Shown here: one piece after another, positions 1-64,000 of the stretch
Numbering within the stretch: the stretch's first letter is position 1
Layout: the number at the start of each line of letters is the position of its first letter
Assembly: GCA_902778135.1 (NCBI GenBank)
Contig: CACYWP010000012.1
Coordinates: 1-64,000, forward strand
Reading direction: 5' to 3'
From: an uncultured Coriobacteriaceae bacterium
GTDB taxonomy: Bacteria; Actinomycetota; Coriobacteriia; Coriobacteriales; Atopobiaceae
Length of the DNA stretch: 64,000 bases
Made by a program: the position numbers and the translations under genes
Notes under the pieces: generated by a model
Seen by the model: only the letters and a program-made list of their open reading frames with translations
What the model was told of the DNA's origin: nothing
The model's database searches: none

Positions 1-195
1 GACGAGCTCGTGGCTGTGGTTGACTCCCTCGCCGACGGCGATGACGTGGTCTTCTGCCATGGTGAGACACCCGGCCCGCACGACTGGTTCTTCGCGCGGC
101 GTGCCGACATCGTCTACGTGGATGCGACCTTCCTGGAGTCGGCCTACTGCTTCTTGGCATACGCTGCCTTGCGAGCGGCGTTTGACGCGGCGTAG
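1..195 (+). CDS. 3' end of an unidentified protein (5' end outside the window)
   Basis: An open frame runs in from the left edge and ends at a TAG, giving 64 residues of a C-terminus. It contains an acidic stretch (LADGDDVVFCHGETPGPHDW) and ends in an alanine-rich helix. I do not recognise the family. The frame has the strong G/C third-position bias of the neighbouring genes, which supports it as coding. No start is visible; an internal GTG at position 10 is not preceded by a ribosome binding site, so the gene most likely begins upstream of the window. Confidence 0.5.
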   Translation, partial: DELVAVVDSLADGDDVVFCHGETPGPHDWFFARRADIVYVDATFLESAYCFLAYAALRAAFDAA

Positions 196-287
196 CGACC
201 GACGGAGGTAGCCCCTTTCGCCTCTGCTGGGAGGTCCTCCGCACGTCATACTGGTGGGTGATGTAAATACGACCGAGGGAGCGAGTC

Positions 288-1256
288 ATGGCTCTGGGCA
301 AAGGCATAGGCGTGCGGTTCTCCGAGCTCAGGGACAACCACGAGAGTGCGCCATATTGGGTGTGGAACAGGCGGGACGTAAGGACGTACACCCGCTTCGG
401 CGTGCTCCCCAACGGTAGGAGCTTCGGTGTGGCGCATACTCCCACGCAGGCGAACTCCTATGCGCGCGATACCGTGATCATTGCCGAGGACGGCGAGATT
501 CTCGCCACCGGATGGGGTTCCCCCTTAGGGGGAGCCGGCGAGCATTATCCGGAGCCCGAAGTGATGCTCGCCTCGCCATCTGCGAGGACAATCGTCTGGC
601 TCGGAGGCGGCGAGCTCTGGGCCTGGCGCCAGGACGACGAGCTACAGCGTTTTATCACGGGCCTCATCAGGCGGATTCGCATCCCGGACGACCGTGCCGT
701 GCTCGACGCCCGCATGAACGAGGACGACAAGCTGGACCTGTGGTGTGAGGATGGCGCGCGCCATGTCTATTCCTGCGACGGGGACGTCCTTGTGCCCGGT
801 CACCACGCGGCCGAGCTGTGCTGGTCGGCCTACGGGGGAATCATCGTCCCAGTGACGCATGCGGCCGAGGCTCATCCGGAGGGCATCCGTGGCTACATGG
901 ACTCCTGGTTGTATGCGTCCTGCGGCGTGGACGGCTTTCTCGTTGGGGGCGATGTCACGCTGGGAGGCTGGAATCTCTGCGGTGTCGTCGCCCGAGAGCT
1001 ACGCTTTGCGTCGGATCTGGAGTGCATCGAGGCGGGGGCGTTCTCCATGCTGGGCGAGCTCGAGCGGGTGGTCATTCCGGCAACCGTGCGCATGGTCGGT
1101 GACTGCGCCTTCCAGTACTGTGACAAGCTGACCGACCTCGTCATCGAGGGTGACCTCTCCCGCATCGCTGGCTGGCACGAGCATGCGTTCGAGGAGTGCC
1201 CCTGCGAAGCCGCATACCTGGAGCTGCGTCGTAAGGCTGCGGCGGGTGAGCTGTAG
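288..1256 (+). CDS. Protein with C-terminal leucine-rich repeats (BspA/LRR_5 type)
   Basis: This 322-residue protein has no signal peptide or membrane segment. The last third (about residues 235-300) shows BspA-like leucine-rich repeats, for example LECIEAGAFSMLGELERVVI and the following VRMVGDCAFQYCDKLTDLVI, where the A-F and V-I-P spacing is typical of LRR_5. The first two thirds are rich in acidic and aromatic residues and I do not recognise them. BspA-type repeats usually mediate protein binding, often at the surface, but the absence of a secretion signal argues for a cytoplasmic role here. The ATG is preceded by a purine-rich GGGAGCGAG. It is followed by another repeat protein (RCC1 type) in the same direction, so the two may act together; that is inference. 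Confidence 0.75.
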   Translation: MALGKGIGVRFSELRDNHESAPYWVWNRRDVRTYTRFGVLPNGRSFGVAHTPTQANSYARDTVIIAEDGEILATGWGSPLGGAGEHYPEPEVMLASPSARTIVWLGGGELWAWRQDDELQRFITGLIRRIRIPDDRAVLDARMNEDDKLDLWCEDGARHVYSCDGDVLVPGHHAAELCWSAYGGIIVPVTHAAEAHPEGIRGYMDSWLYASCGVDGFLVGGDVTLGGWNLCGVVARELRFASDLECIEAGAFSMLGELERVVIPATVRMVGDCAFQYCDKLTDLVIEGDLSRIAGWHEHAFEECPCEAAYLELRRKAAAGEL

Positions 1257-1380
1257 CGCGTCACCCGCCCGTTGCTTGAGTGACGTTATGTTTGACCGCT
1301 CCGTCAAGCATAGCGGCACATGGTCGCATTTCTGTCATGCTATGCCGATGAGGCGAGACGGAGCAAACGGAGCGTGAATC

Positions 1381-2427
1381 ATGTGGTATCTGGACTACTA
1401 CGACTATCCGGAATACCTTCACACGACTCCCGCCTACATGGAGGGCTGGGAGACGCATCCCGTTCCCAAAAGCGTTTGGCACGTCACCCGCGGTGGCGTG
1501 GTCATGGGACCCCTCAGGGGCCGCGAGGTCCCGTTCAAGATCCTGCCGCCTCTGGAGGCTGGCTGGCGGCGCGAGCACCGGCTTGTGGCCGTCTCGCAGT
1601 CCAACGACTTCAGCATGGGGCTCTGCTCGTGTGGCAAGGTGTTCATCGACGGTTACCTCTACTGGTCCGACTACGAGCGCAAGAGCGAGATGGTCGGCTG
1701 GAAGGATGTGGCCGCCCTCGCTACCGGTCCCGAAACGGTGTTGGCCTTGCGCAAGGACGGGAGGGTGCTGGCTCCCGGCTACAAGAAGAGCGCACCGTTC
1801 TTCTCTTGGTGCAATATCGTGCAGCTCTCAGTGGGGGAGTCGGCCAAGCTGGGCCTTTGCGAGGACGGAACGGTACGGGCCGTGGGGGACGAATGCATCG
1901 AGCGAGAGGTTGCATCCTGGCACGACATCGTTCAGGTCTCGGCTGGGGACAAGTACGTGCTGGGCGTCCGAAGTGACGGCACCGTGGCCTATGCGGACGT
2001 GGGGTATGAGGAGTATGCCTGCGACGTGAGCGGCTGGACCGACATCGTGCAGGTGTCCGCCGGTCCCTACCATGTGGCCGGCCTGCGCCGCGACGGGACC
2101 GTGGTCGTGGCGGAGTGCGAGATGTACTGGGAGTTCATGGAGGACGTCGCGTGTCTGGACGTGGGCGAGTGGCAAGACGTCACGCAGGTTTGTGCGGGCA
2201 ACGGCATCACCGCCGCGCTGCGCGCGGACGGGTGGGTGCTCGTTGCGGTCAGTGCGGGAGAGCATGCAGGGGAGCGGGTGGAGGTGCCCTTTGGCGCGGT
2301 GGCCATCTCCGTTAACCGCCACTACGAGGGAAACGACGAGGTTCTCGCGCTCGATGCGCAGGGCCATGCGTTCAGCGGCCTGGTCTCTTTTGAGGGGCTC
2401 CCCTGGGACAACTGGAACGCAGAGTAG
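1381..2427 (+). CDS. RCC1-repeat (beta-propeller) protein
   Basis: The 348-residue product contains about five RCC1-like repeats from about residue 100 onward. The pattern is W-x-D-I-V-Q-V-S-A-G followed by x-L-R-x-D-G-T-V, as in WHDIVQVSAGDKYVLGVRSD and WTDIVQVSAGPYHVAGLRRD. Such repeats form a seven-bladed propeller used for protein interaction. The count here is short of seven clear blades, so the N-terminal 100 residues may contribute divergent ones. No signal peptide is visible. The start ATG follows the purine-rich GAGCGTGAATC, a modest ribosome binding site. The neighbouring LRR gene upstream has the same orientation. Function unknown. Confidence 0.8.
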   Translation: MWYLDYYDYPEYLHTTPAYMEGWETHPVPKSVWHVTRGGVVMGPLRGREVPFKILPPLEAGWRREHRLVAVSQSNDFSMGLCSCGKVFIDGYLYWSDYERKSEMVGWKDVAALATGPETVLALRKDGRVLAPGYKKSAPFFSWCNIVQLSVGESAKLGLCEDGTVRAVGDECIEREVASWHDIVQVSAGDKYVLGVRSDGTVAYADVGYEEYACDVSGWTDIVQVSAGPYHVAGLRRDGTVVVAECEMYWEFMEDVACLDVGEWQDVTQVCAGNGITAALRADGWVLVAVSAGEHAGERVEVPFGAVAISVNRHYEGNDEVLALDAQGHAFSGLVSFEGLPWDNWNAE

Positions 2428-2630
2428 CGTACGGGCAGGCAGGGCCGCGCATGACATGGACGGGGCGGGTTCCCGTGACTACGAGGGAGGCGCCGTGCAG
2501 ACCGCCCCGAATGCCTCGCGCCTGCGCGAGGAATATGCCACTCGGGCAACCGTCTGGGATTCTTGTACGAAACACATTGGTAACACGCTACGATGGATGT
2601 GAACAACAATCGCATACCACCGGATGACGG

Positions 2631-2790
2631 GGTCGGGAGAGATCGCAGCTGCGGCGCCGAAGGGGAGGCAGAAACTCTCAGGCAAAAGGACCGGTCCTCG
2701 ACGGAACCTTGGAAAGGCCTCTGCGCAGGCCACCGAAGAAGCAATCCGGGATCCCGGAGAATCTTTCAGGTTAAGGACAAGGGCACAAGG
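2631..2790 (+). promoter_or_regulatory. Tandem glycine riboswitch
   Basis: Two consecutive glycine aptamers are visible. The first (about 2631-2708) has GGGAGAGATC, GCCGAAGGGG, AACTCTCAGGCAAAAGGAC. The second (about 2709-2790) has GGAAAGGCC, CACCGAAGAAGCAA, GAATCTTTCAGGTTAAGGAC. These are the conserved P1/P3 strands and junctions of the family. It stands directly before gcvT, the expected target: glycine binding turns on the cleavage system. An intrinsic terminator follows, so control is at transcription. A possible promoter -10 (TACGAT, 2589-2594) lies just upstream. Confidence 0.93.
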
Positions 2791-2828
2791 GCGCGTTCGG
2801 CGCCGCGTGTCCCTTGTCTTTTTTCATG
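2784..2828 (+). terminator. Riboswitch-controlled intrinsic terminator before gcvT
   Basis: ACAAGGG (from 2785) pairs with CCCTTGT (2811-2817) around a GC-rich interior, followed by a T-run from 2819. A second ACAAGGG copy lies in the 3' strand of aptamer 2 (2777-2783) and could compete for the same CCCTTGT, which gives a simple switch between terminated and read-through folds. Confidence 0.8.
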
Positions 2829-2857
2829 CGCCGCGAGACCCCGAGGAGGCATGTCCG

Positions 2858-3943
2858 ATGGAGCGAAAGACCCCCCTGTACGACATCCATGTGGAGGAAG
2901 GCGGCAAGATCGTCCCGTTTGCGGGCTACCTGCTGCCTGTCCAGTATGGCACCGGCATCATCGCCGAGCACGAGGCGGTGCGCACCAAGGTCGGCCTGTT
3001 TGACGTCTCGCACATGGGAGAGGTCCAGTTCGGTGGCCCTGGCGCGCTGGCCACCATCAACCACCTCTTCACCAACGACTACACCGGCATGCCGCTGGGC
3101 AAGGTCCGCTACGGCGTCATGTGCAACGAGCGCGGTGGCTGCATCGACGACCTCATCGTCTACAAGTTTGGCGACGAGGAGTACTTCGTGGTGGTGAATG
3201 CCTCCAACCGCGAGAAGGACGTCGCCCATATGCGGGCCAACCTGCTGCCCGACACGCAGTTCGAGGACCTCTCCGATGGCATCGCCGAGCTGGCCCTGCA
3301 GGGACCGCTCGCCAAGGACGTGCTGGCCAAGCTCTGCGACGTGGAGCAGCTTCCGCAGCGCTACTACACGGCCGTGCGTCACGTCGAGGTGGCGGGCATC
3401 GACTGCATGGTCTCGCGCACGGGCTACACCGGCGAGTTCGGCTATGAGCTTTACTGTGCACCGGCCGATGCGGCTGCGCTCTGGCGGGCGTTGCGCGAGG
3501 CAGGGGAGGAGTTCGGTCTCATCCCCTGCGGTCTCGGTGCCCGCGACACGCTGCGCCTCGAGGCCTCGATGCCGCTCTACGGCCACGAGATGGACGAGGA
3601 CACCACACCGCTCGAAGCTGGGCTGCAGCTGGGCGTGCGCATGGAGAAGCCAGAGTTCATCGGGCGTGAGGCCATCCTTGCCGCCGGCAAGCCTGCCCGA
3701 GTCCGCGTGGGCCTTGTGGCCAAGGGCCGCGGCATCCTGCGCGAGCACATGGACGTCTATGCGGGCGACACGCTCGTCGGCCACACCACCTCCGGCACCT
3801 TCGCGCCGCACCTCAAGCAGGCCATCGCCATGGCCCGCATCGACGTCTCCCACGCGGGCGTGGGCACCGAGCTTGCAGTCGAGGTGCGCGGGCGTCGCGT
3901 TGCTGCGGAGGTCGTCCCCATGCCCTTCTACCGGCATGCATAA
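2858..3943 (+). CDS. gcvT: Glycine cleavage system T protein (aminomethyltransferase)
   Basis: GcvT transfers the methylene group from the aminomethyl-lipoyl arm of GcvH to tetrahydrofolate and releases ammonia. The 361-residue length is normal. The start (residues [17 protein letters not shown]) matches the family N-terminus; the family folate-site region with FDVSHMGE (about residue 49) and the C-terminal [13 protein letters not shown] segment are present. I chose the ATG at 2858 because GAGGAGG lies 8 bases upstream and because the open frame further upstream runs through the riboswitch. First gene of the glycine operon, directly after the riboswitch terminator. Confidence 0.96.
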
Positions 3944-3999
3944 CGCAAGGCAAGCGACACGGATCGTCATCAACGGAACGCCAAGAGAGAGGAAGCGTC

Positions 4000-4380
4000 A
4001 TGTCTACCATTCCTGAAGAGCTCAGCTACACCACCTCCCACGAGTGGGTCAGCAACGAGGACGACGTCTACACCATCGGTCTGACCGACTTCGCCCAGGA
4101 CGCCCTCGGCGACCTCGTCTTTGTCAACCTCCCGCAGGTGGATGACGAGGTCGTGGCAGGCGAGGCCTTCGCCGACGTCGAGTCGGTCAAGGCGGTCTCC
4201 GACGTGTTCAGCCCGGTGACCGGTGTGGTCGTCGAGGTCAACGAGGACCTGCTCGATGCCCCCGAGTCCATCAACGAGGACCCGTACGGCGCCTGGTTCG
4301 TGCGTGTGGGCGAGGTCACCGAGGTCGGCGAGCTCCTCGATGCCGAGGCCTATGCCGCGCATTGCGAGCAGGAGGCGTAG
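4000..4380 (+). CDS. gcvH: Glycine cleavage system H protein
   Basis: GcvH is the lipoyl carrier that shuttles the aminomethyl group between the P, T and L proteins. The 126-residue product has the standard family length. The lipoylation site is Lys64 in ESVKAVSD. Upstream N-terminal signature HEWV (residues 14-17) is intact. GAGAGGAAG precedes the ATG. It lies 56 bases after gcvT and 6 bases before gcvPA, so it is co-transcribed. Confidence 0.96.
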
Positions 4381-4386
4381 GGCGTC

Positions 4387-5699
<1,313 letters not shown>

Positions 5700-5703
<4 letters not shown>

Positions 5704-7148
5704 AGCTTCTCTTCGAGCGCAGCGTTCCCGGTCGCAAGCAGGCCATCTTCCCCGAGCTGGATGTGCCCGAGGTCGCCTTTGACGAGGGCCTCCTCCGCCA
5801 GAAGGCTCCCCGTCTGCCCCAGATGGCCGAGGTCGACCTGGGGCGCCACTATACCGAGCTGGCCAAGCAGACCCATGGCGTGAACGACGGCTTCTATCCG
5901 CTCGGCTCGTGCACGATGAAGTACAACCCGCGGGTGAACGAGCAGGTTGCGGCCCTGCCCGGCTTCACCGACATCCATCCGCTCCAGCCGGAGGCGACCG
6001 TCCAGGGCTGCCTGCGTGCCATGCACCAGCTGGAGGGCATGCTTGCGGAGATATGCGGCATGGATGCCATGACGCTGCAGCCTGCGGCGGGTGCCCATGG
6101 CGAGTACACGGGCCTGCTGCTCATCCGCGCCTATCACCAGCATCGCGGTGATACGGCCCGTACCAAGATCATCGTTCCGGACTCTGCGCACGGCACCAAT
6201 CCTGCGAGCGCGGTCATGGCTGGCTTCACGGTGGTGGCCGTTCCGAGCAACGCAGAGGGAGGCGTTGACCTCGACGCGCTACGTGCTGCCGCAGGTCCCG
6301 ACACCGCAGGCCTCATGCTCACCAACCCCAACACGTTGGGCCTCTTTGACCCCAGCATCGTCGAGATCTGCCGAATCGTGCACGAGGCGGGTGGCCTCTG
6401 CTACTACGACGGCGCCAACCTCAACGCCGTGATGGGTCATGCGCGCCCGGGTGACATGGGCTTCGACTGCGTGCACGTGAACCTCCACAAGACCTTCTCC
6501 ACCCCGCACGGTGGTGGTGGCCCGGGTTCGGGCCCCGTGGGCTGCAAGGAGTTCCTCGCTCCGTACCTCCCCGGTCCGCGCGTGGTCGAAGGGGAGGACG
6601 GTGCCTGTGGCTTCGACCAGCCCGAGCAGAGCGTGGGCAAGGTCCGCAGCTTCTATGGCAACTTCCTCGTGGCGGTGCGGGCGCTTGCCTACATCCTCAC
6701 GCTGGGGCGCGAGGGAATCCCCGAGGCGTCCGCGAGCGCGGTGCTCAACGCCAACTACCTGGCGCATATGCTTGCCGAGGCGGGCTACACGCTCCCGTAC
6801 GGCGAGCGCTGCATGCACGAGTTCGTCATCGACTGCGGGCCGCTCAAGGCGGAGACGGGCGTCTCGGCCATGGACGTGGCCAAGCGCCTGCTCGACTTCG
6901 GCATCCATCCGCCCACCATGTACTTCCCGCTCATCGTGCACGAGGCCCTCATGGTCGAGCCCACCGAGACCGAGGGTCGCGAGACCTTGGACGAGTTCGT
7001 GAGCATGATGGAACGCATCCTCGACGAGGCGCACACCGAGGGCGAGAAGCTCCACGGTGCCCCGTTCGACTGTCCCATCGGCAGGCCTGACGAGGTCACG
7101 GCAGCCCGCAAGCCCCACCTGCGCTACGAGTTCGGGCAGGAGGGCTGA
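5700..7148 (+). CDS. gcvPB: Glycine dehydrogenase (decarboxylating) subunit 2
   Basis: Catalytic, PLP-binding subunit of the split P protein. The Schiff-base lysine is Lys264 in HVNLHKTFSTPHGGGGPG. SAHGTNPASA (about residues 161-170) and YPLGSCTMKYNP (about 66-77) are further active-site signatures. Length 482 is normal. It overlaps gcvPA upstream (ATGA) and its TGA overlaps the ATG of lplA downstream, so the whole operon is tightly packed. Confidence 0.96.
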
Positions 7149-8128
7149 TGGCCGTAGCCCCGCGCTGCATCGAGAGCCGCTCGACGGACCCGTACACCAA
7201 CCTCGCCATCGAGGCATGTCTCATGCGTTCTGCCAGGGAAGGGGAGCCCATCCTCTATCTCTGGCAGAACGAGCGGACCGTGGTTGTCGGACGCAACCAG
7301 TGCGCGTCGGCAGAGTGCGACATCGAGTGCCTCGAACGCGACGGGGGACATCTGGCGCGCAGGCGCTCCGGTGGTGGGGCCGTCTATCACGACCTGGGCA
7401 ACCTGTGCTTCACGTTTGTCACGGTGCCGGGCGAGTACGACCAGGTGGCGCAGACCGAGGCCATCCTGCGTGCCGTCCGGTCCCTGGGGATAAGCGCGGA
7501 GCTCACGGGGCGCAACGACCTCGTGGTCGAGGGTGGCCTCAAGTTCTCGGGCCACGCCTACCAGCATACGGGCAAGGCCGGCTGCCACCACGGCACCATC
7601 ATGGTGGCGGTCGATGTGGACGCGCTCTCCCGCTACCTCACGGTGAGCCCCCTCAAACTGCAGGCCAAGGGGGTCCGCTCCGTGCGCTCGCGGGTCACCA
7701 ACCTGCAGGCCTTGAGGCCGGAAACGACGATCGCGGAGCTGAAGGATGCCCTGCGGACGGCGTTTGCCCATGTGGCGGGCAGTCCTGTCACGGAGATGGA
7801 GCTCAGCGAGATCGATCCGGTCGAGCTCGAGCGCGAGCGGGGCGCCTTCGCCTCACGCGAGTGGCTCTTCCGAGGGGAGCGGATGCTGGACCAGAGCCGT
7901 CAGGCACGGTTCGGCTGGGGGAGCGTGCGGGTCGACCTCACGCGACGTGACGGCACCATCCGTGACCTCGTGGTCTTCTCGGATGCCCTCGACGTGGCGC
8001 ATGTCGAGGCCATCGCGGGCCTGCTCATTGGTGCGCCAGACGATGTGGAAGCGCTTGAGGCGCGGCTGCGGGCCGGTGGCTTTGCCAGCGACAGGGCTGC
8101 AGAGATCGCGCACCTCATGCTGGATTGA
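7148..8128 (+). CDS. lplA: Lipoate-protein ligase A family protein
   Basis: This enzyme attaches lipoate (via lipoyl-AMP) to GcvH. The 326 residues contain the LplA signatures RRRSGGGAVYHDLGN (about residues 73-87), NERTVVVGRNQ (38-48), and GRNDLVVEGGLKFSGHA (about 119-135), whose lysine is the expected catalytic one. The C-terminal accessory domain of about 75 residues is present, which is seen in scavenging-type ligases. It overlaps gcvPB, so ligase supply is tied to GcvH production. No lipA or lipB is visible here, which suggests reliance on external lipoate, though those genes could be elsewhere. Confidence 0.93.
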   Translation: MAVAPRCIESRSTDPYTNLAIEACLMRSAREGEPILYLWQNERTVVVGRNQCASAECDIECLERDGGHLARRRSGGGAVYHDLGNLCFTFVTVPGEYDQVAQTEAILRAVRSLGISAELTGRNDLVVEGGLKFSGHAYQHTGKAGCHHGTIMVAVDVDALSRYLTVSPLKLQAKGVRSVRSRVTNLQALRPETTIAELKDALRTAFAHVAGSPVTEMELSEIDPVELERERGAFASREWLFRGERMLDQSRQARFGWGSVRVDLTRRDGTIRDLVVFSDALDVAHVEAIAGLLIGAPDDVEALEARLRAGGFASDRAAEIAHLMLD

Positions 8129-8140
8129 GAGGACGAGACC

Positions 8141-9454
8141 ATGACCTATGACATCGCCATCGTGGGTGGAGGCCCGGGAGGCTACACCGCGGCCGAGGAG
8201 GCCGCCGCGCGCGGCTGCTCGGTCGTGCTGTTCGAGCGCGACCTCGTGGGCGGCACCTGCCTCAACCGTGGGTGCATCCCCACCAAGGCGCTCCTCCACG
8301 ACGCGGCGCCCGGCGCCTCCTTCGAAGCCATCCACACGCGCAAGCAGGCCGTGGTCGCGCAGCTGCGCGAGGGCATCGAGAGGCTGCTCAAGCAGCGCAA
8401 GGTTGCGGTCGTGCGGGGGAGGGCGACCATCACCGCACCAGGTGTCGTGGAGTGCGACGGCAAGGCCTACGAGGCGCGCGACATCGTTGTCGCCACTGGG
8501 TCGCTCCCGGCGACGATTCCCGTACCCGGCATCGACCTGCCTGGCGTCTACACCTCGAACGACCTGCTGGAGGGGGAGGGGGTGCCGCTCTCGTCCATCG
8601 CCATCATCGGCGGCGGTGTCATCGGGGTAGAGTTTGCCACCATGTATGCGCAGCTCGGGGCACAGGTGACCGTGCTCGAGGCCACCCCGCGCATACTGCC
8701 GCCCCTGGACCGCGAGATAGCCCAGCGCGTGAGCATGCACCTCAAGAAGCGCGGTGTGACGGTGGAGGCATCGGCCCGCGTCAGCGGCATCGAGGGCGAG
8801 CCCGGTGCCCTGCAGGTGCGCTACGCCGACCGGCGTGGCAACGAGAGGGTGGTCGAGGCCGAGGGGGTGCTGGTGGCATGTGGCAGGCGCGCCAATACCG
8901 AAGGGCTCTTCTCGACCGAGGCGAGGCTGGAGCTCTCGCGTGGCGCCTTGGTATGCGACGAGGCCGGACGCACGAGCGTGGAGCACCTCTGGGCCATTGG
9001 CGACGTGGTGGCGGGCAACATCCAGCTTGCCCATGTGGCGGAGGCGCAGGGACGAAACGTCGTCGCCTCGATCTGCGGCGACGAGCCGGCGGTGGAGATG
9101 CGCGTCGTTCCCTCCTGCGTCTATACCTCGCCCGAGGTCGCCTCCGTCGGTATCACTGAGGACGAGGCGAGGGCCCGGGGCATCGCAGTGCGCACGGGCA
9201 AGGCGCTTACCGGCGCCAATGGCAAGTGCCTGGTAGAGGAGTCCGAGAGCGGCTACGTCAAGCTCGTCGCCGATGCGGAGACAGGAGCCATCCTGGGGGC
9301 GCAGCTGGTGTGTCCCCGGGCGACCGACCTCGTGGCGGAACTCGCGCTCGCCATCTCGCTTGGTTGCACGACCGCACAGCTTGCGCGCGTCATCCATCCG
9401 CACCCAACGGTGAGCGAGCTGGTCTCGTCGGCGGCGCGGGCGCTGGCGCGCTAG
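8141..9454 (+). CDS. lpdA: Dihydrolipoyl dehydrogenase (glycine cleavage L protein)
   Basis: FAD-dependent disulfide reductase that reoxidises dihydrolipoyl-GcvH with NAD+. It has the N-terminal FAD-binding IVGGGPGGYTAAEEA, the redox pair Cys40/Cys45 in GGTCLNRGCIPTK, a second Rossmann motif IIGGGVIGVEFA (about residues 156-167), and the C-terminal HPHPTVSE with the catalytic His-Glu pair. Length 437 is slightly shorter than the usual 460-470. Last gene of the glycine operon, 12 bases after lplA with GAGAGGACGAG as ribosome binding site. It ends 17 bases from a convergent gene. Confidence 0.94.
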   Translation: MTYDIAIVGGGPGGYTAAEEAAARGCSVVLFERDLVGGTCLNRGCIPTKALLHDAAPGASFEAIHTRKQAVVAQLREGIERLLKQRKVAVVRGRATITAPGVVECDGKAYEARDIVVATGSLPATIPVPGIDLPGVYTSNDLLEGEGVPLSSIAIIGGGVIGVEFATMYAQLGAQVTVLEATPRILPPLDREIAQRVSMHLKKRGVTVEASARVSGIEGEPGALQVRYADRRGNERVVEAEGVLVACGRRANTEGLFSTEARLELSRGALVCDEAGRTSVEHLWAIGDVVAGNIQLAHVAEAQGRNVVASICGDEPAVEMRVVPSCVYTSPEVASVGITEDEARARGIAVRTGKALTGANGKCLVEESESGYVKLVADAETGAILGAQLVCPRATDLVAELALAISLGCTTAQLARVIHPHPTVSELVSSAARALAR

Positions 9455-9471
9455 GAACCGAGGACTGGTGG

Positions 9472-9972
9472 CTATCCCGCCGAGCCCATGATGTCGGACA
9501 CGACGTTCCGGTAGGCGAACAAGTCGGTGTCGTAGGAGAACACGTGCCCGTCCGAGCGCGTGTAGCTGACGATGGTCCCATCCACCTTCGTCCCATCGGA
9601 CTCGTTGATCGTCGTAGGAAAGAGCCGCAGCACGCTCCCGTCACCGAAGGAGAGGGCCAGCGCCCCCTCGTCGGGCGTCTCGCCGAGGGGCGACCCCATG
9701 CCCATGTCGGAGATGAGCCGATAGAGCCTTTCGGCCTGCTCCATCTGTCCCGGCTGCGTCTCGCCGTCGATGGCGATCTCGAGCGTCCCGTGCTCGCGCG
9801 CGTACAGGAGGCTCTCGCCAAGGTCCTGGACGAAGCGATGGTAGCGGCCCATGAGGGACAGGGCGCAGCCGACGGGGACCGCGATGGCGATGAGCAGCGA
9901 GATGGCTCCCGTCACCGCTACCACCAGCAGTCCGTCGAATCGGTGTCGCTTGGGCGTGTCGTTCTTCTTCAT
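9472..9972 (-). CDS. Membrane-anchored protein of unknown function
   Basis: The 166-residue product begins MKKNDTPKRHRFDG and then has one hydrophobic segment (about residues 15-42, VVAVTGAISLLIAIAVPVG), followed by a soluble domain that should face outside. I see no known motif in the soluble part, which alternates charged and beta-like stretches. The start was chosen because AAGGAACA lies just upstream of this ATG; the frame extends further but runs into the upstream dipeptidase gene. It is probably co-transcribed with that dipeptidase, which ends 31 bases before it. Confidence 0.75.
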   Translation of the reverse strand: MKKNDTPKRHRFDGLLVVAVTGAISLLIAIAVPVGCALSLMGRYHRFVQDLGESLLYAREHGTLEIAIDGETQPGQMEQAERLYRLISDMGMGSPLGETPDEGALALSFGDGSVLRLFPTTINESDGTKVDGTIVSYTRSDGHVFSYDTDLFAYRNVVSDIMGSAG

Positions 9973-10003
9973 GGGCCTGTTCCTTCGAAGGGTCGTGTCG
10001 TCG

Positions 10004-10990
10004 CTACAGCGTCTCGTTGCGGACGAAGAAGTCGTGTGCGTTGTCCCAGAACATGCGGTTGGCGAGATCCTGTCCGAAGCGTTCGACGATGCGTTCGTGG
10101 AACGGGACGACCTTCTCGCAGGCGTCCAGCCACTCCGGCGTCTCGCTGCCGTCAAAGTCGCTGCCCAGGGCGATGGTCCCCTCGCCTCCCAGGTCGAGGA
10201 AGCGCTCCACGTGTGCGGCCAGCTCGTCGAAGGTGACCTCGCCGTCGGCTGGCGCGTCGAAGCCGGTCGCGCGGTCGGACAGGAAGCCGCGGAAGTAGTT
10301 GATGCCCACCACGCCGCCCGCGTCCACGATTGCGCGGAACTGGTCGTCGGTCAGGTTGCGCTCGTGCCCGCAGATGCTGCGGGCGTTGGAGTGGCTGGCA
10401 ACGAAGGGGCGCCGCGCGGCGTGCGCCACGTCCCAGAAGCTCTCGTCGTTGAGGTGGCTGACGTCTGCCACGATGCGCCGGTCCTCCATCGCACGCAGCA
10501 CCTCGTGCCCGTAGCTGGTCAGGCCACCGGTCGCCTGGCTGCCCGAGGCGATGGGGTTGGCGGCATTCCAGGTGAGCGTGACCATCTTGACCCCGTCACC
10601 AGCGATCTCGTCGACCATGTCGAGGCTGATCAGCGGCGAGCCGTTCTCGATGGTCAGCAGTGCCGCGACCCCACCCGCCGAAACCGTGGCGTCGACGTCG
10701 CGTGCGTCGCGCACCTGGCTGACCGGGCCCTGCGGGGAGGTGTGGCCATAGAACCAGTCGCGGGCGCTGCGATAGAACTCGGGAGCCGTCATGCCCAGGC
10801 TGTCCAGCTCGTCGGGCACCCAGACGGCGTAGCACTGGCACCAGGGACAGGGCATGCGGTCCGCCGAGAGCTGGACGTCGTTCCGGGCGAGGTCCCCACC
10901 CTGCTTGTCGCGCATGAACTCGGCGAAGTAGCCGTAGTCGGAGAAGGCGAGGGAATCGATGGTGTCGCAGTGCAGGTCGAACACGCGCAT
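10004..10990 (-). CDS. Membrane dipeptidase, peptidase family M19
   Basis: Zinc dipeptidase that hydrolyses dipeptides, often with D-residues at the second position. The 328 residues start MRVFDLHCDTIDSL, giving the zinc ligands His7 and Asp9; ALLTIENGSPL supplies the bridging Glu, and VASHSNARSICGHERNLTDD carries a ligand His and the family RN(L/M)xD signature. There is no signal peptide, so the name membrane dipeptidase is historical; it is likely cytoplasmic. The start has AGAAGGAC upstream. It leads a leftward pair with the small membrane-anchored protein. Confidence 0.92.
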   Translation of the reverse strand: MRVFDLHCDTIDSLAFSDYGYFAEFMRDKQGGDLARNDVQLSADRMPCPWCQCYAVWVPDELDSLGMTAPEFYRSARDWFYGHTSPQGPVSQVRDARDVDATVSAGGVAALLTIENGSPLISLDMVDEIAGDGVKMVTLTWNAANPIASGSQATGGLTSYGHEVLRAMEDRRIVADVSHLNDESFWDVAHAARRPFVASHSNARSICGHERNLTDDQFRAIVDAGGVVGINYFRGFLSDRATGFDAPADGEVTFDELAAHVERFLDLGGEGTIALGSDFDGSETPEWLDACEKVVPFHERIVERFGQDLANRMFWDNAHDFFVRNETL

Positions 10991-11114
10991 GGCAGTCCTT
11001 CTGTGGGGTTCGAGGCGGGTGACGCGACCGGCGTGGAATGATCCCACGGCTCGTGGCGGGCGTGCACGTCACCGGACAGGGCTGGCAGGGAGACGGGCTG
11101 GCCGCACCCCCCGC

Positions 11115-11303
11115 CTACATCTGCGGGGCCCTGGAGAAGTCGTCAATCCATTTTGCCAGGTCGAACCTGCCGCCGCTGACCAGCTCGAGCTGGTCGTCGG
11201 TGAGCTCGACGCCCTCGTCCTTGGCGAGTTCCAGCAGGTCCTCGGGGGTTGCGCAGTCCTTGAGCATCTCCTGCTGGCGTTCGGTAAGGTCGCTGTAGTT
11301 CAT
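11115..11303 (-). CDS. Nif11-like peptide with double-glycine leader
   Basis: The 62-residue peptide begins MNYSDLTERQQEMLKDCATP and contains ELTDDQLELVSGG, the leader consensus of Nif11-class and other double-glycine precursors, cleaved after GG by C39-type peptidases. The putative core after SGG is only about 17 residues (RFDLAKWIDDFSRAPQM), with no Cys and two Ser/Thr-poor turns, so lanthionine chemistry is unlikely. No modification enzyme or C39 transporter lies next to it. It could instead be a Nif11-domain regulator. The preferred start is the internal ATG; an upstream ATG adds 12 residues. Confidence 0.65.
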   Translation of the reverse strand: MNYSDLTERQQEMLKDCATPEDLLELAKDEGVELTDDQLELVSGGRFDLAKWIDDFSRAPQM

Positions 11304-11477
11304 GGGGCACCCCATCTCACGTGCTTCTTGTCGTGGCACCCTTTATACCTCAGCCATTCTCGTTTCGCCTTGCGGAGGGCCTGCATCGACATGGACTCCA
11401 GATACGATGCCCGGTCCGTTCCCACCCACGCACAACGTAGAATGACGATAGGGCGGCCGACGTGACGAGGAGATTCC

Positions 11478-12305
11478 ATGAAGGCGCATCCCGACATCAA
11501 GCTCATCCTTTCCGACATCGATGGGACCATGCTGCCGTATGGGCAGCGGCTCGTGTCGTCCCGTGTCATCGCCGCCTTCCATGCGGCGCTGGACGCGGGC
11601 ATCCGCGTGGGACCGGCGAGCGGGCGCGGCATCAGCCATGTGACGCCCACCTTTGGCGGCGACGAATCCTGCGTGGCCACTGCGCTGGCCACCAACGGCA
11701 TGCAGGTGTACCTGGACGGGGAGCTCATTCACGAGGAGCATCTGCCCCACGAGGCCCTCGAGCGCGTGTGCGAGGTCATCCATGGCATGGCGGGCGTCGG
11801 CGCCATCGTCTTTCGGGGAGGCACGCCGCTTCTGGTGGAGGGCCTGCGCGAGGATCTGGCGGAGAGCTTCCCCGTGTATGCCGAGCAGGCGGTCGACCAC
11901 GAGGGCATCCCGGACTCTCCCGTGGTCAAGCTCAACGTGTTCAACTCCGGGGGCATCGGGCTCACGCGACGGCTGCTGGAGCTGCTGACGCGCGAGGTGC
12001 CGGAGCTCGACTTCAACCTGCCCATGCCGGGCTTCCTCAACCTGATACCCCCGGGATACAGCAAGGCATCGGGCATCGACATCCTGTGCGAGGCGCTGGG
12101 CATCGGGCTGGACCAGGTGGTCACCTTCGGCGATGGCGGCAACGACCTCGAGATGATTGCCCATGTGCCCAACGGCGTCGCCGTGGAGGGTGCCGTGCCC
12201 GAGGTTGCCGAGGCCGCGCGCTGGCATGTGGGCCGCTGCGAGGACGAGGCCGTGCCAGCGGCCATCGAGGCCCTGGTGGCGGGGGAGTGGCCCTTCGTCC
12301 GGTAG
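11478..12305 (+). CDS. HAD superfamily hydrolase, Cof-type sugar/nucleotide phosphatase
   Basis: Cytoplasmic phosphatase of the HAD IIB (Cof) group. Motif I is LSDIDGTMLP with nucleophile Asp13 and acid/base Asp15; motif IV is TFGDGGNDLEMI near residue 217, and a conserved Lys precedes it in PGYSKASGIDILCE. The 275-residue length is typical. Substrate cannot be read from sequence. AGGAGATTCC precedes the ATG. A TAGAAT -10-like box at 11438-11443 may serve it. Confidence 0.9.
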   Translation: MKAHPDIKLILSDIDGTMLPYGQRLVSSRVIAAFHAALDAGIRVGPASGRGISHVTPTFGGDESCVATALATNGMQVYLDGELIHEEHLPHEALERVCEVIHGMAGVGAIVFRGGTPLLVEGLREDLAESFPVYAEQAVDHEGIPDSPVVKLNVFNSGGIGLTRRLLELLTREVPELDFNLPMPGFLNLIPPGYSKASGIDILCEALGIGLDQVVTFGDGGNDLEMIAHVPNGVAVEGAVPEVAEAARWHVGRCEDEAVPAAIEALVAGEWPFVR

Positions 12306-12313
12306 GGGCTGGC

Positions 12314-12336
12314 CACGTGCGGCGGCCAGGCACGTG
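12314..12336 (+). terminator. Stem-loop after the HAD gene, possible terminator
   Basis: CACGTGC and GCACGTG form a perfect 7-bp stem with a 9-base loop immediately after the HAD stop codon. There is no T-run, so termination would be weak. Confidence 0.35.
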
Positions 12337-12403
12337 TCGCACCACGTCGGGCGACCCCCACTAGAATGGAGGCGTCCGCATTCCCCTACGTCGAGGAGTT
12401 GCC

Positions 12404-15148
12404 GTGGTCAGGATGACAGGTGAGGTCGGCTATCGCACGGGCAAGGGGCACGAGCCGGGCAAGGGCGCGCGCATTCTCGTGACGGCGCATCCGGACGAGC
12501 AGGAGGGCCTGCTCGACCGGGTCGTGGGTCTCCTGCAGGCCCAACAGGACTGCATCGTGTACTACTTCGACGTGCGACAGGGGGAAGCCACCGAGGAGGC
12601 GGCCCCCGACCTCACGCAGGAGCGCATCGCCGAGGTCGTGTCGGACATGCAGCTCGTGGTTGCGCTGGTGACGCAGAAGATGCTGCTGCAGCCCAATCCG
12701 GCGATGGACGCCATCGTGCCCTATGCCCTCGAGCACAACGTGGCCGTCCTCCCCCTGCTCGTCGAGGACGACCGGGCGCAGGCGTACGCGCGGCGCTTCG
12801 GTGACCTGCAGTATCTCGTTCCTGACGACCCCGACCCCACGGCCCTTCCGTTCGACCAGAAGCTTGCCGCCTACCTCTCCGAGGTCCTCGTCAGCGACGA
12901 GCTGGCCCAGCGGGTGCGGGACGCCTTCGACGCACTGGTCTTCCTCAGCTATCGCAAGACCAATCGCGCATATGCCGCCGAGCTGATGCGCATGATCCAT
13001 CGCAACCCTCGCTACCGCGACATCGCCTTCTGGTATGACGAGTTCCTCGTGCCCGGGGAGGACTTCAACGAGGGCATCGGCCGGGCGCTTGCGGAGAGCG
13101 ACCTCTTTGCACTGGTCGTGACGCCACAGATCCTGGAACGGCCCAACTACGTGATGGACTGCGAGTATCCCGCCGCGCGAGACGCACGCAAGCCGATCCT
13201 GCCGGTGGCCATGAGCCGGCTGACGGATGAGGAGGGAAGGGAGCTCAAGCGGCTGTACCGCAGGATACCGGCATGCGTGGACGCGACCGACGGTGCGCTT
13301 CCCGACAGCCTCTCGCTGCGCCGTCTGCGGCGGCTCGCGACCGGCACGGGCATGCGCGACCCCCAGCACACCTTCCTCATCGGGCTGGCCTACCTCGACG
13401 GCATCAACATGGAGGTCGACCAGCAGCGGGCAGTCGCCCTGATAACCGAGGCCGCCGAGGCGGGGCTCGTCGAGGCGATGCGCAGGCTCGCTGCCCTGTA
13501 CAAAACGGGCAAGGGCGTTCGCAGGTCGCTCGACACGTCGATCGACTGGCTGGTGAGGGCGCGTGACGCCTCGTGGGACCGCTACGCCGCGGACAAGTCG
13601 GACGAGAACCTGCAGGCCCTCATCCAGGACATAGTGACGCTCGGCAACCGTCTGCACCAAGCGAGAAGGGTGCGCGACCTCTATGCGTGCCTCTACGACC
13701 AGAGGCAGCGGGAACTCGAGGCGCTCGAGCGGGGACTCGAAGGCGCCCGGCACGACCTTGCCGTGTGCCTGTGCAAGTTCGCCGAGGTGTGCGCGATGGT
13801 CGGGCAGACCTGGGAGGGTGTCGGATACTGCTGGGAGGCCGTCGCGCACTTCGAGGAGCTGCTGGTACGGGAGCCGTCCGACCCGGCGCGCCGGGACGCC
13901 TACATCGCCTGCAGGACGCTCGCGCAGATCTACGCCCAGAGGCGGGAATGGGCCGATGCGGTGGGGATGTATCGTCTCGCCAGGGAGCGGCTGCGTGCCG
14001 TGGAGACTGACGAGTACCGCGACAGCCTGGTCAGGGACCATGCCGCACTCTGGAGGGTCGAGGGCGACGCCCTGATGAGCCTGCGTCAGGCCGACGAGGC
14101 GGCTGCGTGCTACGAGCGTGCCCGAGAGGTCTCCGAAACGGCCTATGCCAAGCGTGCCGACACGGTGAGCAGGAGGTCTCTGATCAACACCTACGACAAG
14201 CTGGTCAGGCACTATCGGGGCACGGACCGACGTACCGAGGCGCGCGCATACCTGCGACGCGAGCTGGAGCTCGTCGAGGAGGAGCTGGAAGAGGCGACCG
14301 ATGCCGGGCTCAGGGTCAACGGGCTGCTCTACGAGCTGGGAGGCCTCCACGAGGAGCTGGGGGAAGGGGATGAGGCCATCCGCCGCTATCGCGCCGCCCT
14401 CGAGACGCCCGAGGAGGACCCGGACGGCACGCAGAGCCGTGAGACGAAGGTGGGTGCCCTGCGGGCGCTGACGCGCCTTTCGCACGAGGTCGGTCTGGAG
14501 GGGCGCTCGGAGGAGTTCTTCTGGCGGATGTGCGACCTGTTGAGGGAGCTCTACGATGCCACGCTTGCGCCAGAGTACCTGGAGGCACTCGGCGACGAGC
14601 TGGAGGGGAGGGCCGGCTACGACGACCGGACGACCGACGTCCGCCTCCTCGAGGAGGCCTTCGACGTGCGTCGGCAGCTGGAGGAGGCCTACCACTCCCT
14701 GGACCACAAGGCGCGGTGCGAGCTCCTGCGCGAACGTCTCGACCGCATCTACCGGGACCGCCCGGAGACCTTCCGTCCCTGGGCCGTCGTGTGCGACCCC
14801 AACGACGATGAGCGCGCTGCGCTCGTTGAGCAGCTTGGGCGGATGGGGCTGCACGTCGCGTTCGCGTCGTCCCAGACCACGGACTTCTACCGGCAGTACG
14901 AGGAGACCAGGGCGCACCTGCTGCTGCTCGGCCTGCGGAGGCGTGTCACGGGCGAGCTGGCAGACCTGCGGTTCCTGCTCAGGTCGTTGGACCCGAATGC
15001 AAAGGTCATCCTGGTGGCGGACCAGGGCATGGGCGACGTCATGGACGAGGGACTGCGCATCGGGGCCTGCGGTGCGCTTGTCCGCCCGCTCTCGCACGAG
15101 CAGCTTGAGAAGCAGGTGCGGGCAGCCCTGCAGGGATGGGGAACGTGA
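12404..15148 (+). CDS. TIR-domain protein with Sel1/TPR repeats and a C-terminal pseudo-receiver
   Basis: A 914-residue multidomain protein with no signal peptide. Residues about 20-150 look like a degenerate TIR/Rossmann domain. Residues about 176-275 are a canonical TIR domain (LVFLSYRKTNRAYAAELM, then YDEFLVPGEDFNEGI) with the likely NADase glutamate Glu254 in MDCEYP. Residues 325-400 carry Sel1-like repeats and 410-690 carry TPR helices. Residues about 797-912 fold like a response-regulator receiver (acidic CDPNDD, VILVADQG, VRPLSHEQ), but the phospho-Asp position is Gly (LLLLGLRRR) and the usual Lys is Arg. The GTG at 12404 is chosen because GAGGAG lies 5 bases upstream; the ATG at 12413 is too far. 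It stands alone with a possible TAGAAT box at 12362. A defence or stress-signalling role is inference. Confidence 0.85.
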   Translation: MVRMTGEVGYRTGKGHEPGKGARILVTAHPDEQEGLLDRVVGLLQAQQDCIVYYFDVRQGEATEEAAPDLTQERIAEVVSDMQLVVALVTQKMLLQPNPAMDAIVPYALEHNVAVLPLLVEDDRAQAYARRFGDLQYLVPDDPDPTALPFDQKLAAYLSEVLVSDELAQRVRDAFDALVFLSYRKTNRAYAAELMRMIHRNPRYRDIAFWYDEFLVPGEDFNEGIGRALAESDLFALVVTPQILERPNYVMDCEYPAARDARKPILPVAMSRLTDEEGRELKRLYRRIPACVDATDGALPDSLSLRRLRRLATGTGMRDPQHTFLIGLAYLDGINMEVDQQRAVALITEAAEAGLVEAMRRLAALYKTGKGVRRSLDTSIDWLVRARDASWDRYAADKSDENLQALIQDIVTLGNRLHQARRVRDLYACLYDQRQRELEALERGLEGARHDLAVCLCKFAEVCAMVGQTWEGVGYCWEAVAHFEELLVREPSDPARRDAYIACRTLAQIYAQRREWADAVGMYRLARERLRAVETDEYRDSLVRDHAALWRVEGDALMSLRQADEAAACYERAREVSETAYAKRADTVSRRSLINTYDKLVRHYRGTDRRTEARAYLRRELELVEEELEEATDAGLRVNGLLYELGGLHEELGEGDEAIRRYRAALETPEEDPDGTQSRETKVGALRALTRLSHEVGLEGRSEEFFWRMCDLLRELYDATLAPEYLEALGDELEGRAGYDDRTTDVRLLEEAFDVRRQLEEAYHSLDHKARCELLRERLDRIYRDRPETFRPWAVVCDPNDDERAALVEQLGRMGLHVAFASSQTTDFYRQYEETRAHLLLLGLRRRVTGELADLRFLLRSLDPNAKVILVADQGMGDVMDEGLRIGACGALVRPLSHEQLEKQVRAALQGWGT

Positions 15149-15216
15149 ACGACGGCGGGTCTTTCGAGGAAGGCGGCGCTTGCGGCCCAATGCCGTCCCT
15201 CATGCGGGTGAGAGTG

Positions 15217-15225
15217 TGCTACCAT
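15217..15225 (+). promoter_or_regulatory. Extended -10 promoter element for the pheST T-box transcript
   Basis: TGCTACCAT fits an extended -10 (TGn-TACCAT) about 10 bases before the likely 5' end of the T-box leader. No good -35 is visible at the normal distance, which is usual for extended -10 promoters. The same GTGCTACCAT string precedes the gene at 19384. Confidence 0.45.
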
Positions 15226-15235
15226 GCGCTCCTAG

Positions 15236-15520
15236 GCGATGACGGAGAGGTTTCGCACTCGCGTGAGGAGCGGACAGAGAGGGCATCCACCGGTTGAGAG
15301 ATGCCCACGGTCCTCGAGGGCGGGAGTTCACTCCACCAGCTGCGACCTGAACGTGCGGCGGGTCCGCACCAGTAGGCAAGCCGTCCACCCCACGGCACGG
15401 GGCACAGGGGCTGCGAGGCCCTGAAGGGGATGCGCGCGAGAGACAACGCGCGTGTCAAGCAAGGTGGTACCGCGGAGACTTCCGTCCTTGTGCTGTCGGC
15501 ACGAGGACGGTTTTTGTTTT
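15236..15520 (+). promoter_or_regulatory. T-box leader (tRNA-Phe sensing) with intrinsic terminator
   Basis: The T-box sequence AAGGTGGTACCGCGG starts at 15461 and is followed by a perfect 12-bp terminator stem (15482-15493 with 15499-15510) and a T-rich tail from 15511. Upstream, about 220 bases form the stem I to stem III region; a TTC triplet in the segment GGGAGTTCACTCC (near 15325) is a candidate phenylalanine specifier. Uncharged tRNA-Phe would favour the antiterminator that uses the T-box bases and let RNA polymerase reach pheS. Confidence 0.9.
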
Positions 15521-15536
15521 GAAAGGGGAGACACGC

Positions 15537-16604
15537 ATGGCACTGTCCGACGACCTCAAGGCCATTGAGGCTCAGGTTGAGGAGGGCGTGAAGAACGTCC
15601 AAGACATGAAGGGGCTCGAGGAGCTGCGCATCAAGGCCCTTGGCAAGAAGGGCCAGCTCACGGCCTTGATGCGCATGATGGGCAAGATTCCGGCCGAGGA
15701 GCGCCCGGCGATGGGCCAGCTCGCCAACGCGGTGCGCGCCAACGTCGAGACGGCCATCAAGCTGCGCAAGGAGGAGCTTGCCAAGCAGGCCCTGGCCAAG
15801 AAGATGGAGACCGAGGCCGCAGACGTCACCCTGCCCGGTCGCGTTCGCAACCAGGGCACCCAGCACCTCATCACGCAGATTCGCGAGGAGATCGAGGACA
15901 TCTTCGCCGGCCTTGGCTACATCGTGGCCGACGGTCCCTACGTCGAGACCACCTGGTACAACTTCACCGCCCTGAATGCGCCTGCCGACCATCCCAGCCG
16001 CTCCGCGCGCGACTCCTTCTACGTGGTGGACAACGCCCCCGAGGGGAAGGAGCCGCTCGTGCTGGGCGACTCCGACGTGCTGCTGCGCACGCAGACCTCG
16101 GGCATGCAGGTGCACTACATGGAGCAGAACAAGCCCCCCATCTACATGATCTGCCCGGGCACGGTCTTCCGTCCCGACACTGCCGACGCCAACCATCTGC
16201 CGCAGTTCAACCAGGTGGAGGGCCTCGTGGTGGACGAGGGCATCACCTTCGGCGACCTCAAGGGCACGCTCGACTACTTCACGCGCGAGATCTTCGGCAA
16301 GGACCGTGCCACACGCTATCGCCCGCACTTCTTCCCGTTCACCGAGCCCAGCTGCGAGGTCGACGTCTCCTGTGGCGTGTGCCACGGCAAGGGCTGCCGC
16401 TTCTGCAAGAACACCGGCTGGCTGGAGATCCTGGGCTGCGGCATGGTGGACCCCAACGTGCTGGAGAACTGCGGCATCGACTCCGAGAGGTATACGGGCT
16501 TCGCCTTCGGCATCGGCGTCGAGCGTGTCGCGGCACTGCGCTACGACCTGCCTGACCTGCGCATGCTGATGGAAGGCGACATGCGCTTCCTGCGCCAGTT
16601 CTAG
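15537..16604 (+). CDS. pheS: Phenylalanyl-tRNA synthetase alpha subunit
   Basis: Catalytic alpha subunit of the alpha2-beta2 enzyme that charges tRNA-Phe. The 355 residues show the N-terminal coiled coil, and class II motifs: motif 2 region near FRPDTADANHLPQFNQVEG and motif 3 near the C-terminus (GFAFGIGVERVAALRY). PHFFPFTEPSCEV is a family signature. GAAAGGGGAG ends 6 bases before the ATG at 15537. It is separated from pheT by 182 bases carrying a tandem repeat, not by a clear terminator. Confidence 0.96.
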   Translation: MALSDDLKAIEAQVEEGVKNVQDMKGLEELRIKALGKKGQLTALMRMMGKIPAEERPAMGQLANAVRANVETAIKLRKEELAKQALAKKMETEAADVTLPGRVRNQGTQHLITQIREEIEDIFAGLGYIVADGPYVETTWYNFTALNAPADHPSRSARDSFYVVDNAPEGKEPLVLGDSDVLLRTQTSGMQVHYMEQNKPPIYMICPGTVFRPDTADANHLPQFNQVEGLVVDEGITFGDLKGTLDYFTREIFGKDRATRYRPHFFPFTEPSCEVDVSCGVCHGKGCRFCKNTGWLEILGCGMVDPNVLENCGIDSERYTGFAFGIGVERVAALRYDLPDLRMLMEGDMRFLRQF

Positions 16605-16624
16605 GCGGCGCAAGGGGAGTTCGA

Positions 16625-16741
16625 CCGTCTGGGACGGTTCTCCCCGGACGAAAAGCTCGACCAGTTCGACCAGGGAGAACCGTCCCAGATGGACGGACGA
16701 AAAGCTCGACCAGTTCGACCAGGGAGAACCGTCCCAGATGG
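16625..16741 (+). repeat. Tandem 47-bp direct repeat with matching inverted arm, between pheS and pheT
   Basis: Two identical 47-base units (16646-16692 and 16695-16741) begin GGACGAAAAGCTCGACCAG and end GGGAGAACCGTCCCAGATGG; only AC separates them. Just before the first unit, 16625-16645 reads CCGTCTGGGACGGTTCTCCCC, the near-perfect inverse of the unit's last 20 bases. The transcript can therefore fold into a 20-bp stem with either copy as partner. Each unit also contains two TCGACCAG words. There is no T-run, so this is not an ordinary terminator. Confidence 0.85.
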
Positions 16742-16786
16742 TCGAAATGGATGGAATCGAATCGCGTACAAGAAAGGCTAAGGAAG

Positions 16787-19246
16787 ATGCGCGTCTCATA
16801 TGAATGGCTCAAGAGCATGGTGGATGTTCCCGCCGATCCGCAGGACCTTGTGGCCGAGTTCGTTCGCACGGGCACCGAGGTCGAGGCCGTGGACCGCCTG
16901 GGTGCCGACTTTGACCATGTGGTGACCGGCCAGGTGCTCGCAAAGGAGCCACACCCCGACTCCGACCACATGTGGAAGCTGGCCGTCAGCGTGGGCGACA
17001 GGAACGTCGACGCAGACGGCAACCCTGCGCCGCTGCAGATCGTCTGCGGCGCCCAGAACTTCGAGCAGGGCGACCACATCGTGGTGGCCATGATCGGCGC
17101 TGTGCTGCCCGGCGGCTTCGAGATCAAGCGGAGCAAGCTGCGCGGCGTGGAGTCCTGCGGCATGTGCTGCTCGTGGCGCGAGCTGGGGCTCTCCGACGAC
17201 CACTCTGGCATCATCGTGCTGCCAGAGGACGCTCCGCTGGGCATGGACTTCGCCGACTACCAGGGGCTTTCCGACACGGTCATCGACTGCGAGATGACCC
17301 CCAACCGCCCGGACTGCCTGTCCATGATGGGCGTGGCCGTTGAGGTCAGTGCCATGCTCGACGAGGACACCCACATCGAGCTGCCGAGCGTCCAGCACGA
17401 GGAGGGCCCGGACGCCGCGGAGCTCGTCGACGTGGCCATCGCCGACCCCGCCCTCTGCCCCCGCTACACCGCGCGCGTGGTGCGTGGCGTCAAGATCGGT
17501 CCGAGCCCCGAGTGGCTGGCCAACCGCGTCCGCGCTGCCGGCGCCCGCCCCATCAACAACGTGGTCGACGTGACCAACTACGTCATGTTCCTCACCGGGC
17601 AGCCGCTGCATGCCTTTGACCTGGGCAAGCTTTCCGAGCGCGATGGCAAGCGTCACATCGTGGTGCGCACGGCGCGAGAGGGCGAGATGCTCACCACGCT
17701 GGACGGCCAGGAGCGCAAGCTCACGACCGAGAACCTGCTCATCACCGACGACGGCGAGACGCCCGTGGCACTTGCCGGCGTGATGGGCGGCCTGGACTCC
17801 GAGATCACCGACGAGACGGTGGACGTGCTGCTGGAGAGCGCCGCCTTCGCGAGTGGCAACATCAGCCGCACGAGCCGCGTGCTCGATCTCATGAGCGAGG
17901 CCTCCATCCGCTTCGAGCGCGTGGTCGACGCCAACGGCTGCGTCAACGTGAGCAACATCGCGGCCGCCCTCTTCGAGAGCTGCTGCGGGGCCACCGTGTG
18001 CCCGGGCATCGTCGATGCCTACCCGGTGGAGGTGGAGGCTCCCAAGATGACCTTCCGTCCTGCCCGCGCACGCCTCATCGGTGGTGCCCCCATCGAGGAC
18101 GACTTCATGGCGAAGCGTCTCGGGCGCCTTGGCTGCATGGTCGAGCGCACGACCGAGGACGCCTGGAACGTCACCGCACCCACCAACCGTCCCGACCTGA
18201 CGCGCGAGATCGACCTCATCGAGGAGGTCGTGCGCCTGTACGGCGAGGGTGACATCGAGCCCACGCTGCCCGCCGCCAAGAACCACGCCGGCGGCCTGAC
18301 GCCCGAGCAGATGCGCCTGCGCACCATCGGCCAGACCCTGCGCGCCGCCGGCCTCTCCGAGACGAGCACCTACTGCTTCGCCGACCCGCGTGACCTGGAG
18401 CGCCTCGGCATGTCGGACGAGGGCAAGGGCGTGCCGGTCAAGATCATCCGTCCGCTGGTCGCCGACCAGTCCGAGATGCGTCGCGACCTGATTCCCGGCC
18501 TCCTGCGCGCCGTCGCATACAACAAGGACCACGGCGTGGCCAACGTGCACCTGTATGAGATCGGCCGCCTGCTCTTTGGCCGCGAGGGCAAGAGCCTGCC
18601 CAAGGAGCCCACGTTCGTGGCTGGCGTGCTCTCCGGTAGCTGGGACGACGACGCCTGGAACGCCAAGTACCCCAAGCACGACTTCTTCGACGCCAAGGGC
18701 ATCGTGGAGGAGCTGCTGCGCACGCTGCGCATCACCAAGGTCAAGTACAAGCCCGTCGACCCCGACAAGTACGGTTGGCTGCAGCCCGGCCTGGGCGCCG
18801 AGGTCATTGCCCAGAACCGCACGCTGGGCTGGATCGGCAACATCCATCCCACCTCGCTCGAGCGCTTTGGCGTGAGCGATGCCGTGGTGGCCTTCGAGCT
18901 GTCGGTCGACGTGCTGCAGGCTCTGGCGCAGAAGCAGCTGCCCTACCAGGACGTTCCGACACTGCCGGGTGTCGACGTCGACCTGGCCATCGTCGTGGAC
19001 GAGTCGGTCACCTACGAGATGCTGGTCCAGCGCATCACCTCTGCGGGCGGGAAGCTGCTGAAGGACGTGCGCCTGTTCGACGTGTACCGCGACCCCGTGC
19101 GCGTGGGGACCGGCAAGAAGTCGATGGCGTTCTCGCTGACCTATCGTGCCGATGACCACACGCTGACGTCGGCGGAGGTCGAGAAGGCCCATGCGAAGCT
19201 GGTGACCAAGGTCATGAAGAGCACCGGCGGCGAGGTCCGTTCGTAG
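16787..19246 (+). CDS. pheT: Phenylalanyl-tRNA synthetase beta subunit
   Basis: Beta subunit (819 residues) with the full domain order: N-terminal residues MRVSYEWLKSMVDVP, OB-fold tRNA-binding domain (about residues 40-150), B3/B4 editing domain (RPINNVVDVTNYVM, then QPLHAFD), B5 domain, and the C-terminal ferredoxin-like anticodon-binding domain ending at the stop. I chose the ATG at 16787 because the protein there begins with the family N-terminus; the upstream in-frame ATG would add 12 unrelated residues. Co-transcribed with pheS under the T-box. Confidence 0.96.
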   Translation: MRVSYEWLKSMVDVPADPQDLVAEFVRTGTEVEAVDRLGADFDHVVTGQVLAKEPHPDSDHMWKLAVSVGDRNVDADGNPAPLQIVCGAQNFEQGDHIVVAMIGAVLPGGFEIKRSKLRGVESCGMCCSWRELGLSDDHSGIIVLPEDAPLGMDFADYQGLSDTVIDCEMTPNRPDCLSMMGVAVEVSAMLDEDTHIELPSVQHEEGPDAAELVDVAIADPALCPRYTARVVRGVKIGPSPEWLANRVRAAGARPINNVVDVTNYVMFLTGQPLHAFDLGKLSERDGKRHIVVRTAREGEMLTTLDGQERKLTTENLLITDDGETPVALAGVMGGLDSEITDETVDVLLESAAFASGNISRTSRVLDLMSEASIRFERVVDANGCVNVSNIAAALFESCCGATVCPGIVDAYPVEVEAPKMTFRPARARLIGGAPIEDDFMAKRLGRLGCMVERTTEDAWNVTAPTNRPDLTREIDLIEEVVRLYGEGDIEPTLPAAKNHAGGLTPEQMRLRTIGQTLRAAGLSETSTYCFADPRDLERLGMSDEGKGVPVKIIRPLVADQSEMRRDLIPGLLRAVAYNKDHGVANVHLYEIGRLLFGREGKSLPKEPTFVAGVLSGSWDDDAWNAKYPKHDFFDAKGIVEELLRTLRITKVKYKPVDPDKYGWLQPGLGAEVIAQNRTLGWIGNIHPTSLERFGVSDAVVAFELSVDVLQALAQKQLPYQDVPTLPGVDVDLAIVVDESVTYEMLVQRITSAGGKLLKDVRLFDVYRDPVRVGTGKKSMAFSLTYRADDHTLTSAEVEKAHAKLVTKVMKSTGGEVRS

Positions 19247-19273
19247 GCTTGCTGGCATAGCTGGTCGAAAGGG

Positions 19274-19313
19274 GCGGGGTCGCACCTCCACAAGACGAGG
19301 GGTGCGGCCCCGC
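19274..19313 (+). terminator. GC-rich stem-loop after pheT
   Basis: GCGGGGTCGCACC (19274-19286) pairs with GGTGCGGCCCCGC (19301-19313), a 13-bp stem with one G-T pair. No strong T-run follows (CTCCTCT), so efficiency is uncertain. It ends the pheST unit. Confidence 0.6.
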
Positions 19314-19367
19314 TCCTCTACGTGTCGGCGCCAAGGCGGGAACGGCCATCTGGCATGCGGGCCGCCG

Positions 19368-19376
19368 TGCTACCAT
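19368..19376 (+). promoter_or_regulatory. Extended -10 promoter, probably giving a leaderless transcript
   Basis: TGCTACCAT ends 7 bases before the ATG at 19384. Transcription would start at or next to that ATG, and no ribosome binding site is present, so the following gene may be translated from a leaderless mRNA. Confidence 0.4.
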
Positions 19377-19383
19377 GGACGCC

Positions 19384-20079
19384 ATGCCGAGCTGGAACAT
19401 ACATACCGCGCACGTCGAGCGCCTCCTGGCGAAGGAGGATGCTGCCGCGCTGGGCATCCGTGACGTGAACGGCTTCCTGATGGGCAATCTCGTCCCCGAC
19501 ATCTACGTGGGCTGGATGGTGCCTGACGTCACGCGCAAGATCGACTATCGCAAGACGCACTTTGCCGGCCTCGGGCATGTCCCAGAGCCCAACTACGGGA
19601 CCTTCTTCAAGCGATTTGCCGCGCCGAATGCCGATGACGGCGGACGGGTGTCCGACGTGGTGCTGGGGGCATGGACCCACCTGCTGGCCGACCACATCTA
19701 CAACGCCCACTTCAACAGGCTGCTCACTCGCCTGCACCTGTTGCCGAGCCCCCAGATACGCGAGCGCAAGCAGGCGGACTTCGACACGTACGGCCGTACG
19801 CTGGAAATCTCCACCGTGCCCCAACCGACCCCGCAGCTCGTGGCCGCATGCGGTGCGTTTCCCCAGTATGCCATCGCGGAGTCCGACGTGCGCGCGACCT
19901 GCGAGGTGATGGAGCGCATCGTGGCCGACAACGCGAGGCTCCATGTCGACGACCCTGCCTACGACCTGCTGAGCGATGACTACTTCGCATGCGTCTCCGC
20001 CGAGGTCGACGCCACGATGCGCACGGCTCTGCACGAGTACGCGTCCGGCCGCCGGGATTGGGGCAGGTTGCGCAGATGA
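19384..20079 (+). CDS. Zinc-dependent phospholipase C-like protein
   Basis: The 231-residue product has the pattern of the zinc-dependent PLC/S1-P1 fold: MPSWNIHTAH at the N-terminus, then FLMGNLVPDIY, a KTHF, and WTHLLADHIYN in the centre. These supply the Trp, Asp and His residues that bind zinc in the family. No signal peptide is present, unlike secreted PLCs, so the substrate is probably internal. An in-frame ATG nine bases upstream overlaps the putative -10 box, so I prefer 19384. The stop overlaps the next gene's start (ATGA), tying it to the GntR regulator. Confidence 0.6.
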   Translation: MPSWNIHTAHVERLLAKEDAAALGIRDVNGFLMGNLVPDIYVGWMVPDVTRKIDYRKTHFAGLGHVPEPNYGTFFKRFAAPNADDGGRVSDVVLGAWTHLLADHIYNAHFNRLLTRLHLLPSPQIRERKQADFDTYGRTLEISTVPQPTPQLVAACGAFPQYAIAESDVRATCEVMERIVADNARLHVDDPAYDLLSDDYFACVSAEVDATMRTALHEYASGRRDWGRLRR

Positions 20080-20810
20080 CGCCGTTGCAGAGGGGCGGCG
20101 GAGGGCCGCTGCACGCGCAGGTGGCAGACTACGTGCGCGAACGCATCTACTCCAAGCGATGGGGCGTCGACGAGCCCATTCCCTCCGAGCACGAGCTGAT
20201 GGAGATGCTGGGCCTCTCCCGCGGGACGGTGCAGAAGGGCATCCGCCAGCTGGTTGACGAGGGGCTGCTGGTGCAGCAGCGCGGCCGTGGCACCTTCGTC
20301 ACGCGACCGGTCATGGCCCGGCCCACCTCCGGTCACCTGCTGTCCTTCGCCGAGGCGATGGGCGAGCAGGGTATAGACCACGAGACGCGGGTCATCACCC
20401 ACGAGGTGCGCGAGGCGTCGGGGCTGTGCGCCCGCAGCCTGGGCATCGGGGTGGGGGAGCGCTTCCTGTACCTGGAGCGCGTGCGCAGCGTGGACGGCAA
20501 TCCGGTCATGTACATCGAGAGCCACCTCAACCTGCGGGTCTGCCCGGGGCTGGAGGAGGCCGACTTCCAGAGCGAGTCGGTGTTTCGGGCCATGGAGCGC
20601 ACGAGCGGGCACGGCATCGGCGGGTCGCAGGTCACCTACAGCGCGCGCGTTGCCGGACGTCGGCGCGGCCAGCTGCTGGACTGCGACGAGCATGCACCGG
20701 TGCTGCAGATGGAGCAGCTGGTCAGCCTGGATGACGGCACGCCCGTCGAGTGGGGCAGCGTGTGGCTGCCCGCCAACCGCTGCGTCATAAAGGGCGAGGC
20801 CAGCAGGTAG
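20076..20810 (+). CDS. GntR/HutC-family transcriptional regulator with UTRA domain
   Basis: The 244 residues comprise an N-terminal GntR winged helix (HAQVADYVRERI, then IPSEHELMEMLGLSRGTVQKGIRQLVDEGLLVQQRGRGTFV, about residues 15-75) and a C-terminal UTRA effector domain (about 95-235, with FLYLERVRSVDGNPVMYIES). The ATGA overlap with the gene upstream defines the start and implies translational coupling. HutC-type regulators usually repress catabolic genes in answer to a small sugar or amino-acid derivative; the ligand is not evident here. Confidence 0.9.
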   Translation: MTPLQRGGGGPLHAQVADYVRERIYSKRWGVDEPIPSEHELMEMLGLSRGTVQKGIRQLVDEGLLVQQRGRGTFVTRPVMARPTSGHLLSFAEAMGEQGIDHETRVITHEVREASGLCARSLGIGVGERFLYLERVRSVDGNPVMYIESHLNLRVCPGLEEADFQSESVFRAMERTSGHGIGGSQVTYSARVAGRRRGQLLDCDEHAPVLQMEQLVSLDDGTPVEWGSVWLPANRCVIKGEASR

Positions 20811-20895
20811 GGGACGGTATTCCGCGGTTGCCGGATGCGGCACGTGCAGTCCATCGCTTACACTGGGAGCATAGACCGAACGAGAGGGGATTCCC

Positions 20896-22281
20896 ATGTC
20901 CGACTATCGCATCGAACACGACTCCATGGGCGAGATGCGTGTGCCCGCCGATGCCCTCTGGGGCGCCCAGACCCAGCGTTCCTACGAGAACTTCCGTATC
21001 GGTACCGAGACCCAACCCGAAGGCATCATCCGTGCGTTTGCCCTGCTCAAGAAGGCAGCGGCCCAGGCAAACGTCAGCTTGGGGACCCTATCCGCCCAGA
21101 TGGGGGAGCTCATCTGCGATGCCTGTGACGAGGTGTATGCGGGCGTGTGGGACGACGAGTTCCCCCTGAAGGTCTGGCAGACCGGGTCGGGGACCCAGTC
21201 CAACATGAACGTCAACGAGGTCGTCGCGACGCGCGCCAACCAGCTGGCTGCCGAGCGTGGCATCGACCTGCCCACGCCCATCCATCCCAACGACCACGTC
21301 AACCGCTCCCAGAGCTCCAACGACACCTTCCCCACGGCCATGCACGTGGCGGCGGTCGTCGCGGTGCGCGAGCAGCTGATTCCTGCCGCAAGGCAGCTGG
21401 TGGGGACCTTCCGGCGCCTCGAGCGCGAGAACGAGGGCGTGGTGAAGAGCGGCCGCACCCACCTGCAGGACGCGGTGCCCATCTCCTTCCCGCAGGAGAT
21501 CTCCGGCTGGCGAGGCCTGGTGGAGTGTGGCATCGAGATGCTGGAGGCGTCGCTGGCGCCGCAGTGCCGGCTGGCCCTGGGAGGCACGGCCGTGGGGACG
21601 GGCCTGAACGCCCCCGATGGCTTCGACGTGCTGGTCGCGGAACGCCTGGCCGAGCTGACCGGGCAGCCCTTCGTTACCGACCCCAACAAGTTCCATGCCC
21701 TGACGAGCAAGGATGCACTGGTCTTTGGGCATGGTGCGGTGAAGGCGCTGGCCGCCAACATGATGAAGATCGCCAACGACGTGCGATGGCTGGCCAGCGG
21801 GCCACGACTGGGGCTGGGCGAGATTCGCATCCCCGAGAACGAGCCCGGCAGCTCCATCATGCCCGGCAAGGTCAACCCCACCCAATGCGAGGCCGTCACG
21901 ATGGTCGCAGTGCAGGTGATGGGCAACGACGCCGCCATCGGCTTCGCGGCAAGCCAGGGCAACTTCGAGCTGAACGTGTTCATGCCGGTCATCGCCTACG
22001 ACTACCTGCAGTCGGTGCGCCTGCTGGCGGATGCGATCCGCTCGTTCGACGAGCACTGCGCGACGGGCATCGTCGCAGACCGCGAGCGCATGCACCACAA
22101 CCTGCACGATTCGCTGATGCTGGTGACCTGCCTGAACCCGCACATCGGGTACGAGAATGCGGCACGCGTCGCGCACAAGGCCTATGGGGAGGGCATCAGC
22201 CTGCGCGAGGCCTGCGTCGGGCTGGGCTACCTCACGAAGGAGCAGTTCGACGCGGTGTTCAGGCCGGAGGAGATGGTCTAG
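20896..22281 (+). CDS. fumC: Fumarate hydratase class II
   Basis: Reversible hydration of fumarate to L-malate. The 461 residues show the superfamily signature [16 protein letters not shown] (about residues 317-332), with the flexible-loop serine, and the active-site [10 protein letters not shown] (about 184-193) and [11 protein letters not shown] (about 138-148). AGAGGGGATTCCC precedes the ATG. It stands 90 bases before the malic enzyme gene, so the pair probably channels fumarate to malate to pyruvate. Confidence 0.94.
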
Positions 22282-22371
22282 GCGGAGCCCGTCCGGCGTG
22301 GTCAGCCTCGCCTGTCGGTCCGTGACCGGTCGACCGCCTCGACCCGTTCCCGTCTTTGGAGGGAGACGCAC

Positions 22372-23520
22372 ATGGATGAGATCAGTGCCCGCAGCCTGGC
22401 GTTGCACGAACGCCTGCATGGCAAGATAGAGGTCGTCTCGCGCGCAGGCGTCCAGACCAGCGACGACCTGAGCGTGCTTTACACGCCGGGCGTCGCTCAG
22501 CCATGCCGCGAGATCGAGGCGGACTACCAGAAGTCTTGGGAGCTGACGCGTCGCGGCAACCTGGTCGCCGTCATCACCGACGGGACGGCGGTCCTTGGGC
22601 TGGGCGACATCGGTCCCGCCGCGGGCATGCCTGTCATGGAGGGCAAGTGCGTGCTGTTCAAGGAGTTTGGTGGGGTGGATGCGATACCGCTGTGCATCGA
22701 CACCCATGACGTCGACGAGGCCGTGCGCACCATCTACCTCATCTCGAAGAGCTTCGGTGGCATCAACCTCGAGGACATCGCAGCGCCACGCTGCTTCGAG
22801 ATCGAGCAGCGCCTGAGGGAGCTGTGCGACATCCCGGTCTTCCATGACGACCAGCACGGCACTGCCGTCGTCACGGCGGCCGGCCTGCTCAATGCCGTGC
22901 GTCTGACGGGCAAGCGGATGGGTCAGCTGAAGATCGTCATCTGTGGTGCCGGTGCCGCGGGCCTGGCCATCGGGGAGCTGCTGATACGCATGGGCTTCGG
23001 CAACGTCATCGCCTGCGACCGGCAGGGGGCCATCTACCGGGGTCGCCCAGGACTGAACGACGCAAAGCAGGGGTTCTCCCTCATCTCGAACGTCGATGAC
23101 GAGCGGGGGACGATGGCCGACGTGCTGGCAGGGGCGGACGTCTTCGTGGGCGTCTCGCGTCCAGGCCTCTTGACGGGTGAGATGGTCGCCACGATGAGGG
23201 AGGGCATCGTCTTCGCCATGGCCAACCCCATTCCGGAGATCATGCCCGAGGAGGCGCTGGCGGGTGGGGCACGTGTGGTCGCCACGGGACGCTCCGACTA
23301 TCCCAACCAGGTGAACAACGTGCTGGTGTTCCCCGGAATCTTCAAGGGTGCGCTGGCCTCCCGTGCGCCGCAGATCACCGGTGAGATGGAGGTCAAGGCG
23401 GCCTATGCAATCGCCAACCACATACCGCCCGAGCAGTTGCGTGCCGACTACATCATTCCCTCGGCGTTGGACAGGACCGTGGCCGACGTGGTTGCGCGGG
23501 CGGTCGCCAGCTGCGTCTGA
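22372..23520 (+). CDS. NAD(P)-dependent malic enzyme
   Basis: Oxidative decarboxylation of malate to pyruvate. The 382-residue product is the short bacterial form. It has [14 protein letters not shown] (tyrosine proton donor), [20 protein letters not shown], the metal-binding FHDDQHGTA (about residues 161-169), and the nucleotide-binding [13 protein letters not shown] (about 190-202). TTGGAGGGAGAC is the ribosome binding site. It follows fumC and ends before an operator-rich intergenic region. Confidence 0.94.
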
Positions 23521-23553
23521 CGGGTTTTGCTCCCTCCATCCGAAGGGATGTCA

Positions 23554-23589
23554 GGCACGCCCCCGGTTCCGGCAGGCCGGGAGCGTGCC
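23554..23589 (+). terminator. Stem-loop after malic enzyme
   Basis: GGCACGC pairs with GCGTGCC, then CCCGG with CCGGG, around a 10-base loop. There is no T-run. It is the likely 3' end of the fumC-malic enzyme unit. Confidence 0.5.
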
Positions 23590-23670
23590 CATGTCAGCTC
23601 ACGGCATGCGACAACCTACCAACAACGGTCGAATAACGGGCAAAAACACGCATGTGGTTGGTTATGGACT

Positions 23671-23769
23671 GAAATTGGTTGAAAATGACTGATAGAAGAT
23701 GAGACCTCAGACCAATTTCGAACCTCTTTGACGAAATTGGTTGAAAATACTATGAATAGTTGATAGAAT
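23671..23769 (+). promoter_or_regulatory. Promoter and operator repeats upstream of the DeoR regulator
   Basis: A good promoter is visible: TTGAAA (23741-23746), a 17-base spacer and TAGAAT (23764-23769). GAAATTGGTTGAAAAT occurs twice (23671-23686 and 23733-23748), the second overlapping the -35. ACCAATTTCG (23711-23720) is the inverse of CGAAATTGGT (23733-23742), forming a palindrome. The region is much more AT-rich than its surroundings. These repeats are the natural binding sites for the adjacent DeoR protein, presumably autoregulation; this is inference. Confidence 0.7.
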
Positions 23770-23817
23770 GTTCATTATGATTCATAAGCAGTCAAAATCT
23801 ATCAGGAGAGGTCAACC

Positions 23818-24585
23818 ATGATAGCGGAGGAACGGCGTGCCCGTATCGTCGATACCGTCAATACCTATGGTGCGGTGTCCGTGACCGATCTGATGGAGTC
23901 GCTTGACGCGTCAGAGTCGACTGTCCGCCGCGATCTCTCGGTTCTGCACAAGGCAGGGCTGCTCAAGCGCGTTCATGGTGGCGCAACGAGGCTATCGTCG
24001 TTCGAGTTCGTCATATCCGACCAGACCATCGAGCAGCGCCTGACCATTCACCTCCCTGAGAAGCGCGCCATCGGCGCCTATGCCGCCGGCCTCATCGGTC
24101 CCGACGACTTCGTGTTCGTCGATGGCGGATCGACGGCAGACTGCCTCGTCGATGCCATCACGGAGACGCATGCGACCTACTTCACCAACTCGATGCCGTT
24201 GGCCCAGAAGCTGCACGCGAAGGGCTGCCGCGTGTTCATGCCCGGTGGGGAGGTCAGCCCGCTCTCCGAGGTGCTGGTGGGCACCGAGACGGTTGACCGC
24301 ATCCGCCGTTGTCACTTCACCATCGGCTTCTGGGGGACAAACGGGGCCGATCCCGACAATGGGTTCACGACCCAGGGCTATGGGGAGGCGGCCGTCAAGC
24401 AGGTCTCGATGCGCCAGACGCTGCGCCCCTACGTCATCACCGACTCAAGCAAGTTCAAGCAGCTCTCTCTGATCACGTTTGCCGACTTCTCCGACGCAAC
24501 CATCATCACCGATCGCGTCGAACAGCCGGGATATCGCGAGGCGGGCGATATCGTTGAAGTCATGACTCAGACAACGCTTGCCTAG
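23818..24585 (+). CDS. DeoR-family transcriptional regulator (fructose operon type)
   Basis: 255 residues: an N-terminal DeoR helix-turn-helix (RRARIVDTVNTYGAVSVTDL, then SESTVRRDLSVLHKAGLLKRVHGGA) and a C-terminal sugar-phosphate sensor domain of the DeoRC type (DDFVFVDGGSTADCLVDAI). GGAGAGG lies 6 bases before the ATG. It precedes the fructose PTS gene, so it is likely a FruR that senses a phosphorylated fructose and controls that gene. Its own promoter region carries matching repeats. Confidence 0.9.
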   Translation: MIAEERRARIVDTVNTYGAVSVTDLMESLDASESTVRRDLSVLHKAGLLKRVHGGATRLSSFEFVISDQTIEQRLTIHLPEKRAIGAYAAGLIGPDDFVFVDGGSTADCLVDAITETHATYFTNSMPLAQKLHAKGCRVFMPGGEVSPLSEVLVGTETVDRIRRCHFTIGFWGTNGADPDNGFTTQGYGEAAVKQVSMRQTLRPYVITDSSKFKQLSLITFADFSDATIITDRVEQPGYREAGDIVEVMTQTTLA

Positions 24586-24682
24586 TTTTGGGCATTCCTC
24601 GAAGCCAACCGCTCCGAAAAGTCATAGCATGTTCTATTGGTCGTAGCAGGGAAGGTTAGATATTGGGAAAGGAGAGCGGTCT

Positions 24683-26638
24683 ATGAAGATAACAGACTTG
24701 CTCAAGCCCGAGGGCATCAAGGTGGGCGCTTCGGCGGCCAGCCAGATGGATGCCATCGACCAGCTCGTCGCCCTTCAGGACGCGAGCGGTAACATCAAGG
24801 ACAAGGCAGGCTACAAGGAGGGCATCCTCGCGCGCGAGGCCGAGTTCTCCACTGCGGTTGGCGACGGCATCGCCATTCCGCATGCCAAGGTCGCGGCGGT
24901 CGCCCGTCCGGGCCTGGCAGCCATGACCGTGCCTGGTGGCGTCGAGTGGAACGCCCCCGACGGCGCACCGGCAGACCTCATGTTCATGATCGCGGCTCCC
25001 GAGGGTGAGGCCAACACGCATCTGGAGATGCTGGCCAACCTCTCCGCCATGCTCATGCATGCCGACTTCGCCAACGCGCTGCGCGCCGCCAAGACCCCGC
25101 AGGAGTTCCTCAAGGTCATCGACGACGCCGAGGCCGCACGTGACGCCGAGCAGGCCCAGAAGGCCGCCGCTGCCTCCCAGGCCGCCGATGCCGGCAACTG
25201 GCCCAAGATCCTGGCCATCACCGCTTGCCCGACTGGCATCGCCCACACCTACATGGCCGCCGAGAACCTCGAGAAGAAGGCCCAGGAGATGGGCTTCGTC
25301 CTGAAGGCGGAGACCCAGGGCTCCGCAGGCGCCAAGAACGTCCTGACCGCCGAGGAGATCGCGCACGCCGAGGGCATCATCATCGCCGCCGACAAGAACG
25401 TCGACCGCGCCCGCTTCGCCGGCAAGCAGGTCTACAGCACCAACGTGTCCGCGGGCATCAACGACCCCGAGCGTCTGATCAACATCATCCTCAACCATGA
25501 GGCTCCCGTGCAGGAGGGTACCGTCGTCGAGGCCTCTGCTGCTGCCGAGACCGAGTCCATGGGCTCCCAGATCTACAAGCACCTCATGAACGGCGTCAGC
25601 CACATGCTCCCGTTCGTCATCGGCGGCGGCATCCTGACCGCCCTTGCGTTCCTGTTCGACATGGGCAACGCCGGTACCGGCATCTATGGCTCCGGCACCT
25701 TCATCGCCGCCTTCTTCAAGAAGGTTGGCGAGGAGGCCTTCGGCATGATGCTGCCGATCCTCGCCGGCTACATCGCCATGTCCATCGCCGACCGCCCGGG
25801 CCTTGCCCCTGGCGTCGTGGGCGGCCTCATGGCCAAGTCCGGCATCAGCCTTGCATTCCTGCAGTCCGCGCCCAACTTTGACGTCGAGTGCGTCTCCGGT
25901 GGCTTCCTCGCCGCCCTCGCCGCCGGCTTCATCGCGGGCTACCTGACCAACTCCGTCAAGAAGGCCTGCGACAGGCTTCCCGAGTCCCTCGAGGGCATCA
26001 AGCCCATCCTGCTGTACCCGGTCCTGGGCATCCTGTCCACCGGTGCCATGATGTACCTCCTCAACCCGGTCTTTGGTGCCATCAACTCCGCCATCAACAA
26101 CTTCCTGGGCGGCATGCAGGGTGCCAACATCGTCCTGCTCGGCGCCATCGTCGGCGGCATGATGTCCATCGACTTCGGCGGCCCCTTCAACAAGGCCTCC
26201 TACGTCTTCTCCACCGGCCTGCTTGCCGACGCCGCCCTGGGTGGCCCCGGCCAGGTCGTCATGGCTGCCTGCATGGCTGGCGGCATGGTGCCTCCCATCG
26301 TCGTGGCCCTCTCCACCACCTTCTTCAAGAACAAGTGGAGCAAGGCTGACCGTGACGCCGGTCTGGTCAACTACATCATGGGCCTGTCCTTCATCTCCGA
26401 GGGCGCCATTCCGTTCGCCGCTGCCGACCCCGGCCACATCATCCCGACCTGCGTGATCGGCTCCGCCGTCGCCGGTGGCCTCTCCGCGATGTTCGGTTGC
26501 TACAGCCCCGCTCCTCACGGTGGCGCGTGGGTGCTGCCCGTCATCGGCAACCCCATCATGTGGCTCGTCGCCATCATCGCCGGCTCCGTCGTGGGCGCCG
26601 TCATCCTGTCCTTCTGGAAGAAGCCCGTCGAGGAGTAA
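24683..26638 (+). CDS. fruA: Fructose-family PTS transporter, fused EIIA-EIIB-EIIC
   Basis: Phosphotransferase permease importing and phosphorylating fructose or a related sugar. Domain order: EIIA (residues 1-150) with phospho-His67 in GIAIPHAK; EIIB (about 170-280) with phospho-Cys182 in TACPTGIAHT; EIIC (about 300-650) with multiple membrane segments and GGPFNKASY. The 651-residue length is normal. GAAAGGAGAGCGG precedes the ATG. No fruK (1-phosphofructokinase) lies next to it, which is unusual for a fru locus; the kinase must be elsewhere or the substrate differs. Confidence 0.93.
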   Translation: MKITDLLKPEGIKVGASAASQMDAIDQLVALQDASGNIKDKAGYKEGILAREAEFSTAVGDGIAIPHAKVAAVARPGLAAMTVPGGVEWNAPDGAPADLMFMIAAPEGEANTHLEMLANLSAMLMHADFANALRAAKTPQEFLKVIDDAEAARDAEQAQKAAAASQAADAGNWPKILAITACPTGIAHTYMAAENLEKKAQEMGFVLKAETQGSAGAKNVLTAEEIAHAEGIIIAADKNVDRARFAGKQVYSTNVSAGINDPERLINIILNHEAPVQEGTVVEASAAAETESMGSQIYKHLMNGVSHMLPFVIGGGILTALAFLFDMGNAGTGIYGSGTFIAAFFKKVGEEAFGMMLPILAGYIAMSIADRPGLAPGVVGGLMAKSGISLAFLQSAPNFDVECVSGGFLAALAAGFIAGYLTNSVKKACDRLPESLEGIKPILLYPVLGILSTGAMMYLLNPVFGAINSAINNFLGGMQGANIVLLGAIVGGMMSIDFGGPFNKASYVFSTGLLADAALGGPGQVVMAACMAGGMVPPIVVALSTTFFKNKWSKADRDAGLVNYIMGLSFISEGAIPFAAADPGHIIPTCVIGSAVAGGLSAMFGCYSPAPHGGAWVLPVIGNPIMWLVAIIAGSVVGAVILSFWKKPVEE

Positions 26639-26671
26639 GCCCTACACTCGATGTGGTCCCCTCCCTCCCCT

Positions 26672-26711
26672 GTGCCCGGGACGACTTCGGTCGTCCCGGG
26701 CACCCCTTTTC
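26672..26711 (+). terminator. Intrinsic terminator after the PTS gene
   Basis: A perfect 14-bp stem GTGCCCGGGACGAC / GTCGTCCCGGGCAC closed by a TTCG tetraloop is followed by CCCCTTTTCT. This is a strong Rho-independent terminator. Confidence 0.85.
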
Positions 26712-26861
26712 TCGAGGCTTCTGGTGGATGAGATCGTCGCCTGCCGGATCGTGGCGGGTGACAGCCGTCCCGGGCTTGCCCCTATGGGAACCGCCAAGGG
26801 GCATGCGTTCGGGTATCCTTGTGTGGTCTGCATCTATCAGTTTCGGCAACGAGGAGGACCA

Positions 26862-28193
26862 ATGTCTTGGTTCGAAACGTCCGTGTGCTACCAGATCTAT
26901 CCCCTTGGCCTCTGTGATGCGCCGTACGAGAACGACGGCGTCCTCGAGCACCGTCTGCTCAAGCTGGAGTCCGATGGCTGGATCGATCACATCAAGCGTC
27001 TGGGTGCGACCTGCGTCATCCTCAATCCCGTCTTCCAGAGCCGCACGCACGGCTATGACACGACCGACTACCTGACGGTCGACTGTCGCCTGGGCACGAA
27101 CGAGGACCTGCGCCATATCGTAGACGTCTTCCATGCCGCCGGCATCAGGGTGCTGCTCGACGCCGTGTTCAACCACGTCGGTCGAGACTTCCCGGCCTTT
27201 GTCGACGTGCTGGAGAGCCGTGGCGGCTCTGAGTGCTCCGGGTGGTTCAACATCAGTTGGAGTGGCAACAACGAGTACGGCGACGGCTTCTCATACGAGA
27301 CGTGGGCGGGCGTTCCCTACCTGGTGAAGCTCAACCACCACAACTTCGACCTGAACAGGTACTGTGCGGACGTCGTGCGCTCCTGGGAGCGCGACTATGA
27401 CATCGACGGCCTGCGCCTGGACGTCGCGTACTGCCTGGACGACGGCTTCCTCTCCTATCTGCGCGACGTCGCCAACGAGCTCACCGACAAGCGCGGGGAG
27501 AAGTTCCTGCTGCTGGGCGAGACGATGTTCGGCGACTACAACCGCTGGATGGGCGAGCAGGTCTGCGACACGGTGACCAACTACGAGGTCTACAAGGGCC
27601 TGTGGAGCTCCATGAACTCGGCCAACATGCACGAGGTCGCCTATGCCCTGAAGCGCCAGAGCGGCAGCGACCCGTGGGACCTCTACACGGGCCGTCACCT
27701 GCTCAACTTCGCCGACAACCACGACGTGCCGCGCATCGCCACCAGGCTGGACGACAAGCGCCATCTGGTACCGCTCTATGGGGTGCTGTTCGGCATGTGC
27801 GGCGTGCCGTGCATCTATTACGGCAGCGAATGGGGCATCGAGGGCGAGCAGCACTTCGGCGACCACGAGCTGCGTCCCGCCCTTGACGCGCCGGAGTGGA
27901 ACGAGCTGACCGACTACCTCTGCGCGCTCGCGCATGCCAAGACTGCCAGCGAGGCCCTGTGCTGGGGCGACTATCGCGAGATAGCCGTCAGCCCCCAGCA
28001 GCTGCTGTTCCAGCGCACCAGCGACCACGAGCGTGTCATCGTCGCCATCAACGCCTCCGATGCGCCGTACACCTTCCACTTCGATGCGGGTTGCGGCAGG
28101 GCGGTGGACCTGATCGATGGCAAGGACCACGACTTCGGCGGCGGAAGCGAGGTGGGGCCGTTCTCCGCCCACTTCTGGCTGTGCGAGCGATAG
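26862..28193 (+). CDS. Glycoside hydrolase family 13 (alpha-amylase type)
   Basis: Cytoplasmic 443-residue GH13 enzyme (no signal peptide), probably acting on maltodextrins or related alpha-glucosides. Catalytic nucleophile Asp187 in GLRLDVAY, acid/base Glu220 in LLGETMFGDY, and transition-state Asp288 in NFADNHDVPRI are all present, with region I LDAVFNHVG. GAGGAGG lies four bases before the ATG; the longer open frame upstream runs back over the PTS gene and terminator. A short C-terminal beta domain follows the barrel. Confidence 0.9.
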   Translation: MSWFETSVCYQIYPLGLCDAPYENDGVLEHRLLKLESDGWIDHIKRLGATCVILNPVFQSRTHGYDTTDYLTVDCRLGTNEDLRHIVDVFHAAGIRVLLDAVFNHVGRDFPAFVDVLESRGGSECSGWFNISWSGNNEYGDGFSYETWAGVPYLVKLNHHNFDLNRYCADVVRSWERDYDIDGLRLDVAYCLDDGFLSYLRDVANELTDKRGEKFLLLGETMFGDYNRWMGEQVCDTVTNYEVYKGLWSSMNSANMHEVAYALKRQSGSDPWDLYTGRHLLNFADNHDVPRIATRLDDKRHLVPLYGVLFGMCGVPCIYYGSEWGIEGEQHFGDHELRPALDAPEWNELTDYLCALAHAKTASEALCWGDYREIAVSPQQLLFQRTSDHERVIVAINASDAPYTFHFDAGCGRAVDLIDGKDHDFGGGSEVGPFSAHFWLCER

Positions 28194-28296
28194 CAACGGG
28201 GCGGCATGCGCCTCGCGGGGGCCGTTCCCGTGGGATGTCGCACCGTGTCGGGGCGGTTCTTGCCGCGCTGGCATGGTGATGCGAAGGCCTGTCGCG

Positions 28297-28302
28297 TACA
28301 AT
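28297..28302 (+). promoter_or_regulatory. -10 box (TACAAT) for the DUF2207 gene
   Basis: TACAAT lies 39 bases before the start codon. No convincing -35 is seen at 16-18 bases, so this is a candidate only. Confidence 0.35.
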
Positions 28303-28341
28303 CGAGAGATACCTGCCCGCTCGCGAGAGAGAGGACGACCC

Positions 28342-30327
28342 ATGTCACGCCCGCGTCTCCTGAATCGGCTGTGCCTGACCCTGCTGCTGGTTGTGGTCTC
28401 ATTGCTGGCGGTGCCAACGCCATCCCTCGCCAAGGACTACGAGCTCGAGTCGACCCGCATCTTGGCAATCGTCGAGCCCACGGGCACCGTGGAGGTGACC
28501 GAGCGTCGCAAGCTGGACCTGGATGGGCACTTCCACGGCTTCTACTGGGAGCTGGACACCAGTGACGGCGAGATGGGTCCCGTCTCGGTGCAGGTGCAGG
28601 AGGCCGGCGAGGTGCGTGGCGACGAGCTGGTGCCCTACACCTTCGCGAACGGCGGCACCGCCGAAGACACCTGGACCCTCGAGCAACGCTCCTCCTACAC
28701 CCGCGTCGACCTCCATTACGACAAGGCTGACGGGGTGGGCTGGTTCTACGTGAGCTACACGATCGACGGCGTTGCGGTGCGCTGGTCCGACACGGGCGAG
28801 CTGTACTGGAAGTTCGTCGGCGACCGCTGGGAGAAGCAGTCCGACGACGTGGCCTGTGCCGTCTACTTCGCGGCGGCTCCCGAGGGCATGACCATCACGG
28901 CGGGCGACAACCTGCGCGGCTGGCTGCACAACAAGTCTCTGCTGGGCACGATCGAGGTCGCCTCGGGCACGGTGCTGCCGTGGGACGAGATTGCGGCAGG
29001 AGACCCCGGCTCGCTGGTGATGCAGCTGCCTCGTGTCAACAAGGGGGAGTTCGCCGAGGTGAGGGCGGCATTCCCGGCCGAGTGGCTCGCCGAGGCGCCG
29101 GTCCGTGACGAGGCGCGCCTGGACAGGATCCTCTCGGAGGAGGCTGGCTGGGCGGAAAGCGCCAACAAGCGATTCGACCGGGCGGTGTTCTGGGCAAACG
29201 CCAAGCGCCGGCTGCTCGACGTGGGCATCGTGGCGAACGTGGCAGGCATCATCGCGCTGCTCCTGTCCTTCGTGCGCTCCCATCGGGCGACCTTCGACGA
29301 CAAGTACTTCCGCGACGTTCCCTCGAACGACCATCCGGCGGTCCTGTACCAGATCTACAAGAACGACATCGGCGACGGCCCCGACTTCACGGCATCGCTC
29401 ATGCGCCTCTCCGACATGGGTGTCATCACGCTGGAGAAGTGCGTGTACGTCAAGAGCCGGCTGCTGCGCAAGGGCAAGGAGGAAGAGGATTGGCGCCTGA
29501 CGCTCGACGAGGGCAGGGCTGCCGCGCTCTCCGACCCCATCGACCTCGCGACCATCGACTTCGTGTTCGGCTACGTGGGCGAGCGTGCCCAGACGATCGA
29601 CGACGAGAACGACCGGCCCGAGGGCACGGTGCGCATGTCCGACTTCAAGCATGTGGCCTCGCGCGACGAGGAGGTCTACACCAAGCACCTCGATATGTGG
29701 AAGGACGTCGTCGAGAAGGAGGTGGCCAGGCTCGGGTACGTCGAAAGCCAGACGGGAACCCTGAACAAGCTGCTGGGAATCCTGATGACCGTGGACTTCC
29801 TCGCCATCGCTGCGACGATTGCCGACGCGTTCTTCTTCTCCGAGGATGCGTTGGAGCTCGTGGATGCGACCCTCGGGATCATGGGCAGGCTTGCCCTGCT
29901 CGTAACGGTGTTCGTGGTCCTGGCGCTGCTGAAGGCGCGGCTGCCCAAGCGCTCTGACGAGGCGGACGAGCTGAAGGCCAAGCTCGAGGCGCTGCGACGC
30001 TGGCTGAGCGACTTCACGCGGCTGGAGGAGGCCGTGCCCGCCGATGTCATCCTCTGGAACCGCCTGCTCGTGATGGCCGTGGTCCTTGGGGTGTCCGACA
30101 AGGTCATCAAGCAGCTGAGGCTCGCGATGCCGCAGGTCGCAGACGACCGTGCCATGTACCGGACGATGATGTGGTGCGACCCAGGCATGGGCCACCATTC
30201 TCCGGCCAACAGCTTCTCCAGCGGGTTTGCCAGCGCGACGAGCGCCGCGAGCTCCAGCGGCTCGGGCGGCGGTGCCTCCGGCGGCGGCGGAGGTGGCGGC
30301 GGCGGAGGTGGCGGCGGCGCATACTAG
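28342..30327 (+). CDS. DUF2207-family membrane protein
   Basis: 661 residues with an N-terminal signal peptide (about 1-30, LCLTLLLVVVSLLAVPTPSLA), an extracytoplasmic DUF2207 beta domain (about 35-280), a membrane segment (about 294-310, VGIVANVAGIIALLLSF), a cytoplasmic region, further hydrophobic segments near residues 480 and 515, and a low-complexity Gly/Ser tail. The family is common in Firmicutes and Actinobacteria but has no firm function. GAGAGAGGACGACC precedes the ATG. Stand-alone gene ending at a bidirectional terminator. Confidence 0.85.
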   Translation: MSRPRLLNRLCLTLLLVVVSLLAVPTPSLAKDYELESTRILAIVEPTGTVEVTERRKLDLDGHFHGFYWELDTSDGEMGPVSVQVQEAGEVRGDELVPYTFANGGTAEDTWTLEQRSSYTRVDLHYDKADGVGWFYVSYTIDGVAVRWSDTGELYWKFVGDRWEKQSDDVACAVYFAAAPEGMTITAGDNLRGWLHNKSLLGTIEVASGTVLPWDEIAAGDPGSLVMQLPRVNKGEFAEVRAAFPAEWLAEAPVRDEARLDRILSEEAGWAESANKRFDRAVFWANAKRRLLDVGIVANVAGIIALLLSFVRSHRATFDDKYFRDVPSNDHPAVLYQIYKNDIGDGPDFTASLMRLSDMGVITLEKCVYVKSRLLRKGKEEEDWRLTLDEGRAAALSDPIDLATIDFVFGYVGERAQTIDDENDRPEGTVRMSDFKHVASRDEEVYTKHLDMWKDVVEKEVARLGYVESQTGTLNKLLGILMTVDFLAIAATIADAFFFSEDALELVDATLGIMGRLALLVTVFVVLALLKARLPKRSDEADELKAKLEALRRWLSDFTRLEEAVPADVILWNRLLVMAVVLGVSDKVIKQLRLAMPQVADDRAMYRTMMWCDPGMGHHSPANSFSSGFASATSAASSSGSGGGASGGGGGGGGGGGGGAY

Positions 30328-30397
30328 CGTCTCGCCCCGAGGGTCCGGCACTCCGGTCCGCACCCCTGTCGGATGTCCCGACCCAAAGCTAAGGCAA

Positions 30398-30439
30398 GGC
30401 GGGCGCCCGTGGACTCTCCCCACGGGCGCCCGCCCCTTT
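30398..30439. terminator. Bidirectional terminator between the DUF2207 gene and pyk
   Basis: A 15-bp stem (30398-30412 with 30420-30434) with a 7-base loop lies between convergent genes. The plus side is followed by CCTTTG and the minus side by TTGCCTTAGCTTT. Confidence 0.8.
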
Positions 30440-30481
30440 GGCTTGGCATGGATGCGCGACCGGCAGTGGCCCATGGCCTCC

Positions 30482-31927
30482 CTATGGCACCTGCGCCACC
30501 ATCGCCATGTTCGTCGAGGTGATGTAGTCGCCCTGCTGCGGGGACGTCTGTGGGTCGCCAGAGGTGATGACGACGACCTCGCCGGTGTTGACCAGCCCCT
30601 CGTCCTTGGCGCGCTGCAGCGACTCGTTCAGCGTCGAGGAGAGCGACCCCTGCTCGGTGGTCTTGTAGGCGAACACGCCCCAGAGGAAGCAGGTCTTGCG
30701 GATGGCCTGACGTGAGGGCGACATCGCATAGATGGGCAGGTCGGGGCGGAAGTTGGAGATCAGGCGCGCGGTGCGGCCGGAGTGGGTGGGGCAGATGATG
30801 CAGGACGCGCCGACGCGGTCCGCGATCTGGACGCAGGCGAATCCGATGGCGCTGTTGATGTTCCTGATGCCACCGCGGTCGTGGTAGACCTGGCGCTCCT
30901 CCAAGTAGCGCTCGGTCTCCTTGCAGATGGCCGACATCGTCTTGACGGCCTCGATGGGGTACTGGCCCGCCGCGGTCTCGCCCGAGAGCATGACGCAGTC
31001 CGCGCCATCGTAGACCGCGTTGGCCACGTCGCCCACCTCGGCGCGCGTGGGACGAGGGTTGTGGGTCATGGAGTCCAGCATCTGGGTGGCGACGATGACG
31101 GGCTTGTAGGCGTTGCCGCACTTGCCGATGATCGTCTTCTGGATGTGGGGCACCTGCTCGGGCGGCATCTCGACGCCCAGGTCGCCGCGAGCGACCATGA
31201 TGCCGTCGGAATGCTCCAGGATCTCGTCGAAGTTCTTGACGGCAGTGGCACTCTCGATCTTGGACAGGATGTAGATGCCGCGCATGCCCATCCCGTTGCA
31301 GATCTTGCGGATCTCGTCGACCGCGGCGCCGCTGCGGATGAACGAGGCGGCGATGGCGTCGACGCCCAGCTCGCAGCCGAACATGATGTCAGCCTTGTCC
31401 TGTTCGGTGACGGAGGGCAGCCCCACGTCGATGTTGGGGACGTTGACGCCCTTGTGCTCGGACAGGACGCCGCCGTTGCGCACGACGCAGTACATGTCGG
31501 GGCCCTCGATGCGGTCGACCGTCAGCTCGATGAGGCCGTCGTCGACCAGGATTGTGGAGCCGGGGGAGACCTCGTCGGGAAGGTTCTGGTAGCTGATGGA
31601 GAAGCACTCCGCCGATCCCGGCACCTCGCGCGTGGTCACCACGACCCGGGCGTCCTTGCGCAGGGTGACCGGCCGGTGCTGGACCAGCTCACCGGTGCGG
31701 ATCTCGGGACCCTTGGTGTCCAGCAGGATCGCCACGGGGATGGACAGCTCTTCGGAGATGCGGCGCACGCGGTCGATGTTGCGGCGATGGTACTCGTGGC
31801 TGCCATGGGAGAAGTTGAAGCGCGCCACGTTCATGCCATGGAGGATGAGCTGGCGCAGGACCTCGTCGTCCTCGGTTGCCGGTCCCATCGTGCAGATGAT
31901 CTTGGTCCTCTTCTTGTGTGTAGGCAT
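30482..31927 (-). CDS. pyk: Pyruvate kinase
   Basis: Last step of glycolysis, phosphoenolpyruvate plus ADP to pyruvate plus ATP. The 481-residue product starts MPTHKKRTKIICTMGPATED. It contains NFSHGSHEYH, the active-site signature around KIES and MVARGDLGVEMP, and the C-terminal regulatory domain ending with a PEP-utiliser-like swivel missing, so it is the standard length without the extra C-terminal domain. GGAG precedes the ATG; longer upstream frame would run past a promoter-like region. Monocistronic. Confidence 0.95.
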   Translation of the reverse strand: MPTHKKRTKIICTMGPATEDDEVLRQLILHGMNVARFNFSHGSHEYHRRNIDRVRRISEELSIPVAILLDTKGPEIRTGELVQHRPVTLRKDARVVVTTREVPGSAECFSISYQNLPDEVSPGSTILVDDGLIELTVDRIEGPDMYCVVRNGGVLSEHKGVNVPNIDVGLPSVTEQDKADIMFGCELGVDAIAASFIRSGAAVDEIRKICNGMGMRGIYILSKIESATAVKNFDEILEHSDGIMVARGDLGVEMPPEQVPHIQKTIIGKCGNAYKPVIVATQMLDSMTHNPRPTRAEVGDVANAVYDGADCVMLSGETAAGQYPIEAVKTMSAICKETERYLEERQVYHDRGGIRNINSAIGFACVQIADRVGASCIICPTHSGRTARLISNFRPDLPIYAMSPSRQAIRKTCFLWGVFAYKTTEQGSLSSTLNESLQRAKDEGLVNTGEVVVITSGDPQTSPQQGDYITSTNMAMVAQVP

Positions 31928-32042
31928 GTCGCTCCAATGCGTGCATCGGCGGTCGTATCGGTCTGCCTGGCACTGGGTTAGAGACCCCGTTCCAGGTGTG
32001 GGCTCGGTTGCCCACCTTCTGGCAACAATGGTAACGCTCGCC

Positions 32043-32107
32043 GAAAAAGAAGGCACCCTCGCCGACTTTGGAAGCGAAATGGCTACACAAAGTTGGGCGA
32101 GGGTGCC
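32043..32107 (-). terminator. Intrinsic terminator after ldhA
   Basis: On the minus strand, GGCACCCTCGCC pairs with GGCGAGGGTGCC, with AACTTTG/CAAAGT extending the stem inward, and the tail is TTCTTTTTC. It ends ldhA transcription. Confidence 0.8.
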
Positions 32108-32141
32108 GTTGCGTCAGGCGACGCGGACTAGGCGAGGGGCA

Positions 32142-33239
32142 CTAGCAGACGATGCTGCGGAAGACGTACTCGCTGTCGTCGGCCTGGTGGGCGTAGGCGG
32201 TGGCGTTGGAGAGCGTCACGCGAGCGATCTCGCCGAGGGCTTCCTCGGTGAAGAAGGCCTGGTGGCTGGTGACGACCACGTTGGGGAAGGAGGTCAGGCG
32301 AGCGGTGATGGACTCGTAGATCTCGCCGGAGCGGTTCTTGTAGACGTTCTCGTTCTCCTCCTCGTACACGTCGAGGCCGGCAGCGCCGATCTTGCCGGAG
32401 AGGATGCCGCGGATGATGGCCTCGGTGTCGGCAAGGCCGCCACGACCGGTGTTGACGAAGATGACGCCGTCCTTCATCTCGGCGATGGCCTCGTCGTTGA
32501 TCATGTGATAGCTGTCGGCGTTGAGGAACGCGTGCAGCGAGATGAAGTCTGCCTTGTTGTACAGCGGGACGTAGCTCACGACGCGGTCGCCGAAGCCGAC
32601 GCCCTCGATCAGGCAGTTGCCCTTCTCGTCGTAGACCACGTTGCCGTCCTTGTCGTAGACGGGCACGTACTCGTCCACGACGCCCTCGTCGACGAGAGCC
32701 TTGACGGGACCAAGGTCGGCGCCGATGACATGCATGCCGAAGCCCTTGCAGATGCGGCAGAGGGCGGCGCCGATGCGGCCGGTGCCGATGATGCCGGCGG
32801 TGCGGCCCTTGAGGGTGACACCGACGAGGTTGTTGAGGTCGTAGTTGTTCTCGCGAACGCGGTTGTAGCCCTTGACGATGCGGCGGTTGGCGGCAAGGCC
32901 GATGGCCATGGCGTGCTCGGCGATGGCCTCGGGGCTGTAGGCCGGCACGTTGCAGACGCGGATGCCCAGCTCCTTCGCCATGGGGATGTTGACGGCATCG
33001 AAGCCGGCGCAGCGCATGAGGACGAGCTTGACGCCCATGCCAGCGAGGATCTCGAGGGCCATGGCGTTGACGTTGGCGTTGACAAAGGCGCAGACGGCGT
33101 CATAGCCCTTGGCCAGCACGGCGGTACGCCAGGTGAGGTTGGTCTTGGTGAACTCGACCTGGACGTCAGGGTAGTCACCCATCACCTTGGTGAAGGAATC
33201 CTTGTCATAGTCCCTGGTGCCAAAGAACAGAAGCTTCAT
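32142..33239 (-). CDS. ldhA: D-lactate dehydrogenase (D-2-hydroxyacid dehydrogenase family)
   Basis: Reduces pyruvate to D-lactate with NADH. The 365 residues start MKLLFFGTRDYDKDSF; the NAD-binding motif is GTGRIGAALCRICKGFGMHV (about residues 160-179). The active-site Arg lies in the FISLHAFLN context and the later catalytic Glu/His near the C-terminus (FPNVVVTSHQAFFTEE). An approximately 20-residue acidic/charged insertion (DKDGNVVYDEKGN) is unusual compared with standard D-LDHs. GAAAGGATGCAAC precedes the ATG. It sits next to pyk, so the pair forms the fermentative end of glycolysis. Confidence 0.9.
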   Translation of the reverse strand: MKLLFFGTRDYDKDSFTKVMGDYPDVQVEFTKTNLTWRTAVLAKGYDAVCAFVNANVNAMALEILAGMGVKLVLMRCAGFDAVNIPMAKELGIRVCNVPAYSPEAIAEHAMAIGLAANRRIVKGYNRVRENNYDLNNLVGVTLKGRTAGIIGTGRIGAALCRICKGFGMHVIGADLGPVKALVDEGVVDEYVPVYDKDGNVVYDEKGNCLIEGVGFGDRVVSYVPLYNKADFISLHAFLNADSYHMINDEAIAEMKDGVIFVNTGRGGLADTEAIIRGILSGKIGAAGLDVYEEENENVYKNRSGEIYESITARLTSFPNVVVTSHQAFFTEEALGEIARVTLSNATAYAHQADDSEYVFRSIVC

Positions 33240-33684
33240 GTTGCATCCTTTCGTCAGGCCATGCGGCCGCTGCCGTCTCTGCAGTATGTCCACAGACAGG
33301 GTCAGTTTAACGCAGCGAGGAATCGATTCCATCCGCGAGTGGCTTCAAGTGCGCGATACAGCCTGCCTACGGTTAGTGGACGGGCATTCAAGGCTGTCGC
33401 AAGGGCCTGCTTTCGGCCGGCCCTCTGCTTGACGCGCCGCATTCGGGGCAGTCGCCTTTCTAGGACACGGGACGAATCATGGCTCAAGAGGCGTCGGCAT
33501 ACCCGTAAGAGAATCGTCAAATGCGCCGCATGGACGCGTGTGGCGATTTGCGTTGCGTTAGAATAGCAACACGTACGTGGTGGCCTGCTCTGGCAGTCTT
33601 GATGAGCCCTTGCCCCTCCTGGGGAATTATGATCGGGAATCATTCTGTCTGGCCGCTTGAGGATTTCAGACCCAGGAGGAAGCC
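33240..33684. other. 445-bp divergent intergenic region between ldhA and the Ca2+ ATPase
   Basis: I see no gene here. A TAGAAT -10-like box (33559-33564) points right toward the ATPase gene, without a clear -35. AGGAGGAAGCC just before 33685 is that gene's ribosome binding site. The length leaves room for ldhA promoter and regulatory sites, but I cannot identify them. Confidence 0.5.
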
Positions 33685-36336
<2,652 letters not shown>

Positions 36337-36365
36337 GCCTTCTGGCTCCAGCGTGATCCGAACCA

Positions 36366-36395
36366 TGGCCCCCGACGAGTCGTCGGGGGCCTTTC
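36366..36395 (+). terminator. Intrinsic terminator after the Ca2+ ATPase
   Basis: GGCCCCCGAC and GTCGGGGGCC form a 10-bp stem with a 5-base loop, followed by TTTCT. Confidence 0.8.
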
Positions 36396-36545
36396 TGGTG
36401 GTGGCGACCGTGCGGTGGGGCGACCGTAGGCTTATTGGACGTCATACGGTCGCATCGTCCCACCGCATCGCGCAGGCACCGCAACGGCTGCTTGGCGGCT
36501 ATCATGGGGAAGACGACCCGCCCCGAACAGAGACGGAGGCCCGCC

Positions 36546-37727
36546 ATGGCAAAGAAGGCGAAGGCCAGAAGGACCAGAGAGGTGCGTGCCGACAGGGCGC
36601 TGGACACCCTGCCCGCGCTGGCGACCCTGACCGAGCTGCCAACGTATGCCCAGCTGTCTGCCTGCGAACGGCAGAGGGCGGCGTTCGAGGCGGCGCGAGA
36701 GCGGGCGTCCGAGAACGGGGTCGAGCCGGACGAGCTGGCGCTGGGCTGCGTCGTGCGTTTGGACCGCGGCTTTCCCGCCATCGTCACGCAGAACGCGCTC
36801 TTCCGGGCGGAGTTTGCCACGCGGCTGACCAAGGGCGACTTCTCGCGCGTCGCGGTGGGCGACTGGGTGTGCGCTCGGCGGCCCCATGGGCATGACATGG
36901 GGCTCATCGAGGAGATCCTGCCGCGAGAGAGCGACATCGCCCGCTGGAAGGGCGGCAACCGCGGGGAGCGCCAGACCTTGGCAGCGAACGTGGACCTGGT
37001 CATCGTGGTGCAGCAGCTGGGGAGCCAGGAGGTCGACTATGCCCGCGTGGCGCGTTCGGCGGTCATCGTGCGCGACTGCGGGGCCGAGCTTGCGGTGGTC
37101 CTCAGCAAGGCCGACCGTGCTGGCGCCGAGGGGGTTGCGCGCGACCTGGACGCGTTGCACGAGGTGCTGGGTGACGAGGTGCGGCTGGTCGTGACGCTTG
37201 CCGGAGCAGAGGGCGATGCCGACATCGAGGCAGTGAGGGCGGTCGCGGAGGGCCATGGCGTCGGGTTTGGCGAGGAGGGCGTCCGTGCGCTGGTGCCCGA
37301 GGGTACCGTGGCTATCGTCTTGGGCGAGTCGGGGGCTGGCAAGTCGACGCTGCTGAACGCCCTGCTGGGACGGGCGGTGCTGGAGACGGGGGCGGTGCGC
37401 GCCTCGGACGACGCGGGCCGTCACACCACGGTCGCACGGCGTATGGTGGCGCTCCCCGGGGCGGGAATCATCGTGGACGAGCCGGGCCTGCGCAGCCTGC
37501 CGTTGGTGGGGCACGAGCGAGGTCTGGCCAAGGTGTTTCCCGACATCGCCGAGGAGGCCGTTGCATGTCGCTTCCGCAACTGCACCCATACCCACGAGCC
37601 GGGATGTGCCGTGCTGGCGTTTGCAGACGAGAGGGGCTATGCGGGGCGCAGGCTGGAGGCCTACCTCTCTCTGGCCCACGAGATGCGCCAGTCGAAGCAG
37701 ACCCTCGATCCCGACGTGGTGATATAG
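36546..37727 (+). CDS. rsgA: Ribosome small subunit-dependent GTPase A
   Basis: Late 30S-assembly GTPase. 393 residues with N-terminal OB fold, a circularly permuted GTPase (G4-like SKAD precedes G1 GESGAGKS with Lys266), G2 RHTTV, and G3 reading DEPG instead of the usual DTPG. The C-terminal zinc finger is CRFRNCTHTHEPGC. The start at 36546 has CGGAGG upstream; an ATG 42 bases earlier lacks one. Monocistronic. Confidence 0.92.
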   Translation: MAKKAKARRTREVRADRALDTLPALATLTELPTYAQLSACERQRAAFEAARERASENGVEPDELALGCVVRLDRGFPAIVTQNALFRAEFATRLTKGDFSRVAVGDWVCARRPHGHDMGLIEEILPRESDIARWKGGNRGERQTLAANVDLVIVVQQLGSQEVDYARVARSAVIVRDCGAELAVVLSKADRAGAEGVARDLDALHEVLGDEVRLVVTLAGAEGDADIEAVRAVAEGHGVGFGEEGVRALVPEGTVAIVLGESGAGKSTLLNALLGRAVLETGAVRASDDAGRHTTVARRMVALPGAGIIVDEPGLRSLPLVGHERGLAKVFPDIAEEAVACRFRNCTHTHEPGCAVLAFADERGYAGRRLEAYLSLAHEMRQSKQTLDPDVVI

Positions 37728-38120
37728 GCCAGCATTCGTCCGCGGCCGCACGGCTCTGACGGCCCGAACATGACGTGGTGAGACCCAAAAGGACATGCCC
37801 GCACGGCCCACGTTCCGCAGCCGTGCGGGCATTCCGCATGCATCAGTGATGGCATGGGGCCCTAGCTTGGGTTTTGTCTGACAGGTGACATCGGTTGTGG
37901 GCGCCCCGTGGAGGCGCCCGATTTCCTCACGGCGCCCTCACTCGCACGGGGCATGCGGAATCATCCGTCTAGCTGTGCGAATCGGTGCGTGCAAGCCAGG
38001 TGCGCGCAGCCTGCGACTGGGTGCGTAGCGTAATTCAAACACACGTCGAGGAGGCGGTCTGGCGCTCCGAGAATGGTCGTGTGGGCCGTCCGGTCCACGG
38101 GGCTTCTTGGGGAGGTTGGG
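37728..38120. other. Intergenic region between rsgA and the Tad pilus operon
   Basis: No gene is apparent. A perfect 13-bp hairpin (37795-37807 with 37820-37832) probably ends rsgA transcription, although its plus-strand tail is not T-rich. ATTCCGCATGC (37831-37841) recurs inverted as GCATGCGGAAT near 37951-37961. A second hairpin, GGGCGCC/GGCGCCC, lies near 37898-37918. The region must also hold the promoter of the pilus genes, which I cannot locate. Confidence 0.5.
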
Positions 38121-38825
38121 ATGTCGGCACGCTTCAGGATCGTGCTCTCTGCCGCGTTCGCGGTGCTCGGGGTCGTTGCATGCCTTGCCTATGCGGATTC
38201 GGTGCGACAGGAGGCCGAACGGGTGCGTTCGGACGCCATCGCGCGGTTCGGTGGCGAGGTGGCCCATCTGGTCGTGGCCAGCCAGCCCATCGAGGTGGGG
38301 GATCTGATAACCGATCGCAACGTGCAGCTGCGCGACTGGGTGGCCGACCTCGCCCCCCAGGGGGCCATCGCCACCCTGGACGACGCGATCGGCCGGGAGG
38401 TCAGCGTCCCCGTGGCTGCCGGTGCGGTATTGACCGAGCTGAACTTCCGTGACGAGTCGGTAGTGTCCGAGGTGCCTGCAGGCCATGTGGCGGTCAGCGT
38501 CCCCGTGACCGAGAAGCTGGGTATCGCACGTGGTGTGACGCGCGGTGCACGCGTCAGTGCCTATGCGGTCTCCCAGGATGTCCCGCAGCTCATCGCCACC
38601 GACGTCGAGGTGCTGAGCGAGCTGGCCACCTCCGTCGGCGTGATTGCAACGCAGCAGATAACGATAGCCGTGCTGCCCGATGACGTGCCGGCAGTGCTGG
38701 GGGCCAGCGCCTCGGGAGACCTTCGTCTGGTGATACCTGCCGACGACGTGGAGACGGTTGCGGAGCCTGAGCAGGCGGAGGGGCCTGTCGAGGAACAGGT
38801 CGAGATGGAGGGAGGCGAGCAGTGA
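38121..38825 (+). CDS. cpaB: Tad pilus assembly protein CpaB/RcpC (SAF domain)
   Basis: 234 residues: an N-terminal membrane anchor (about residues 6-24, IVLSAAFAVLGVVACLAYA) and an extracytoplasmic SAF domain (VVASQPIEVGDLITDRNVQL, about residues 50-75) followed by an RcpC/CpaB-like region. CpaB is an inner-membrane assembly component of Tad/Flp pili. The ATG at 38121 has GGGGAGGTTGGG upstream. Its stop overlaps the next gene start. First recognisable gene of a Tad cluster. Confidence 0.85.
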   Translation: MSARFRIVLSAAFAVLGVVACLAYADSVRQEAERVRSDAIARFGGEVAHLVVASQPIEVGDLITDRNVQLRDWVADLAPQGAIATLDDAIGREVSVPVAAGAVLTELNFRDESVVSEVPAGHVAVSVPVTEKLGIARGVTRGARVSAYAVSQDVPQLIATDVEVLSELATSVGVIATQQITIAVLPDDVPAVLGASASGDLRLVIPADDVETVAEPEQAEGPVEEQVEMEGGEQ

Positions 38826-40165
38826 TGACCGAGATGTGGCTGGGGTATGCGGAGCGGTCCGGTCGACGCGAGGTGCTGATGGCCCTGCGCAGGATCGCAC
38901 CGGGATCTGCCGTGGTGTTCGCGCGCAGCGCACAGGAGCTGAGGGAGCGTCTGCGCGAGGAGGAGCCGGGAACCGTGGGGGCCATCGTCGGGCACGCGCA
39001 GGAGGGCGTGTCGGAGATGAACCTCGCGGCGGCCCTCGCGCATGACGGGCTGGCAAGCGAGGTCGTGCTGGTTGCGCGTGGTGCCAGTGGGTCCCTGCGC
39101 TCGCGTGCAAGGCGTGCGGGGATCTCCCAGGTGGTTGATGCCACCGTGCTTCCCCAGCCGTCCCCGACCTTGCCCGAGGTGCCGCAGGCGGAACCGTCGC
39201 AGGCGGTCCCGGACGCATTCGGGGAGCCGGCGTCCCGCATTCCCGCGATCGTGCCTTCCCCGGTGGCGCAGGGGGAGGAGCTGCCCAGCGTCATCGGCAC
39301 CCGCGAGTCGCCGCACGTGGATGGCGGCCGGCCTGAGGATGGTGCCCCGATCCTGACGGTCACGTCGGGCCGCGGCGGTGTCGGCAAGACGGCTCTGATC
39401 GCCCTGATGGCCAGCGTCGCGGCGCGTTGGGGCATGGATGTGGCGGTAGTCGACCTCGACCTGTCTTGCGGCAACCTCTTCAGCTGCTTTGGCGTCACCA
39501 AGGGACCAGACCTGGTGCGTATCGCGCCGGAAGGCGCCCCGACGCCCGAGACGATGGGACGTGCGAGCGTGCGCTGCAACGACCACGTGCACCTGTGGGG
39601 TCCCTGCGAGCGGCCCGAGATGGCCGAGATCGTGATGCCGCACGTCGCGACCCTGCTGTCCTACCTCTCCACACGGTTCGACCTGGTGCTGGTGGACACC
39701 TCGACGACCTTTACCGACGGGGTTGCCCAGGCGGTGCAGTCCTGCGACCGCCTGCTGGTGGTGCATGACGAGCGGGCAGGGGCCATCGCCTCGGCGGCGC
39801 GGGTAAGCGCCCTGGCCGTCAGGCTGGGGGTGGCGCGGACGCGCATCGTGCGCGTCATCAACATGGGTGACCCGCGCACCAAGCCCAACGCCTTCGAGGG
39901 CCGTGCAGAGGTCGGGCTGGAGACGGCTCGCATGCATCGGGTCATCGATGGGGGCATCGAGGCGGAGGAGCTGCTCACGTCGGGCAAGGTCGACGAGTTG
40001 TGTGCGACCGACTCCGACATGGTCATGGGCGTTGCCAGCCTGCTGGCGCACGTCCTTTCCGAGCTGGGTCGACTGCCCGACGACGAGGGGGCCCGCAAGG
40101 CGGCGGAATACCGTGGGCAACGACGGCGCCTGCAGCTGTTCGGCAAGCATCGCGAGGCCGTCTGA
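38825..40165 (+). CDS. cpaE: CpaE-like Tad pilus ATPase (MinD/ParA family)
   Basis: 446 residues with a divergent N-terminal receiver-like region (about 1-110), a Pro/Ala-rich linker, then a MinD-type ATPase with deviant Walker A TSGRGGVGKTALI (Lys188), VVDLDLSCGNLF, and FDLVLVDTSTTFTD. CpaE localises the pilus machinery. The TGATG junction with cpaB makes ATG 38825 the natural start; the GTG at 38822 is an alternative. It overlaps cpaF by one base. Confidence 0.85.
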   Translation: MTEMWLGYAERSGRREVLMALRRIAPGSAVVFARSAQELRERLREEEPGTVGAIVGHAQEGVSEMNLAAALAHDGLASEVVLVARGASGSLRSRARRAGISQVVDATVLPQPSPTLPEVPQAEPSQAVPDAFGEPASRIPAIVPSPVAQGEELPSVIGTRESPHVDGGRPEDGAPILTVTSGRGGVGKTALIALMASVAARWGMDVAVVDLDLSCGNLFSCFGVTKGPDLVRIAPEGAPTPETMGRASVRCNDHVHLWGPCERPEMAEIVMPHVATLLSYLSTRFDLVLVDTSTTFTDGVAQAVQSCDRLLVVHDERAGAIASAARVSALAVRLGVARTRIVRVINMGDPRTKPNAFEGRAEVGLETARMHRVIDGGIEAEELLTSGKVDELCATDSDMVMGVASLLAHVLSELGRLPDDEGARKAAEYRGQRRRLQLFGKHREAV

Positions 40166-41166
40166 TGTCGGTCCTGGAGCGCGTGCGCGAGCAGGAGGCG
40201 CGTGGCGTCACGTACGAGGCGGAGCCGGTTGGGGAGGACCTGTCGGGAACGCTCAAGCGCGAGCTCGTCGGCCGGCTTGGCCTGTCCACCGTTGCGTCGA
40301 TGGTCAGCAATGCCGACATCGAGCAGGCCCGTGCCGAGCTGCGCGTCACCTGCCAGGCCATCCTCAACGAGGAGCGCTTCTCTCGCCTGCTGCCGGCGGA
40401 GCGCGACCGGTTGACGTCACGGGTGCTGGACGAGGTGGTCGGGCTGGGTCCCATCCAGCCCCTGCTTGACGACGAAGGCATCTCCGAGGTGATGGTCAAC
40501 GGATGTGGGGCCCTGTACTACGAGCGTGACGGTCGCCTGCATCGGTCAGACGTGACGTTCGAGTCCGCAGACCAGATCATGATGGTCATCGACCGCATCC
40601 TTGCACCCCTGGGACGTCGCCTGGACAAGAGCTCGCCCCTGGTCAATGCACGTCTTGCCAACGGGGACCGCGTCAATGCCGTGGCCGTGCCGATTGCCAT
40701 CGACGGGCCCTACATCACCATCAGGAAGTTCTCGAATCGCATAACGTCGCTGGGCCGGCTGGTCGAGCTGGGATCGCTGCCCGAATGGTACGCCACGCTG
40801 CTGCGATGGGCGGTTCGCCTGCGCAAGGACATTGCGGTGGCGGGAGGCACGGGGTCGGGCAAGACGACCCTGCTCAACGCCCTGTCCTGCGAGATCGACC
40901 ATGGCGAGCGCGTCATCACCATAGAGGACTCGGCCGAGCTGCGCTTCGATCCCCGTGCGCATGTGGTGCGCATGGAGGCGCGCGACGCATCGATCGAGGG
41001 GACGGGCGAAGTCACGATTCGCGACCTGGTGAAGAACGCGCTCCGGCAGCGGCCCGATCGCATCGTGGTCGGCGAGGTTCGTGGCTCCGAGGCCATAGAC
41101 ATGCTGCAGGCCATGAACACGGGGCATGACGGGTCGTTGACTACGCTATGTAAGGAACAGTGTTAG
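40165..41166 (+). pseudogene. cpaF: cpaF/tadA secretion ATPase, truncated by the mobile element
   Basis: The pilus assembly ATPase is read correctly for 328 residues, including Walker A GGTGSGKTTLLNAL (Lys233), Asp/Glu ITIEDSAEL and Walker B region RIVVGEVRGSEA. The expected continuation after MNTGHDGSLTTL is HANSPRDAL. Here it becomes CKEQC and stops. The lost part is roughly the last 100 residues, including the His box. The enzyme is therefore very likely inactive, and the Tad pilus is off while the element remains integrated. The remaining part and downstream tad genes should lie at the element's right end, outside this window. Confidence 0.88.
41137..41148. other. Probable left attachment site (attL) inside cpaF
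   Basis: Homology to cpaF ends at 41148. The last codons, TTG-ACT-ACG-CTA, preserve the family residues LTTL but use A/T-ending codons that are rare in the surrounding genes. This suggests that a short core came with the element and replaced the chromosomal copy. The core exact limits need the right junction. Confidence 0.55.
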
Positions 41167-41224
41167 AAAAACAGGCATTGACCTGCGAAAACGTGAAATC
41201 GACCAGTTGAGAGAGGATGAAGAG

Positions 41225-41455
41225 ATGTCGAAATCAGCGCGAAAAATGACGGTAGTGGACTATATCGACGAGCTCGTCGACGCAACTTTGCGCCTGCATG
41301 CCATGGGTGATTGTCTCATGGCTCTGGGCTCGTGTTCGGGCGAATTCGACGACGGCACGGTTGTCGAGGTTGGCGAGATCGTGTGCGAGGAGGCCGACCG
41401 TCTTGAGACGACCATCGCACGTCTTGGCGACGATATGCGCGTAGCTGTCGTGTGA
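41225..41455 (+). CDS. Small protein of unknown function at the element's left end
   Basis: 76 residues, acidic, predicted largely helical (VDYIDELVDATLRLHAMGD and DRLETTIARLGDDM). No known motif. GAGAGGATGAAGAG precedes the ATG. It is the first gene after attL. Confidence 0.6.
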   Translation: MSKSARKMTVVDYIDELVDATLRLHAMGDCLMALGSCSGEFDDGTVVEVGEIVCEEADRLETTIARLGDDMRVAVV

Positions 41456-41611
41456 CGCGTGTGGGTCAGGGACGGCGCTATTCTCGCGGCATGTCCCTGT
41501 CCCTCGTCGCGTGTCCTGCGCGGCGAGTGGTTGGGTTCAAGAGAAAATAGACCGCTCTGGAGAAGAATTGAACTATGCATGCGAACCATGCATCGGGAGG
41601 GGGAAGTTGCA

Positions 41612-41866
41612 ATGGAACGTGAGTCGATGCAGGGTGCTTGGGAGGAACCGGACTATGGCACCATATACCTGCTATATGACGAGGGGGAGGAGCCGTATGC
41701 GCTGGGAACATACCTGGATCTCGTGATATTTGCATCACAAAAAGATCCCGAACTATGGCCTCATAACCAGTTTGATGTCGACTCGTTGCTCTGGTCTTTT
41801 GACGCATGGGAGACGGGTCGCACAGTAGGAGAGCTTACGGTTGACTCAAGGAGGAGAGGTGAATAA
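41612..41866 (+). CDS. Small acidic protein of unknown function
   Basis: 84 residues, acidic (GTIYLLYDEGEEPYALGTYL), no recognised motif. GGGAGGGGGAAG upstream sets the start at 41612; an in-frame run upstream has no ribosome binding site. Codon usage is less GC-biased than the chromosome. Confidence 0.55.
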   Translation: MERESMQGAWEEPDYGTIYLLYDEGEEPYALGTYLDLVIFASQKDPELWPHNQFDVDSLLWSFDAWETGRTVGELTVDSRRRGE

Positions 41867-41935
41867 GCGGGAGATCATTCACCCCTATCTGCCATACTGG
41901 GCATGACTTTTATGTCCTCGCCCAAGGAGCGTGGT

Positions 41936-43177
41936 ATGTCCGACGCAAAGGAAGCTATTGAACAGTACTTCGATGAGTGGCAGCTCGCTGTCATCAAGGC
42001 AAATCCTGCTTCCCGCTCTCGGGTGATAGCTGGCCCAGGCACTGGCAAGACCACTACCCTCGCGGCGAAGGTGGTCTGGATGGTTGACGCATTTGAATTG
42101 GACCCCGAGTCAATAGTCGTTTTGAGCTTCACGAGAAAGGCCGTCGCAGGCATTCGCAACAAGGTGAGCGAACGCGTGAGCGAGGAAATAGCCCGAGAGA
42201 TCAACGCCAACGTGAGGACATTCGACTCCTACTGCACCATGCTGCTCGAGGGGCCTATGGGCGAGCCAAAGGATCGCCTCAAGAAGATGCAGTACGCGAG
42301 CCGGATCGAGAGGGTAATACAGGGGCTCATCGATGACGCCTCCCCGCTTGCCGGACTGCGACACCTCATCGTCGACGAGTACCAGGACTTGGTGGGCGTG
42401 AGGGCTGACCTTGTGCTGCAGCTCATCGATTCGCTTCCGGAGGAGTGCGGGGTAACACTGCTTGGCGATCCGTGCCAGGCGATCTACAACTACCAGGTGA
42501 AGGGCAGCCGTGAGAGGGACTACGAGAGCTTTCGGCTCGCTAACGAGCGGCAGCCGGGATTCATCGAGTTCGAACTAAAAAAGGAGTACAGGACGAAAGG
42601 ATTCGCCCGACCCGACTGGCTGGTGGATGACCTCGCCGCACTCAGAAGGGCCATCCTTGCGGGGAACGTGTCGGCAGCGGGCGTGGCTGCGTCGATCGCT
42701 GCAGAGGATATCGCCGAGCGCTCTGAAAAGATTTGCACCATGCCCGAGGTGAGACGAAGGGGACTCGAAGAGGTCGTCGGCCATGAGGGGGGCACGAGGC
42801 GAAGAATTGGGGTCATCGCGAGGACTAACAGGGAGGCACAAAGGGTGTCCCAAGAGCTTCTCGGTGCAGTCCAGAATAAGATCCATGTCGAATTGGCAAA
42901 GGATGAGCAATACTCAGGAAACGACGAGAATGCAACAGAGGATGAAGATCCTGGCATTTACGTCTTCACGGTGCACGCCTCAAAGGGTCGGGAGTTCAGC
43001 GAGGTCTGGCTTTGCCAGGAGACCATTGACTACCTGATGCGATGCTGCGGGCTGGCCAGACTCGACCAGGCGGAGGAGGCGCGTGTCGCCTACGTTGCCT
43101 TCACGAGGACAAAGGGGGGCACCCTCGTGCTGCAGCACCTGACTTCCGGGGCCCATGGGACCGACGATTTCGATTAG
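41936..43177 (+). CDS. Compact UvrD/Rep-family (superfamily I) DNA helicase
   Basis: The 413-residue product has motif I AGPGTGKTTTLAAK, motif Ia LSFTRKAVAGI, motif II VDEYQDLV, motif III LLGDPCQAIYNY, motif IV/V VFTVHASKGREF and VAYVAFTRTKGG at motif VI. Full-length UvrD/PcrA/Rep proteins have about 650-730 residues, so subdomains 1B and 2B must be largely missing. AAGGAG lies six bases before the ATG. It converges with the Rep gene and overlaps it by four bases. It may unwind the origin for Rep or act in defence; the first is favoured by position. Confidence 0.85.
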   Translation: MSDAKEAIEQYFDEWQLAVIKANPASRSRVIAGPGTGKTTTLAAKVVWMVDAFELDPESIVVLSFTRKAVAGIRNKVSERVSEEIAREINANVRTFDSYCTMLLEGPMGEPKDRLKKMQYASRIERVIQGLIDDASPLAGLRHLIVDEYQDLVGVRADLVLQLIDSLPEECGVTLLGDPCQAIYNYQVKGSRERDYESFRLANERQPGFIEFELKKEYRTKGFARPDWLVDDLAALRRAILAGNVSAAGVAASIAAEDIAERSEKICTMPEVRRRGLEEVVGHEGGTRRRIGVIARTNREAQRVSQELLGAVQNKIHVELAKDEQYSGNDENATEDEDPGIYVFTVHASKGREFSEVWLCQETIDYLMRCCGLARLDQAEEARVAYVAFTRTKGGTLVLQHLTSGAHGTDDFD

Positions 43178-44313
43178 TCGGATTCCTTCCGATGCGATTG
43201 CGCCTTCGTCCCCCCTCTTCTCCCATTCCTTGTTTTGGTCTTTCTACCATCCTTCGACGTTCGCACTAGCCTTCTTTGCCGGCGGTCCCTGAGTCGTGCG
43301 ATCCTCGCTCTTCGCTCCGCTGTTCTCCCATTCCGTGTTTCAGTCTTCCTAGTATCCTTCGACGTTCGCATCAGCCTTTTTAGCCGGCGGGCCCTGAGTC
43401 TTGCCACTCTCGCTCTTCGCTCCGCCATCGACTTGCGTTCCGACTCTTTCTCCGCCAGTCGCTTTGCCTCGAGCTCTTCCTTCTTTAGCTGCTCCCTCAA
43501 TCTCTGTTCGCGCTCTCGCTCTCTTAGCTGTCTCTCGAAGTCGCGACTCAGCCGATCCCTTGCGTCCTCGCTTCCCGAGAACGCGTAGGTGGGGTTCACG
43601 AGGTGGCACCCGTTGCACAGCTGCACACAGAATGGGGCTGCGAGCCCACAGGCACCCTTGCCTTTGAGCATACGCAAGGCTCGGGTGACGGTCGTCTTGC
43701 TGACCTTCTCGCTATCCCTGGAGCCCCAGTGACTTAGCATGTCCTGGGTCGCCACGACTCGGTTGTCGCGGTCCATCCACTCAAGCATGGATGCGACCAC
43801 GCAGCCTTCGCGACCGGCCAGACTAGCCAGAAGGTCCACCATGCTCTCCCAGTTGCACTTGATCCAATCCTGCCGCTTCTTTTTCTTGCCCTTGCCTTGC
43901 TCGTCGTCATCGCTTGGCGGTTGAGCCCCGGTCAGCTCACTGAACCTGCTCGTAAGCTCCTTGCCCTTCGACGTCGACCCCATGTATAGGTACGTCGGAT
44001 TGATCATGAAGACGCTCGTCCTGACCTTGGCGATGAAGGGGGCCTCCAACTCGCCCTCGCAGGACTTGAGCTTCCTCAGGCAGTCCAACCAGATCGCACG
44101 GGATGGGAGCTTCCGTTCCCGCCTTGCGAACCAGTCACCCTCGTTGCGCACTATCCTCCCTGGCGCGAAGACCTCATTGGTCCGGACGTCCATGTTGTCA
44201 ATAAGCCATGCGGCCACCAACGGCTCGCTGGCTCGCATCGAGCGGAGCAGAGCGATGAGCAGCTTCTTGTCTACCCTGAGCCAGCCGTCCTTAGCTGAAG
44301 ATCCCCCAGCCAT
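43174..44313 (-). CDS. Probable iteron-type replication initiator with duplicated winged-helix region
   Basis: 379 residues. Two halves resemble each other: residues about 17-113 and 156-248 share LIDNMDVRTNEV/LEWMDRDNRVV, RKLKSCEGELEAPF/RMLKGKGACGLAAPF and INPTYLYMGS/VNPTYAFSGS. The pattern resembles RepL-like winged helices, and a two-winged-helix layout is classic for iteron-binding Rep proteins. A charged coiled coil (250-295) and two nearly identical 35-residue basic repeats (297-365) follow. The ATG at 44313 has GGAGG at proper distance; the GTG three codons upstream overlaps it. Iterons lie just upstream. Confidence 0.7.
   Translation of the reverse strand: MAGGSSAKDGWLRVDKKLLIALLRSMRASEPLVAAWLIDNMDVRTNEVFAPGRIVRNEGDWFARRERKLPSRAIWLDCLRKLKSCEGELEAPFIAKVRTSVFMINPTYLYMGSTSKGKELTSRFSELTGAQPPSDDDEQGKGKKKKRQDWIKCNWESMVDLLASLAGREGCVVASMLEWMDRDNRVVATQDMLSHWGSRDSEKVSKTTVTRALRMLKGKGACGLAAPFCVQLCNGCHLVNPTYAFSGSEDARDRLSRDFERQLREREREQRLREQLKKEELEAKRLAEKESERKSMAERRARVARLRARRLKRLMRTSKDTRKTETRNGRTAERRARIARLRDRRQRRLVRTSKDGRKTKTRNGRRGGTKAQSHRKESD
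43219..43428 (-). repeat. Two tandem 105-bp repeats coding the basic tail of Rep
   Basis: The two units code ERRARVARLRARRLKRLMRT and ERRARIARLRDRRQRRLVRT, followed by SKDTRKTETRNGR and SKDGRKTKTRNGR. DNA identity is high, indicating recent unit duplication. The basic repeats would bind DNA or RNA non-specifically. Confidence 0.85.
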
Positions 44314-44424
44314 GTTGGCCACCTCCGTTCTTTTTACGCTCGAAAAGCACGTCGGAAAGCGTCTCCGGTGTCAGGCTGCCGTCTGAAAGCCGATGAAAGA
44401 CACGTCAATTATAGGCGCAGCCAG

Positions 44425-44592
44425 GACCAAAACGGTACGAATTCTTGACTACAAATGGTACGAGGCATGACTACAAATGGTACGAACTATTGACTACAAA
44501 CGGTACAAAGTATGACTACAAATGGTACGAACTATTGACTACAAAGGTACAAGGTTTGACTACAAACGGTACGAATCAATGACTATATCTAG
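44425..44592. repeat. Iteron array, probable replication origin
   Basis: Six copies of TGACTACAAAYGGTACGAA start at 44446, 44468, 44491, 44513, 44536 and 44557, at 21-23 base spacing, about two helical turns. A partial copy (ACCAAAACGGTACGAA, 44426-44441) precedes and a degenerate one (TGACTATATCTAG, 44580) follows. They lie 110 bases upstream of the rep start and face an AT-rich tract. Confidence 0.9.
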
Positions 44593-45362
44593 TCTCGATT
44601 GGAATGGAAAAAGCATTCCATAGCAAGATAAAATATCCTGTTCATTAGGACCTTGAGATAGTTCAGATTCGGACAAAAAAGTAATAAACTTCAGACACAA
44701 TTCGAGCAAATATAGCCGATTATCAGGCACTTTATGAAGGGCACCTATTCTATTTGAATTAATAATATTCTCAGACGTGGCACATTCGCCATCAGAGGTG
44801 TGAGATTGCAACTGTATCAATGTCATGCAATCGAGTTTGCCTACGAGTTGATGATGGCCTAATGCGCCATATGGCCGCATTCTGCGGCCTTCCGCCACTG
44901 TATGCGCCGCACGCGTGATGCGTGAGACGAGGTGGCGGAGACGTTCTGCGGACATGAAATCGTCCGAGAGTTGGTCGCGCTGACGCGAGGATATGCCGAA
45001 GCAGGCGATGACGAGCGAGAAGCAAGTAATGCGGCCGGATGCGCGTAGCGCCTAGATGACGACTCTATCCGAGAGGCGTGCGAAGCCGCCGGCTCCTTCG
45101 AAGCCGACGGCAGACAGAAAAGCCTGCGGCTGAAGAATGAAGAAGCCAAGACGGCGTCGCCGGTTGGCGACATGCGAAGCCGCCGACTCCATCGGAGCCG
45201 ACGGCAGACAGAAAAGCCTGCGGCGAAAAACACGAGCTTGAAGCATACGGAAAGCGTCATGCGCTCTGCGCACTCATGGAGCGCGCGAAGCGAATGGCAC
45301 TTGTCCGTTCGAGAAGAGTGTCGAGCACTGGGCTTGGCACGCAGACAGAAAGGAGCACCATC
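44593..45362. other. AT-rich and hairpin-rich tract next to the iterons; no convincing gene
   Basis: 44593-44790 is strikingly AT-rich for this genome and starts with the hairpin GGAATG-(7)-CATTCC (44601-44619): a candidate DNA-unwinding element. A low-GC open frame on the minus strand (about 44560-44827) overlaps the iterons and lacks a ribosome binding site, so I do not call it. 44862-44950 has strong inverted repeats: GGCCGCA/TGCGGCC (44873-44889) and TCCGCCAC/GTGGCGGA (44891-44940). 45079-45224 carries a tandem repeat listed separately. Confidence 0.6.
45079..45224. repeat. Pair of 52-bp direct repeats, 94 bases apart
   Basis: Copy 1 (45079-45130) and copy 2 (45173-45224) share TGCGAAGCCGCCG, GAGCC/AAGCCGACGGCAGACAG and AAAAGCCTGCGGC with three or four differences. 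Each can form a hairpin from GCCGCCGGCT and AGCCGACGGC. A third piece, GCAGACAGAAAGGAG, forms the ribosome binding region of the next gene (45340-45354). They may be regulatory RNA or origin elements. Confidence 0.75.
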
Positions 45363-45926
45363 ATGGTTGCTACCTCACGAACCCAGCAGATGAGCGCTGG
45401 GAGCAACGACGACGTCCTAAGCTGGAACAGCGAGGCGTCGATTACGGACCTCGAGTACACGATTCTCGAGGACGGGCCTGCGATCGGGAAGGTGGTGAGC
45501 TTCGGCAAGTCCCGCTTCCAGGGCAGTGCCAAGATCTCACCGTGCCCGATGAGCGTCATTACGGTCGATCTTGCGACCCTTGACGGGCTGAAGGGAGGCG
45601 AGTTCGGCGAGCTGCCCGAAGGCGAGAAGCTCACGGGGTTCGAGATCACCTTTCCGCTCAACAAGCGCTTCCTGTCGCGAATCGCCGCGTTCTTCAAGAG
45701 CTGCGGTGTCCTTGGCGTCGAGGAGACCGACGTGTCCATGTCGCTGTGGAACGACGTCGTTGGCCACACGTTCGTGTGCGAGACCAAGCAGCGCGAATGG
45801 GAGGGCAAGGACGGGTCGATCCGCAAGTCCAACGGCATCGGTCGATTCCTGTACGGGGAGGACGCCGACGCCGTGATCAAGGAGCTCGAGGAGGCTCGCA
45901 GGCACGACCACGGCTCCCTCATCTAG
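45363..45926 (+). CDS. Protein of unknown function ahead of the replication protein
   Basis: 187 residues. The C-terminal half (W-x-D-V-V-G-H-T-F-V-C-E-T-K then NGIGRFLYGED) resembles phage DUF669-type proteins that accompany recombination and replication modules; the match is by eye and weak. GAAAGGAGCACCATC precedes the ATG. It is the first gene of the rightward replication operon; a hairpin separates it from the primase gene. Confidence 0.7.
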   Translation: MVATSRTQQMSAGSNDDVLSWNSEASITDLEYTILEDGPAIGKVVSFGKSRFQGSAKISPCPMSVITVDLATLDGLKGGEFGELPEGEKLTGFEITFPLNKRFLSRIAAFFKSCGVLGVEETDVSMSLWNDVVGHTFVCETKQREWEGKDGSIRKSNGIGRFLYGEDADAVIKELEEARRHDHGSLI

Positions 45927-45944
45927 GCGGGACCTGTTTTGACT

Positions 45945-45983
45945 GTCGCGGGGGTGCCCGACACACCGAGGCACCCCCGCGAC
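45945..45983 (+). promoter_or_regulatory. GC-rich hairpin directly before the primase ribosome binding site
   Basis: A perfect 14-bp stem (45945-45958 with 45970-45983) is followed at once by TGGAAGGA, the next gene's ribosome binding site. No T-run follows. One of a series of such hairpins in this operon. Confidence 0.75.
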
Positions 45984-46000
45984 TGGAAGGAAATGCAATC

Positions 46001-48166
46001 ATGACTACATGTGAAGTCGCCGTCGCTGCTCTCGACTGGATCCCATGCTCTGAGCAGGACTACGGAGACTGGATTCGCGTCGGCATGGGCCTCCACAAGA
46101 TGGAGCAGGAGCAGGAGAACTACGACTCCTCGGGCAACGTCATCGACGTGCTCTCCGAGTGGACCCGATGGTCCGCATCCGACCCCGACCGGTTCGTTGA
46201 CGGCGAGTGCGGAGCGAAGTGGGAGACCTTCGGCTGCTCCTCCGGCGAGACGGTCGGCCCGGCAACCATCATTGAGATGGCGAAAGGCTATGGATACGTC
46301 CCGGGAGGCGGCATGGCAGACGTCGCCCTGGAGTGGGGCGAGACTGCAGCTATCGATGCGGTCACGCCGCCGCCCGCCGACACGTCGGCTTGGTCCACGT
46401 CACCGTCGCAGATGGCCATCGAATACCTCGGTGCGCTCTTCAAACCGAACGAGTACGTGGCCTACACGGTCAAGTTTTCCGAGGATGACAGGCACCCCGG
46501 AAAGTGGCGCCCCTATGGGTGCTATTGCGACCGCACGTCCGAGGAGCTTACCGACGAGCTCAAAGAGCTCGCTGCACAGGGCTGCGACGATCTCGGCGCG
46601 GTGTTCGGCATTCCCAGCCCGACGGAAGGTGGTGCATGCGTATGCGTCAACCCCACCGACGGCAACGGCCGCACCAGGGAGAGCATCATCGAATATCGCC
46701 ACGTCGTCGCCGAGTCGGACGAGGATGACAGGGACACCTTCATCCGGGTCACGAGGCAGCTCCGACTGCCCGTGTCGGCGCTGGTAGACAGCGGCAATAA
46801 GAGCGTCCACGCGATCGTGCGCGTCGACTGCGGTGATGACGCCAAGTTGTACCGCAAGCGCTTCGAGGCTGTCAGGGCCGCCTACGCGTCATGGGGCATC
46901 ACCATCGACAAGGCCTGCTCGAACCCAAGTCGCATGTCACGACTGCCAGGCGTCATGCGCGGCAGCCGCATTCAGGCGCTGCTCGCAACCGACATCGGCG
47001 CCTTGTCTTGGGGTGAGTGGGAAGCATGGTACCGAGATGCGTGCGACAGGCCCAGGCTCCCCCCGTGGAGGTGCGTGCAGGCGGCGAATCCGCCGCATAG
47101 GGCCCCCGTGCTCGTGGAGGGCATCATGCGACGTGGGCACATCGGCCTCATCTCGGCGAAGGCGAAGCAGGGGAAGTCGTGGCTTGCGATCATGCTCTCC
47201 GTCGCCGTTGCGACTGGCGGCGAGTGGCTCGGACGCAGGTGCCAGCAGGGGAGGGTGCTGTACATCGACCCTGAGATTGACAGCAGGAGCCTCTCGAACC
47301 GCTTCGCAGTCGTATGCGATGCGATGGGCGTGGATCCCGCGCTCGTCGACAGGTCGGTGTACAAGTGGTCGCTGCGTGGCGCCCTCACTGCGGAGGGCAA
47401 GCCTTCCGTCATGGACGACCTTGCCCACGACGTGGTCCTGAGCGGCGAGGACCTCGCATTGGTGGTCATCGACTCCTGCAGCTGCTTCATTGGCGCAGAC
47501 GGCGACGAGAACTCATCCGTTGCGGTGCGCGGCCTCATTGCGCACGTCCATCGCATCTGCAGCTCAACCGGCGCGGGCGTGCTGCTCGTGCACCATCATG
47601 GCAAGGGGCTTTCGGGCGACCGCGAGGCCTCCGACCGTGCTCGGGGCTCCTCGGTCTGGGTGGATGCGCCTGACGTGGTGCTTACGCTCACGGAAATCGT
47701 GCCGGCAAGCGGCGAGGCGGCGGAATACATCGGGGCCGGAGCCCATGCGATGGTCCTTGAGGACGCCGGGCTGCGCGAGTTTCCGGCAACCGAGCCCACG
47801 CACCTGATCTTCAAGTACCCCGTACACCGCGTGGACGAGGATGGGATCACGGCTGACTGGAAGCCTCGGAGCAGCTCTCAGAGAGGCGGAAAGGCCGCCG
47901 CGTCCATCAACAAGGCGAAGGCGGGCATGCGCGCTGACATGTGCGCAGCAGTGCTGTCCGCGCACTTCGCGGCAGACGAGTCCGTCGACGAGCTCTCTGG
48001 GACTGACGCCGCGGCGATCTGCCAGAACGCCCTGGGCGAGAAGGTCTCGACACAGACGCTCAAGGGCTACCTCTCAGACAGGGACCTCAGTGGAATCGCC
48101 GTACGGCAGACCTCGGCCAAACGCTGGCATGTGGTGCGCGACGACGTTACCGAAGAAACGAAATAG
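46001..48166 (+). CDS. Replication protein: PriCT-2 domain plus RecA-like (RepA/AAA_25) ATPase
   Basis: 721 residues. The N-terminal part (about 10-115) shows the primase C-terminal-2 pattern: DWIRVGMGLHKME, then SEWTRWSASDP and an AKGYGY end. A central segment (about 130-330) resembles RepB-type primase/polymerase regions (KSVHAIVRVD, SRMSRLPG). A RecA-fold ATPase follows with Walker A AKAKQGKS (Lys392), Walker B LALVVIDSCSCF and VLLVHHHGKG. The C-terminus is winged-helix-like. GGAAGGA is nine bases before the ATG. It combines priming and helicase functions for element replication. Confidence 0.85.
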   Translation: MTTCEVAVAALDWIPCSEQDYGDWIRVGMGLHKMEQEQENYDSSGNVIDVLSEWTRWSASDPDRFVDGECGAKWETFGCSSGETVGPATIIEMAKGYGYVPGGGMADVALEWGETAAIDAVTPPPADTSAWSTSPSQMAIEYLGALFKPNEYVAYTVKFSEDDRHPGKWRPYGCYCDRTSEELTDELKELAAQGCDDLGAVFGIPSPTEGGACVCVNPTDGNGRTRESIIEYRHVVAESDEDDRDTFIRVTRQLRLPVSALVDSGNKSVHAIVRVDCGDDAKLYRKRFEAVRAAYASWGITIDKACSNPSRMSRLPGVMRGSRIQALLATDIGALSWGEWEAWYRDACDRPRLPPWRCVQAANPPHRAPVLVEGIMRRGHIGLISAKAKQGKSWLAIMLSVAVATGGEWLGRRCQQGRVLYIDPEIDSRSLSNRFAVVCDAMGVDPALVDRSVYKWSLRGALTAEGKPSVMDDLAHDVVLSGEDLALVVIDSCSCFIGADGDENSSVAVRGLIAHVHRICSSTGAGVLLVHHHGKGLSGDREASDRARGSSVWVDAPDVVLTLTEIVPASGEAAEYIGAGAHAMVLEDAGLREFPATEPTHLIFKYPVHRVDEDGITADWKPRSSSQRGGKAAASINKAKAGMRADMCAAVLSAHFAADESVDELSGTDAAAICQNALGEKVSTQTLKGYLSDRDLSGIAVRQTSAKRWHVVRDDVTEETK

Positions 48167-48218
48167 CCGAGTGCCCTTCTAAAGGCACGTACACGTTATT
48201 GGCCATATGGCGCATATG

Positions 48219-48249
48219 GCTTGGGTGCGCGACGCAGCGCAACCCAAGC
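48219..48249 (+). promoter_or_regulatory. Hairpin before an unknown gene
   Basis: GCTTGGGT pairs with ACCCAAGC and inner GCGC with GCGC, allowing one bulged base. It lies 18 bases before the GAGAGGAG of the next gene. Fits the same hairpin-then-ribosome-site layout. Confidence 0.65.
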
Positions 48250-48282
48250 CCATTGCGTCATGGGCCGAGAGGAGTATTCAGC

Positions 48283-48981
48283 ATGCACACAGGCAAGCAA
48301 GCGAACACCAATCTCACGGATGCCGACACTACGGGATTCGGCGCAATCGGGGAGCCGCAAGGCATCGACCGCATGATCGACAGCGCGATGCAGGCGGCCT
48401 ACGAGATGGGCCACAGCGACGCGTTTCCCAACGACGGAGGCGACCGTATCCACTTGGTCAAACAGGTGGCGTCGTATGTCAGAAAGTCGATATGGGCCGC
48501 GCTCTACGAGGCAGAACGCCGAGGCCGGGCTATCGGTCGGCTCGAGGAAGTCGACCTGAAGGGCCTGCCAAGAGCCTCCGAGGACGAACGCTGGCGGATC
48601 GTCGATATCTGCAACGACGCGGCGGCGGAGTACTGCGAGTTGCTCGGACAGCCTTTCCGCGTCGAGGGCACCGGCATCTGCGCGGACATCTTCATGGAGG
48701 TTGCCGGCGGCTACGAGATAGAGGTCATGAACTACGTGATTCACGTCAATGACGGGTCGAACGTGGTGCAGGTGAACCTCTGGCACTTCCCCGATCCCGG
48801 TGACCGCCTGAGAGGCACACAGGTCGTGCGCGTCAACTGGGTTCCCAACGACCCGGGGGCCGTGCACGACGTGGCACGACGGCTGATCGGCGCGCGCGAT
48901 GCCCTCGGCACGCGACCCTTCGCCATCGACTGCTTCCACAGCCGGCTCGACGAGGCCCTCGCCCCATACGAAGCGGAGTAG
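48283..48981 (+). CDS. Conserved-looking protein of unknown function
   Basis: 232 residues, no recognised domain. The middle (DICNDAAAEYCELLGQPFRVEGTG) looks like a small alpha-beta fold and the C-terminal half is beta-rich. GAGAGGAG sets the ATG at 48283. Part of the rightward replication operon. Confidence 0.65.
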   Translation: MHTGKQANTNLTDADTTGFGAIGEPQGIDRMIDSAMQAAYEMGHSDAFPNDGGDRIHLVKQVASYVRKSIWAALYEAERRGRAIGRLEEVDLKGLPRASEDERWRIVDICNDAAAEYCELLGQPFRVEGTGICADIFMEVAGGYEIEVMNYVIHVNDGSNVVQVNLWHFPDPGDRLRGTQVVRVNWVPNDPGAVHDVARRLIGARDALGTRPFAIDCFHSRLDEALAPYEAE

Positions 48982-49308
48982 GAGAGACGTGGTGGCGGGG
49001 TCCACACACCTGGTCTTCAGGCGTTTTGGGCCCCGACACTGCGCTGGTCCGTCCATGCGACGCCCCAACACGCAGAGACAGGCGATTCTCCTCGACACAT
49101 TAGCCATGCGCGCATCGCCCGCATGGCCGACAGAAGAAAAGGGCGAATGGGACATCAAAGAAGGAGAGGAGTGCCATGGGCACAGCATGCGCTTATCGCA
49201 AGGCATCTCGCGACCCGCCAACCGAACCGGCGGGCTGACAGAACCAAGCGGCCGGACGTACCGACCGCAGAAACGCTAGGCGACAAGATGTCGCAGAAAG
49301 GGTCGAAC
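48982..49308. other. Intergenic stretch with a possible 20-residue leader peptide
   Basis: No normal gene. AAGGAGAGG followed by an ATG at 49176 opens a 20-codon frame ending at 49238, with a strong ribosome binding site; it may be a leader peptide or chance. CCCGCC/GGCGGG (49214-49234) forms a hairpin within it. The downstream gene start at 49309 has AAAGGG. Confidence 0.4.
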
Positions 49309-49863
49309 ATGACGACCACCACCAAGGACCTGACGGGCGCTGGGAAGCAAGTCCATGCCAGGTCCGCAAACAACTGGAGTGACCCCGCATTTCCGAAGAG
49401 CGGTTGGGTCATCGAAGATGTCGCAGACCTCAAGCTCGAAACCGACTCGGGCATCGGCGTGTGCGATCACTACAAGAACTGCGAGATGTGCGGGCACGAG
49501 CACATACGTTACGCAGCCGCTCTCTTCCATCCCGAGAAGGGCCTCGAGCTCCTTGCCGGGCGTCGCTGCACCGGGCGCCTCACCGGCATTCCCGACGATG
49601 TCGAATCGCTCTTCAGGGCGATGAGACTGCGAGGCCAGCGTTACGACCGCTTCAAGAAGAAGGCGTGGCAGAGCCTGCCAGAGGGCATCGAGCTCAGCCT
49701 ACGGGATGCCACCATCAGCGTGAGGCCGCGCAGGGGGATGTGGGATGTCATCTGCACCCCCAAGGCCAAGGACAAGGCAGAGCGTCTGGGTGGTGCCGAC
49801 ACGCTCGAAGAGGCAAAGAAGGTCGCGTTCGATCTCTACGAGGTCATGAAGGGCCGATGGTAG
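49309..49863 (+). CDS. Cysteine-containing protein of unknown function
   Basis: 184 residues. CDHYKNCEMCGHEHIRY (about residues 47-63) has three Cys and two His in zinc-finger-like spacing, and ELLAGRRCTGRLTG adds a fourth Cys. The C-terminal half is basic and helical. AAAGGG sets the start at 49309; the frame is open upstream but without a ribosome site. Possible nucleic-acid binder, from the Cys cluster and basic tail. Confidence 0.65.
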   Translation: MTTTTKDLTGAGKQVHARSANNWSDPAFPKSGWVIEDVADLKLETDSGIGVCDHYKNCEMCGHEHIRYAAALFHPEKGLELLAGRRCTGRLTGIPDDVESLFRAMRLRGQRYDRFKKKAWQSLPEGIELSLRDATISVRPRRGMWDVICTPKAKDKAERLGGADTLEEAKKVAFDLYEVMKGRW

Positions 49864-49875
49864 CCACCGTGCGCA

Positions 49876-49912
49876 TGCATGGATGGCACACCTGCGGTGT
49901 GCCATCCATGCA
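49876..49912 (+). promoter_or_regulatory. Perfect 16-bp hairpin between two operon genes
   Basis: TGCATGGATGGCACAC pairs with GTGTGCCATCCATGCA over a 5-base loop. No T-run follows. It lies 31 bases before GAAAGGA of the next gene. Confidence 0.8.
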
Positions 49913-49960
49913 AGGGACTGAAATGACAGAAGTCATCACGAACGAAAGGACGATCCCATC

Positions 49961-50290
49961 ATGATGACGAGACAACAGATGAAGAGCAGGTCCAGGATAC
50001 TTTTCGAGACCGGAGAGTGGTCGCGATTGCCCGGCAATGCAGAGCATGCGACGTACTGGGCAATCTGGCAACTGAACGCCGAGCTCCGCACCCGAGACAC
50101 CCTCAGCGAGACCCAGCGCATGCTCGGCGTTGCCGACACGCGCATAGACGGACAGGAGCTCGTCGACTTCGTGAGCGGGAACCTCGACGATATCGCGGAG
50201 CGCGCGTACTCGCTGCTCTTCGATGACGGGCCCGAGGTTCGCCAGATGGTTACGGCCACGCTCGCGAAGGTCATCGCACCAAGCAAGTAG
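49961..50290 (+). CDS. Small helical protein of unknown function
   Basis: 109 residues, largely helical, no motif recognised (RMLGVADTRIDGQELVDFVS). GAAAGGA precedes the ATG; a second ATG follows directly. Part of the hairpin-punctuated operon. Confidence 0.6.
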   Translation: MMTRQQMKSRSRILFETGEWSRLPGNAEHATYWAIWQLNAELRTRDTLSETQRMLGVADTRIDGQELVDFVSGNLDDIAERAYSLLFDDGPEVRQMVTATLAKVIAPSK

Positions 50291-50303
50291 GTATCAATCT
50301 TTT

Positions 50304-50340
50304 CGGGATGCGTGCGCCATACGTGGCGTGCGCACTCCCG
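50304..50340 (+). promoter_or_regulatory. Hairpin, copy A of a duplicated leader
   Basis: CGGGATGCGTGCGCCA folds back on TGGCGTGCGCACTCCCG with one bulge and a 4-base loop. Preceded by TTTT. Nearly the same sequence recurs at 50915-50951. Confidence 0.75.
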
Positions 50341-50363
50341 AGCGAAGAGAAAGTGTATGTGTC

Positions 50364-50831
50364 ATGCAGGATATCGATGTGTTGGCTAGGTCTGAAAGAA
50401 CATGCCTTATGCCGGATAAGAACGTGTTGGCTGAGGCCAGGTGCCTTTTGCCAAACATGAAGACTCTGGTTATTACCAATGAGTTACTGGCGAACCCACG
50501 ATCCGAGGACGAGTCGAAGACCGAATGGGTCTATGAGCTGATATGGCTCTGGAGCAAGCGTTTCGAGGTCGGTGATGCTACGGACTCGGAACTCGCATGG
50601 CTCTCGGTAATGGACCGTCTGATTAGTGTTTCGACAGAGTGCCATGTTAGCGAGGACTGCCCAATCTTCGCCGCCTGCGACGAAGATTGGGGCCGGATCA
50701 TCAAGGACCATGCCGACGAGCTCATTTCGACGGCATGCAAGCTGGCTTCGGGTCAAGATCCCGCAATCGAATGCGGGTACCCGTTCGCGTATAGAAGCGT
50801 TCTCGCCATGGCCGAGCAGATGCTCTCGTAG
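50364..50831 (+). CDS. Protein of unknown function
   Basis: 155 residues, acidic, no recognised motif; Cys-containing SECHVSEDCPIFAACDEDWG segment near residue 95. The ribosome site is weak (GAGAAAG); a later ATG at 50410 is an alternative start. Lower GC than neighbours. Confidence 0.5.
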   Translation: MQDIDVLARSERTCLMPDKNVLAEARCLLPNMKTLVITNELLANPRSEDESKTEWVYELIWLWSKRFEVGDATDSELAWLSVMDRLISVSTECHVSEDCPIFAACDEDWGRIIKDHADELISTACKLASGQDPAIECGYPFAYRSVLAMAEQMLS

Positions 50832-50914
50832 CACGCTCCGGCAGGAATCGTTCCGCCGCAGTCGCTCCGTGACAGGATGTCAGCTGCGACGACCGTGTAG
50901 TAATTAATGGTTTT

Positions 50915-50951
50915 CGGGGTGCGTGCGCCATGGGTGGCGCGCGCACGCCCG
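50915..50951 (+). promoter_or_regulatory. Hairpin, copy B of a duplicated leader
   Basis: CGGGGTGCGTGCGCCA pairs with TGGCGCGCGCACGCCCG over a TGGG loop with one bulged base. Also preceded by TTTT. GGAAAGG of the next gene follows eight bases after the stem. Confidence 0.75.
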
Positions 50952-50973
50952 AACGTATGGAAAGGTATTCCTT

Positions 50974-51273
50974 ATGCGCAAGATTATCAACGGCAAGACG
51001 TACGACACTGAGACCGCCAAGGAGGTAGCCATCTTGATACGTTCGTGCGAACGTGACTACTTCGAGGAGACGCTCTTCTTGAAGAGGACTGGTGAGTTCT
51101 TCCTGTACGGCGAGCCCGGACCCCTTCATATCTGGTTGGGCGATCAGGCATATGCCATGGCACCCTATGGCCGGGGCATCACACCACTCACCGTGGAAGA
51201 GGCCAGCAAATGGGCTGAGGAAGGCATGATGCCCAAGGCGCGCGAAGCACTTTTCGGAAAGGTCGAGGAGTAG
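50974..51273 (+). CDS. Small protein, MRKIINGKTYDTETA family of mobile elements
   Basis: 99 residues starting MRKIINGKTYDTETAKEVA. I recall similar N-termini among unnamed proteins on integrative elements of gut Firmicutes and Actinobacteria, but their function is not known. GGAAAGG sets the start. It is the last gene of the rightward operon, before a strong terminator. Confidence 0.7.
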   Translation: MRKIINGKTYDTETAKEVAILIRSCERDYFEETLFLKRTGEFFLYGEPGPLHIWLGDQAYAMAPYGRGITPLTVEEASKWAEEGMMPKAREALFGKVEE

Positions 51274-51323
51274 TACCGATTGCTTCCGCATGACAGCGGC
51301 CTTGGGAAGAAGGCGCTGCCCGA

Positions 51324-51356
51324 GGGGGACCTGGCATGGTGCCAGGTCCCCCTTAC
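51324..51356 (+). terminator. Terminator of the rightward replication operon
   Basis: GGGGGACCTGGCA and TGCCAGGTCCCCC make a 13-bp perfect stem with a 3-base loop, followed by TTACACTC. Confidence 0.7.
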
Positions 51357-51465
51357 ACTCTGAAGGTTCGAATACGGAACAGTAATCCTAATCGAGCGAA
51401 ACGGAGAGGGCGATTCTCCGCCAGGCGATCAAGCGGAGCGTCAAACGGGGTGCGAAGCGTCGTGG

Positions 51466-51510
51466 ACAGAAAGGGGGCATCCAGCACATGAGAATGTGCC
51501 GGGTGCCCCC
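51466..51510 (-). terminator. Terminator of the leftward antirestriction operon
   Basis: A long stem between 51473-51489 and 51494-51510 with a GAGA loop, followed on the minus strand by TTTCTGTCC. It ends the operon that starts at 54397. Confidence 0.65.
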
Positions 51511-51564
51511 TATTCGCTTGGACCACGCGGCTCCGCAGAGCGTGGGTCAACAGAGATGGTCGAA

Positions 51565-52542
51565 CTAGATGAGCGAGTCGGCAATGGCTTTGTTGAGCAC
51601 GCCACCTGCGACGTCGTCCCAGGTCTCGAGGCTTGCGAGCCAGATGATGAATCGGTCATGGATGAACCAGTCGACGCCTCCGATGCGGGCTCTCTTGAAG
51701 CCCGGCACAATCTCCGGGTCAATTCCGGGATGGAACATGTCGGGCGCCGGCATGACGTAGGGCTGCGTTCCTGTGGCGTCGAAGAGCCCGTTGCATGCGA
51801 TGCGGAAGTGCTTCCAGTCCGAGTCGAAGTCGTCACGATGGTCGCGAAAGCACTTCACGAAGGCCTCGTCGAATGCGTGGTTCACCTCGGTGGGCTTCCC
51901 ATCCCTGTCGTAGCGCACGAGCTCGTCACGGCTCAGGACGCCCGCATAGCGTCTGTTGCCGTCGTCGTCATTGTCGTCATGACGCCAGTGCATGACGTCC
52001 GGCATCTCGGTACCATACTTTGATAGCGCTACAAGCGCAACCTGCGAAGGTTGCATGTAGCGGTTGTCGAGCCAGAGCTCACCCGCCTCCTCGGCACGAG
52101 CCTTCTCGCGGGCGTAGGCGCCATCGCTCATGCGCCCCATGCGCGAGTCGGGCTTGAGGTGGCTGTTTTCGTCCATGTTGTCCTTGAACTCATCGTTGAA
52201 CGCCTTCGCGGGGTGCTGCAGAGGCTCGATGCTCGTGCCACCACTGGTGAGGTAGGCGAGAAGACAGAACACCATACGCTCGCTTGTGTTGGGGAACCAA
52301 TCGCATACGGTTGGGTGGTCGGTGTAGAGATCGATCCGGCCATTCTCGGCGCCAGGCGTGGCGCGATTGTAAAGGTTGTCAAGCTCGACGACGAGGTCGT
52401 CTGGGATGGGTTCGGCGCAGCGTTTGGCGATGATGTCACGCGTGCGCTTCTCGACGTCGCGAAGACCGCCTGCGCGGAATGCCTCGACGAGCGCGAGACG
52501 CAGGCAGGCGACATGCTCGATTTGGCGAGGGTCAGGGCACAT
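51565..52542 (-). CDS. Protein of unknown function in the antirestriction operon
   Basis: 325 residues, acidic, cytoplasmic. No domain recognised. GELWLDNRYMQPSQVALVAL and the aromatic DWFIHDRFIIWLASLE near the end are the most distinctive segments. AAAGGAG six bases upstream fixes the ATG at 52542. It follows ardA in the same operon, so an anti-defence role is possible (inference). Confidence 0.65.
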   Translation of the reverse strand: MCPDPRQIEHVACLRLALVEAFRAGGLRDVEKRTRDIIAKRCAEPIPDDLVVELDNLYNRATPGAENGRIDLYTDHPTVCDWFPNTSERMVFCLLAYLTSGGTSIEPLQHPAKAFNDEFKDNMDENSHLKPDSRMGRMSDGAYAREKARAEEAGELWLDNRYMQPSQVALVALSKYGTEMPDVMHWRHDDNDDDGNRRYAGVLSRDELVRYDRDGKPTEVNHAFDEAFVKCFRDHRDDFDSDWKHFRIACNGLFDATGTQPYVMPAPDMFHPGIDPEIVPGFKRARIGGVDWFIHDRFIIWLASLETWDDVAGGVLNKAIADSLI

Positions 52543-52591
52543 AGGGGCTCCTTTCATGAGTATGTACGTGTACGGCCTACGCGAGGGCGGG

Positions 52592-53233
52592 CTATTCAGA
52601 GCCGACATGCCACGGCATCATCTGCTCGATGTCGTCCCACGAGTAGCGGTTCTGGTCGGGGAAGTCTTGGCATAGATCGACATAGCCGTCATCGCCGAGG
52701 GCGACGTTCGCGGACCATGCACGACCGAAGTCCTCAAGGTCGAAGTAGTCCGACACGCCATTCGCGCCGAGTGCATCCCACCATGAGGTCCCTTGTGCCA
52801 ACTGGTAGCCGTATTTCTCCTCGGGCGAGTCGTTGGCGCAAAAATCAGGCACGTCATAGACGTAGTACGGAAGCCGATCTGCCTCTATCAGCCAATTGGC
52901 GATGCCTAGGATGTCGTCAGGTTCCTCGCCGGACGTCTCGATGAATGCGGTCAGCGTCTCGCACTCAAGCGGAAGCATGTCCATCAGCTGCGCGAGCATA
53001 TTGAGGTGTTCGAGAGGTGTGTGCTCGTTGAGGATCGTGCCAAAGTCAAGGCCCAGAATCGGCAGCTCGTAGTCACTTATATATATCTCTTCTCTGGTTG
53101 GATCCCAGAGACGATGCTTGATGAGCCATGGCTTGATCGTTGCCGGGTCAACGGGAAGGTCGATCCATGTGTCATGGATCTCGCCTTCGAGATACCAGCC
53201 ATACGAACCCACGCAAACCGACATGGTCGACAT
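52592..53233 (-). CDS. ardA: ArdA-family antirestriction protein
   Basis: ArdA is an acidic DNA mimic that blocks type I restriction enzymes. The 213-residue product starts MSTMSVCVGSYGWYLEGEIHDTWIDLP, the family's VGxYxxYxxG pattern, then YISDYELPIL and, near the C-terminus, GVSDYFDLEDFGRAWSANV. It is strongly acidic. AAAGG lies eight bases before ATG 53233. It sits beside the mobilisation region, the normal position for a gene expressed early in a new host. Confidence 0.88.
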   Translation of the reverse strand: MSTMSVCVGSYGWYLEGEIHDTWIDLPVDPATIKPWLIKHRLWDPTREEIYISDYELPILGLDFGTILNEHTPLEHLNMLAQLMDMLPLECETLTAFIETSGEEPDDILGIANWLIEADRLPYYVYDVPDFCANDSPEEKYGYQLAQGTSWWDALGANGVSDYFDLEDFGRAWSANVALGDDGYVDLCQDFPDQNRYSWDDIEQMMPWHVGSE

Positions 53234-53237
53234 GCAT

Positions 53238-53840
53238 TCAGCCTTTCTCTCGATCTTCCCACTCCTGGATGACTTCGGCGAGGTTTTCGAGGAAGACGCT
53301 GTAGCTCATCTCATCACAGTCCCAGAACTCTTCTCGCGAACCATCGGGCCAGACGAGTCCATAGACGCAGTCCTCTTCGCCATAGAGTTCTGCCCTTGGG
53401 TCACAGGCGAGGGAGATGATGCGATGCCACGCGTCACTTCCAGAGACGCTGTCGGTACAGACTTCCTCTTCGTTCTCTGCAAACGAGACTGCTTGAATCA
53501 ACGCATCTGTGCCGAGCCTCCAATCGCACATCGTGAAGTTGCGATGCCTCTCTGTGAGCTCTTGCCTATATGGCACGGCAACAGGGATGGCGCGAAGCTC
53601 CGCGGGCTCTGGCGTGACGAAGCCTGTGACCTCATGGTGTTGGTTGGTGAGCGGCGTCATGTCCTCGCCCTCGAGGAAGAGTTCGCTGGCAGCTTCTAGA
53701 TATGCGACAGCGTCGACACCGCTGAGCCAGGCGATCTCGACGCGGCGCGACGCTGGGCGGTAATCAGCGACGGCAATGGTGCGAGATTCAGGCCAGGACG
53801 GAAGCATGATTGCGCCGGACCCGACGCGGTAGATGCTCAT
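53238..53840 (-). CDS. Acidic protein of unknown function next to ArdA
   Basis: 200 residues, strongly acidic; by my count about 40 Asp/Glu against about 15 Arg/Lys. No recognised motif. Its start overlaps the stop of the upstream gene by four bases (ATGA), and ardA begins five bases after its stop, so the three genes form one translational unit. Charge and position suggest another DNA-mimic anti-defence protein; inference only. Confidence 0.65.
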   Translation of the reverse strand: MSIYRVGSGAIMLPSWPESRTIAVADYRPASRRVEIAWLSGVDAVAYLEAASELFLEGEDMTPLTNQHHEVTGFVTPEPAELRAIPVAVPYRQELTERHRNFTMCDWRLGTDALIQAVSFAENEEEVCTDSVSGSDAWHRIISLACDPRAELYGEEDCVYGLVWPDGSREEFWDCDEMSYSVFLENLAEVIQEWEDREKG

Positions 53841-54397
53841 AGCGGCACGTCCTCGTCTTCGGTCCATTCCTCGGGCCAGTCCTCGAGCATCTCCGTAACC
53901 CACTCAGGGTCAGGCCGCGTAGATATGAACTCGGGCAGGTTGACGTGCGCAATGTTGTGATGCTCGACGATGCGGATGCGCTCCGGCGTCAAGATGACGT
54001 CGACGATGACGCCTTCGATATGCTCAGGATCCTTGTGCAGCGAGAAGACGAACGGGTCGTCGTTGGCGAACTCCGTCACGATCTGCTTGAGACGTGCGAC
54101 GAGATTGCTGTCGAGCGATGGGTCGTGCCGTGCCGCGACGAGCGCCGCGTCACCGTCGTTTTCGGCGTCGTAGGTGCGCACGATGACGAGCAGGATCTCT
54201 TCGTGACTCTGCGCGATGAAGTCGAGCTCTTGTGCATGTGGGTTGGACCATTCGCTTAGGTCGAGCGGTTCGAAGTATCTAATGATGAGCGAATCAGCGA
54301 CCAGGAGCCGTGCGCGCTTTCGGTCGAGCTTCTGTGCGTCGCTGTCGTGAATGGTGAGCACGTCATGGCTCACGATGCTGAGGACTGCGTCGCTCAT
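53837..54397 (-). CDS. Very acidic protein of unknown function, first gene of the ardA operon
   Basis: 186 residues with about 41 Asp/Glu and about 13 Arg/Lys by my count, ending in WVTEMLEDWPEEWTEDEDVP. No motif recognised. GGAG precedes the ATG at 54397. It is the gene nearest to the candidate oriT and would be among the first to enter a recipient if transfer proceeds leftwards. Net charge resembles ArdA and other DNA mimics. Confidence 0.65.
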   Translation of the reverse strand: MSDAVLSIVSHDVLTIHDSDAQKLDRKRARLLVADSLIIRYFEPLDLSEWSNPHAQELDFIAQSHEEILLVIVRTYDAENDGDAALVAARHDPSLDSNLVARLKQIVTEFANDDPFVFSLHKDPEHIEGVIVDVILTPERIRIVEHHNIAHVNLPEFISTRPDPEWVTEMLEDWPEEWTEDEDVPL

Positions 54398-55663
54398 AGG
54401 CGGACTCCAATCTGTGACGGATTGGGAATGCTTGCACAAGGCATCCCTGTCTGCGCCATGCTGTTTTCAGCGTGGCGCACGACCTGCTTTGAGATGGGGA
54501 TGCCAGGTTTTTCAATGCCTTCGTGCAAGTGGAGGGACCTTACATAGTCCCGTAACGCAGCGCGGGGTGTTGGAAAACCGCGAGTGCGTGATGGCTGAAA
54601 AGACGCTACAGTGGCGAATTCTGACATCACGCTTTCGGCGCGAAAGTGGCAGAACCGCGTGCGGTTCGTTGTCACGTCGCGACGTTTTCCGCGTGCGGGA
54701 ATGCTTGCATTCATCGTGACGCGGTTGCAAGAAACAGACACTAGATGCAAGCATGGCTTGCTTCGTTTGTGGCGATTCTTGCATCGACGGACTGCGCGAA
54801 CGAGAGGCAAAACTAGGTACAAGTTTTGTCACGAAGTACGGCGCAGGACGGAGCGGACGAGTCGCAGGAATGCTCACGCGGAGCGTGGCCAAACTGTGCG
54901 ACGAGTCGATGCGCGAGCGAAACCAGATGACACACATGGAGCATAAGCGGGATGTGTGTCTGAGGGTGGAACGAGCGTTAGCCGGAGGATCCAAGGGGCG
55001 CGCAGCGGGCCCCTGGCAAGTGTTACGCTGAATAGTCACGAGGCGCAGCCCGTGTACGTATTCCGCGTCTACTTGCTTTATTTCTTGAGGCAGCATCGTG
55101 CCGGGACAGGACACGCACCCGCGACAAGTGGCTCTACCACTTTTGGGGGCGGATCCTGGCGTGGCCGAGGGCGGTATCGGCACCTTGTGAGTGGCGATGC
55201 CGAGCGGAGCGGACGTGTGCGAAATGGCCGTTTCGTGGCTGTGCCACGAAGGCCATGGAGCACACGGCAGCGAAGCGTCCCGAAGAGATGTTGCCCGATC
55301 CTCTTCGGTATTCCGAAGAGGACAATGCCCTTAACCTCCGGCGGGGTGAGCGTGCTCGCCCCGACGTGCAATCGTGCCTTGGCAAGACGTCCGTTTGCTT
55401 CGCTTTGTGCCTTTGGATTCTTGCGTCACGTGTCGTGACTCACGCTCTGAACTGCGTCGATATGGATGCTTTTGCTTGTGTTCGCGGCACCTTTAAGTGA
55501 TGCGCGGTATGTGTCGTACTTCGCTTGCATGCGCAAGCGCGATGTGCAACGATTTTGCTGTGCGGATGCTGTTCGTCAGCATCGCACCATCGCTACCGAG
55601 GCGGGACTGGCGACCCCCACAGCCTACGACATCAATCGTTGCGCGTGTGGGAGGTGCCGCGCC
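54398..55663. other. 1.27-kb non-coding tract with inverted repeats; candidate oriT
   Basis: No frame here has both a ribosome site and gene-like composition. Repeats seen: GGGAATGCTTGCA at 54424-54436 and 54697-54709, with TGCAAGCAT inverted at 54746-54754; AAGTGG-(5)-CCACTT at 55126-55142; CCTCTTCGG-(4)-CCGAAGAGG at about 55302-55323; CGCTTGC-(4)-GCAAGCG at 55522-55539; GATGCTG-(5)-CAGCATC at 55565-55583. Its place between the ardA operon and mobC-relaxase is that of an origin of transfer plus divergent promoters. The nick site is not identified. Confidence 0.55.
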
Positions 55664-56188
55664 ATGGGTGAGCCAAGAAGCAATCAAAAGAAGACGGACG
55701 CGACCATTCCGCAGATTCCTGCGGAGGTCGTGGCCGGATTCTTGGGTGGTGAGAACGAGCGCAAGAGCCAGCGCTTCGAGGTGCGCCTGAGCGAGAGCCA
55801 GGTCGCGGCGCTGACCTACATATCGAGTCAGTTCGGCATCACGCCGAGCGAAGTCTTGCGCCGCGCAACCTTCGCGCCGGAGCGCTTGAGTCAGATGGTC
55901 ACGAGGCGCGAGTGGGAGCTTGCCGGTGACTATGTCGCGTACCGCAATGCCGTCATCGACCTGAAGGCGGAACTTGTCGAGGTTCACCGTCAGATCGCAA
56001 AGCTCGGTGTGAACGTGAACCAAATAGCACGGCGTCTTAATGTCGGCGGCGACGGTATGACCAAGCTTGAGATGCAAAGCATCAAGATCGACTTCGATTA
56101 CATCCGTGACCGTTGTGACAAGCTCAACGCCAAAGCTGACCGTCTGCTCGAGAACTACGAGTCCTTGCTTCCGTTTGAGAGTGAGTAG
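55664..56188 (+). CDS. mobC: MobC-like relaxosome accessory protein
   Basis: 174 residues. An N-terminal ribbon-helix-helix-like segment (RFEVRLSESQVAALTYISSQ, then TPSEVLRRATF) is followed by HRQIAKLGVNVNQIARRLN, the hallmark of bacterial mobilisation proteins, and a C-terminal coiled coil. MobC proteins bind oriT and help the relaxase. The ATG at 55664 follows GGGAGGTGCCGCGCC. The relaxase start is two bases after its stop. Confidence 0.85.
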   Translation: MGEPRSNQKKTDATIPQIPAEVVAGFLGGENERKSQRFEVRLSESQVAALTYISSQFGITPSEVLRRATFAPERLSQMVTRREWELAGDYVAYRNAVIDLKAELVEVHRQIAKLGVNVNQIARRLNVGGDGMTKLEMQSIKIDFDYIRDRCDKLNAKADRLLENYESLLPFESE

Positions 56189-56190
56189 TC

Positions 56191-58029
56191 ATGCCGACCA
56201 CCTACGTCGAACCGCTGCCACATCTGCGCGGACGACTTAATTATGTGGTGTACGGTTCCGGCCCAGAGGGCACCAAGAACCGTCGCGAGCACAACGCAGT
56301 GCGTCCCCTTGCGCAGTGGTGTAGCTTCGCAGACATAGAGACCATGGGTACTTATGCGCGCCGGGTTCGTGAGCGCTCTGGCAATCGCCGATATGAGGGC
56401 CATGAGATAAGGGTCAGCTGGAGCATCAATGAGCTGAACCCAGAAAGCGAGGAGGACGTCCTTCGTGCGATGGAGTTTGGCCACGCGCTCGTCGCCGAGT
56501 TGTTTCCCGAGAGCCCGTATTCGATCGTCGCGCATGGCGACGGCGTCGGCGGCTGCTTGCATCTGCACATCGACATAGTCAACGTCACCGACACGACCAC
56601 ATGCCGTGCGATCCGTGGCTTCGGTCGCACCAACTGGCAGATACGGGCGATCACGGACGTGCTCTGTCGCGAGCGTCAGATGCGCGTCGTGCGTCCCGCG
56701 CAGCATGCGAGCGAGTGGGCCGAGCGTGCGCAGGAGCTTGAGTCGAAGATAGACGCGACGATGGAACAGCTGGGCGATGGCGACAGGTGGACGCACTCGC
56801 TTCGCGACAATGTAGTCGCGCTAAGAATCGGCACCATCATAGACCGTGTCATCACGCGCCATGCAAAAGAGATTCATAGCGTCGAGGACCTGGAGCGACA
56901 CCTTCGGGGATACGGCGTTGGCATCAAGCGCAAGGCGCTCGCCGACGGCAGTGAGGGCTGGACCTACACATCTGAAGTCGAACTTGAGGGCAAGTCACGC
57001 GTGAGGCGGTGCAAGGCTTCGAAGATTCTGGCAGGCTATGCCGCCAATCGCATCATGGACACTGTTACTGAAGAGCGTGAACGCCAGGAGCAAGCCGAGC
57101 GCGAGCGCATCGAGGCGCAACAGGCCGAGGAGCAGGCGAGGCAGGAGGCTGCCGAGAGGTGGCGTGCCGAGCGTGCGCGACGGAAGGCCGAGCAAAGGGG
57201 GCGGGCGGAGGCGGCGCGTCTCGAGCGTGAGCGTCAGGAAGAGGAGAGACGACTCAAGGCCGAACGGGATGCACGTGATACGGACTTGCGCGAGCGGAGG
57301 CTGCGGGAGATTCGCGAGGATCGTGAGCGCGAGCAGCGGTCGATGCTCGATGCCATGGGCGACCGCGCACAGGCACGTGATCGCGACCTGAGCCGTGCGG
57401 TGCGCGTCGACTATTCGCGCGACGGCAACGACGGACGCGTGGCGGTCAACGCTGCCATGATCGGCGCTCTTGAGAGCCCTTGGAGCATCGTCGTGAAGAA
57501 CGACACCGTCAGGACCTATGCCGATGCCGCTCTGGCCGAGATGTCGCGCCATGGGAGCCCGACGCTTCGTCGTGAGCTGCAATCGTGGCGCGACGGTTCA
57601 GACGACGAGCTCATGTGCGGCACGCCCGCCAGGCGCGTGGCTGACGCGCTCGGCGAGCAGATGCGGCTTGGAGTGCGCGGCAGGTGGGAAGACGAGATGC
57701 CGATGGACAAATATGCCGGCTTTGCCTGCGGCTTCAGGTTGGCGATGGAGGCGAGCAAGCGAGATGGCGTCGCAAGTGCCATGTCTGTGATCTGTGGCAT
57801 GTACGCGCTTGCATGCGAGCAGGTGGAGGGAGTGCGAACGAGGATTCGCGACCGTGCCAGGCAGGTCCTGACGCAGCTTGGCGTGATGCCGAAGGCGCGT
57901 CAGGGGGAGATGTCGCAGGCACGTGCGCAGGCATATGAGCCATGGGTCGAGGGAGGTTCGGGTGGATTGTCCCGTAAGAACGAATCGGAATATGGAGGAC
58001 ATCAATGGAAGGGAGAGCTGACGCGATGA
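56191..58029 (+). CDS. Relaxase (MobA-type nickase) with long coiled coil
   Basis: 612 residues. The N-terminal 220 residues form the relaxase: an early Tyr in LNYVVYGSG, and the metal-binding triad in HGDGVGGCLHLHIDIVN (His115, His124, His126). Residues about 295-395 are a highly charged Glu/Arg coiled coil. The C-terminal 200 residues are unknown. It nicks oriT and pilots the strand. Start two bases after mobC; stop overlaps the next gene by 25 bases. Confidence 0.88.
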   Translation: MPTTYVEPLPHLRGRLNYVVYGSGPEGTKNRREHNAVRPLAQWCSFADIETMGTYARRVRERSGNRRYEGHEIRVSWSINELNPESEEDVLRAMEFGHALVAELFPESPYSIVAHGDGVGGCLHLHIDIVNVTDTTTCRAIRGFGRTNWQIRAITDVLCRERQMRVVRPAQHASEWAERAQELESKIDATMEQLGDGDRWTHSLRDNVVALRIGTIIDRVITRHAKEIHSVEDLERHLRGYGVGIKRKALADGSEGWTYTSEVELEGKSRVRRCKASKILAGYAANRIMDTVTEERERQEQAERERIEAQQAEEQARQEAAERWRAERARRKAEQRGRAEAARLERERQEEERRLKAERDARDTDLRERRLREIREDREREQRSMLDAMGDRAQARDRDLSRAVRVDYSRDGNDGRVAVNAAMIGALESPWSIVVKNDTVRTYADAALAEMSRHGSPTLRRELQSWRDGSDDELMCGTPARRVADALGEQMRLGVRGRWEDEMPMDKYAGFACGFRLAMEASKRDGVASAMSVICGMYALACEQVEGVRTRIRDRARQVLTQLGVMPKARQGEMSQARAQAYEPWVEGGSGGLSRKNESEYGGHQWKGELTR

Positions 58030-58736
58030 GGGACGGCGGTATTGTGCTGAGCGAGGAGTCAATCCTCAAGTATTTGGAAGGCGTGGGAGGCATCGGAAAG
58101 GAGGCCGACACGTTCCGACCAGACAAGACTGAGTCGGACATGCAAGACGGTGAATCCAGGCGAATCTCGGCAAGGAGCGCGGCGAGCGTGCAAAGGCAAG
58201 GCAATCGCGGAAACTATGCCGTGTGCGTTGGGAGGTGTGGCGATACGATCTGGAAGGCGACGATACGACCGGACGACATCGAGTCGTATGCGCTTGCCGC
58301 CCTTGATGTTCTACCGGACCATGCGGGTGACGATTTGCGCGCCGAACTCAGGTGGCTGGCAAGAGCAAGGGCCAACATGAGCGTCCACACTGTGGTTGCA
58401 AAACGCTTGGCAACGATCCTGCGGGACGCCTGCAAGGCGGGCTTGGACGGCGAATGGACGGACGAGGTGCCTGACGACAGCGAGCGGTTCTTTGTGGCTG
58501 CGTTCAAGGCTGCGGCGAGAAGGGATGGAATCGTCCGCGTCACTGGCGAGTCAATCGTGCTGCGGATGATGGCGACGGATTGGGATGAGGGGCACGGTGG
58601 CAAGACGAGCACGGAGGAGAAGGCCCTCGTTGCGTTGAGGGAGGCGGGACTCTTGCTCGAACGCAGCTCTGACGAGGATATGTATATGCAAATGGTTTCC
58701 ATGTTGCCCGGCTTTGCCGATGGGCACGATTCGTAG
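58005..58736 (+). CDS. Protein of unknown function downstream of the relaxase
   Basis: 243 residues. The segment from residue 70 (YAVCVGRCGDTIWKATIRPDDIESYALAALD) resembles, in arrangement, the C-terminal part of the upstream relaxase (an IVVKNDTVRTYADAALAEM segment, then LRRELQSW), suggesting gene duplication or a split relaxase tail. GGAGG six bases before ATG 58005 supports this start; ATG 58026 overlaps the relaxase stop and is the alternative. Confidence 0.65.
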   Translation: MEGRADAMRDGGIVLSEESILKYLEGVGGIGKEADTFRPDKTESDMQDGESRRISARSAASVQRQGNRGNYAVCVGRCGDTIWKATIRPDDIESYALAALDVLPDHAGDDLRAELRWLARARANMSVHTVVAKRLATILRDACKAGLDGEWTDEVPDDSERFFVAAFKAAARRDGIVRVTGESIVLRMMATDWDEGHGGKTSTEEKALVALREAGLLLERSSDEDMYMQMVSMLPGFADGHDS

Positions 58737-58757
58737 GGGAGCGCTTGAGAAAAAGGC

Positions 58758-58801
58758 AAAGGCGTCATGCCCCCACATGGGGAGGGCATGACGCCTTTGT
58801 G
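58758..58801. terminator. Terminator between relaxase operon and SSB operon
   Basis: AAAGGCGTCATGCCC pairs with GGGCATGACGCCTTT, 15 bp, between convergent operons. The stem's own A/T ends give T-runs in both directions. Confidence 0.8.
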
Positions 58802-58986
58802 CGTCCACGGCTAAGCATGGGAGATCGCCGTCGCGGGTTTTTTGCCAATGGGTTCCACTGGCAGGCAATGGCGAGCGATTGTCGCTTCCGTCTGCGTCGA
58901 GCAATGCGTGCAGGCGCTCAGGAACGCCCCTGAGCCTGCTCTCCGTAGCATGGGGTCATTGCGAGGGCGTGGCGTCACCACGCAAT

Positions 58987-59364
58987 CTAGCTCTGGCGCG
59001 CCTTGAGCCGTGCCTCGGTCACGCTCTTGGGCTCGAGCAGGTCGACACCGGTGATACGCAGCGTGATGTCGAAGTGCCGCTGGCCAGCCTTGTCGACGTA
59101 GTTGTCGTTGCGCAATTCGTAGCTCACGCTCACGAGGTCGCCCTCGTGCATCATCGAGTAGACGTCGCCCTTGGCGTCGGCGGGGACGAAGCCAGTGAGG
59201 TCGACGAACTGCGCGCCGGTCTCGCCGTCGGCGCCCTTGAAGCTGTCGCGCAGCGCGAGGTTGACCACGACCTTCTTGCTGCCGTCCTTGTTTTCGAACG
59301 TGGTCGGATCCTTGGTGAGGCGTCCCGTGGCGAATCCGTGGTTGCGTGCGTTGATGGTTGGCAT
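58987..59364 (-). CDS. ssb: Single-stranded DNA-binding protein
   Basis: 125 residues, one OB fold: MPTINARNHGFATGRLTKDP, then a VVVNLALRDS beta strand, and GQRHFDITLRITGVDLLEPK. The usual acidic C-terminal DDDIPF tip is absent, so it may not recruit the host's SSB-binding proteins. AAAGGA precedes the ATG at 59364. Last gene of the leftward operon. It protects the transferred strand in the recipient. Confidence 0.82.
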   Translation of the reverse strand: MPTINARNHGFATGRLTKDPTTFENKDGSKKVVVNLALRDSFKGADGETGAQFVDLTGFVPADAKGDVYSMMHEGDLVSVSYELRNDNYVDKAGQRHFDITLRITGVDLLEPKSVTEARLKARQS

Positions 59365-59413
59365 TGTCGGGTGTCCTTTCACGTGATGGTATATGGCCCA
59401 TCCTGAGACTGTG

Positions 59414-59440
59414 ATGCAGGACACGAGATGTGCCCTGCAT
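59414..59440 (-). promoter_or_regulatory. Hairpin before ssb
   Basis: ATGCAGG and CCTGCAT plus an inner CAC/GTG pair around a 5-base loop lie between the stop of the 22-residue peptide gene and ssb. Fits the hairpin-then-ribosome-site layout of the plus-strand operon. Confidence 0.6.
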
Positions 59441-59449
59441 GGGTTTGGC

Positions 59450-59518
59450 CTACAGGAACGCGGCAGCGTTGATGATGAGGAGCAGCGCGCAGAGCGCGAA
59501 AGCTGCGATTGCGGTCAT
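59450..59518 (-). CDS. 22-residue single-pass membrane peptide
   Basis: A short frame begins MTAIAAFALCALLLIINAAA and ends two residues later; it is almost entirely hydrophobic, long enough to cross the membrane once. GAAAGGA lies nine bases before the ATG, as strong as for neighbouring genes, and it sits in line between the DUF4313 gene and ssb. Could be a small membrane regulator, a type I-like toxin, or a lysis/pore peptide; no antisense RNA gene is obvious. Confidence 0.55.
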   Translation of the reverse strand: MTAIAAFALCALLLIINAAAFL

Positions 59519-59532
59519 GGACACGTCCTTTC

Positions 59533-59895
59533 CTAGAGCTCGTCGTCGCTGACGCAGGAGTCGAGGAATGGCTGAGCGAAGCGGCCTTCCGGGTAGAGGC
59601 AGAAGCCTGACGTCTTCGCGACGCCGGTCAGCTCGACGAGGCCGTTGGCGACCAGCCATTCGATGAGGTGGCGCGAATTGTTGGCGTCGAGGAATGCGCA
59701 ACGCCCGTCTTCGAGCGGGTACGAGGGCAGGTTCACGGTCACGCTTGCGTAGGGCTCCCACCAAGGCCCTTCGTCATCCTCATCCACGAGGCAGACGGCC
59801 TTCAGGGCGATTCCGTTGCCAAAGACGTAGCTGGTACGTATGAAGGCGAGCTGGTGGTCGGCGCCCCACTCGTCGGTGTAGTCGTACGTGGTCAT
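59533..59895 (-). CDS. DUF4313-like protein
   Basis: 120 residues, acidic, beginning MTTYDYTDEWGADHQLAFIR and containing NGLVELTG near the end. I match it by eye to DUF4313, found on integrative elements of gut bacteria; function unknown. GGGAGG precedes the ATG. Confidence 0.6.
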   Translation of the reverse strand: MTTYDYTDEWGADHQLAFIRTSYVFGNGIALKAVCLVDEDDEGPWWEPYASVTVNLPSYPLEDGRCAFLDANNSRHLIEWLVANGLVELTGVAKTSGFCLYPEGRFAQPFLDSCVSDDEL

Positions 59896-59907
59896 CGAGT
59901 AACCTCC

Positions 59908-60072
59908 CTAGGCGGCCTGCGGATCGAGGGCAACGTCGACGACGAGCTTGCCGTCATCGTCTGTTCCGATGTCGACGTCAGACACGCCGAACAGCTCCTC
60001 GAGCACGGCGATGGCTTCGTGGATCCACTCGGATTCGGGAGCGATGAACTCCTCGAACGTGCTCTCAGGCAT
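59908..60072 (-). CDS. 54-residue acidic protein
   Basis: A short frame starting MPESTFEEFIAPESEWIHEA and ending in VDVALDPQAA. About 18 Asp/Glu against one Lys in 54 residues. GAGGAG lies 7 bases before the ATG. It is packed between its neighbours with 12 bases to the DUF4313 gene, so it is very likely real. Function unknown. Confidence 0.6.
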   Translation of the reverse strand: MPESTFEEFIAPESEWIHEAIAVLEELFGVSDVDIGTDDDGKLVVDVALDPQAA

Positions 60073-60180
60073 GATGTGCTCCTCTTACGGTCGGCTTTGC
60101 CTCTCTTCAAGAGAGGAACTGTCGCAAGCCATCGCCATGCGATGGCGCGCCGTGCCCTTTGATGGTGGGCGCACGGACGC

Positions 60181-60531
60181 TCAGAGGTCTATGCCGTCGC
60201 CTTCGTATCGTGGTCGACCGTTGTCGTGGCACTCTTCCTGAAACCAGATGGCGGGGGAACGGTACGGCGTGAGCTCGATGGAGATGACCGGCGCATAGTC
60301 GTGTCTTATGCCGGCCTCGTCAACGTCGGTCGGATGCACGTCGAGCGCGATGCCGTCCGCTCCGAGGGCGTCACGCAGTGCGTCGAGGATGCTGCGAAGA
60401 CGCCCCGTGAGCGCCAGGACCACGCCGTAGGCGGTGTCGAAGTCATCGAACGACGCATGGTCATGGGGCTCGTCGAAGACGCGCTCGTCGCGTTCTGCGA
60501 ACGTGGTGGTGGCGAGGACGTAGCGGATCAC
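60181..60531 (-). CDS. Protein of unknown function coupled to the ComM-like gene
   Basis: 116 residues, acidic, with GRLRSILDALRDALGADGIA and SIELTPYRSPAIWFQEE. It starts with GTG and overlaps the stop of the ComM-like gene by four bases (GTGA), so it is translated together with it. No known motif. Confidence 0.6.
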   Translation of the reverse strand: MIRYVLATTTFAERDERVFDEPHDHASFDDFDTAYGVVLALTGRLRSILDALRDALGADGIALDVHPTDVDEAGIRHDYAPVISIELTPYRSPAIWFQEECHDNGRPRYEGDGIDL

Positions 60532-61574
60532 AGGCGTACTTCCTCGAAGCCGAGGCCGGCGATTGGGCCGAGCAGCCTTTCAGCGGGCGTCTTGGTGTCG
60601 CGGGTGGTGGCGACGGTGAGTGACGGCACGGCAGGCATGTGCCATGTGCCCTCGACACGGACGACTCGGACCTCACGGTCGCGAAGGGCGACACGTAAGG
60701 ACGCGAGCACGCCACGGTCGAAGCGTTCGATGTCGGACAGGAGAAGGAGGCCGTGGCTGGCGAGCGTGACCTCGCCTGGAAGGACGGGCCTGCCGCCGCC
60801 GATCATGCCTGCCTGCGAGATCGCATGGTGCGGGCATCGGAACGGGGGCTCGCCCTCGAACGGCGCCGAACATGCGCTGTGGATGCGACGCGCTTCGTCG
60901 CACTGGCCCTGCGTCAAGGTGGGTATCGAACGCTGTAGAGCGATTACGGAGCTCGATACGGGACCGTCTGCACCACGAAGGAGCAGAACTCGATTGGTGC
61001 CCAAACATGCCCTTAAAACGGCTCTCAGAGCCTCTGAGAGGCATTGTAGCTGTGGGTGGACAGGCGTAAGACGGGAGGTCGTGCGACGGCTCCAATCGAC
61101 AGCGGGAAGACCGCCGAGAGTGTCCAGGGGCACATGGGAGATGTGGTCCGATGACTTGGGGCAGAGGAGCGTGAGCCCATGGTCTGTGCAGTAGTCGCTA
61201 TAGCATGCCAGCCCGCGAACGGGTAGCACTCGCCCGTCGAGCGAGAGTTCGCCGACGAGCAGAGGGTCATCCAGAGGGACGGTCACCTGTTGCGATGCGA
61301 CGAGGATTGCGACGGCGATTGCGAGATCAAGCTGGGTACCGCGCGGGCGGGCCTCGGCGGGAGAGACTTGCACGACGACGCGCTGCCTGGGTACCTCGAA
61401 GCCGGACGCCTTGAAGGCGCAACGCACGCGCGAGATTGCCTCGTGGGCGACGATGTCGCCGACACCGACGAGCGTCAGTTGGGGCGGGCCGGGCGTGATG
61501 TCGACGTCGATGGTGAGTGGGGTCACGTCGAGCCCCGCGAGCATGGCGGAGCGTACGGTGGCGGTTTGTTGCAT
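60528..61574 (-). CDS. ComM/YifB-like protein with a degenerate ATPase site
   Basis: 348 residues against about 500 in true ComM. The N-terminal S5/Lon-like domain is intact (TLVGVGDIVAHEAISRVRCA, SPAEARPRGTQLDLAIAVAI, LLVGELSLDGRVLPVRG). The AAA+ part aligns over PHHAISQAGMIGGG and PGEVTLASHGLLLL, but Walker A reads GADGPVSS at 201-208 (no GKT) and Walker B reads LLLLSDIERF at 276-285 instead of LFLDELPEF. The last domain is missing. Hence no ATP hydrolysis is expected. AAAGGA precedes ATG 61574. Real ComM is a branch-migration helicase; this form may bind DNA or partner the DprA homologue. Confidence 0.75.
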   Translation of the reverse strand: MQQTATVRSAMLAGLDVTPLTIDVDITPGPPQLTLVGVGDIVAHEAISRVRCAFKASGFEVPRQRVVVQVSPAEARPRGTQLDLAIAVAILVASQQVTVPLDDPLLVGELSLDGRVLPVRGLACYSDYCTDHGLTLLCPKSSDHISHVPLDTLGGLPAVDWSRRTTSRLTPVHPQLQCLSEALRAVLRACLGTNRVLLLRGADGPVSSSVIALQRSIPTLTQGQCDEARRIHSACSAPFEGEPPFRCPHHAISQAGMIGGGRPVLPGEVTLASHGLLLLSDIERFDRGVLASLRVALRDREVRVVRVEGTWHMPAVPSLTVATTRDTKTPAERLLGPIAGLGFEEVRL

Positions 61575-61623
61575 GGACGGGAATCCTTTCGCGTATATCC
61601 GGCATATGGAAGTGCCGAGAGGG

Positions 61624-61662
61624 AAGGGAGAAGCATCTCGGCTTTGCTCGATGCTTCGCCCT
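61624..61662 (-). promoter_or_regulatory. Hairpin upstream of the ComM-like gene
   Basis: AAGGG-GAAGCATC pairs with GATGCTTC-CCCTT around TCGGCTTTGCTC, with one bulge on each side. It lies about 50 bases before the start codon. Confidence 0.6.
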
Positions 61663-61704
61663 TGGCAGTGGAATCCACGGTCTTTTTTCTGAGGGGCCGA
61701 GTGG

Positions 61705-62106
61705 TTATCTGGCGCGCCGCACACGGTCGGCAAAGCGCGCTTGCATGTCGATCAATATCTTGGAATGGTGCAATGAGTCGGTGCCAATCAACGCCGCGAC
61801 GATCTCGCGGACGACGTCCTCTGCGCTCTCTGCGTCCTCGTCGCCTTCATATGAGACGTGCCCCATCAGCTTCAGGACGGAACCGTCTCTGATGAGCATC
61901 TCCCAGAGGTCGTCCGCCTCCTCTCCCGAGACACGGACCTCGCCGGTGACGTCGCGCACGATGGCCTGCGTGTGGAGCCAGTCGACGAGGAGCTTCAAGT
62001 CGGACTCACAGTCGTACCACTTCTCGTAGAGCGAGATGGCGGCACTGACGACGGTGTCATTTGCGGTTGCGTCCGAGATGAACCAGTACGCCTCGTTGCG
62101 AGACAT
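61705..62106 (-). CDS. Protein of unknown function; coding seems to extend upstream of any normal start
   Basis: From the ATG at 62106 it has 133 residues, acidic, with VRVSGEEADDLWEMLIRDGS. The frame stays open and gene-like (VFDIGYRSDFEGAIDITCTT) up to the TAG that ends the upstream metallophosphoesterase, but contains only GTG 62118 as another normal start. GAAAGGG eight bases before an ATA at about 62191 is suggestive of a non-standard start. Alternatives are TAG readthrough or the ATG as given. Confidence 0.55.
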   Translation of the reverse strand: MSRNEAYWFISDATANDTVVSAAISLYEKWYDCESDLKLLVDWLHTQAIVRDVTGEVRVSGEEADDLWEMLIRDGSVLKLMGHVSYEGDEDAESAEDVVREIVAALIGTDSLHHSKILIDMQARFADRVRRAR

Positions 62107-62214
62107 GAGGACTTCCACAAGGGCCTCGGCAGCGGTCGACGTCGTGCACGTGATGTCGATGGCGCCTTCGAAATCTGAGCGGTAACCTATGTCGAAGACC
62201 CTTTCTGTGATGCG

Positions 62215-62952
62215 CTAGAAGACTTTGCGCGCACGTTGGTAGAGCAGATGTCCGAGGCCGCAAGCCACGTCACGGTCGTCATGGTAATGGCCGAACCACC
62301 AAGCTTCGAGCGATTCGCATGCGTCAAGCACGTCCTCGAGCCATTCCTCCATCGTGGCGTCACTGACAGGCACGACTTCTACGGGAATGAGTCGGTCATA
62401 AAGCTCTAGTGACATCCAATCAAACGGGCACGTGTGCGAAAAGATGTGCTCGATGCTGTGTGTCTCGGCGAGGCGGAGCAGGTCGTCGCGCTCGCTCCTC
62501 GTGAGTTGCTCCTCAGGCTCCCACGGGAGTCCCGTCTTGCGTCGGTACCTACCGTCGATTGACCATGCGCCAGGGATGAAGAGGCAAACATGATTGTCGA
62601 TGGTGACGAGGTCGCCACCATCGTGCACGTAGAGCGTGTTTGGATAGCGACGGTCACGCATGAAGGCGGAGCCGGACCAGTCGACCATCTCGGCATGACC
62701 CGATGCTAGGGTGCCGAGCTGCATGTCACGCCAATAGCGTGTGTCATGGTTGCCGCGCATGACGAGGACGCGACATGGGAGGTCTGAGAAGTAGCGCCGC
62801 AGGTCGTCGTGGACGTGGTCGCCGTAGGCGATTCCGACGTCTCCGAGACAGACGATCACGTCATCAGGCGTGAGTTCTGATGCTATCGGTTCGACGATGC
62901 GTTTTGCGTTCTCGGCGCTACCGTGGATGTCGCCGACTGCGTACAGGTGCAT
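62215..62952 (-). CDS. Calcineurin-like metallophosphoesterase
   Basis: 245 residues. Metal motifs: VGDIHG (residues 6-11), CLGDVGIAYGD (35-45), VMRGNHDTRYW (about 64-74), FSHTCPFDW and FGHYHDD near the end. This is the full set D-x-H, G-D, G-N-H-D/E, H and G-H-x-H. Substrate unknown; element-borne members can act on nucleic-acid ends or modified nucleotides. GAGGGA precedes the ATG. Its TAG is in frame with the next gene. Confidence 0.88.
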   Translation of the reverse strand: MHLYAVGDIHGSAENAKRIVEPIASELTPDDVIVCLGDVGIAYGDHVHDDLRRYFSDLPCRVLVMRGNHDTRYWRDMQLGTLASGHAEMVDWSGSAFMRDRRYPNTLYVHDGGDLVTIDNHVCLFIPGAWSIDGRYRRKTGLPWEPEEQLTRSERDDLLRLAETHSIEHIFSHTCPFDWMSLELYDRLIPVEVVPVSDATMEEWLEDVLDACESLEAWWFGHYHDDRDVACGLGHLLYQRARKVF

Positions 62953-62970
62953 GGGCGGTTCCCTCGCTTG

Positions 62971-63258
62971 TCAATACAGGTCGTTACTACTGAGGGCGGT
63001 AACCGTGATGCGGTCGTCGTGCTTCTTGACATCGTACCAGTAGTGGTCACCGAGAGTGTCGCGCACGTATGCCGCAAGCTTGTCAGGGGCGAAGCGCTTG
63101 TCGCACGTCGTCGGGTTGCGGTACGCGAGACCGACGGTGAGGAATGCCGACACGTCGTCGGCCAGGCTCTCGCAGAGCGCCACGACGTGCCTCGCGTTGA
63201 CGAAGCCGAACGTTGCGGGCTCGCCCCAGGAGCCGTCCTTCTTGAGCTGCTTGAGCAT
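62971..63258 (-). CDS. Small basic/acidic protein of unknown function
   Basis: 95 residues starting MLKQLKKDGSWGEPATFGFV. No motif. AAAGGA precedes ATG 63258. Between the metallophosphoesterase and the DprA homologue, in the same operon. Confidence 0.6.
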   Translation of the reverse strand: MLKQLKKDGSWGEPATFGFVNARHVVALCESLADDVSAFLTVGLAYRNPTTCDKRFAPDKLAAYVRDTLGDHYWYDVKKHDDRITVTALSSNDLY

Positions 63259-63352
63259 GGGGGTTGGTCCTTTCATATATGGGAGCCGAGTGGCAAGAAC
63301 GGATGCGACTGCTGGTTAAGACCATTTGCCGATGTTGTCGAAGCGGTTCGCG

Positions 63353-64000
63353 TCATCGCCTGGGCACAAATGCGTATCGGCCGTCGGGCAGGCGTTGGAC
63401 CTTGCCGTCGACCTCATATGCGGCGAGCTTGCGCAGCACGTCGAGCGGCTGCGCATCAAGCGAGCGGGCAAGGTCGTCGGCACGCATCGGCGTCGCGACG
63501 AGCGCCGCGAGGAACGGGTCGTTCTCGCGCACGACGTCAGTGACACGGCTGCTCATGCGGTCCAACTTGTTGGCTAGGTGAATGGTCGACGTGAGCATCG
63601 TCGCGCCTCCATGCGCGATGATGCCATTGCATCCCTCCGATGTTGGGCTGAAGACGCTGCCGGGATACACGAAGACGGACTTGCCGAGTTCGAGCACATC
63701 GTCCGCGAGCGCGAGCGAGCCTGAGCGCAGGCCAGACTCGCACAGGACGAGCGAGTCGACGAGGTCAGGGATGACGCTGTCACGGGCGCGGAACGCAATG
63801 ATCGTCGCTGGTGCATCAGGTCCGCCTAGCGACATGACGAGGTTGGCACGCTCGAAGACGTCACGCGAGGTGGCGGGGTAAGGGTTGTTGCAGCCGGTGG
63901 CTGACATGACGACGACCTCGCCGCCTGCGTCGAGGGCGGCACGGGCTGCGGCGACGGAGCATCCCATCGCGGCTGTGGTGAGCAGTGTGTGCCCAGTGTC
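63353..64000 (-). CDS. DprA/Smf-like protein (5' end outside the window)
   Basis: About 215 residues visible. Rossmann-like DprA domain: GCNNPYPATSRDVF, then ATIIAFRARDSVIPDLVDSLVLCESGLRSGSLALADD, and VFVYPGSVFSPTSEGCNGII. The C-terminal winged helix (PMRADDLARSLDAQPLDVLRKL) is present. The open frame runs to the window edge, so the ATG at 63967 is internal. DprA loads RecA on incoming single-stranded DNA. The usual arginine-rich binding sites are not clear here. It is the first visible gene of the leftward operon ending with ssb. Confidence 0.75.
   Translation of the reverse strand, partial: DTGHTLLTTAAMGCSVAAARAALDAGGEVVVMSATGCNNPYPATSRDVFERANLVMSLGGPDAPATIIAFRARDSVIPDLVDSLVLCESGLRSGSLALADDVLELGKSVFVYPGSVFSPTSEGCNGIIAHGGATMLTSTIHLANKLDRMSSRVTDVVRENDPFLAALVATPMRADDLARSLDAQPLDVLRKLAAYEVDGKVQRLPDGRYAFVPRR

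Follow-up and report, generated by a model that had tools for sequence, protein, structure and literature searches.

A tandem TIR-like/TIR protein with Sel1/TPR repeats and a pseudo-receiver tail in an uncultured Coriobacteriaceae bacterium

TIR effectors, TPR sensors, and pseudo-receivers have each been described before. Thoeris ThsB, the TIR-APAZ protein of SPARTA, and the TIR-SAVED protein of CBASS have the TIR fold and the active-site Glu in common with the protein considered here. In Avs5 (Sir2-STAND-TPR/Sel1), the C-terminal TPR/Sel1 region is the likely phage sensor and the Sir2 domain degrades NAD+ (PMC12931631). TIR-NBD-TPR proteins of plants and bacteria (the TNP type) carry the TIR domain on the N-terminal side and the TPRs on the C-terminal side. 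As for bacterial pseudo-receivers (PsR), they have a receiver fold without the key catalytic residues, and 2 of them, FrzS and WhiI, are reported to act by contact (PMC12632262).

The protein compared with these systems is encoded on the forward strand of the window, i.e., the whole 64,000-nucleotide stretch of DNA analysed here. In contrast to the Thoeris, SPARTA, and CBASS effectors, it has no ThsA, Argonaute, or SAVED part and carries a TIR-like domain in tandem with the TIR domain, followed by Sel1/TPR repeats; it matches the ThsB and SAVED_TIR profiles weakly. PADLOC calls no known defence system on it, the best match being a weak one to ThsB (E 0.0028), and no ThsA (SLOG- or Macro-bearing effector) lies adjacent to the gene. 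With Avs5 it shares a putatively NAD-consuming N-terminal domain and a C-terminal TPR/Sel1 region; however, no STAND NTPase is found, TIR stands instead of Sir2, and the receiver is extra. Unlike the TNP type, it has no nucleotide-binding domain, but 2 TIR-like domains and Sel1 repeats between these and the TPRs. Its pseudo-receiver differs from the described PsR in being joined to a TIR/TPR protein, PMC12632262 mentioning no TIR or TPR fusions. Two paralogues in the same genome (L005 and L006; 1099 and 809 aa) and Clostridia relatives (L042 and others) have the same TIR-like/TIR/Sel1/TPR core with ~40-49% core identity, but end in TPRs and have no receiver. The original prediction knew of no such layout among described TIR defence proteins. 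In the openly accessible papers, to which the search was confined, no description of the layout was found, which is not proof of absence.

Domains of the 914-residue protein

According to frame, profile, and model evidence, the gene and its product comprise the following features, all on the + strand.

12404..15148, +: gene of the TIR-like/TIR/Sel1/TPR/pseudo-receiver protein (open frame; full-length homologues; GTG start)
12393..12398, +: ribosome-binding-like GAGGAG, 5 nt upstream of the GTG (read from the sequence)
12413, +: alternative ATG start
12461..12898, +: N-terminal TIR-like domain, aa 20-165 (model versus SARM1 TIR; catalytic Glu absent, Ile104 in its place)
12926..13339, +: TIR domain, about aa 175-312 (PF13676 and fold matches)
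13163..13165, +: codon of the putative catalytic Glu254 (no variation in 82/82 family members)
13349..13573, +: Sel1-like repeats, about aa 316-390 (PF08238; PDB Sel1 proteins by sequence and by fold)
13574..14743, +: TPR region, about aa 391-780 (TPR_7/TPR_2 and weaker TPR matches)
14771..15133, +: pseudo-receiver domain, about aa 790-910 (profile, model, fold search)
14930..14932, +: codon of Gly843, at the phospho-Asp position (alignment to CheY 6er7 and relatives)
15083..15085, +: codon of Arg894, in place of the conserved Lys (aligned with CheY and relatives)

The frame is uninterrupted over 914 codons and encodes, from N- to C-terminus, the TIR-like domain, the TIR domain that carries Glu254, Sel1 repeats, TPRs over ~390 residues, and a receiver fold. 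It is not a chance ORF of high-GC DNA, because relatives at loci of ~52-53% GC match it collinearly from the core through the receiver. A 934-aa open frame on the opposite strand (12386-15190) is a high-GC shadow, homologues existing for the + frame only. NCBIfam profiles give nothing firm on the protein.

A profile of the TIR-like/TIR/Sel1/TPR core was run on a genome collection and yielded 454 pattern matches, with 417 loci encoding relatives. The best 80 of these 417 loci were kept; 91 proteins were extracted as ORFs, and 82 cores were aligned. The structural model of the core, built on the 82 sequences, reaches pLDDT 90.3 and pTM 0.87. Foldseek with this 2-TIR model returned mixed double-Rossmann matches, which were sorted by domain through realignment to PDB chains. 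After realignment, the second domain matches the TIR domains of IL-1RAcPb (Z 14.1), SPARTA TIR-APAZ (13.9), and SARM1 (13.8), and Pfam places TIR_2 at aa 179-281 (E 7e-13, above the cut-off). Glu254, proposed from its DCEYP context as the active-site residue, indeed sits at the TIR active-site position (W/N-x-x-x-x-E motif after strand C). It is one of the residues that never vary in the 82 aligned cores, together with S182, Y183, R184, W210, D212, G218, T240, P241, and N248. At 2 near-invariant residues of the strand A loop, near the active site in sequence-motif terms, the window TIR deviates (K186T and D187N), which leaves room for a possibly weakened TIR in this copy. The gene product is a probable immune-type TIR protein with putative NAD-cutting activity.

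The degenerate TIR-like domain suspected ahead of it is confirmed by its fold: the model of residues 12-159 aligns with SARM1 TIR (7anw) with Z 12.3 over 132 residues at 3.5 A. The catalytic-Glu position of this first domain is occupied by Glu in 37 of the 82 members, by Asp in 26, and by other residues in the rest (Ile104 in the window). Its own motif is far more uniform, with H29 in 79 members and position 32 being Asp in 80 and Glu in the remainder. Since this motif is kept, the first domain appears to be a TIR-like unit that is conserved and specialised, and more than a copy in decay.

Regarding the repeats, their presence is confirmed, whereas their extent had been put at about 350 residues and is nearer 470 (about aa 316-780, Sel1 and TPR together). 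Pfam finds Sel1 at aa 357-388, and this part matches SEL1L by fold with Z 14.1; several Pfam TPR models match between about aa 505 and 680, with the TPR call itself at about aa 547-674. At E 10, Pfam matches no NACHT, NB-ARC, or AAA anywhere in the 914-aa protein, i.e., a STAND NTPase domain is not found.

For the C-terminal tail, the Pfam Response_reg match is weak (aa 796-905, E 0.0024, below the cut-off). A receiver profile of 4 sequences, however, retrieves CheY and further receivers from the PDB (best E 5e-9), and the AlphaFold model from the same 4 sequences has a (beta-alpha)5 fold with pLDDT 80.1 and pTM 0.77, this being the best of 5 models (the remaining ones scored lower, 43-70). 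The top 50 Foldseek matches to the model are all receiver-domain or response-regulator-type proteins. Profile, model, and fold search thus agree on the pseudo-receiver that had been predicted, and rule out a false Pfam match, a third TIR, or a flavodoxin as the identity of the tail. Both substitutions read from the sequence earlier, LLLLGL instead of the phospho-Asp motif and Arg for the conserved Lys, hold in the alignments to CheY and the family (Gly843 and Arg894, respectively). The Thr position is taken by Ala872 or Val871, depending on alignment register, and of the acidic pair Asp798 is kept with Pro799 as its partner. According to these alignments, Asp798 is the only one left of the 5 pocket residues for Asp phosphorylation, and the tail fits the PsR definition of PMC12632262 (receiver by profile and fold, key residues gone). 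Judged by its pocket, the window receiver can presumably no longer be phosphorylated by the usual chemistry.

The wider family and its receiver-bearing clade

The extracted family proteins have the TIR-like, TIR, and Sel1 core in common, and the window protein scores 508 bits against the core profile, retaining 84 of 97 strongly conserved positions. Among the best 80 of the 417 loci, most belong to MAGs of Clostridia from the guts of ruminants and other animals, and Eggerthellaceae and Spirochaetaceae contribute single cases. In the host family, relatives occur in a minority of genomes (13/140 with any match), and phage, plasmid, and viral collections give no match. The neighbours of the 80 loci are mostly housekeeping genes with no widely recurring neighbour; defence models match few of them, and a defence island is not supported by the immediate neighbours. 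Family members stand in tandem arrays at several loci (L050, L066, and L117).

Most members terminate in TPRs or related helical sequence. Two coriobacterial relatives have Flavodoxin_4 at the C-terminus (E 6.5e-10 and 5e-11), and a few members have transmembrane-like segments near the C-terminal end. Given these flavodoxin and membrane-helix tails elsewhere in the family, the receiver is one among several C-terminal additions to a common core.

As for individual loci, the C-terminal Flavodoxin_4 follows the TPRs at L030:3281-7684 and L031:2-2851. L034:5043-7514 and L038:3005-5425 encode divergent members in which an extra N-terminal extension, helical and HEAT-like by eye, precedes the 2 TIR domains, and L117:1336-12335, from one Clostridia MAG, carries 4 family members in tandem.

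The suggested search for TIR-TPR-REC architectures showed that the window protein is neither isolated nor unique, given the 417 core loci and 3 receiver-bearing relatives in other genomes: L039 (Mogibacterium RGIG2438), L040 (Mogibacterium RGIG5272), and L041 (Clostridiales RUG12442). A fusion widespread in the family is likewise ruled out, since the receiver occurs in 4 of about 104 proteins examined, among which a profile of the 4 tails finds no further receiver. A full-length match is present in 1 of 297 genomes of the order of L039. In a quick tree of core columns only, with receiver columns excluded, the receiver-bearing proteins form one clade (SH-aLRT 100), and the receiver fusion is of single-clade origin.

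The phosphorylation pocket is complete in none of the 4 receivers. L039 has a D/D pair, Glu at the acceptor position, and Lys; L040 lacks the acidic pair and has Gly and Arg; L041 has one acid, Asp, and Arg, and is the sole member where Thr is possible; the window protein has a D/P pair, Gly, and Arg. Since no pocket is complete, phosphorylation is unlikely to be the working mode of the clade. The receiver is also the fastest-evolving part of these proteins. Identity between clade lineages is 63-69% for TIR, 31-53% for TPRs, and 19-28% for the receiver; the L039 core is 61% identical to that of the window, and the receivers of L040 and L041 are 77% identical to each other. The dN/dS values for L040 versus L041, a single sequence pair, are 0.04 for TIR, 0.035 for Sel1, 0.15 for TPR, and 0.45 for the receiver, the last on about 85 synonymous sites. 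These values fit either diversifying contact surfaces or relaxed constraint and do not separate the two.

L040 and L041 encode the receiver-bearing gene within an operon-like cluster (L040:377-8125 and L041:5046-13391). Its order is a protein with a DSP-type phosphatase and a TIR-like part, a 182-aa protein, the TIR-TPR-receiver protein, a SLOG-like membrane protein, and a RyR-domain protein. The ORF of the SLOG-like membrane protein, which has weak DUF4231, DprA, and YAcAr matches (SLOG and DUF4231 below the Pfam cut-off), overlaps the 3' end of the receiver-bearing gene. Together these genes possibly make up a signalling system of several parts. The genes of L039 and of the window stand alone. 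A relative of the L041 SLOG-membrane protein was detected neither in the window's genome, by a weak search without positive control, nor at other family loci.

Insertion site and transfer

The surroundings of the gene are HAD, M19 peptidase, pheS, and pheT, and the elements that define the site are as follows.

11478..12305, +: HAD-type hydrolase, left neighbour (PF08282)
12298..15202, +: inserted segment, missing between HAD and pheS in 4 congeners
15203..15515, +: pheS leader with T-box, right border of the insertion (conserved in congeners)
15519..16604, +: pheS, right neighbour (PF01409 and PF02912)

The conserved right flank begins at about 15203, and the 3' part of the T-box is recognised at 15424-15489 (Rfam RF00230, 29 bits, below the gathering score). 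In the congeners G132, G139, G127, and G135, the HAD gene stands directly before the pheS leader and no TIR gene is present. Because this site is empty in the 4 congeners, the window gene is a single-gene insertion of about 2.9 kb. A fifth congener, G133, has at the same place an unrelated 377-aa ORF with no Pfam match (L197:8766-9899), so insertions may recur at this site.

The GC content of the insertion is the same as that of the host. The core of the window protein is 55-61% identical to Firmicutes relatives, in comparison with 35-37% between the PheS proteins of those hosts and window PheS; for this reason the window gene is probably foreign, and its movement across phylum boundaries is very probable. 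Window PheS is 62% identical to PheS of an Eggerthellaceae MAG, which points to a coriobacterium as the probable host.

Elsewhere in the window's genome, L007:4587-7829 encodes a 1080-aa protein that joins a ThsB-type TIR to a beta-propeller-like region. The gene beside it (L007:7848-10001) encodes a protein of 717 aa that has no Pfam match but, by eye, an EHDRW motif like that of RyR.

Proposed mechanism and alternatives

The reading we put forward, at roughly even chances, is that of a horizontally spread single-gene TIR NADase effector triggered through its TPRs, with the receiver as a docking or assembly module that works independently of phosphorylation. In the resting state, the second TIR would be kept inactive by the TIR-like domain in front and by the Sel1/TPR superhelix. 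The trigger would be a protein, most plausibly phage-derived, that binds the fast-evolving TPR superhelix; the effector would then assemble, and TIR active sites with Glu254 would cleave NAD+, leading to growth stop or a nucleotide signal. Since a STAND domain is missing, the TIR, TIR-like, and tail parts would themselves have to bring assembly about. Standing outside ordinary Asp phosphorylation, the receiver would act by contact, in a slot that is left empty, or filled by flavodoxin or membrane helices, in other members. TPR-triggered activation is proposed by analogy with Avs5; the NAD cleavage, the trigger, the autoinhibition, the anti-phage role, and the docking role of the receiver are inferred. 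In favour of the effector reading are the invariant Glu with the TIR signature, the NADase-TIR fold, the gradient of constraint, the incomplete pockets, the one-clade fusion, C-terminal exchange, the empty site, cross-phylum spread, tandem arrays, and the Avs5 analogy. Against it count the housekeeping neighbours, adjacency to pheS, the lack of a called defence system, K186T/D187N, and dN/dS taken from one pair.

There are also other explanations of the whole protein. An unlikely one is Thoeris-like signalling, where TIR would make a signal of the ADP-ribose type for a SLOG-domain membrane protein to read and no killing by NAD depletion would occur. The gene overlap and cluster order of L040 and L041 speak for it, with the receiver-bearing gene running into the start of the SLOG-like transmembrane gene, the RyR-domain protein next, and the phosphatase-TIR-like protein before, as does the proposal of SLATT proteins as partners of TIR and other nucleotide enzymes (PMC7159879); 80 of the 82 members also match ThsB models, although weakly (E 0.01 or better). 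However, the SLOG and DUF4231 matches stay below cut-off, no homologue of the SLOG protein is detected in the window's genome or at other loci, and L039 and the window gene are alone. We are equally doubtful of a non-defence role in stress, redox, or nutrient physiology, with TIR serving regulated NAD turnover or assembly only. Housekeeping surroundings at most loci, flavodoxin and receiver tails suggestive of physiological inputs, and absence from the phage and plasmid records searched are consistent with such a role, whereas the patchy distribution, cross-phylum transfer, tandem copies, and the empty site in sister species form the pattern of an accessory conflict gene.

As for the receiver alone, it could be a vestigial domain that is decaying and functionless, and the lowest identity (between lineages) and the highest dN/dS of all domains point in this direction. 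That its dN/dS is still below 1 and that it is kept without frameshift or truncation in 4 proteins of 2 phyla make this improbable. Least probable of all is a receiver that still serves as phosphorylation input in the clade, its loss being confined to the window copy. L041 does keep the acceptor Asp and perhaps Thr, and L039 the acidic pair and Lys, its Glu at the acceptor place being common in plant and fungal pseudo-receivers (PMC12632262); no member, however, keeps all 5 key residues, and L040 lacks the Asp in spite of its closeness to L041 in the receiver.

On a broader and more tentative view, which we regard as possible but not as the likelier case, tandem TIR-like/TIR/Sel1/TPR proteins would be a widespread family of gut-bacterial immune receptors without an NTPase switch. 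The TIR-like domain would be the fixed, conserved partner of the catalytic TIR, the C-terminus an exchangeable slot tying activation to a second cue, and the pseudo-receiver a piece of two-component signalling that immunity has recruited through protein contact in place of phosphorylation.

The larger point behind the window gene is an uncharacterised family: TIR proteins of gut Firmicutes and Coriobacteria that number in the hundreds, and for which the open papers searched describe no function, become testable with a handful of proteins. The clade of 4 receiver-bearing proteins is a natural experiment in the reuse of a phosphorylation domain, with the pocket broken differently and the fold kept. 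The activation mechanisms of pseudo-receivers are said to be unknown (PMC12632262), and this clade would give pseudo-receiver research a case with a possible enzymatic read-out, namely NAD loss.

Follow-up and report, generated by a model that had tools for sequence, protein, structure and literature searches.

The window, by which we mean the whole 64,000-nucleotide stretch analyzed here (contig CACYWP010000012.1 of an uncultured Coriobacteriaceae bacterium), carries four genes, A, B, ardA, and D, arranged in tandem on the minus strand (Table 1). A and B overlap by four bases (ATGA), four bases separate the end of B from the start of ardA, and 49 bases lie between ardA and D. Translation of B is probably coupled to that of A through the ATGA overlap, and all four genes would be carried on a single transcript. 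On the far side of A lie a probable oriT, a mobC-like relaxosome gene, and a relaxase gene. Alignment of the mobC-like product with its relative begins only at residue 79, and its true start is probably 55664 or later. The coordinates given for these genes in a preliminary description of the locus hold throughout.

Table 1. The operon and the adjoining mobilization region, in window coordinates
Feature	Position	Strand	Properties
Gene D (uncharacterized protein)	51565–52542	−	325 aa; relative 77% identical, in the same operon
ardA (ArdA-family anti-restriction protein)	52592–53233	−	213 aa; Pfam PF07275 and PDB 2w82
Gene B (orphan acidic protein)	53238–53840	−	200 aa; ORF; relative 61.5% identical
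Gene A (orphan acidic protein)	53837–54397	−	186 aa; ORF; relative 60% identical
Probable oriT core	54979–55016		GC-rich inverted repeat 54991–55016 plus nic-like motif
nic-like motif ATCCTCCGGC	54990–54981	−	resembles MOBP nic region; follows the inverted repeat
mobC-like relaxosome gene	55466–56188	+	PF05713, 2.6e-6; PF21983 (NikA-like), 6e-4
MobA/VirD2-type relaxase	56191–58029	+	PF03432, 3e-7; relatives in five other genomes

The order A-B-ArdA-D, the A/B overlap, and the spacing are found again in OMWB01000024.1 (L011/L025), a contig of G129, the uncultured actinobacterium isolate RUG002 from the rumen, which belongs to the same genus as the host. Identity between the two elements is 60% for A, about 62% for B, 58% for ArdA, and 77% for D, with 50% for MobC and 53% for the relaxase among the neighbors. 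The dN/dS values of this comparison are all below 0.5 (A 0.44, B 0.24, ArdA 0.21, D 0.23). Because the arrangement recurs and dN/dS is low, as purifying selection would have it, the four are genes and not chance ORFs. The tight operon with overlapping A and B adjoining ardA, as first described, is thus common to a second element.

The element itself appears to begin somewhere within 41000–44400, where the chromosome-like part of the window ends and GC content falls from about 0.68 to 0.59; a UvrD-like helicase and a RepL-like protein (43174–44322) belong to the element. Left of D, the plus-strand genes of 46011–51273 point toward oriT; they comprise one for a replication protein (PriCT_2/AAA_25) and several uncharacterized ORFs, and the product of 50355–50831 is acidic (−8.9 per 100 aa). 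Further along the same contig (C12 of G000), type I restriction-modification genes form a complete locus at 67322–75395 (L023 7323–15396), 13 kb past the ardA operon. HsdM, two HsdS, and HsdR were identified there by Pfam, and a large AAA protein (75468–78824) and a possible McrC-like gene come next. This locus is possibly cargo of the same element. The gene at 88526–92227 (L064 9527–13228), possibly a defense gene, encodes 1233 aa, with a DarT-like ADP-ribosyltransferase domain at the N-terminus as well as DEAD helicase domains.

Both elements read D-ArdA-B-A, then a conserved hairpin, then mobC and the relaxase. Over the 1 kb that separates A from mobC, identity with the OMWB01000024.1 relative is 75%, and the longest identical intergenic run, 35 nt at 54979–55013, spans the GC-rich inverted repeat; a run of this length was matched in 14 of 5000 column shuffles. 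This conserved hairpin block beside the relaxase genes is probably the oriT. Across three elements with related relaxases, a minus-strand hairpin with ATCCTC or ATCCTG lies about 1–1.3 kb upstream of the relaxase, the motif after the inverted repeat being ATCCTC here and in the G129 element and ATCCTG in the relaxase relative G047. The MOBP consensus core is ATCCTG, with (C/T)ATCCTG(C/T) following an inverted repeat (PMC3772185), and the motif in the window is a near rather than an exact match, with ATCCTC in place of the required ATCCTG. Exact matches to the hairpin in IMG/VR were confined to contigs without a related relaxase and were treated as chance.

On which side of oriT does the operon enter a new cell? 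In both elements it is on the side of the putative oriT away from the relaxase. The relaxase genes are usually the last to enter, and anti-defense genes are enriched in leading regions (PMC11541004). With nic at the minus-strand motif, the T-strand would run leftward, with A-B-ArdA-D toward its front and the relaxase at its end. By this rule and the nic-like motif, the operon is probably on the leading side. The adjacency to a candidate oriT proposed in the preliminary description is supported by a conserved hairpin block with mobC and the relaxase beyond it, and the proposed leading position is probable. The four genes match the inferred T-strand in sense; they could not be read from the single strand as it enters, and their expression would require second-strand synthesis. 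Transcription from the inferred T-strand would be open to the plus-strand genes of 46011–51273.

ArdA is a true member of its family. It matches Pfam PF07275 with an E-value of 8e-17 (62.7 bits against a cut-off of 27) over positions 1–154 of the 155-position profile, and PDB 2w82 (Tn916 ORF18) with an E-value of 1.7e-4. Full-length match to the family, strong acidity (42 acidic and 8 basic residues), and location beside the oriT/relaxase region are all shared with known ArdA proteins; ardA lies beside the oriT/relaxase region on ColIb-P9 and Tn916 as well. It differs in length (213 aa versus 165), in being only about 28% identical to the Tn916-type protein, and in being embedded in an operon with three further genes. 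Net charge per 100 aa in the four members compared is −16.0 here, −16.4 in the OMWB01000024.1 relative, and −14.7 (−12.9 with a longer start) and −19.4 in proteins from two other genera, so that strong acidity with few basic residues is kept across all four. ArdA is rare, with 5 of 140 genomes of the family encoding it. HsdR is present in 8 of the 18 genomes of the host genus, which makes type I restriction a real barrier there.

Two further ArdA loci came to light. In L017 (G080:C3, 4433–8547), from another genus, another ArdA of the long subfamily, 37% identical, is followed downstream by two very acidic orphan proteins of 414 aa (−13 per 100 aa) and 162 aa (−19 per 100 aa); considered as relatives of A and B, these showed no detectable relationship, and judged by charge they would be better DNA-mimic candidates than A or B. 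The ArdA locus in L019 (G005:C168, 339–3713) is truncated and has several acidic genes, among them one whose product carries a MuF C-terminal domain (PF18819) and a neighbor whose N-terminus is near-identical.

No match to A was detected in Pfam, NCBIfam, PHROG, PADLOC, PDB, plasmids, phages, or IMG/VR; B likewise had no family match in Pfam, NCBIfam, PHROG, PADLOC, or PDB and none in plasmids, phages, or IMG/VR. The family searches with A, B, and D (Pfam, NCBIfam, PHROGs, PADLOC) returned only chance-level listings. Among 140 genomes of the family and 398 of the class, no homologs of A or B were found beyond the OMWB01000024.1 relative, and a search of GTDB contigs, made with B alone, added nothing to it. 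Weak matches in two genomes of the same genus proved antisense to real genes, and the remainder among the 398 class genomes were at the level expected by chance. Since nothing else matched in the collections searched, A and B are new orphan families. This distribution fits fast-evolving accessory genes. As for co-occurrence with ardA elsewhere, which the preliminary description put forward as a check, ardA is present at both loci; however, A and B are known from those two loci only, so their co-occurrence lends no strong support.

As two small genes that overlap and lie on a mobile element, A and B could be a toxin-antitoxin pair or a similar two-gene addiction system. Typical toxin-antitoxin pairs include a small DNA-binding antitoxin, whereas A and B are both acidic, both 186–200 aa long, and without a match to any toxin-antitoxin family. 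On size and charge we reject this reading as highly improbable.

Are A and B instead new DNA-mimic inhibitors, as was first proposed, whose acidic surface would stand in for the DNA backbone and so block a restriction or CRISPR enzyme? They share an operon with a known DNA mimic and resemble T7 Ocr and similar proteins in being small, acidic, and linked to restriction evasion. A has 40 acidic and 14 basic residues (net −26, or −14.0 per 100 aa) and B has 39 and 15 (net −24, or −12.0 per 100 aa), placing them in the most acidic 1.6% and 2.8%, respectively, of 248 host genes from a 400 kb genome sample (mean −3.3, 5th percentile −9.6 per 100 aa). The earlier count for A, about 41 acidic and 13 basic, is thus slightly revised; the strong acidity it conveyed stands for the protein in the window but is weaker in the relative, where A has only −10.7 and B only −8.5 per 100 aa, against −16.4 for ArdA. 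In this one homolog, high negative charge is poorly kept by A and B, unlike the ArdA controls (−13 to −19). Nearly half of the excess charge of A sits in a C-terminal tail of 34 residues (12 acidic, 1 basic) that is absent from the relative, and its core, residues 1–152, carries −9.9 per 100 aa against −8.6 in the relative. Acidity is only moderate, at about −8.5 to −10 per 100 aa, in the conserved core of A and in the relative's B. Furthermore, A and B contain 13–19 basic residues compared to 6–11 in the ArdA proteins, and profile comparison found A, B, and ArdA mutually dissimilar. Set against Ocr-like mimics, A and B are richer in basic residues, and their charge density is lower and poorly conserved. 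AlphaFold models, built from two-sequence alignments only, had pLDDT values of 39 for A and 37 for B and were not usable. The charge comparison, drawn from one relative, is a weak but real counter-test to mimicry. It weakens the original proposal: the negative charge is too weak or too poorly conserved for A and B to be called DNA mimics, and we regard mimicry as unlikely.

Gene D, suggested as a possible third mimic, has 58 acidic and 39 basic residues. At −5.8 per 100 aa it stands at the 25th percentile of the 248 host genes, an acidity that is not unusual. D has no family match in Pfam, NCBIfam, PHROGs, or PADLOC. Its residues 108–186 recur at 31–39% identity in three genomes of another genus of the family (L020, L021, and L022), and a domain of about 70 aa is common to D and to proteins encoded near ClpP and type IV secretion system (T4SS) coupling-protein genes in other Coriobacteriia. 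There, the gene for the D relative directly follows a ClpP-type protease gene (confirmed by Pfam in L020) and directly precedes a T4SS coupling-protein gene, confirmed as PF02534 in both L021 and L022; the following ORF of L020 opens with the N-terminus of this coupling protein but is disrupted. Given the ordinary charge of D and the position of its distant relatives beside the coupling protein, D is unlikely to be a mimic and is more likely a protein of the transfer module. The 93 kb contig encodes no relative of the L021 coupling protein, which suggests that the element is mobilizable rather than self-transmissible.

The relatives of D indicate that the operon is not purely one of anti-defense genes. 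Could A and B then be plasmid-housekeeping proteins, active in replication, as relaxosome accessories, or in transfer regulation, that merely share a transcript with ardA? They lie directly beside the probable oriT, and an operon partner, D, has relatives next to a T4SS coupling protein. However, strong negative charge argues against DNA binding, neither protein resembles the replication or mobilization families of Pfam, NCBIfam, or PHROG, and both are missing from other genomes with related relaxases. A housekeeping role therefore strikes us as doubtful.

We favor, with a probability of about 0.5, the reading that A-B-ArdA-D forms a single establishment operon on a mobilizable element found in ruminant-gut Coriobacteriia, in which A and B are lineage-specific proteins that antagonize defense or assist ArdA without DNA mimicry. 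Lying on the side of oriT away from mobC and the relaxase, the operon would probably be among the first expressed once the entering DNA is double-stranded. ArdA, to judge from its family, would inhibit type I restriction by DNA mimicry. A and B would be its lineage-specific partners with coupled translation, most likely antagonizing other host defenses or assisting ArdA, and would bind protein targets through ordinary acidic globular domains; D would be a transfer-module protein on the shared transcript. For A and B, this functional reading would be one of guilt by association across two loci. A stronger version, in which A and B each represent a new family of defense inhibitors confined to mobile elements of ruminant-gut Coriobacteriia, with a target other than type I restriction and a new mode of action, seems improbable.

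Leading-region anti-defense islands (Samuel et al. 2024, PMC11541004) likewise combine a known anti-restriction gene with uncharacterized genes on the side of oriT away from the relaxase. In those islands, the genes can be transcribed from the T-strand, whereas the operon here has the same sense as the inferred T-strand, and it contains no SSB or PsiB gene. That orientation, unlike that of typical leading-region anti-defense genes (PMC11541004), counts against an establishment operon, as does a nic motif of ATCCTC where ATCCTG is required.

What does the locus offer? Part of the charge of A sits in a non-conserved tail, which shows how weakly acidity by itself points to DNA mimicry. Unknown genes in an ardA operon beside oriT are good candidates for new anti-defense proteins, and such genes are little known in gut Coriobacteriia. 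The conserved operon provides two testable orphan families, A and B, which may help the element to establish itself in new cells.
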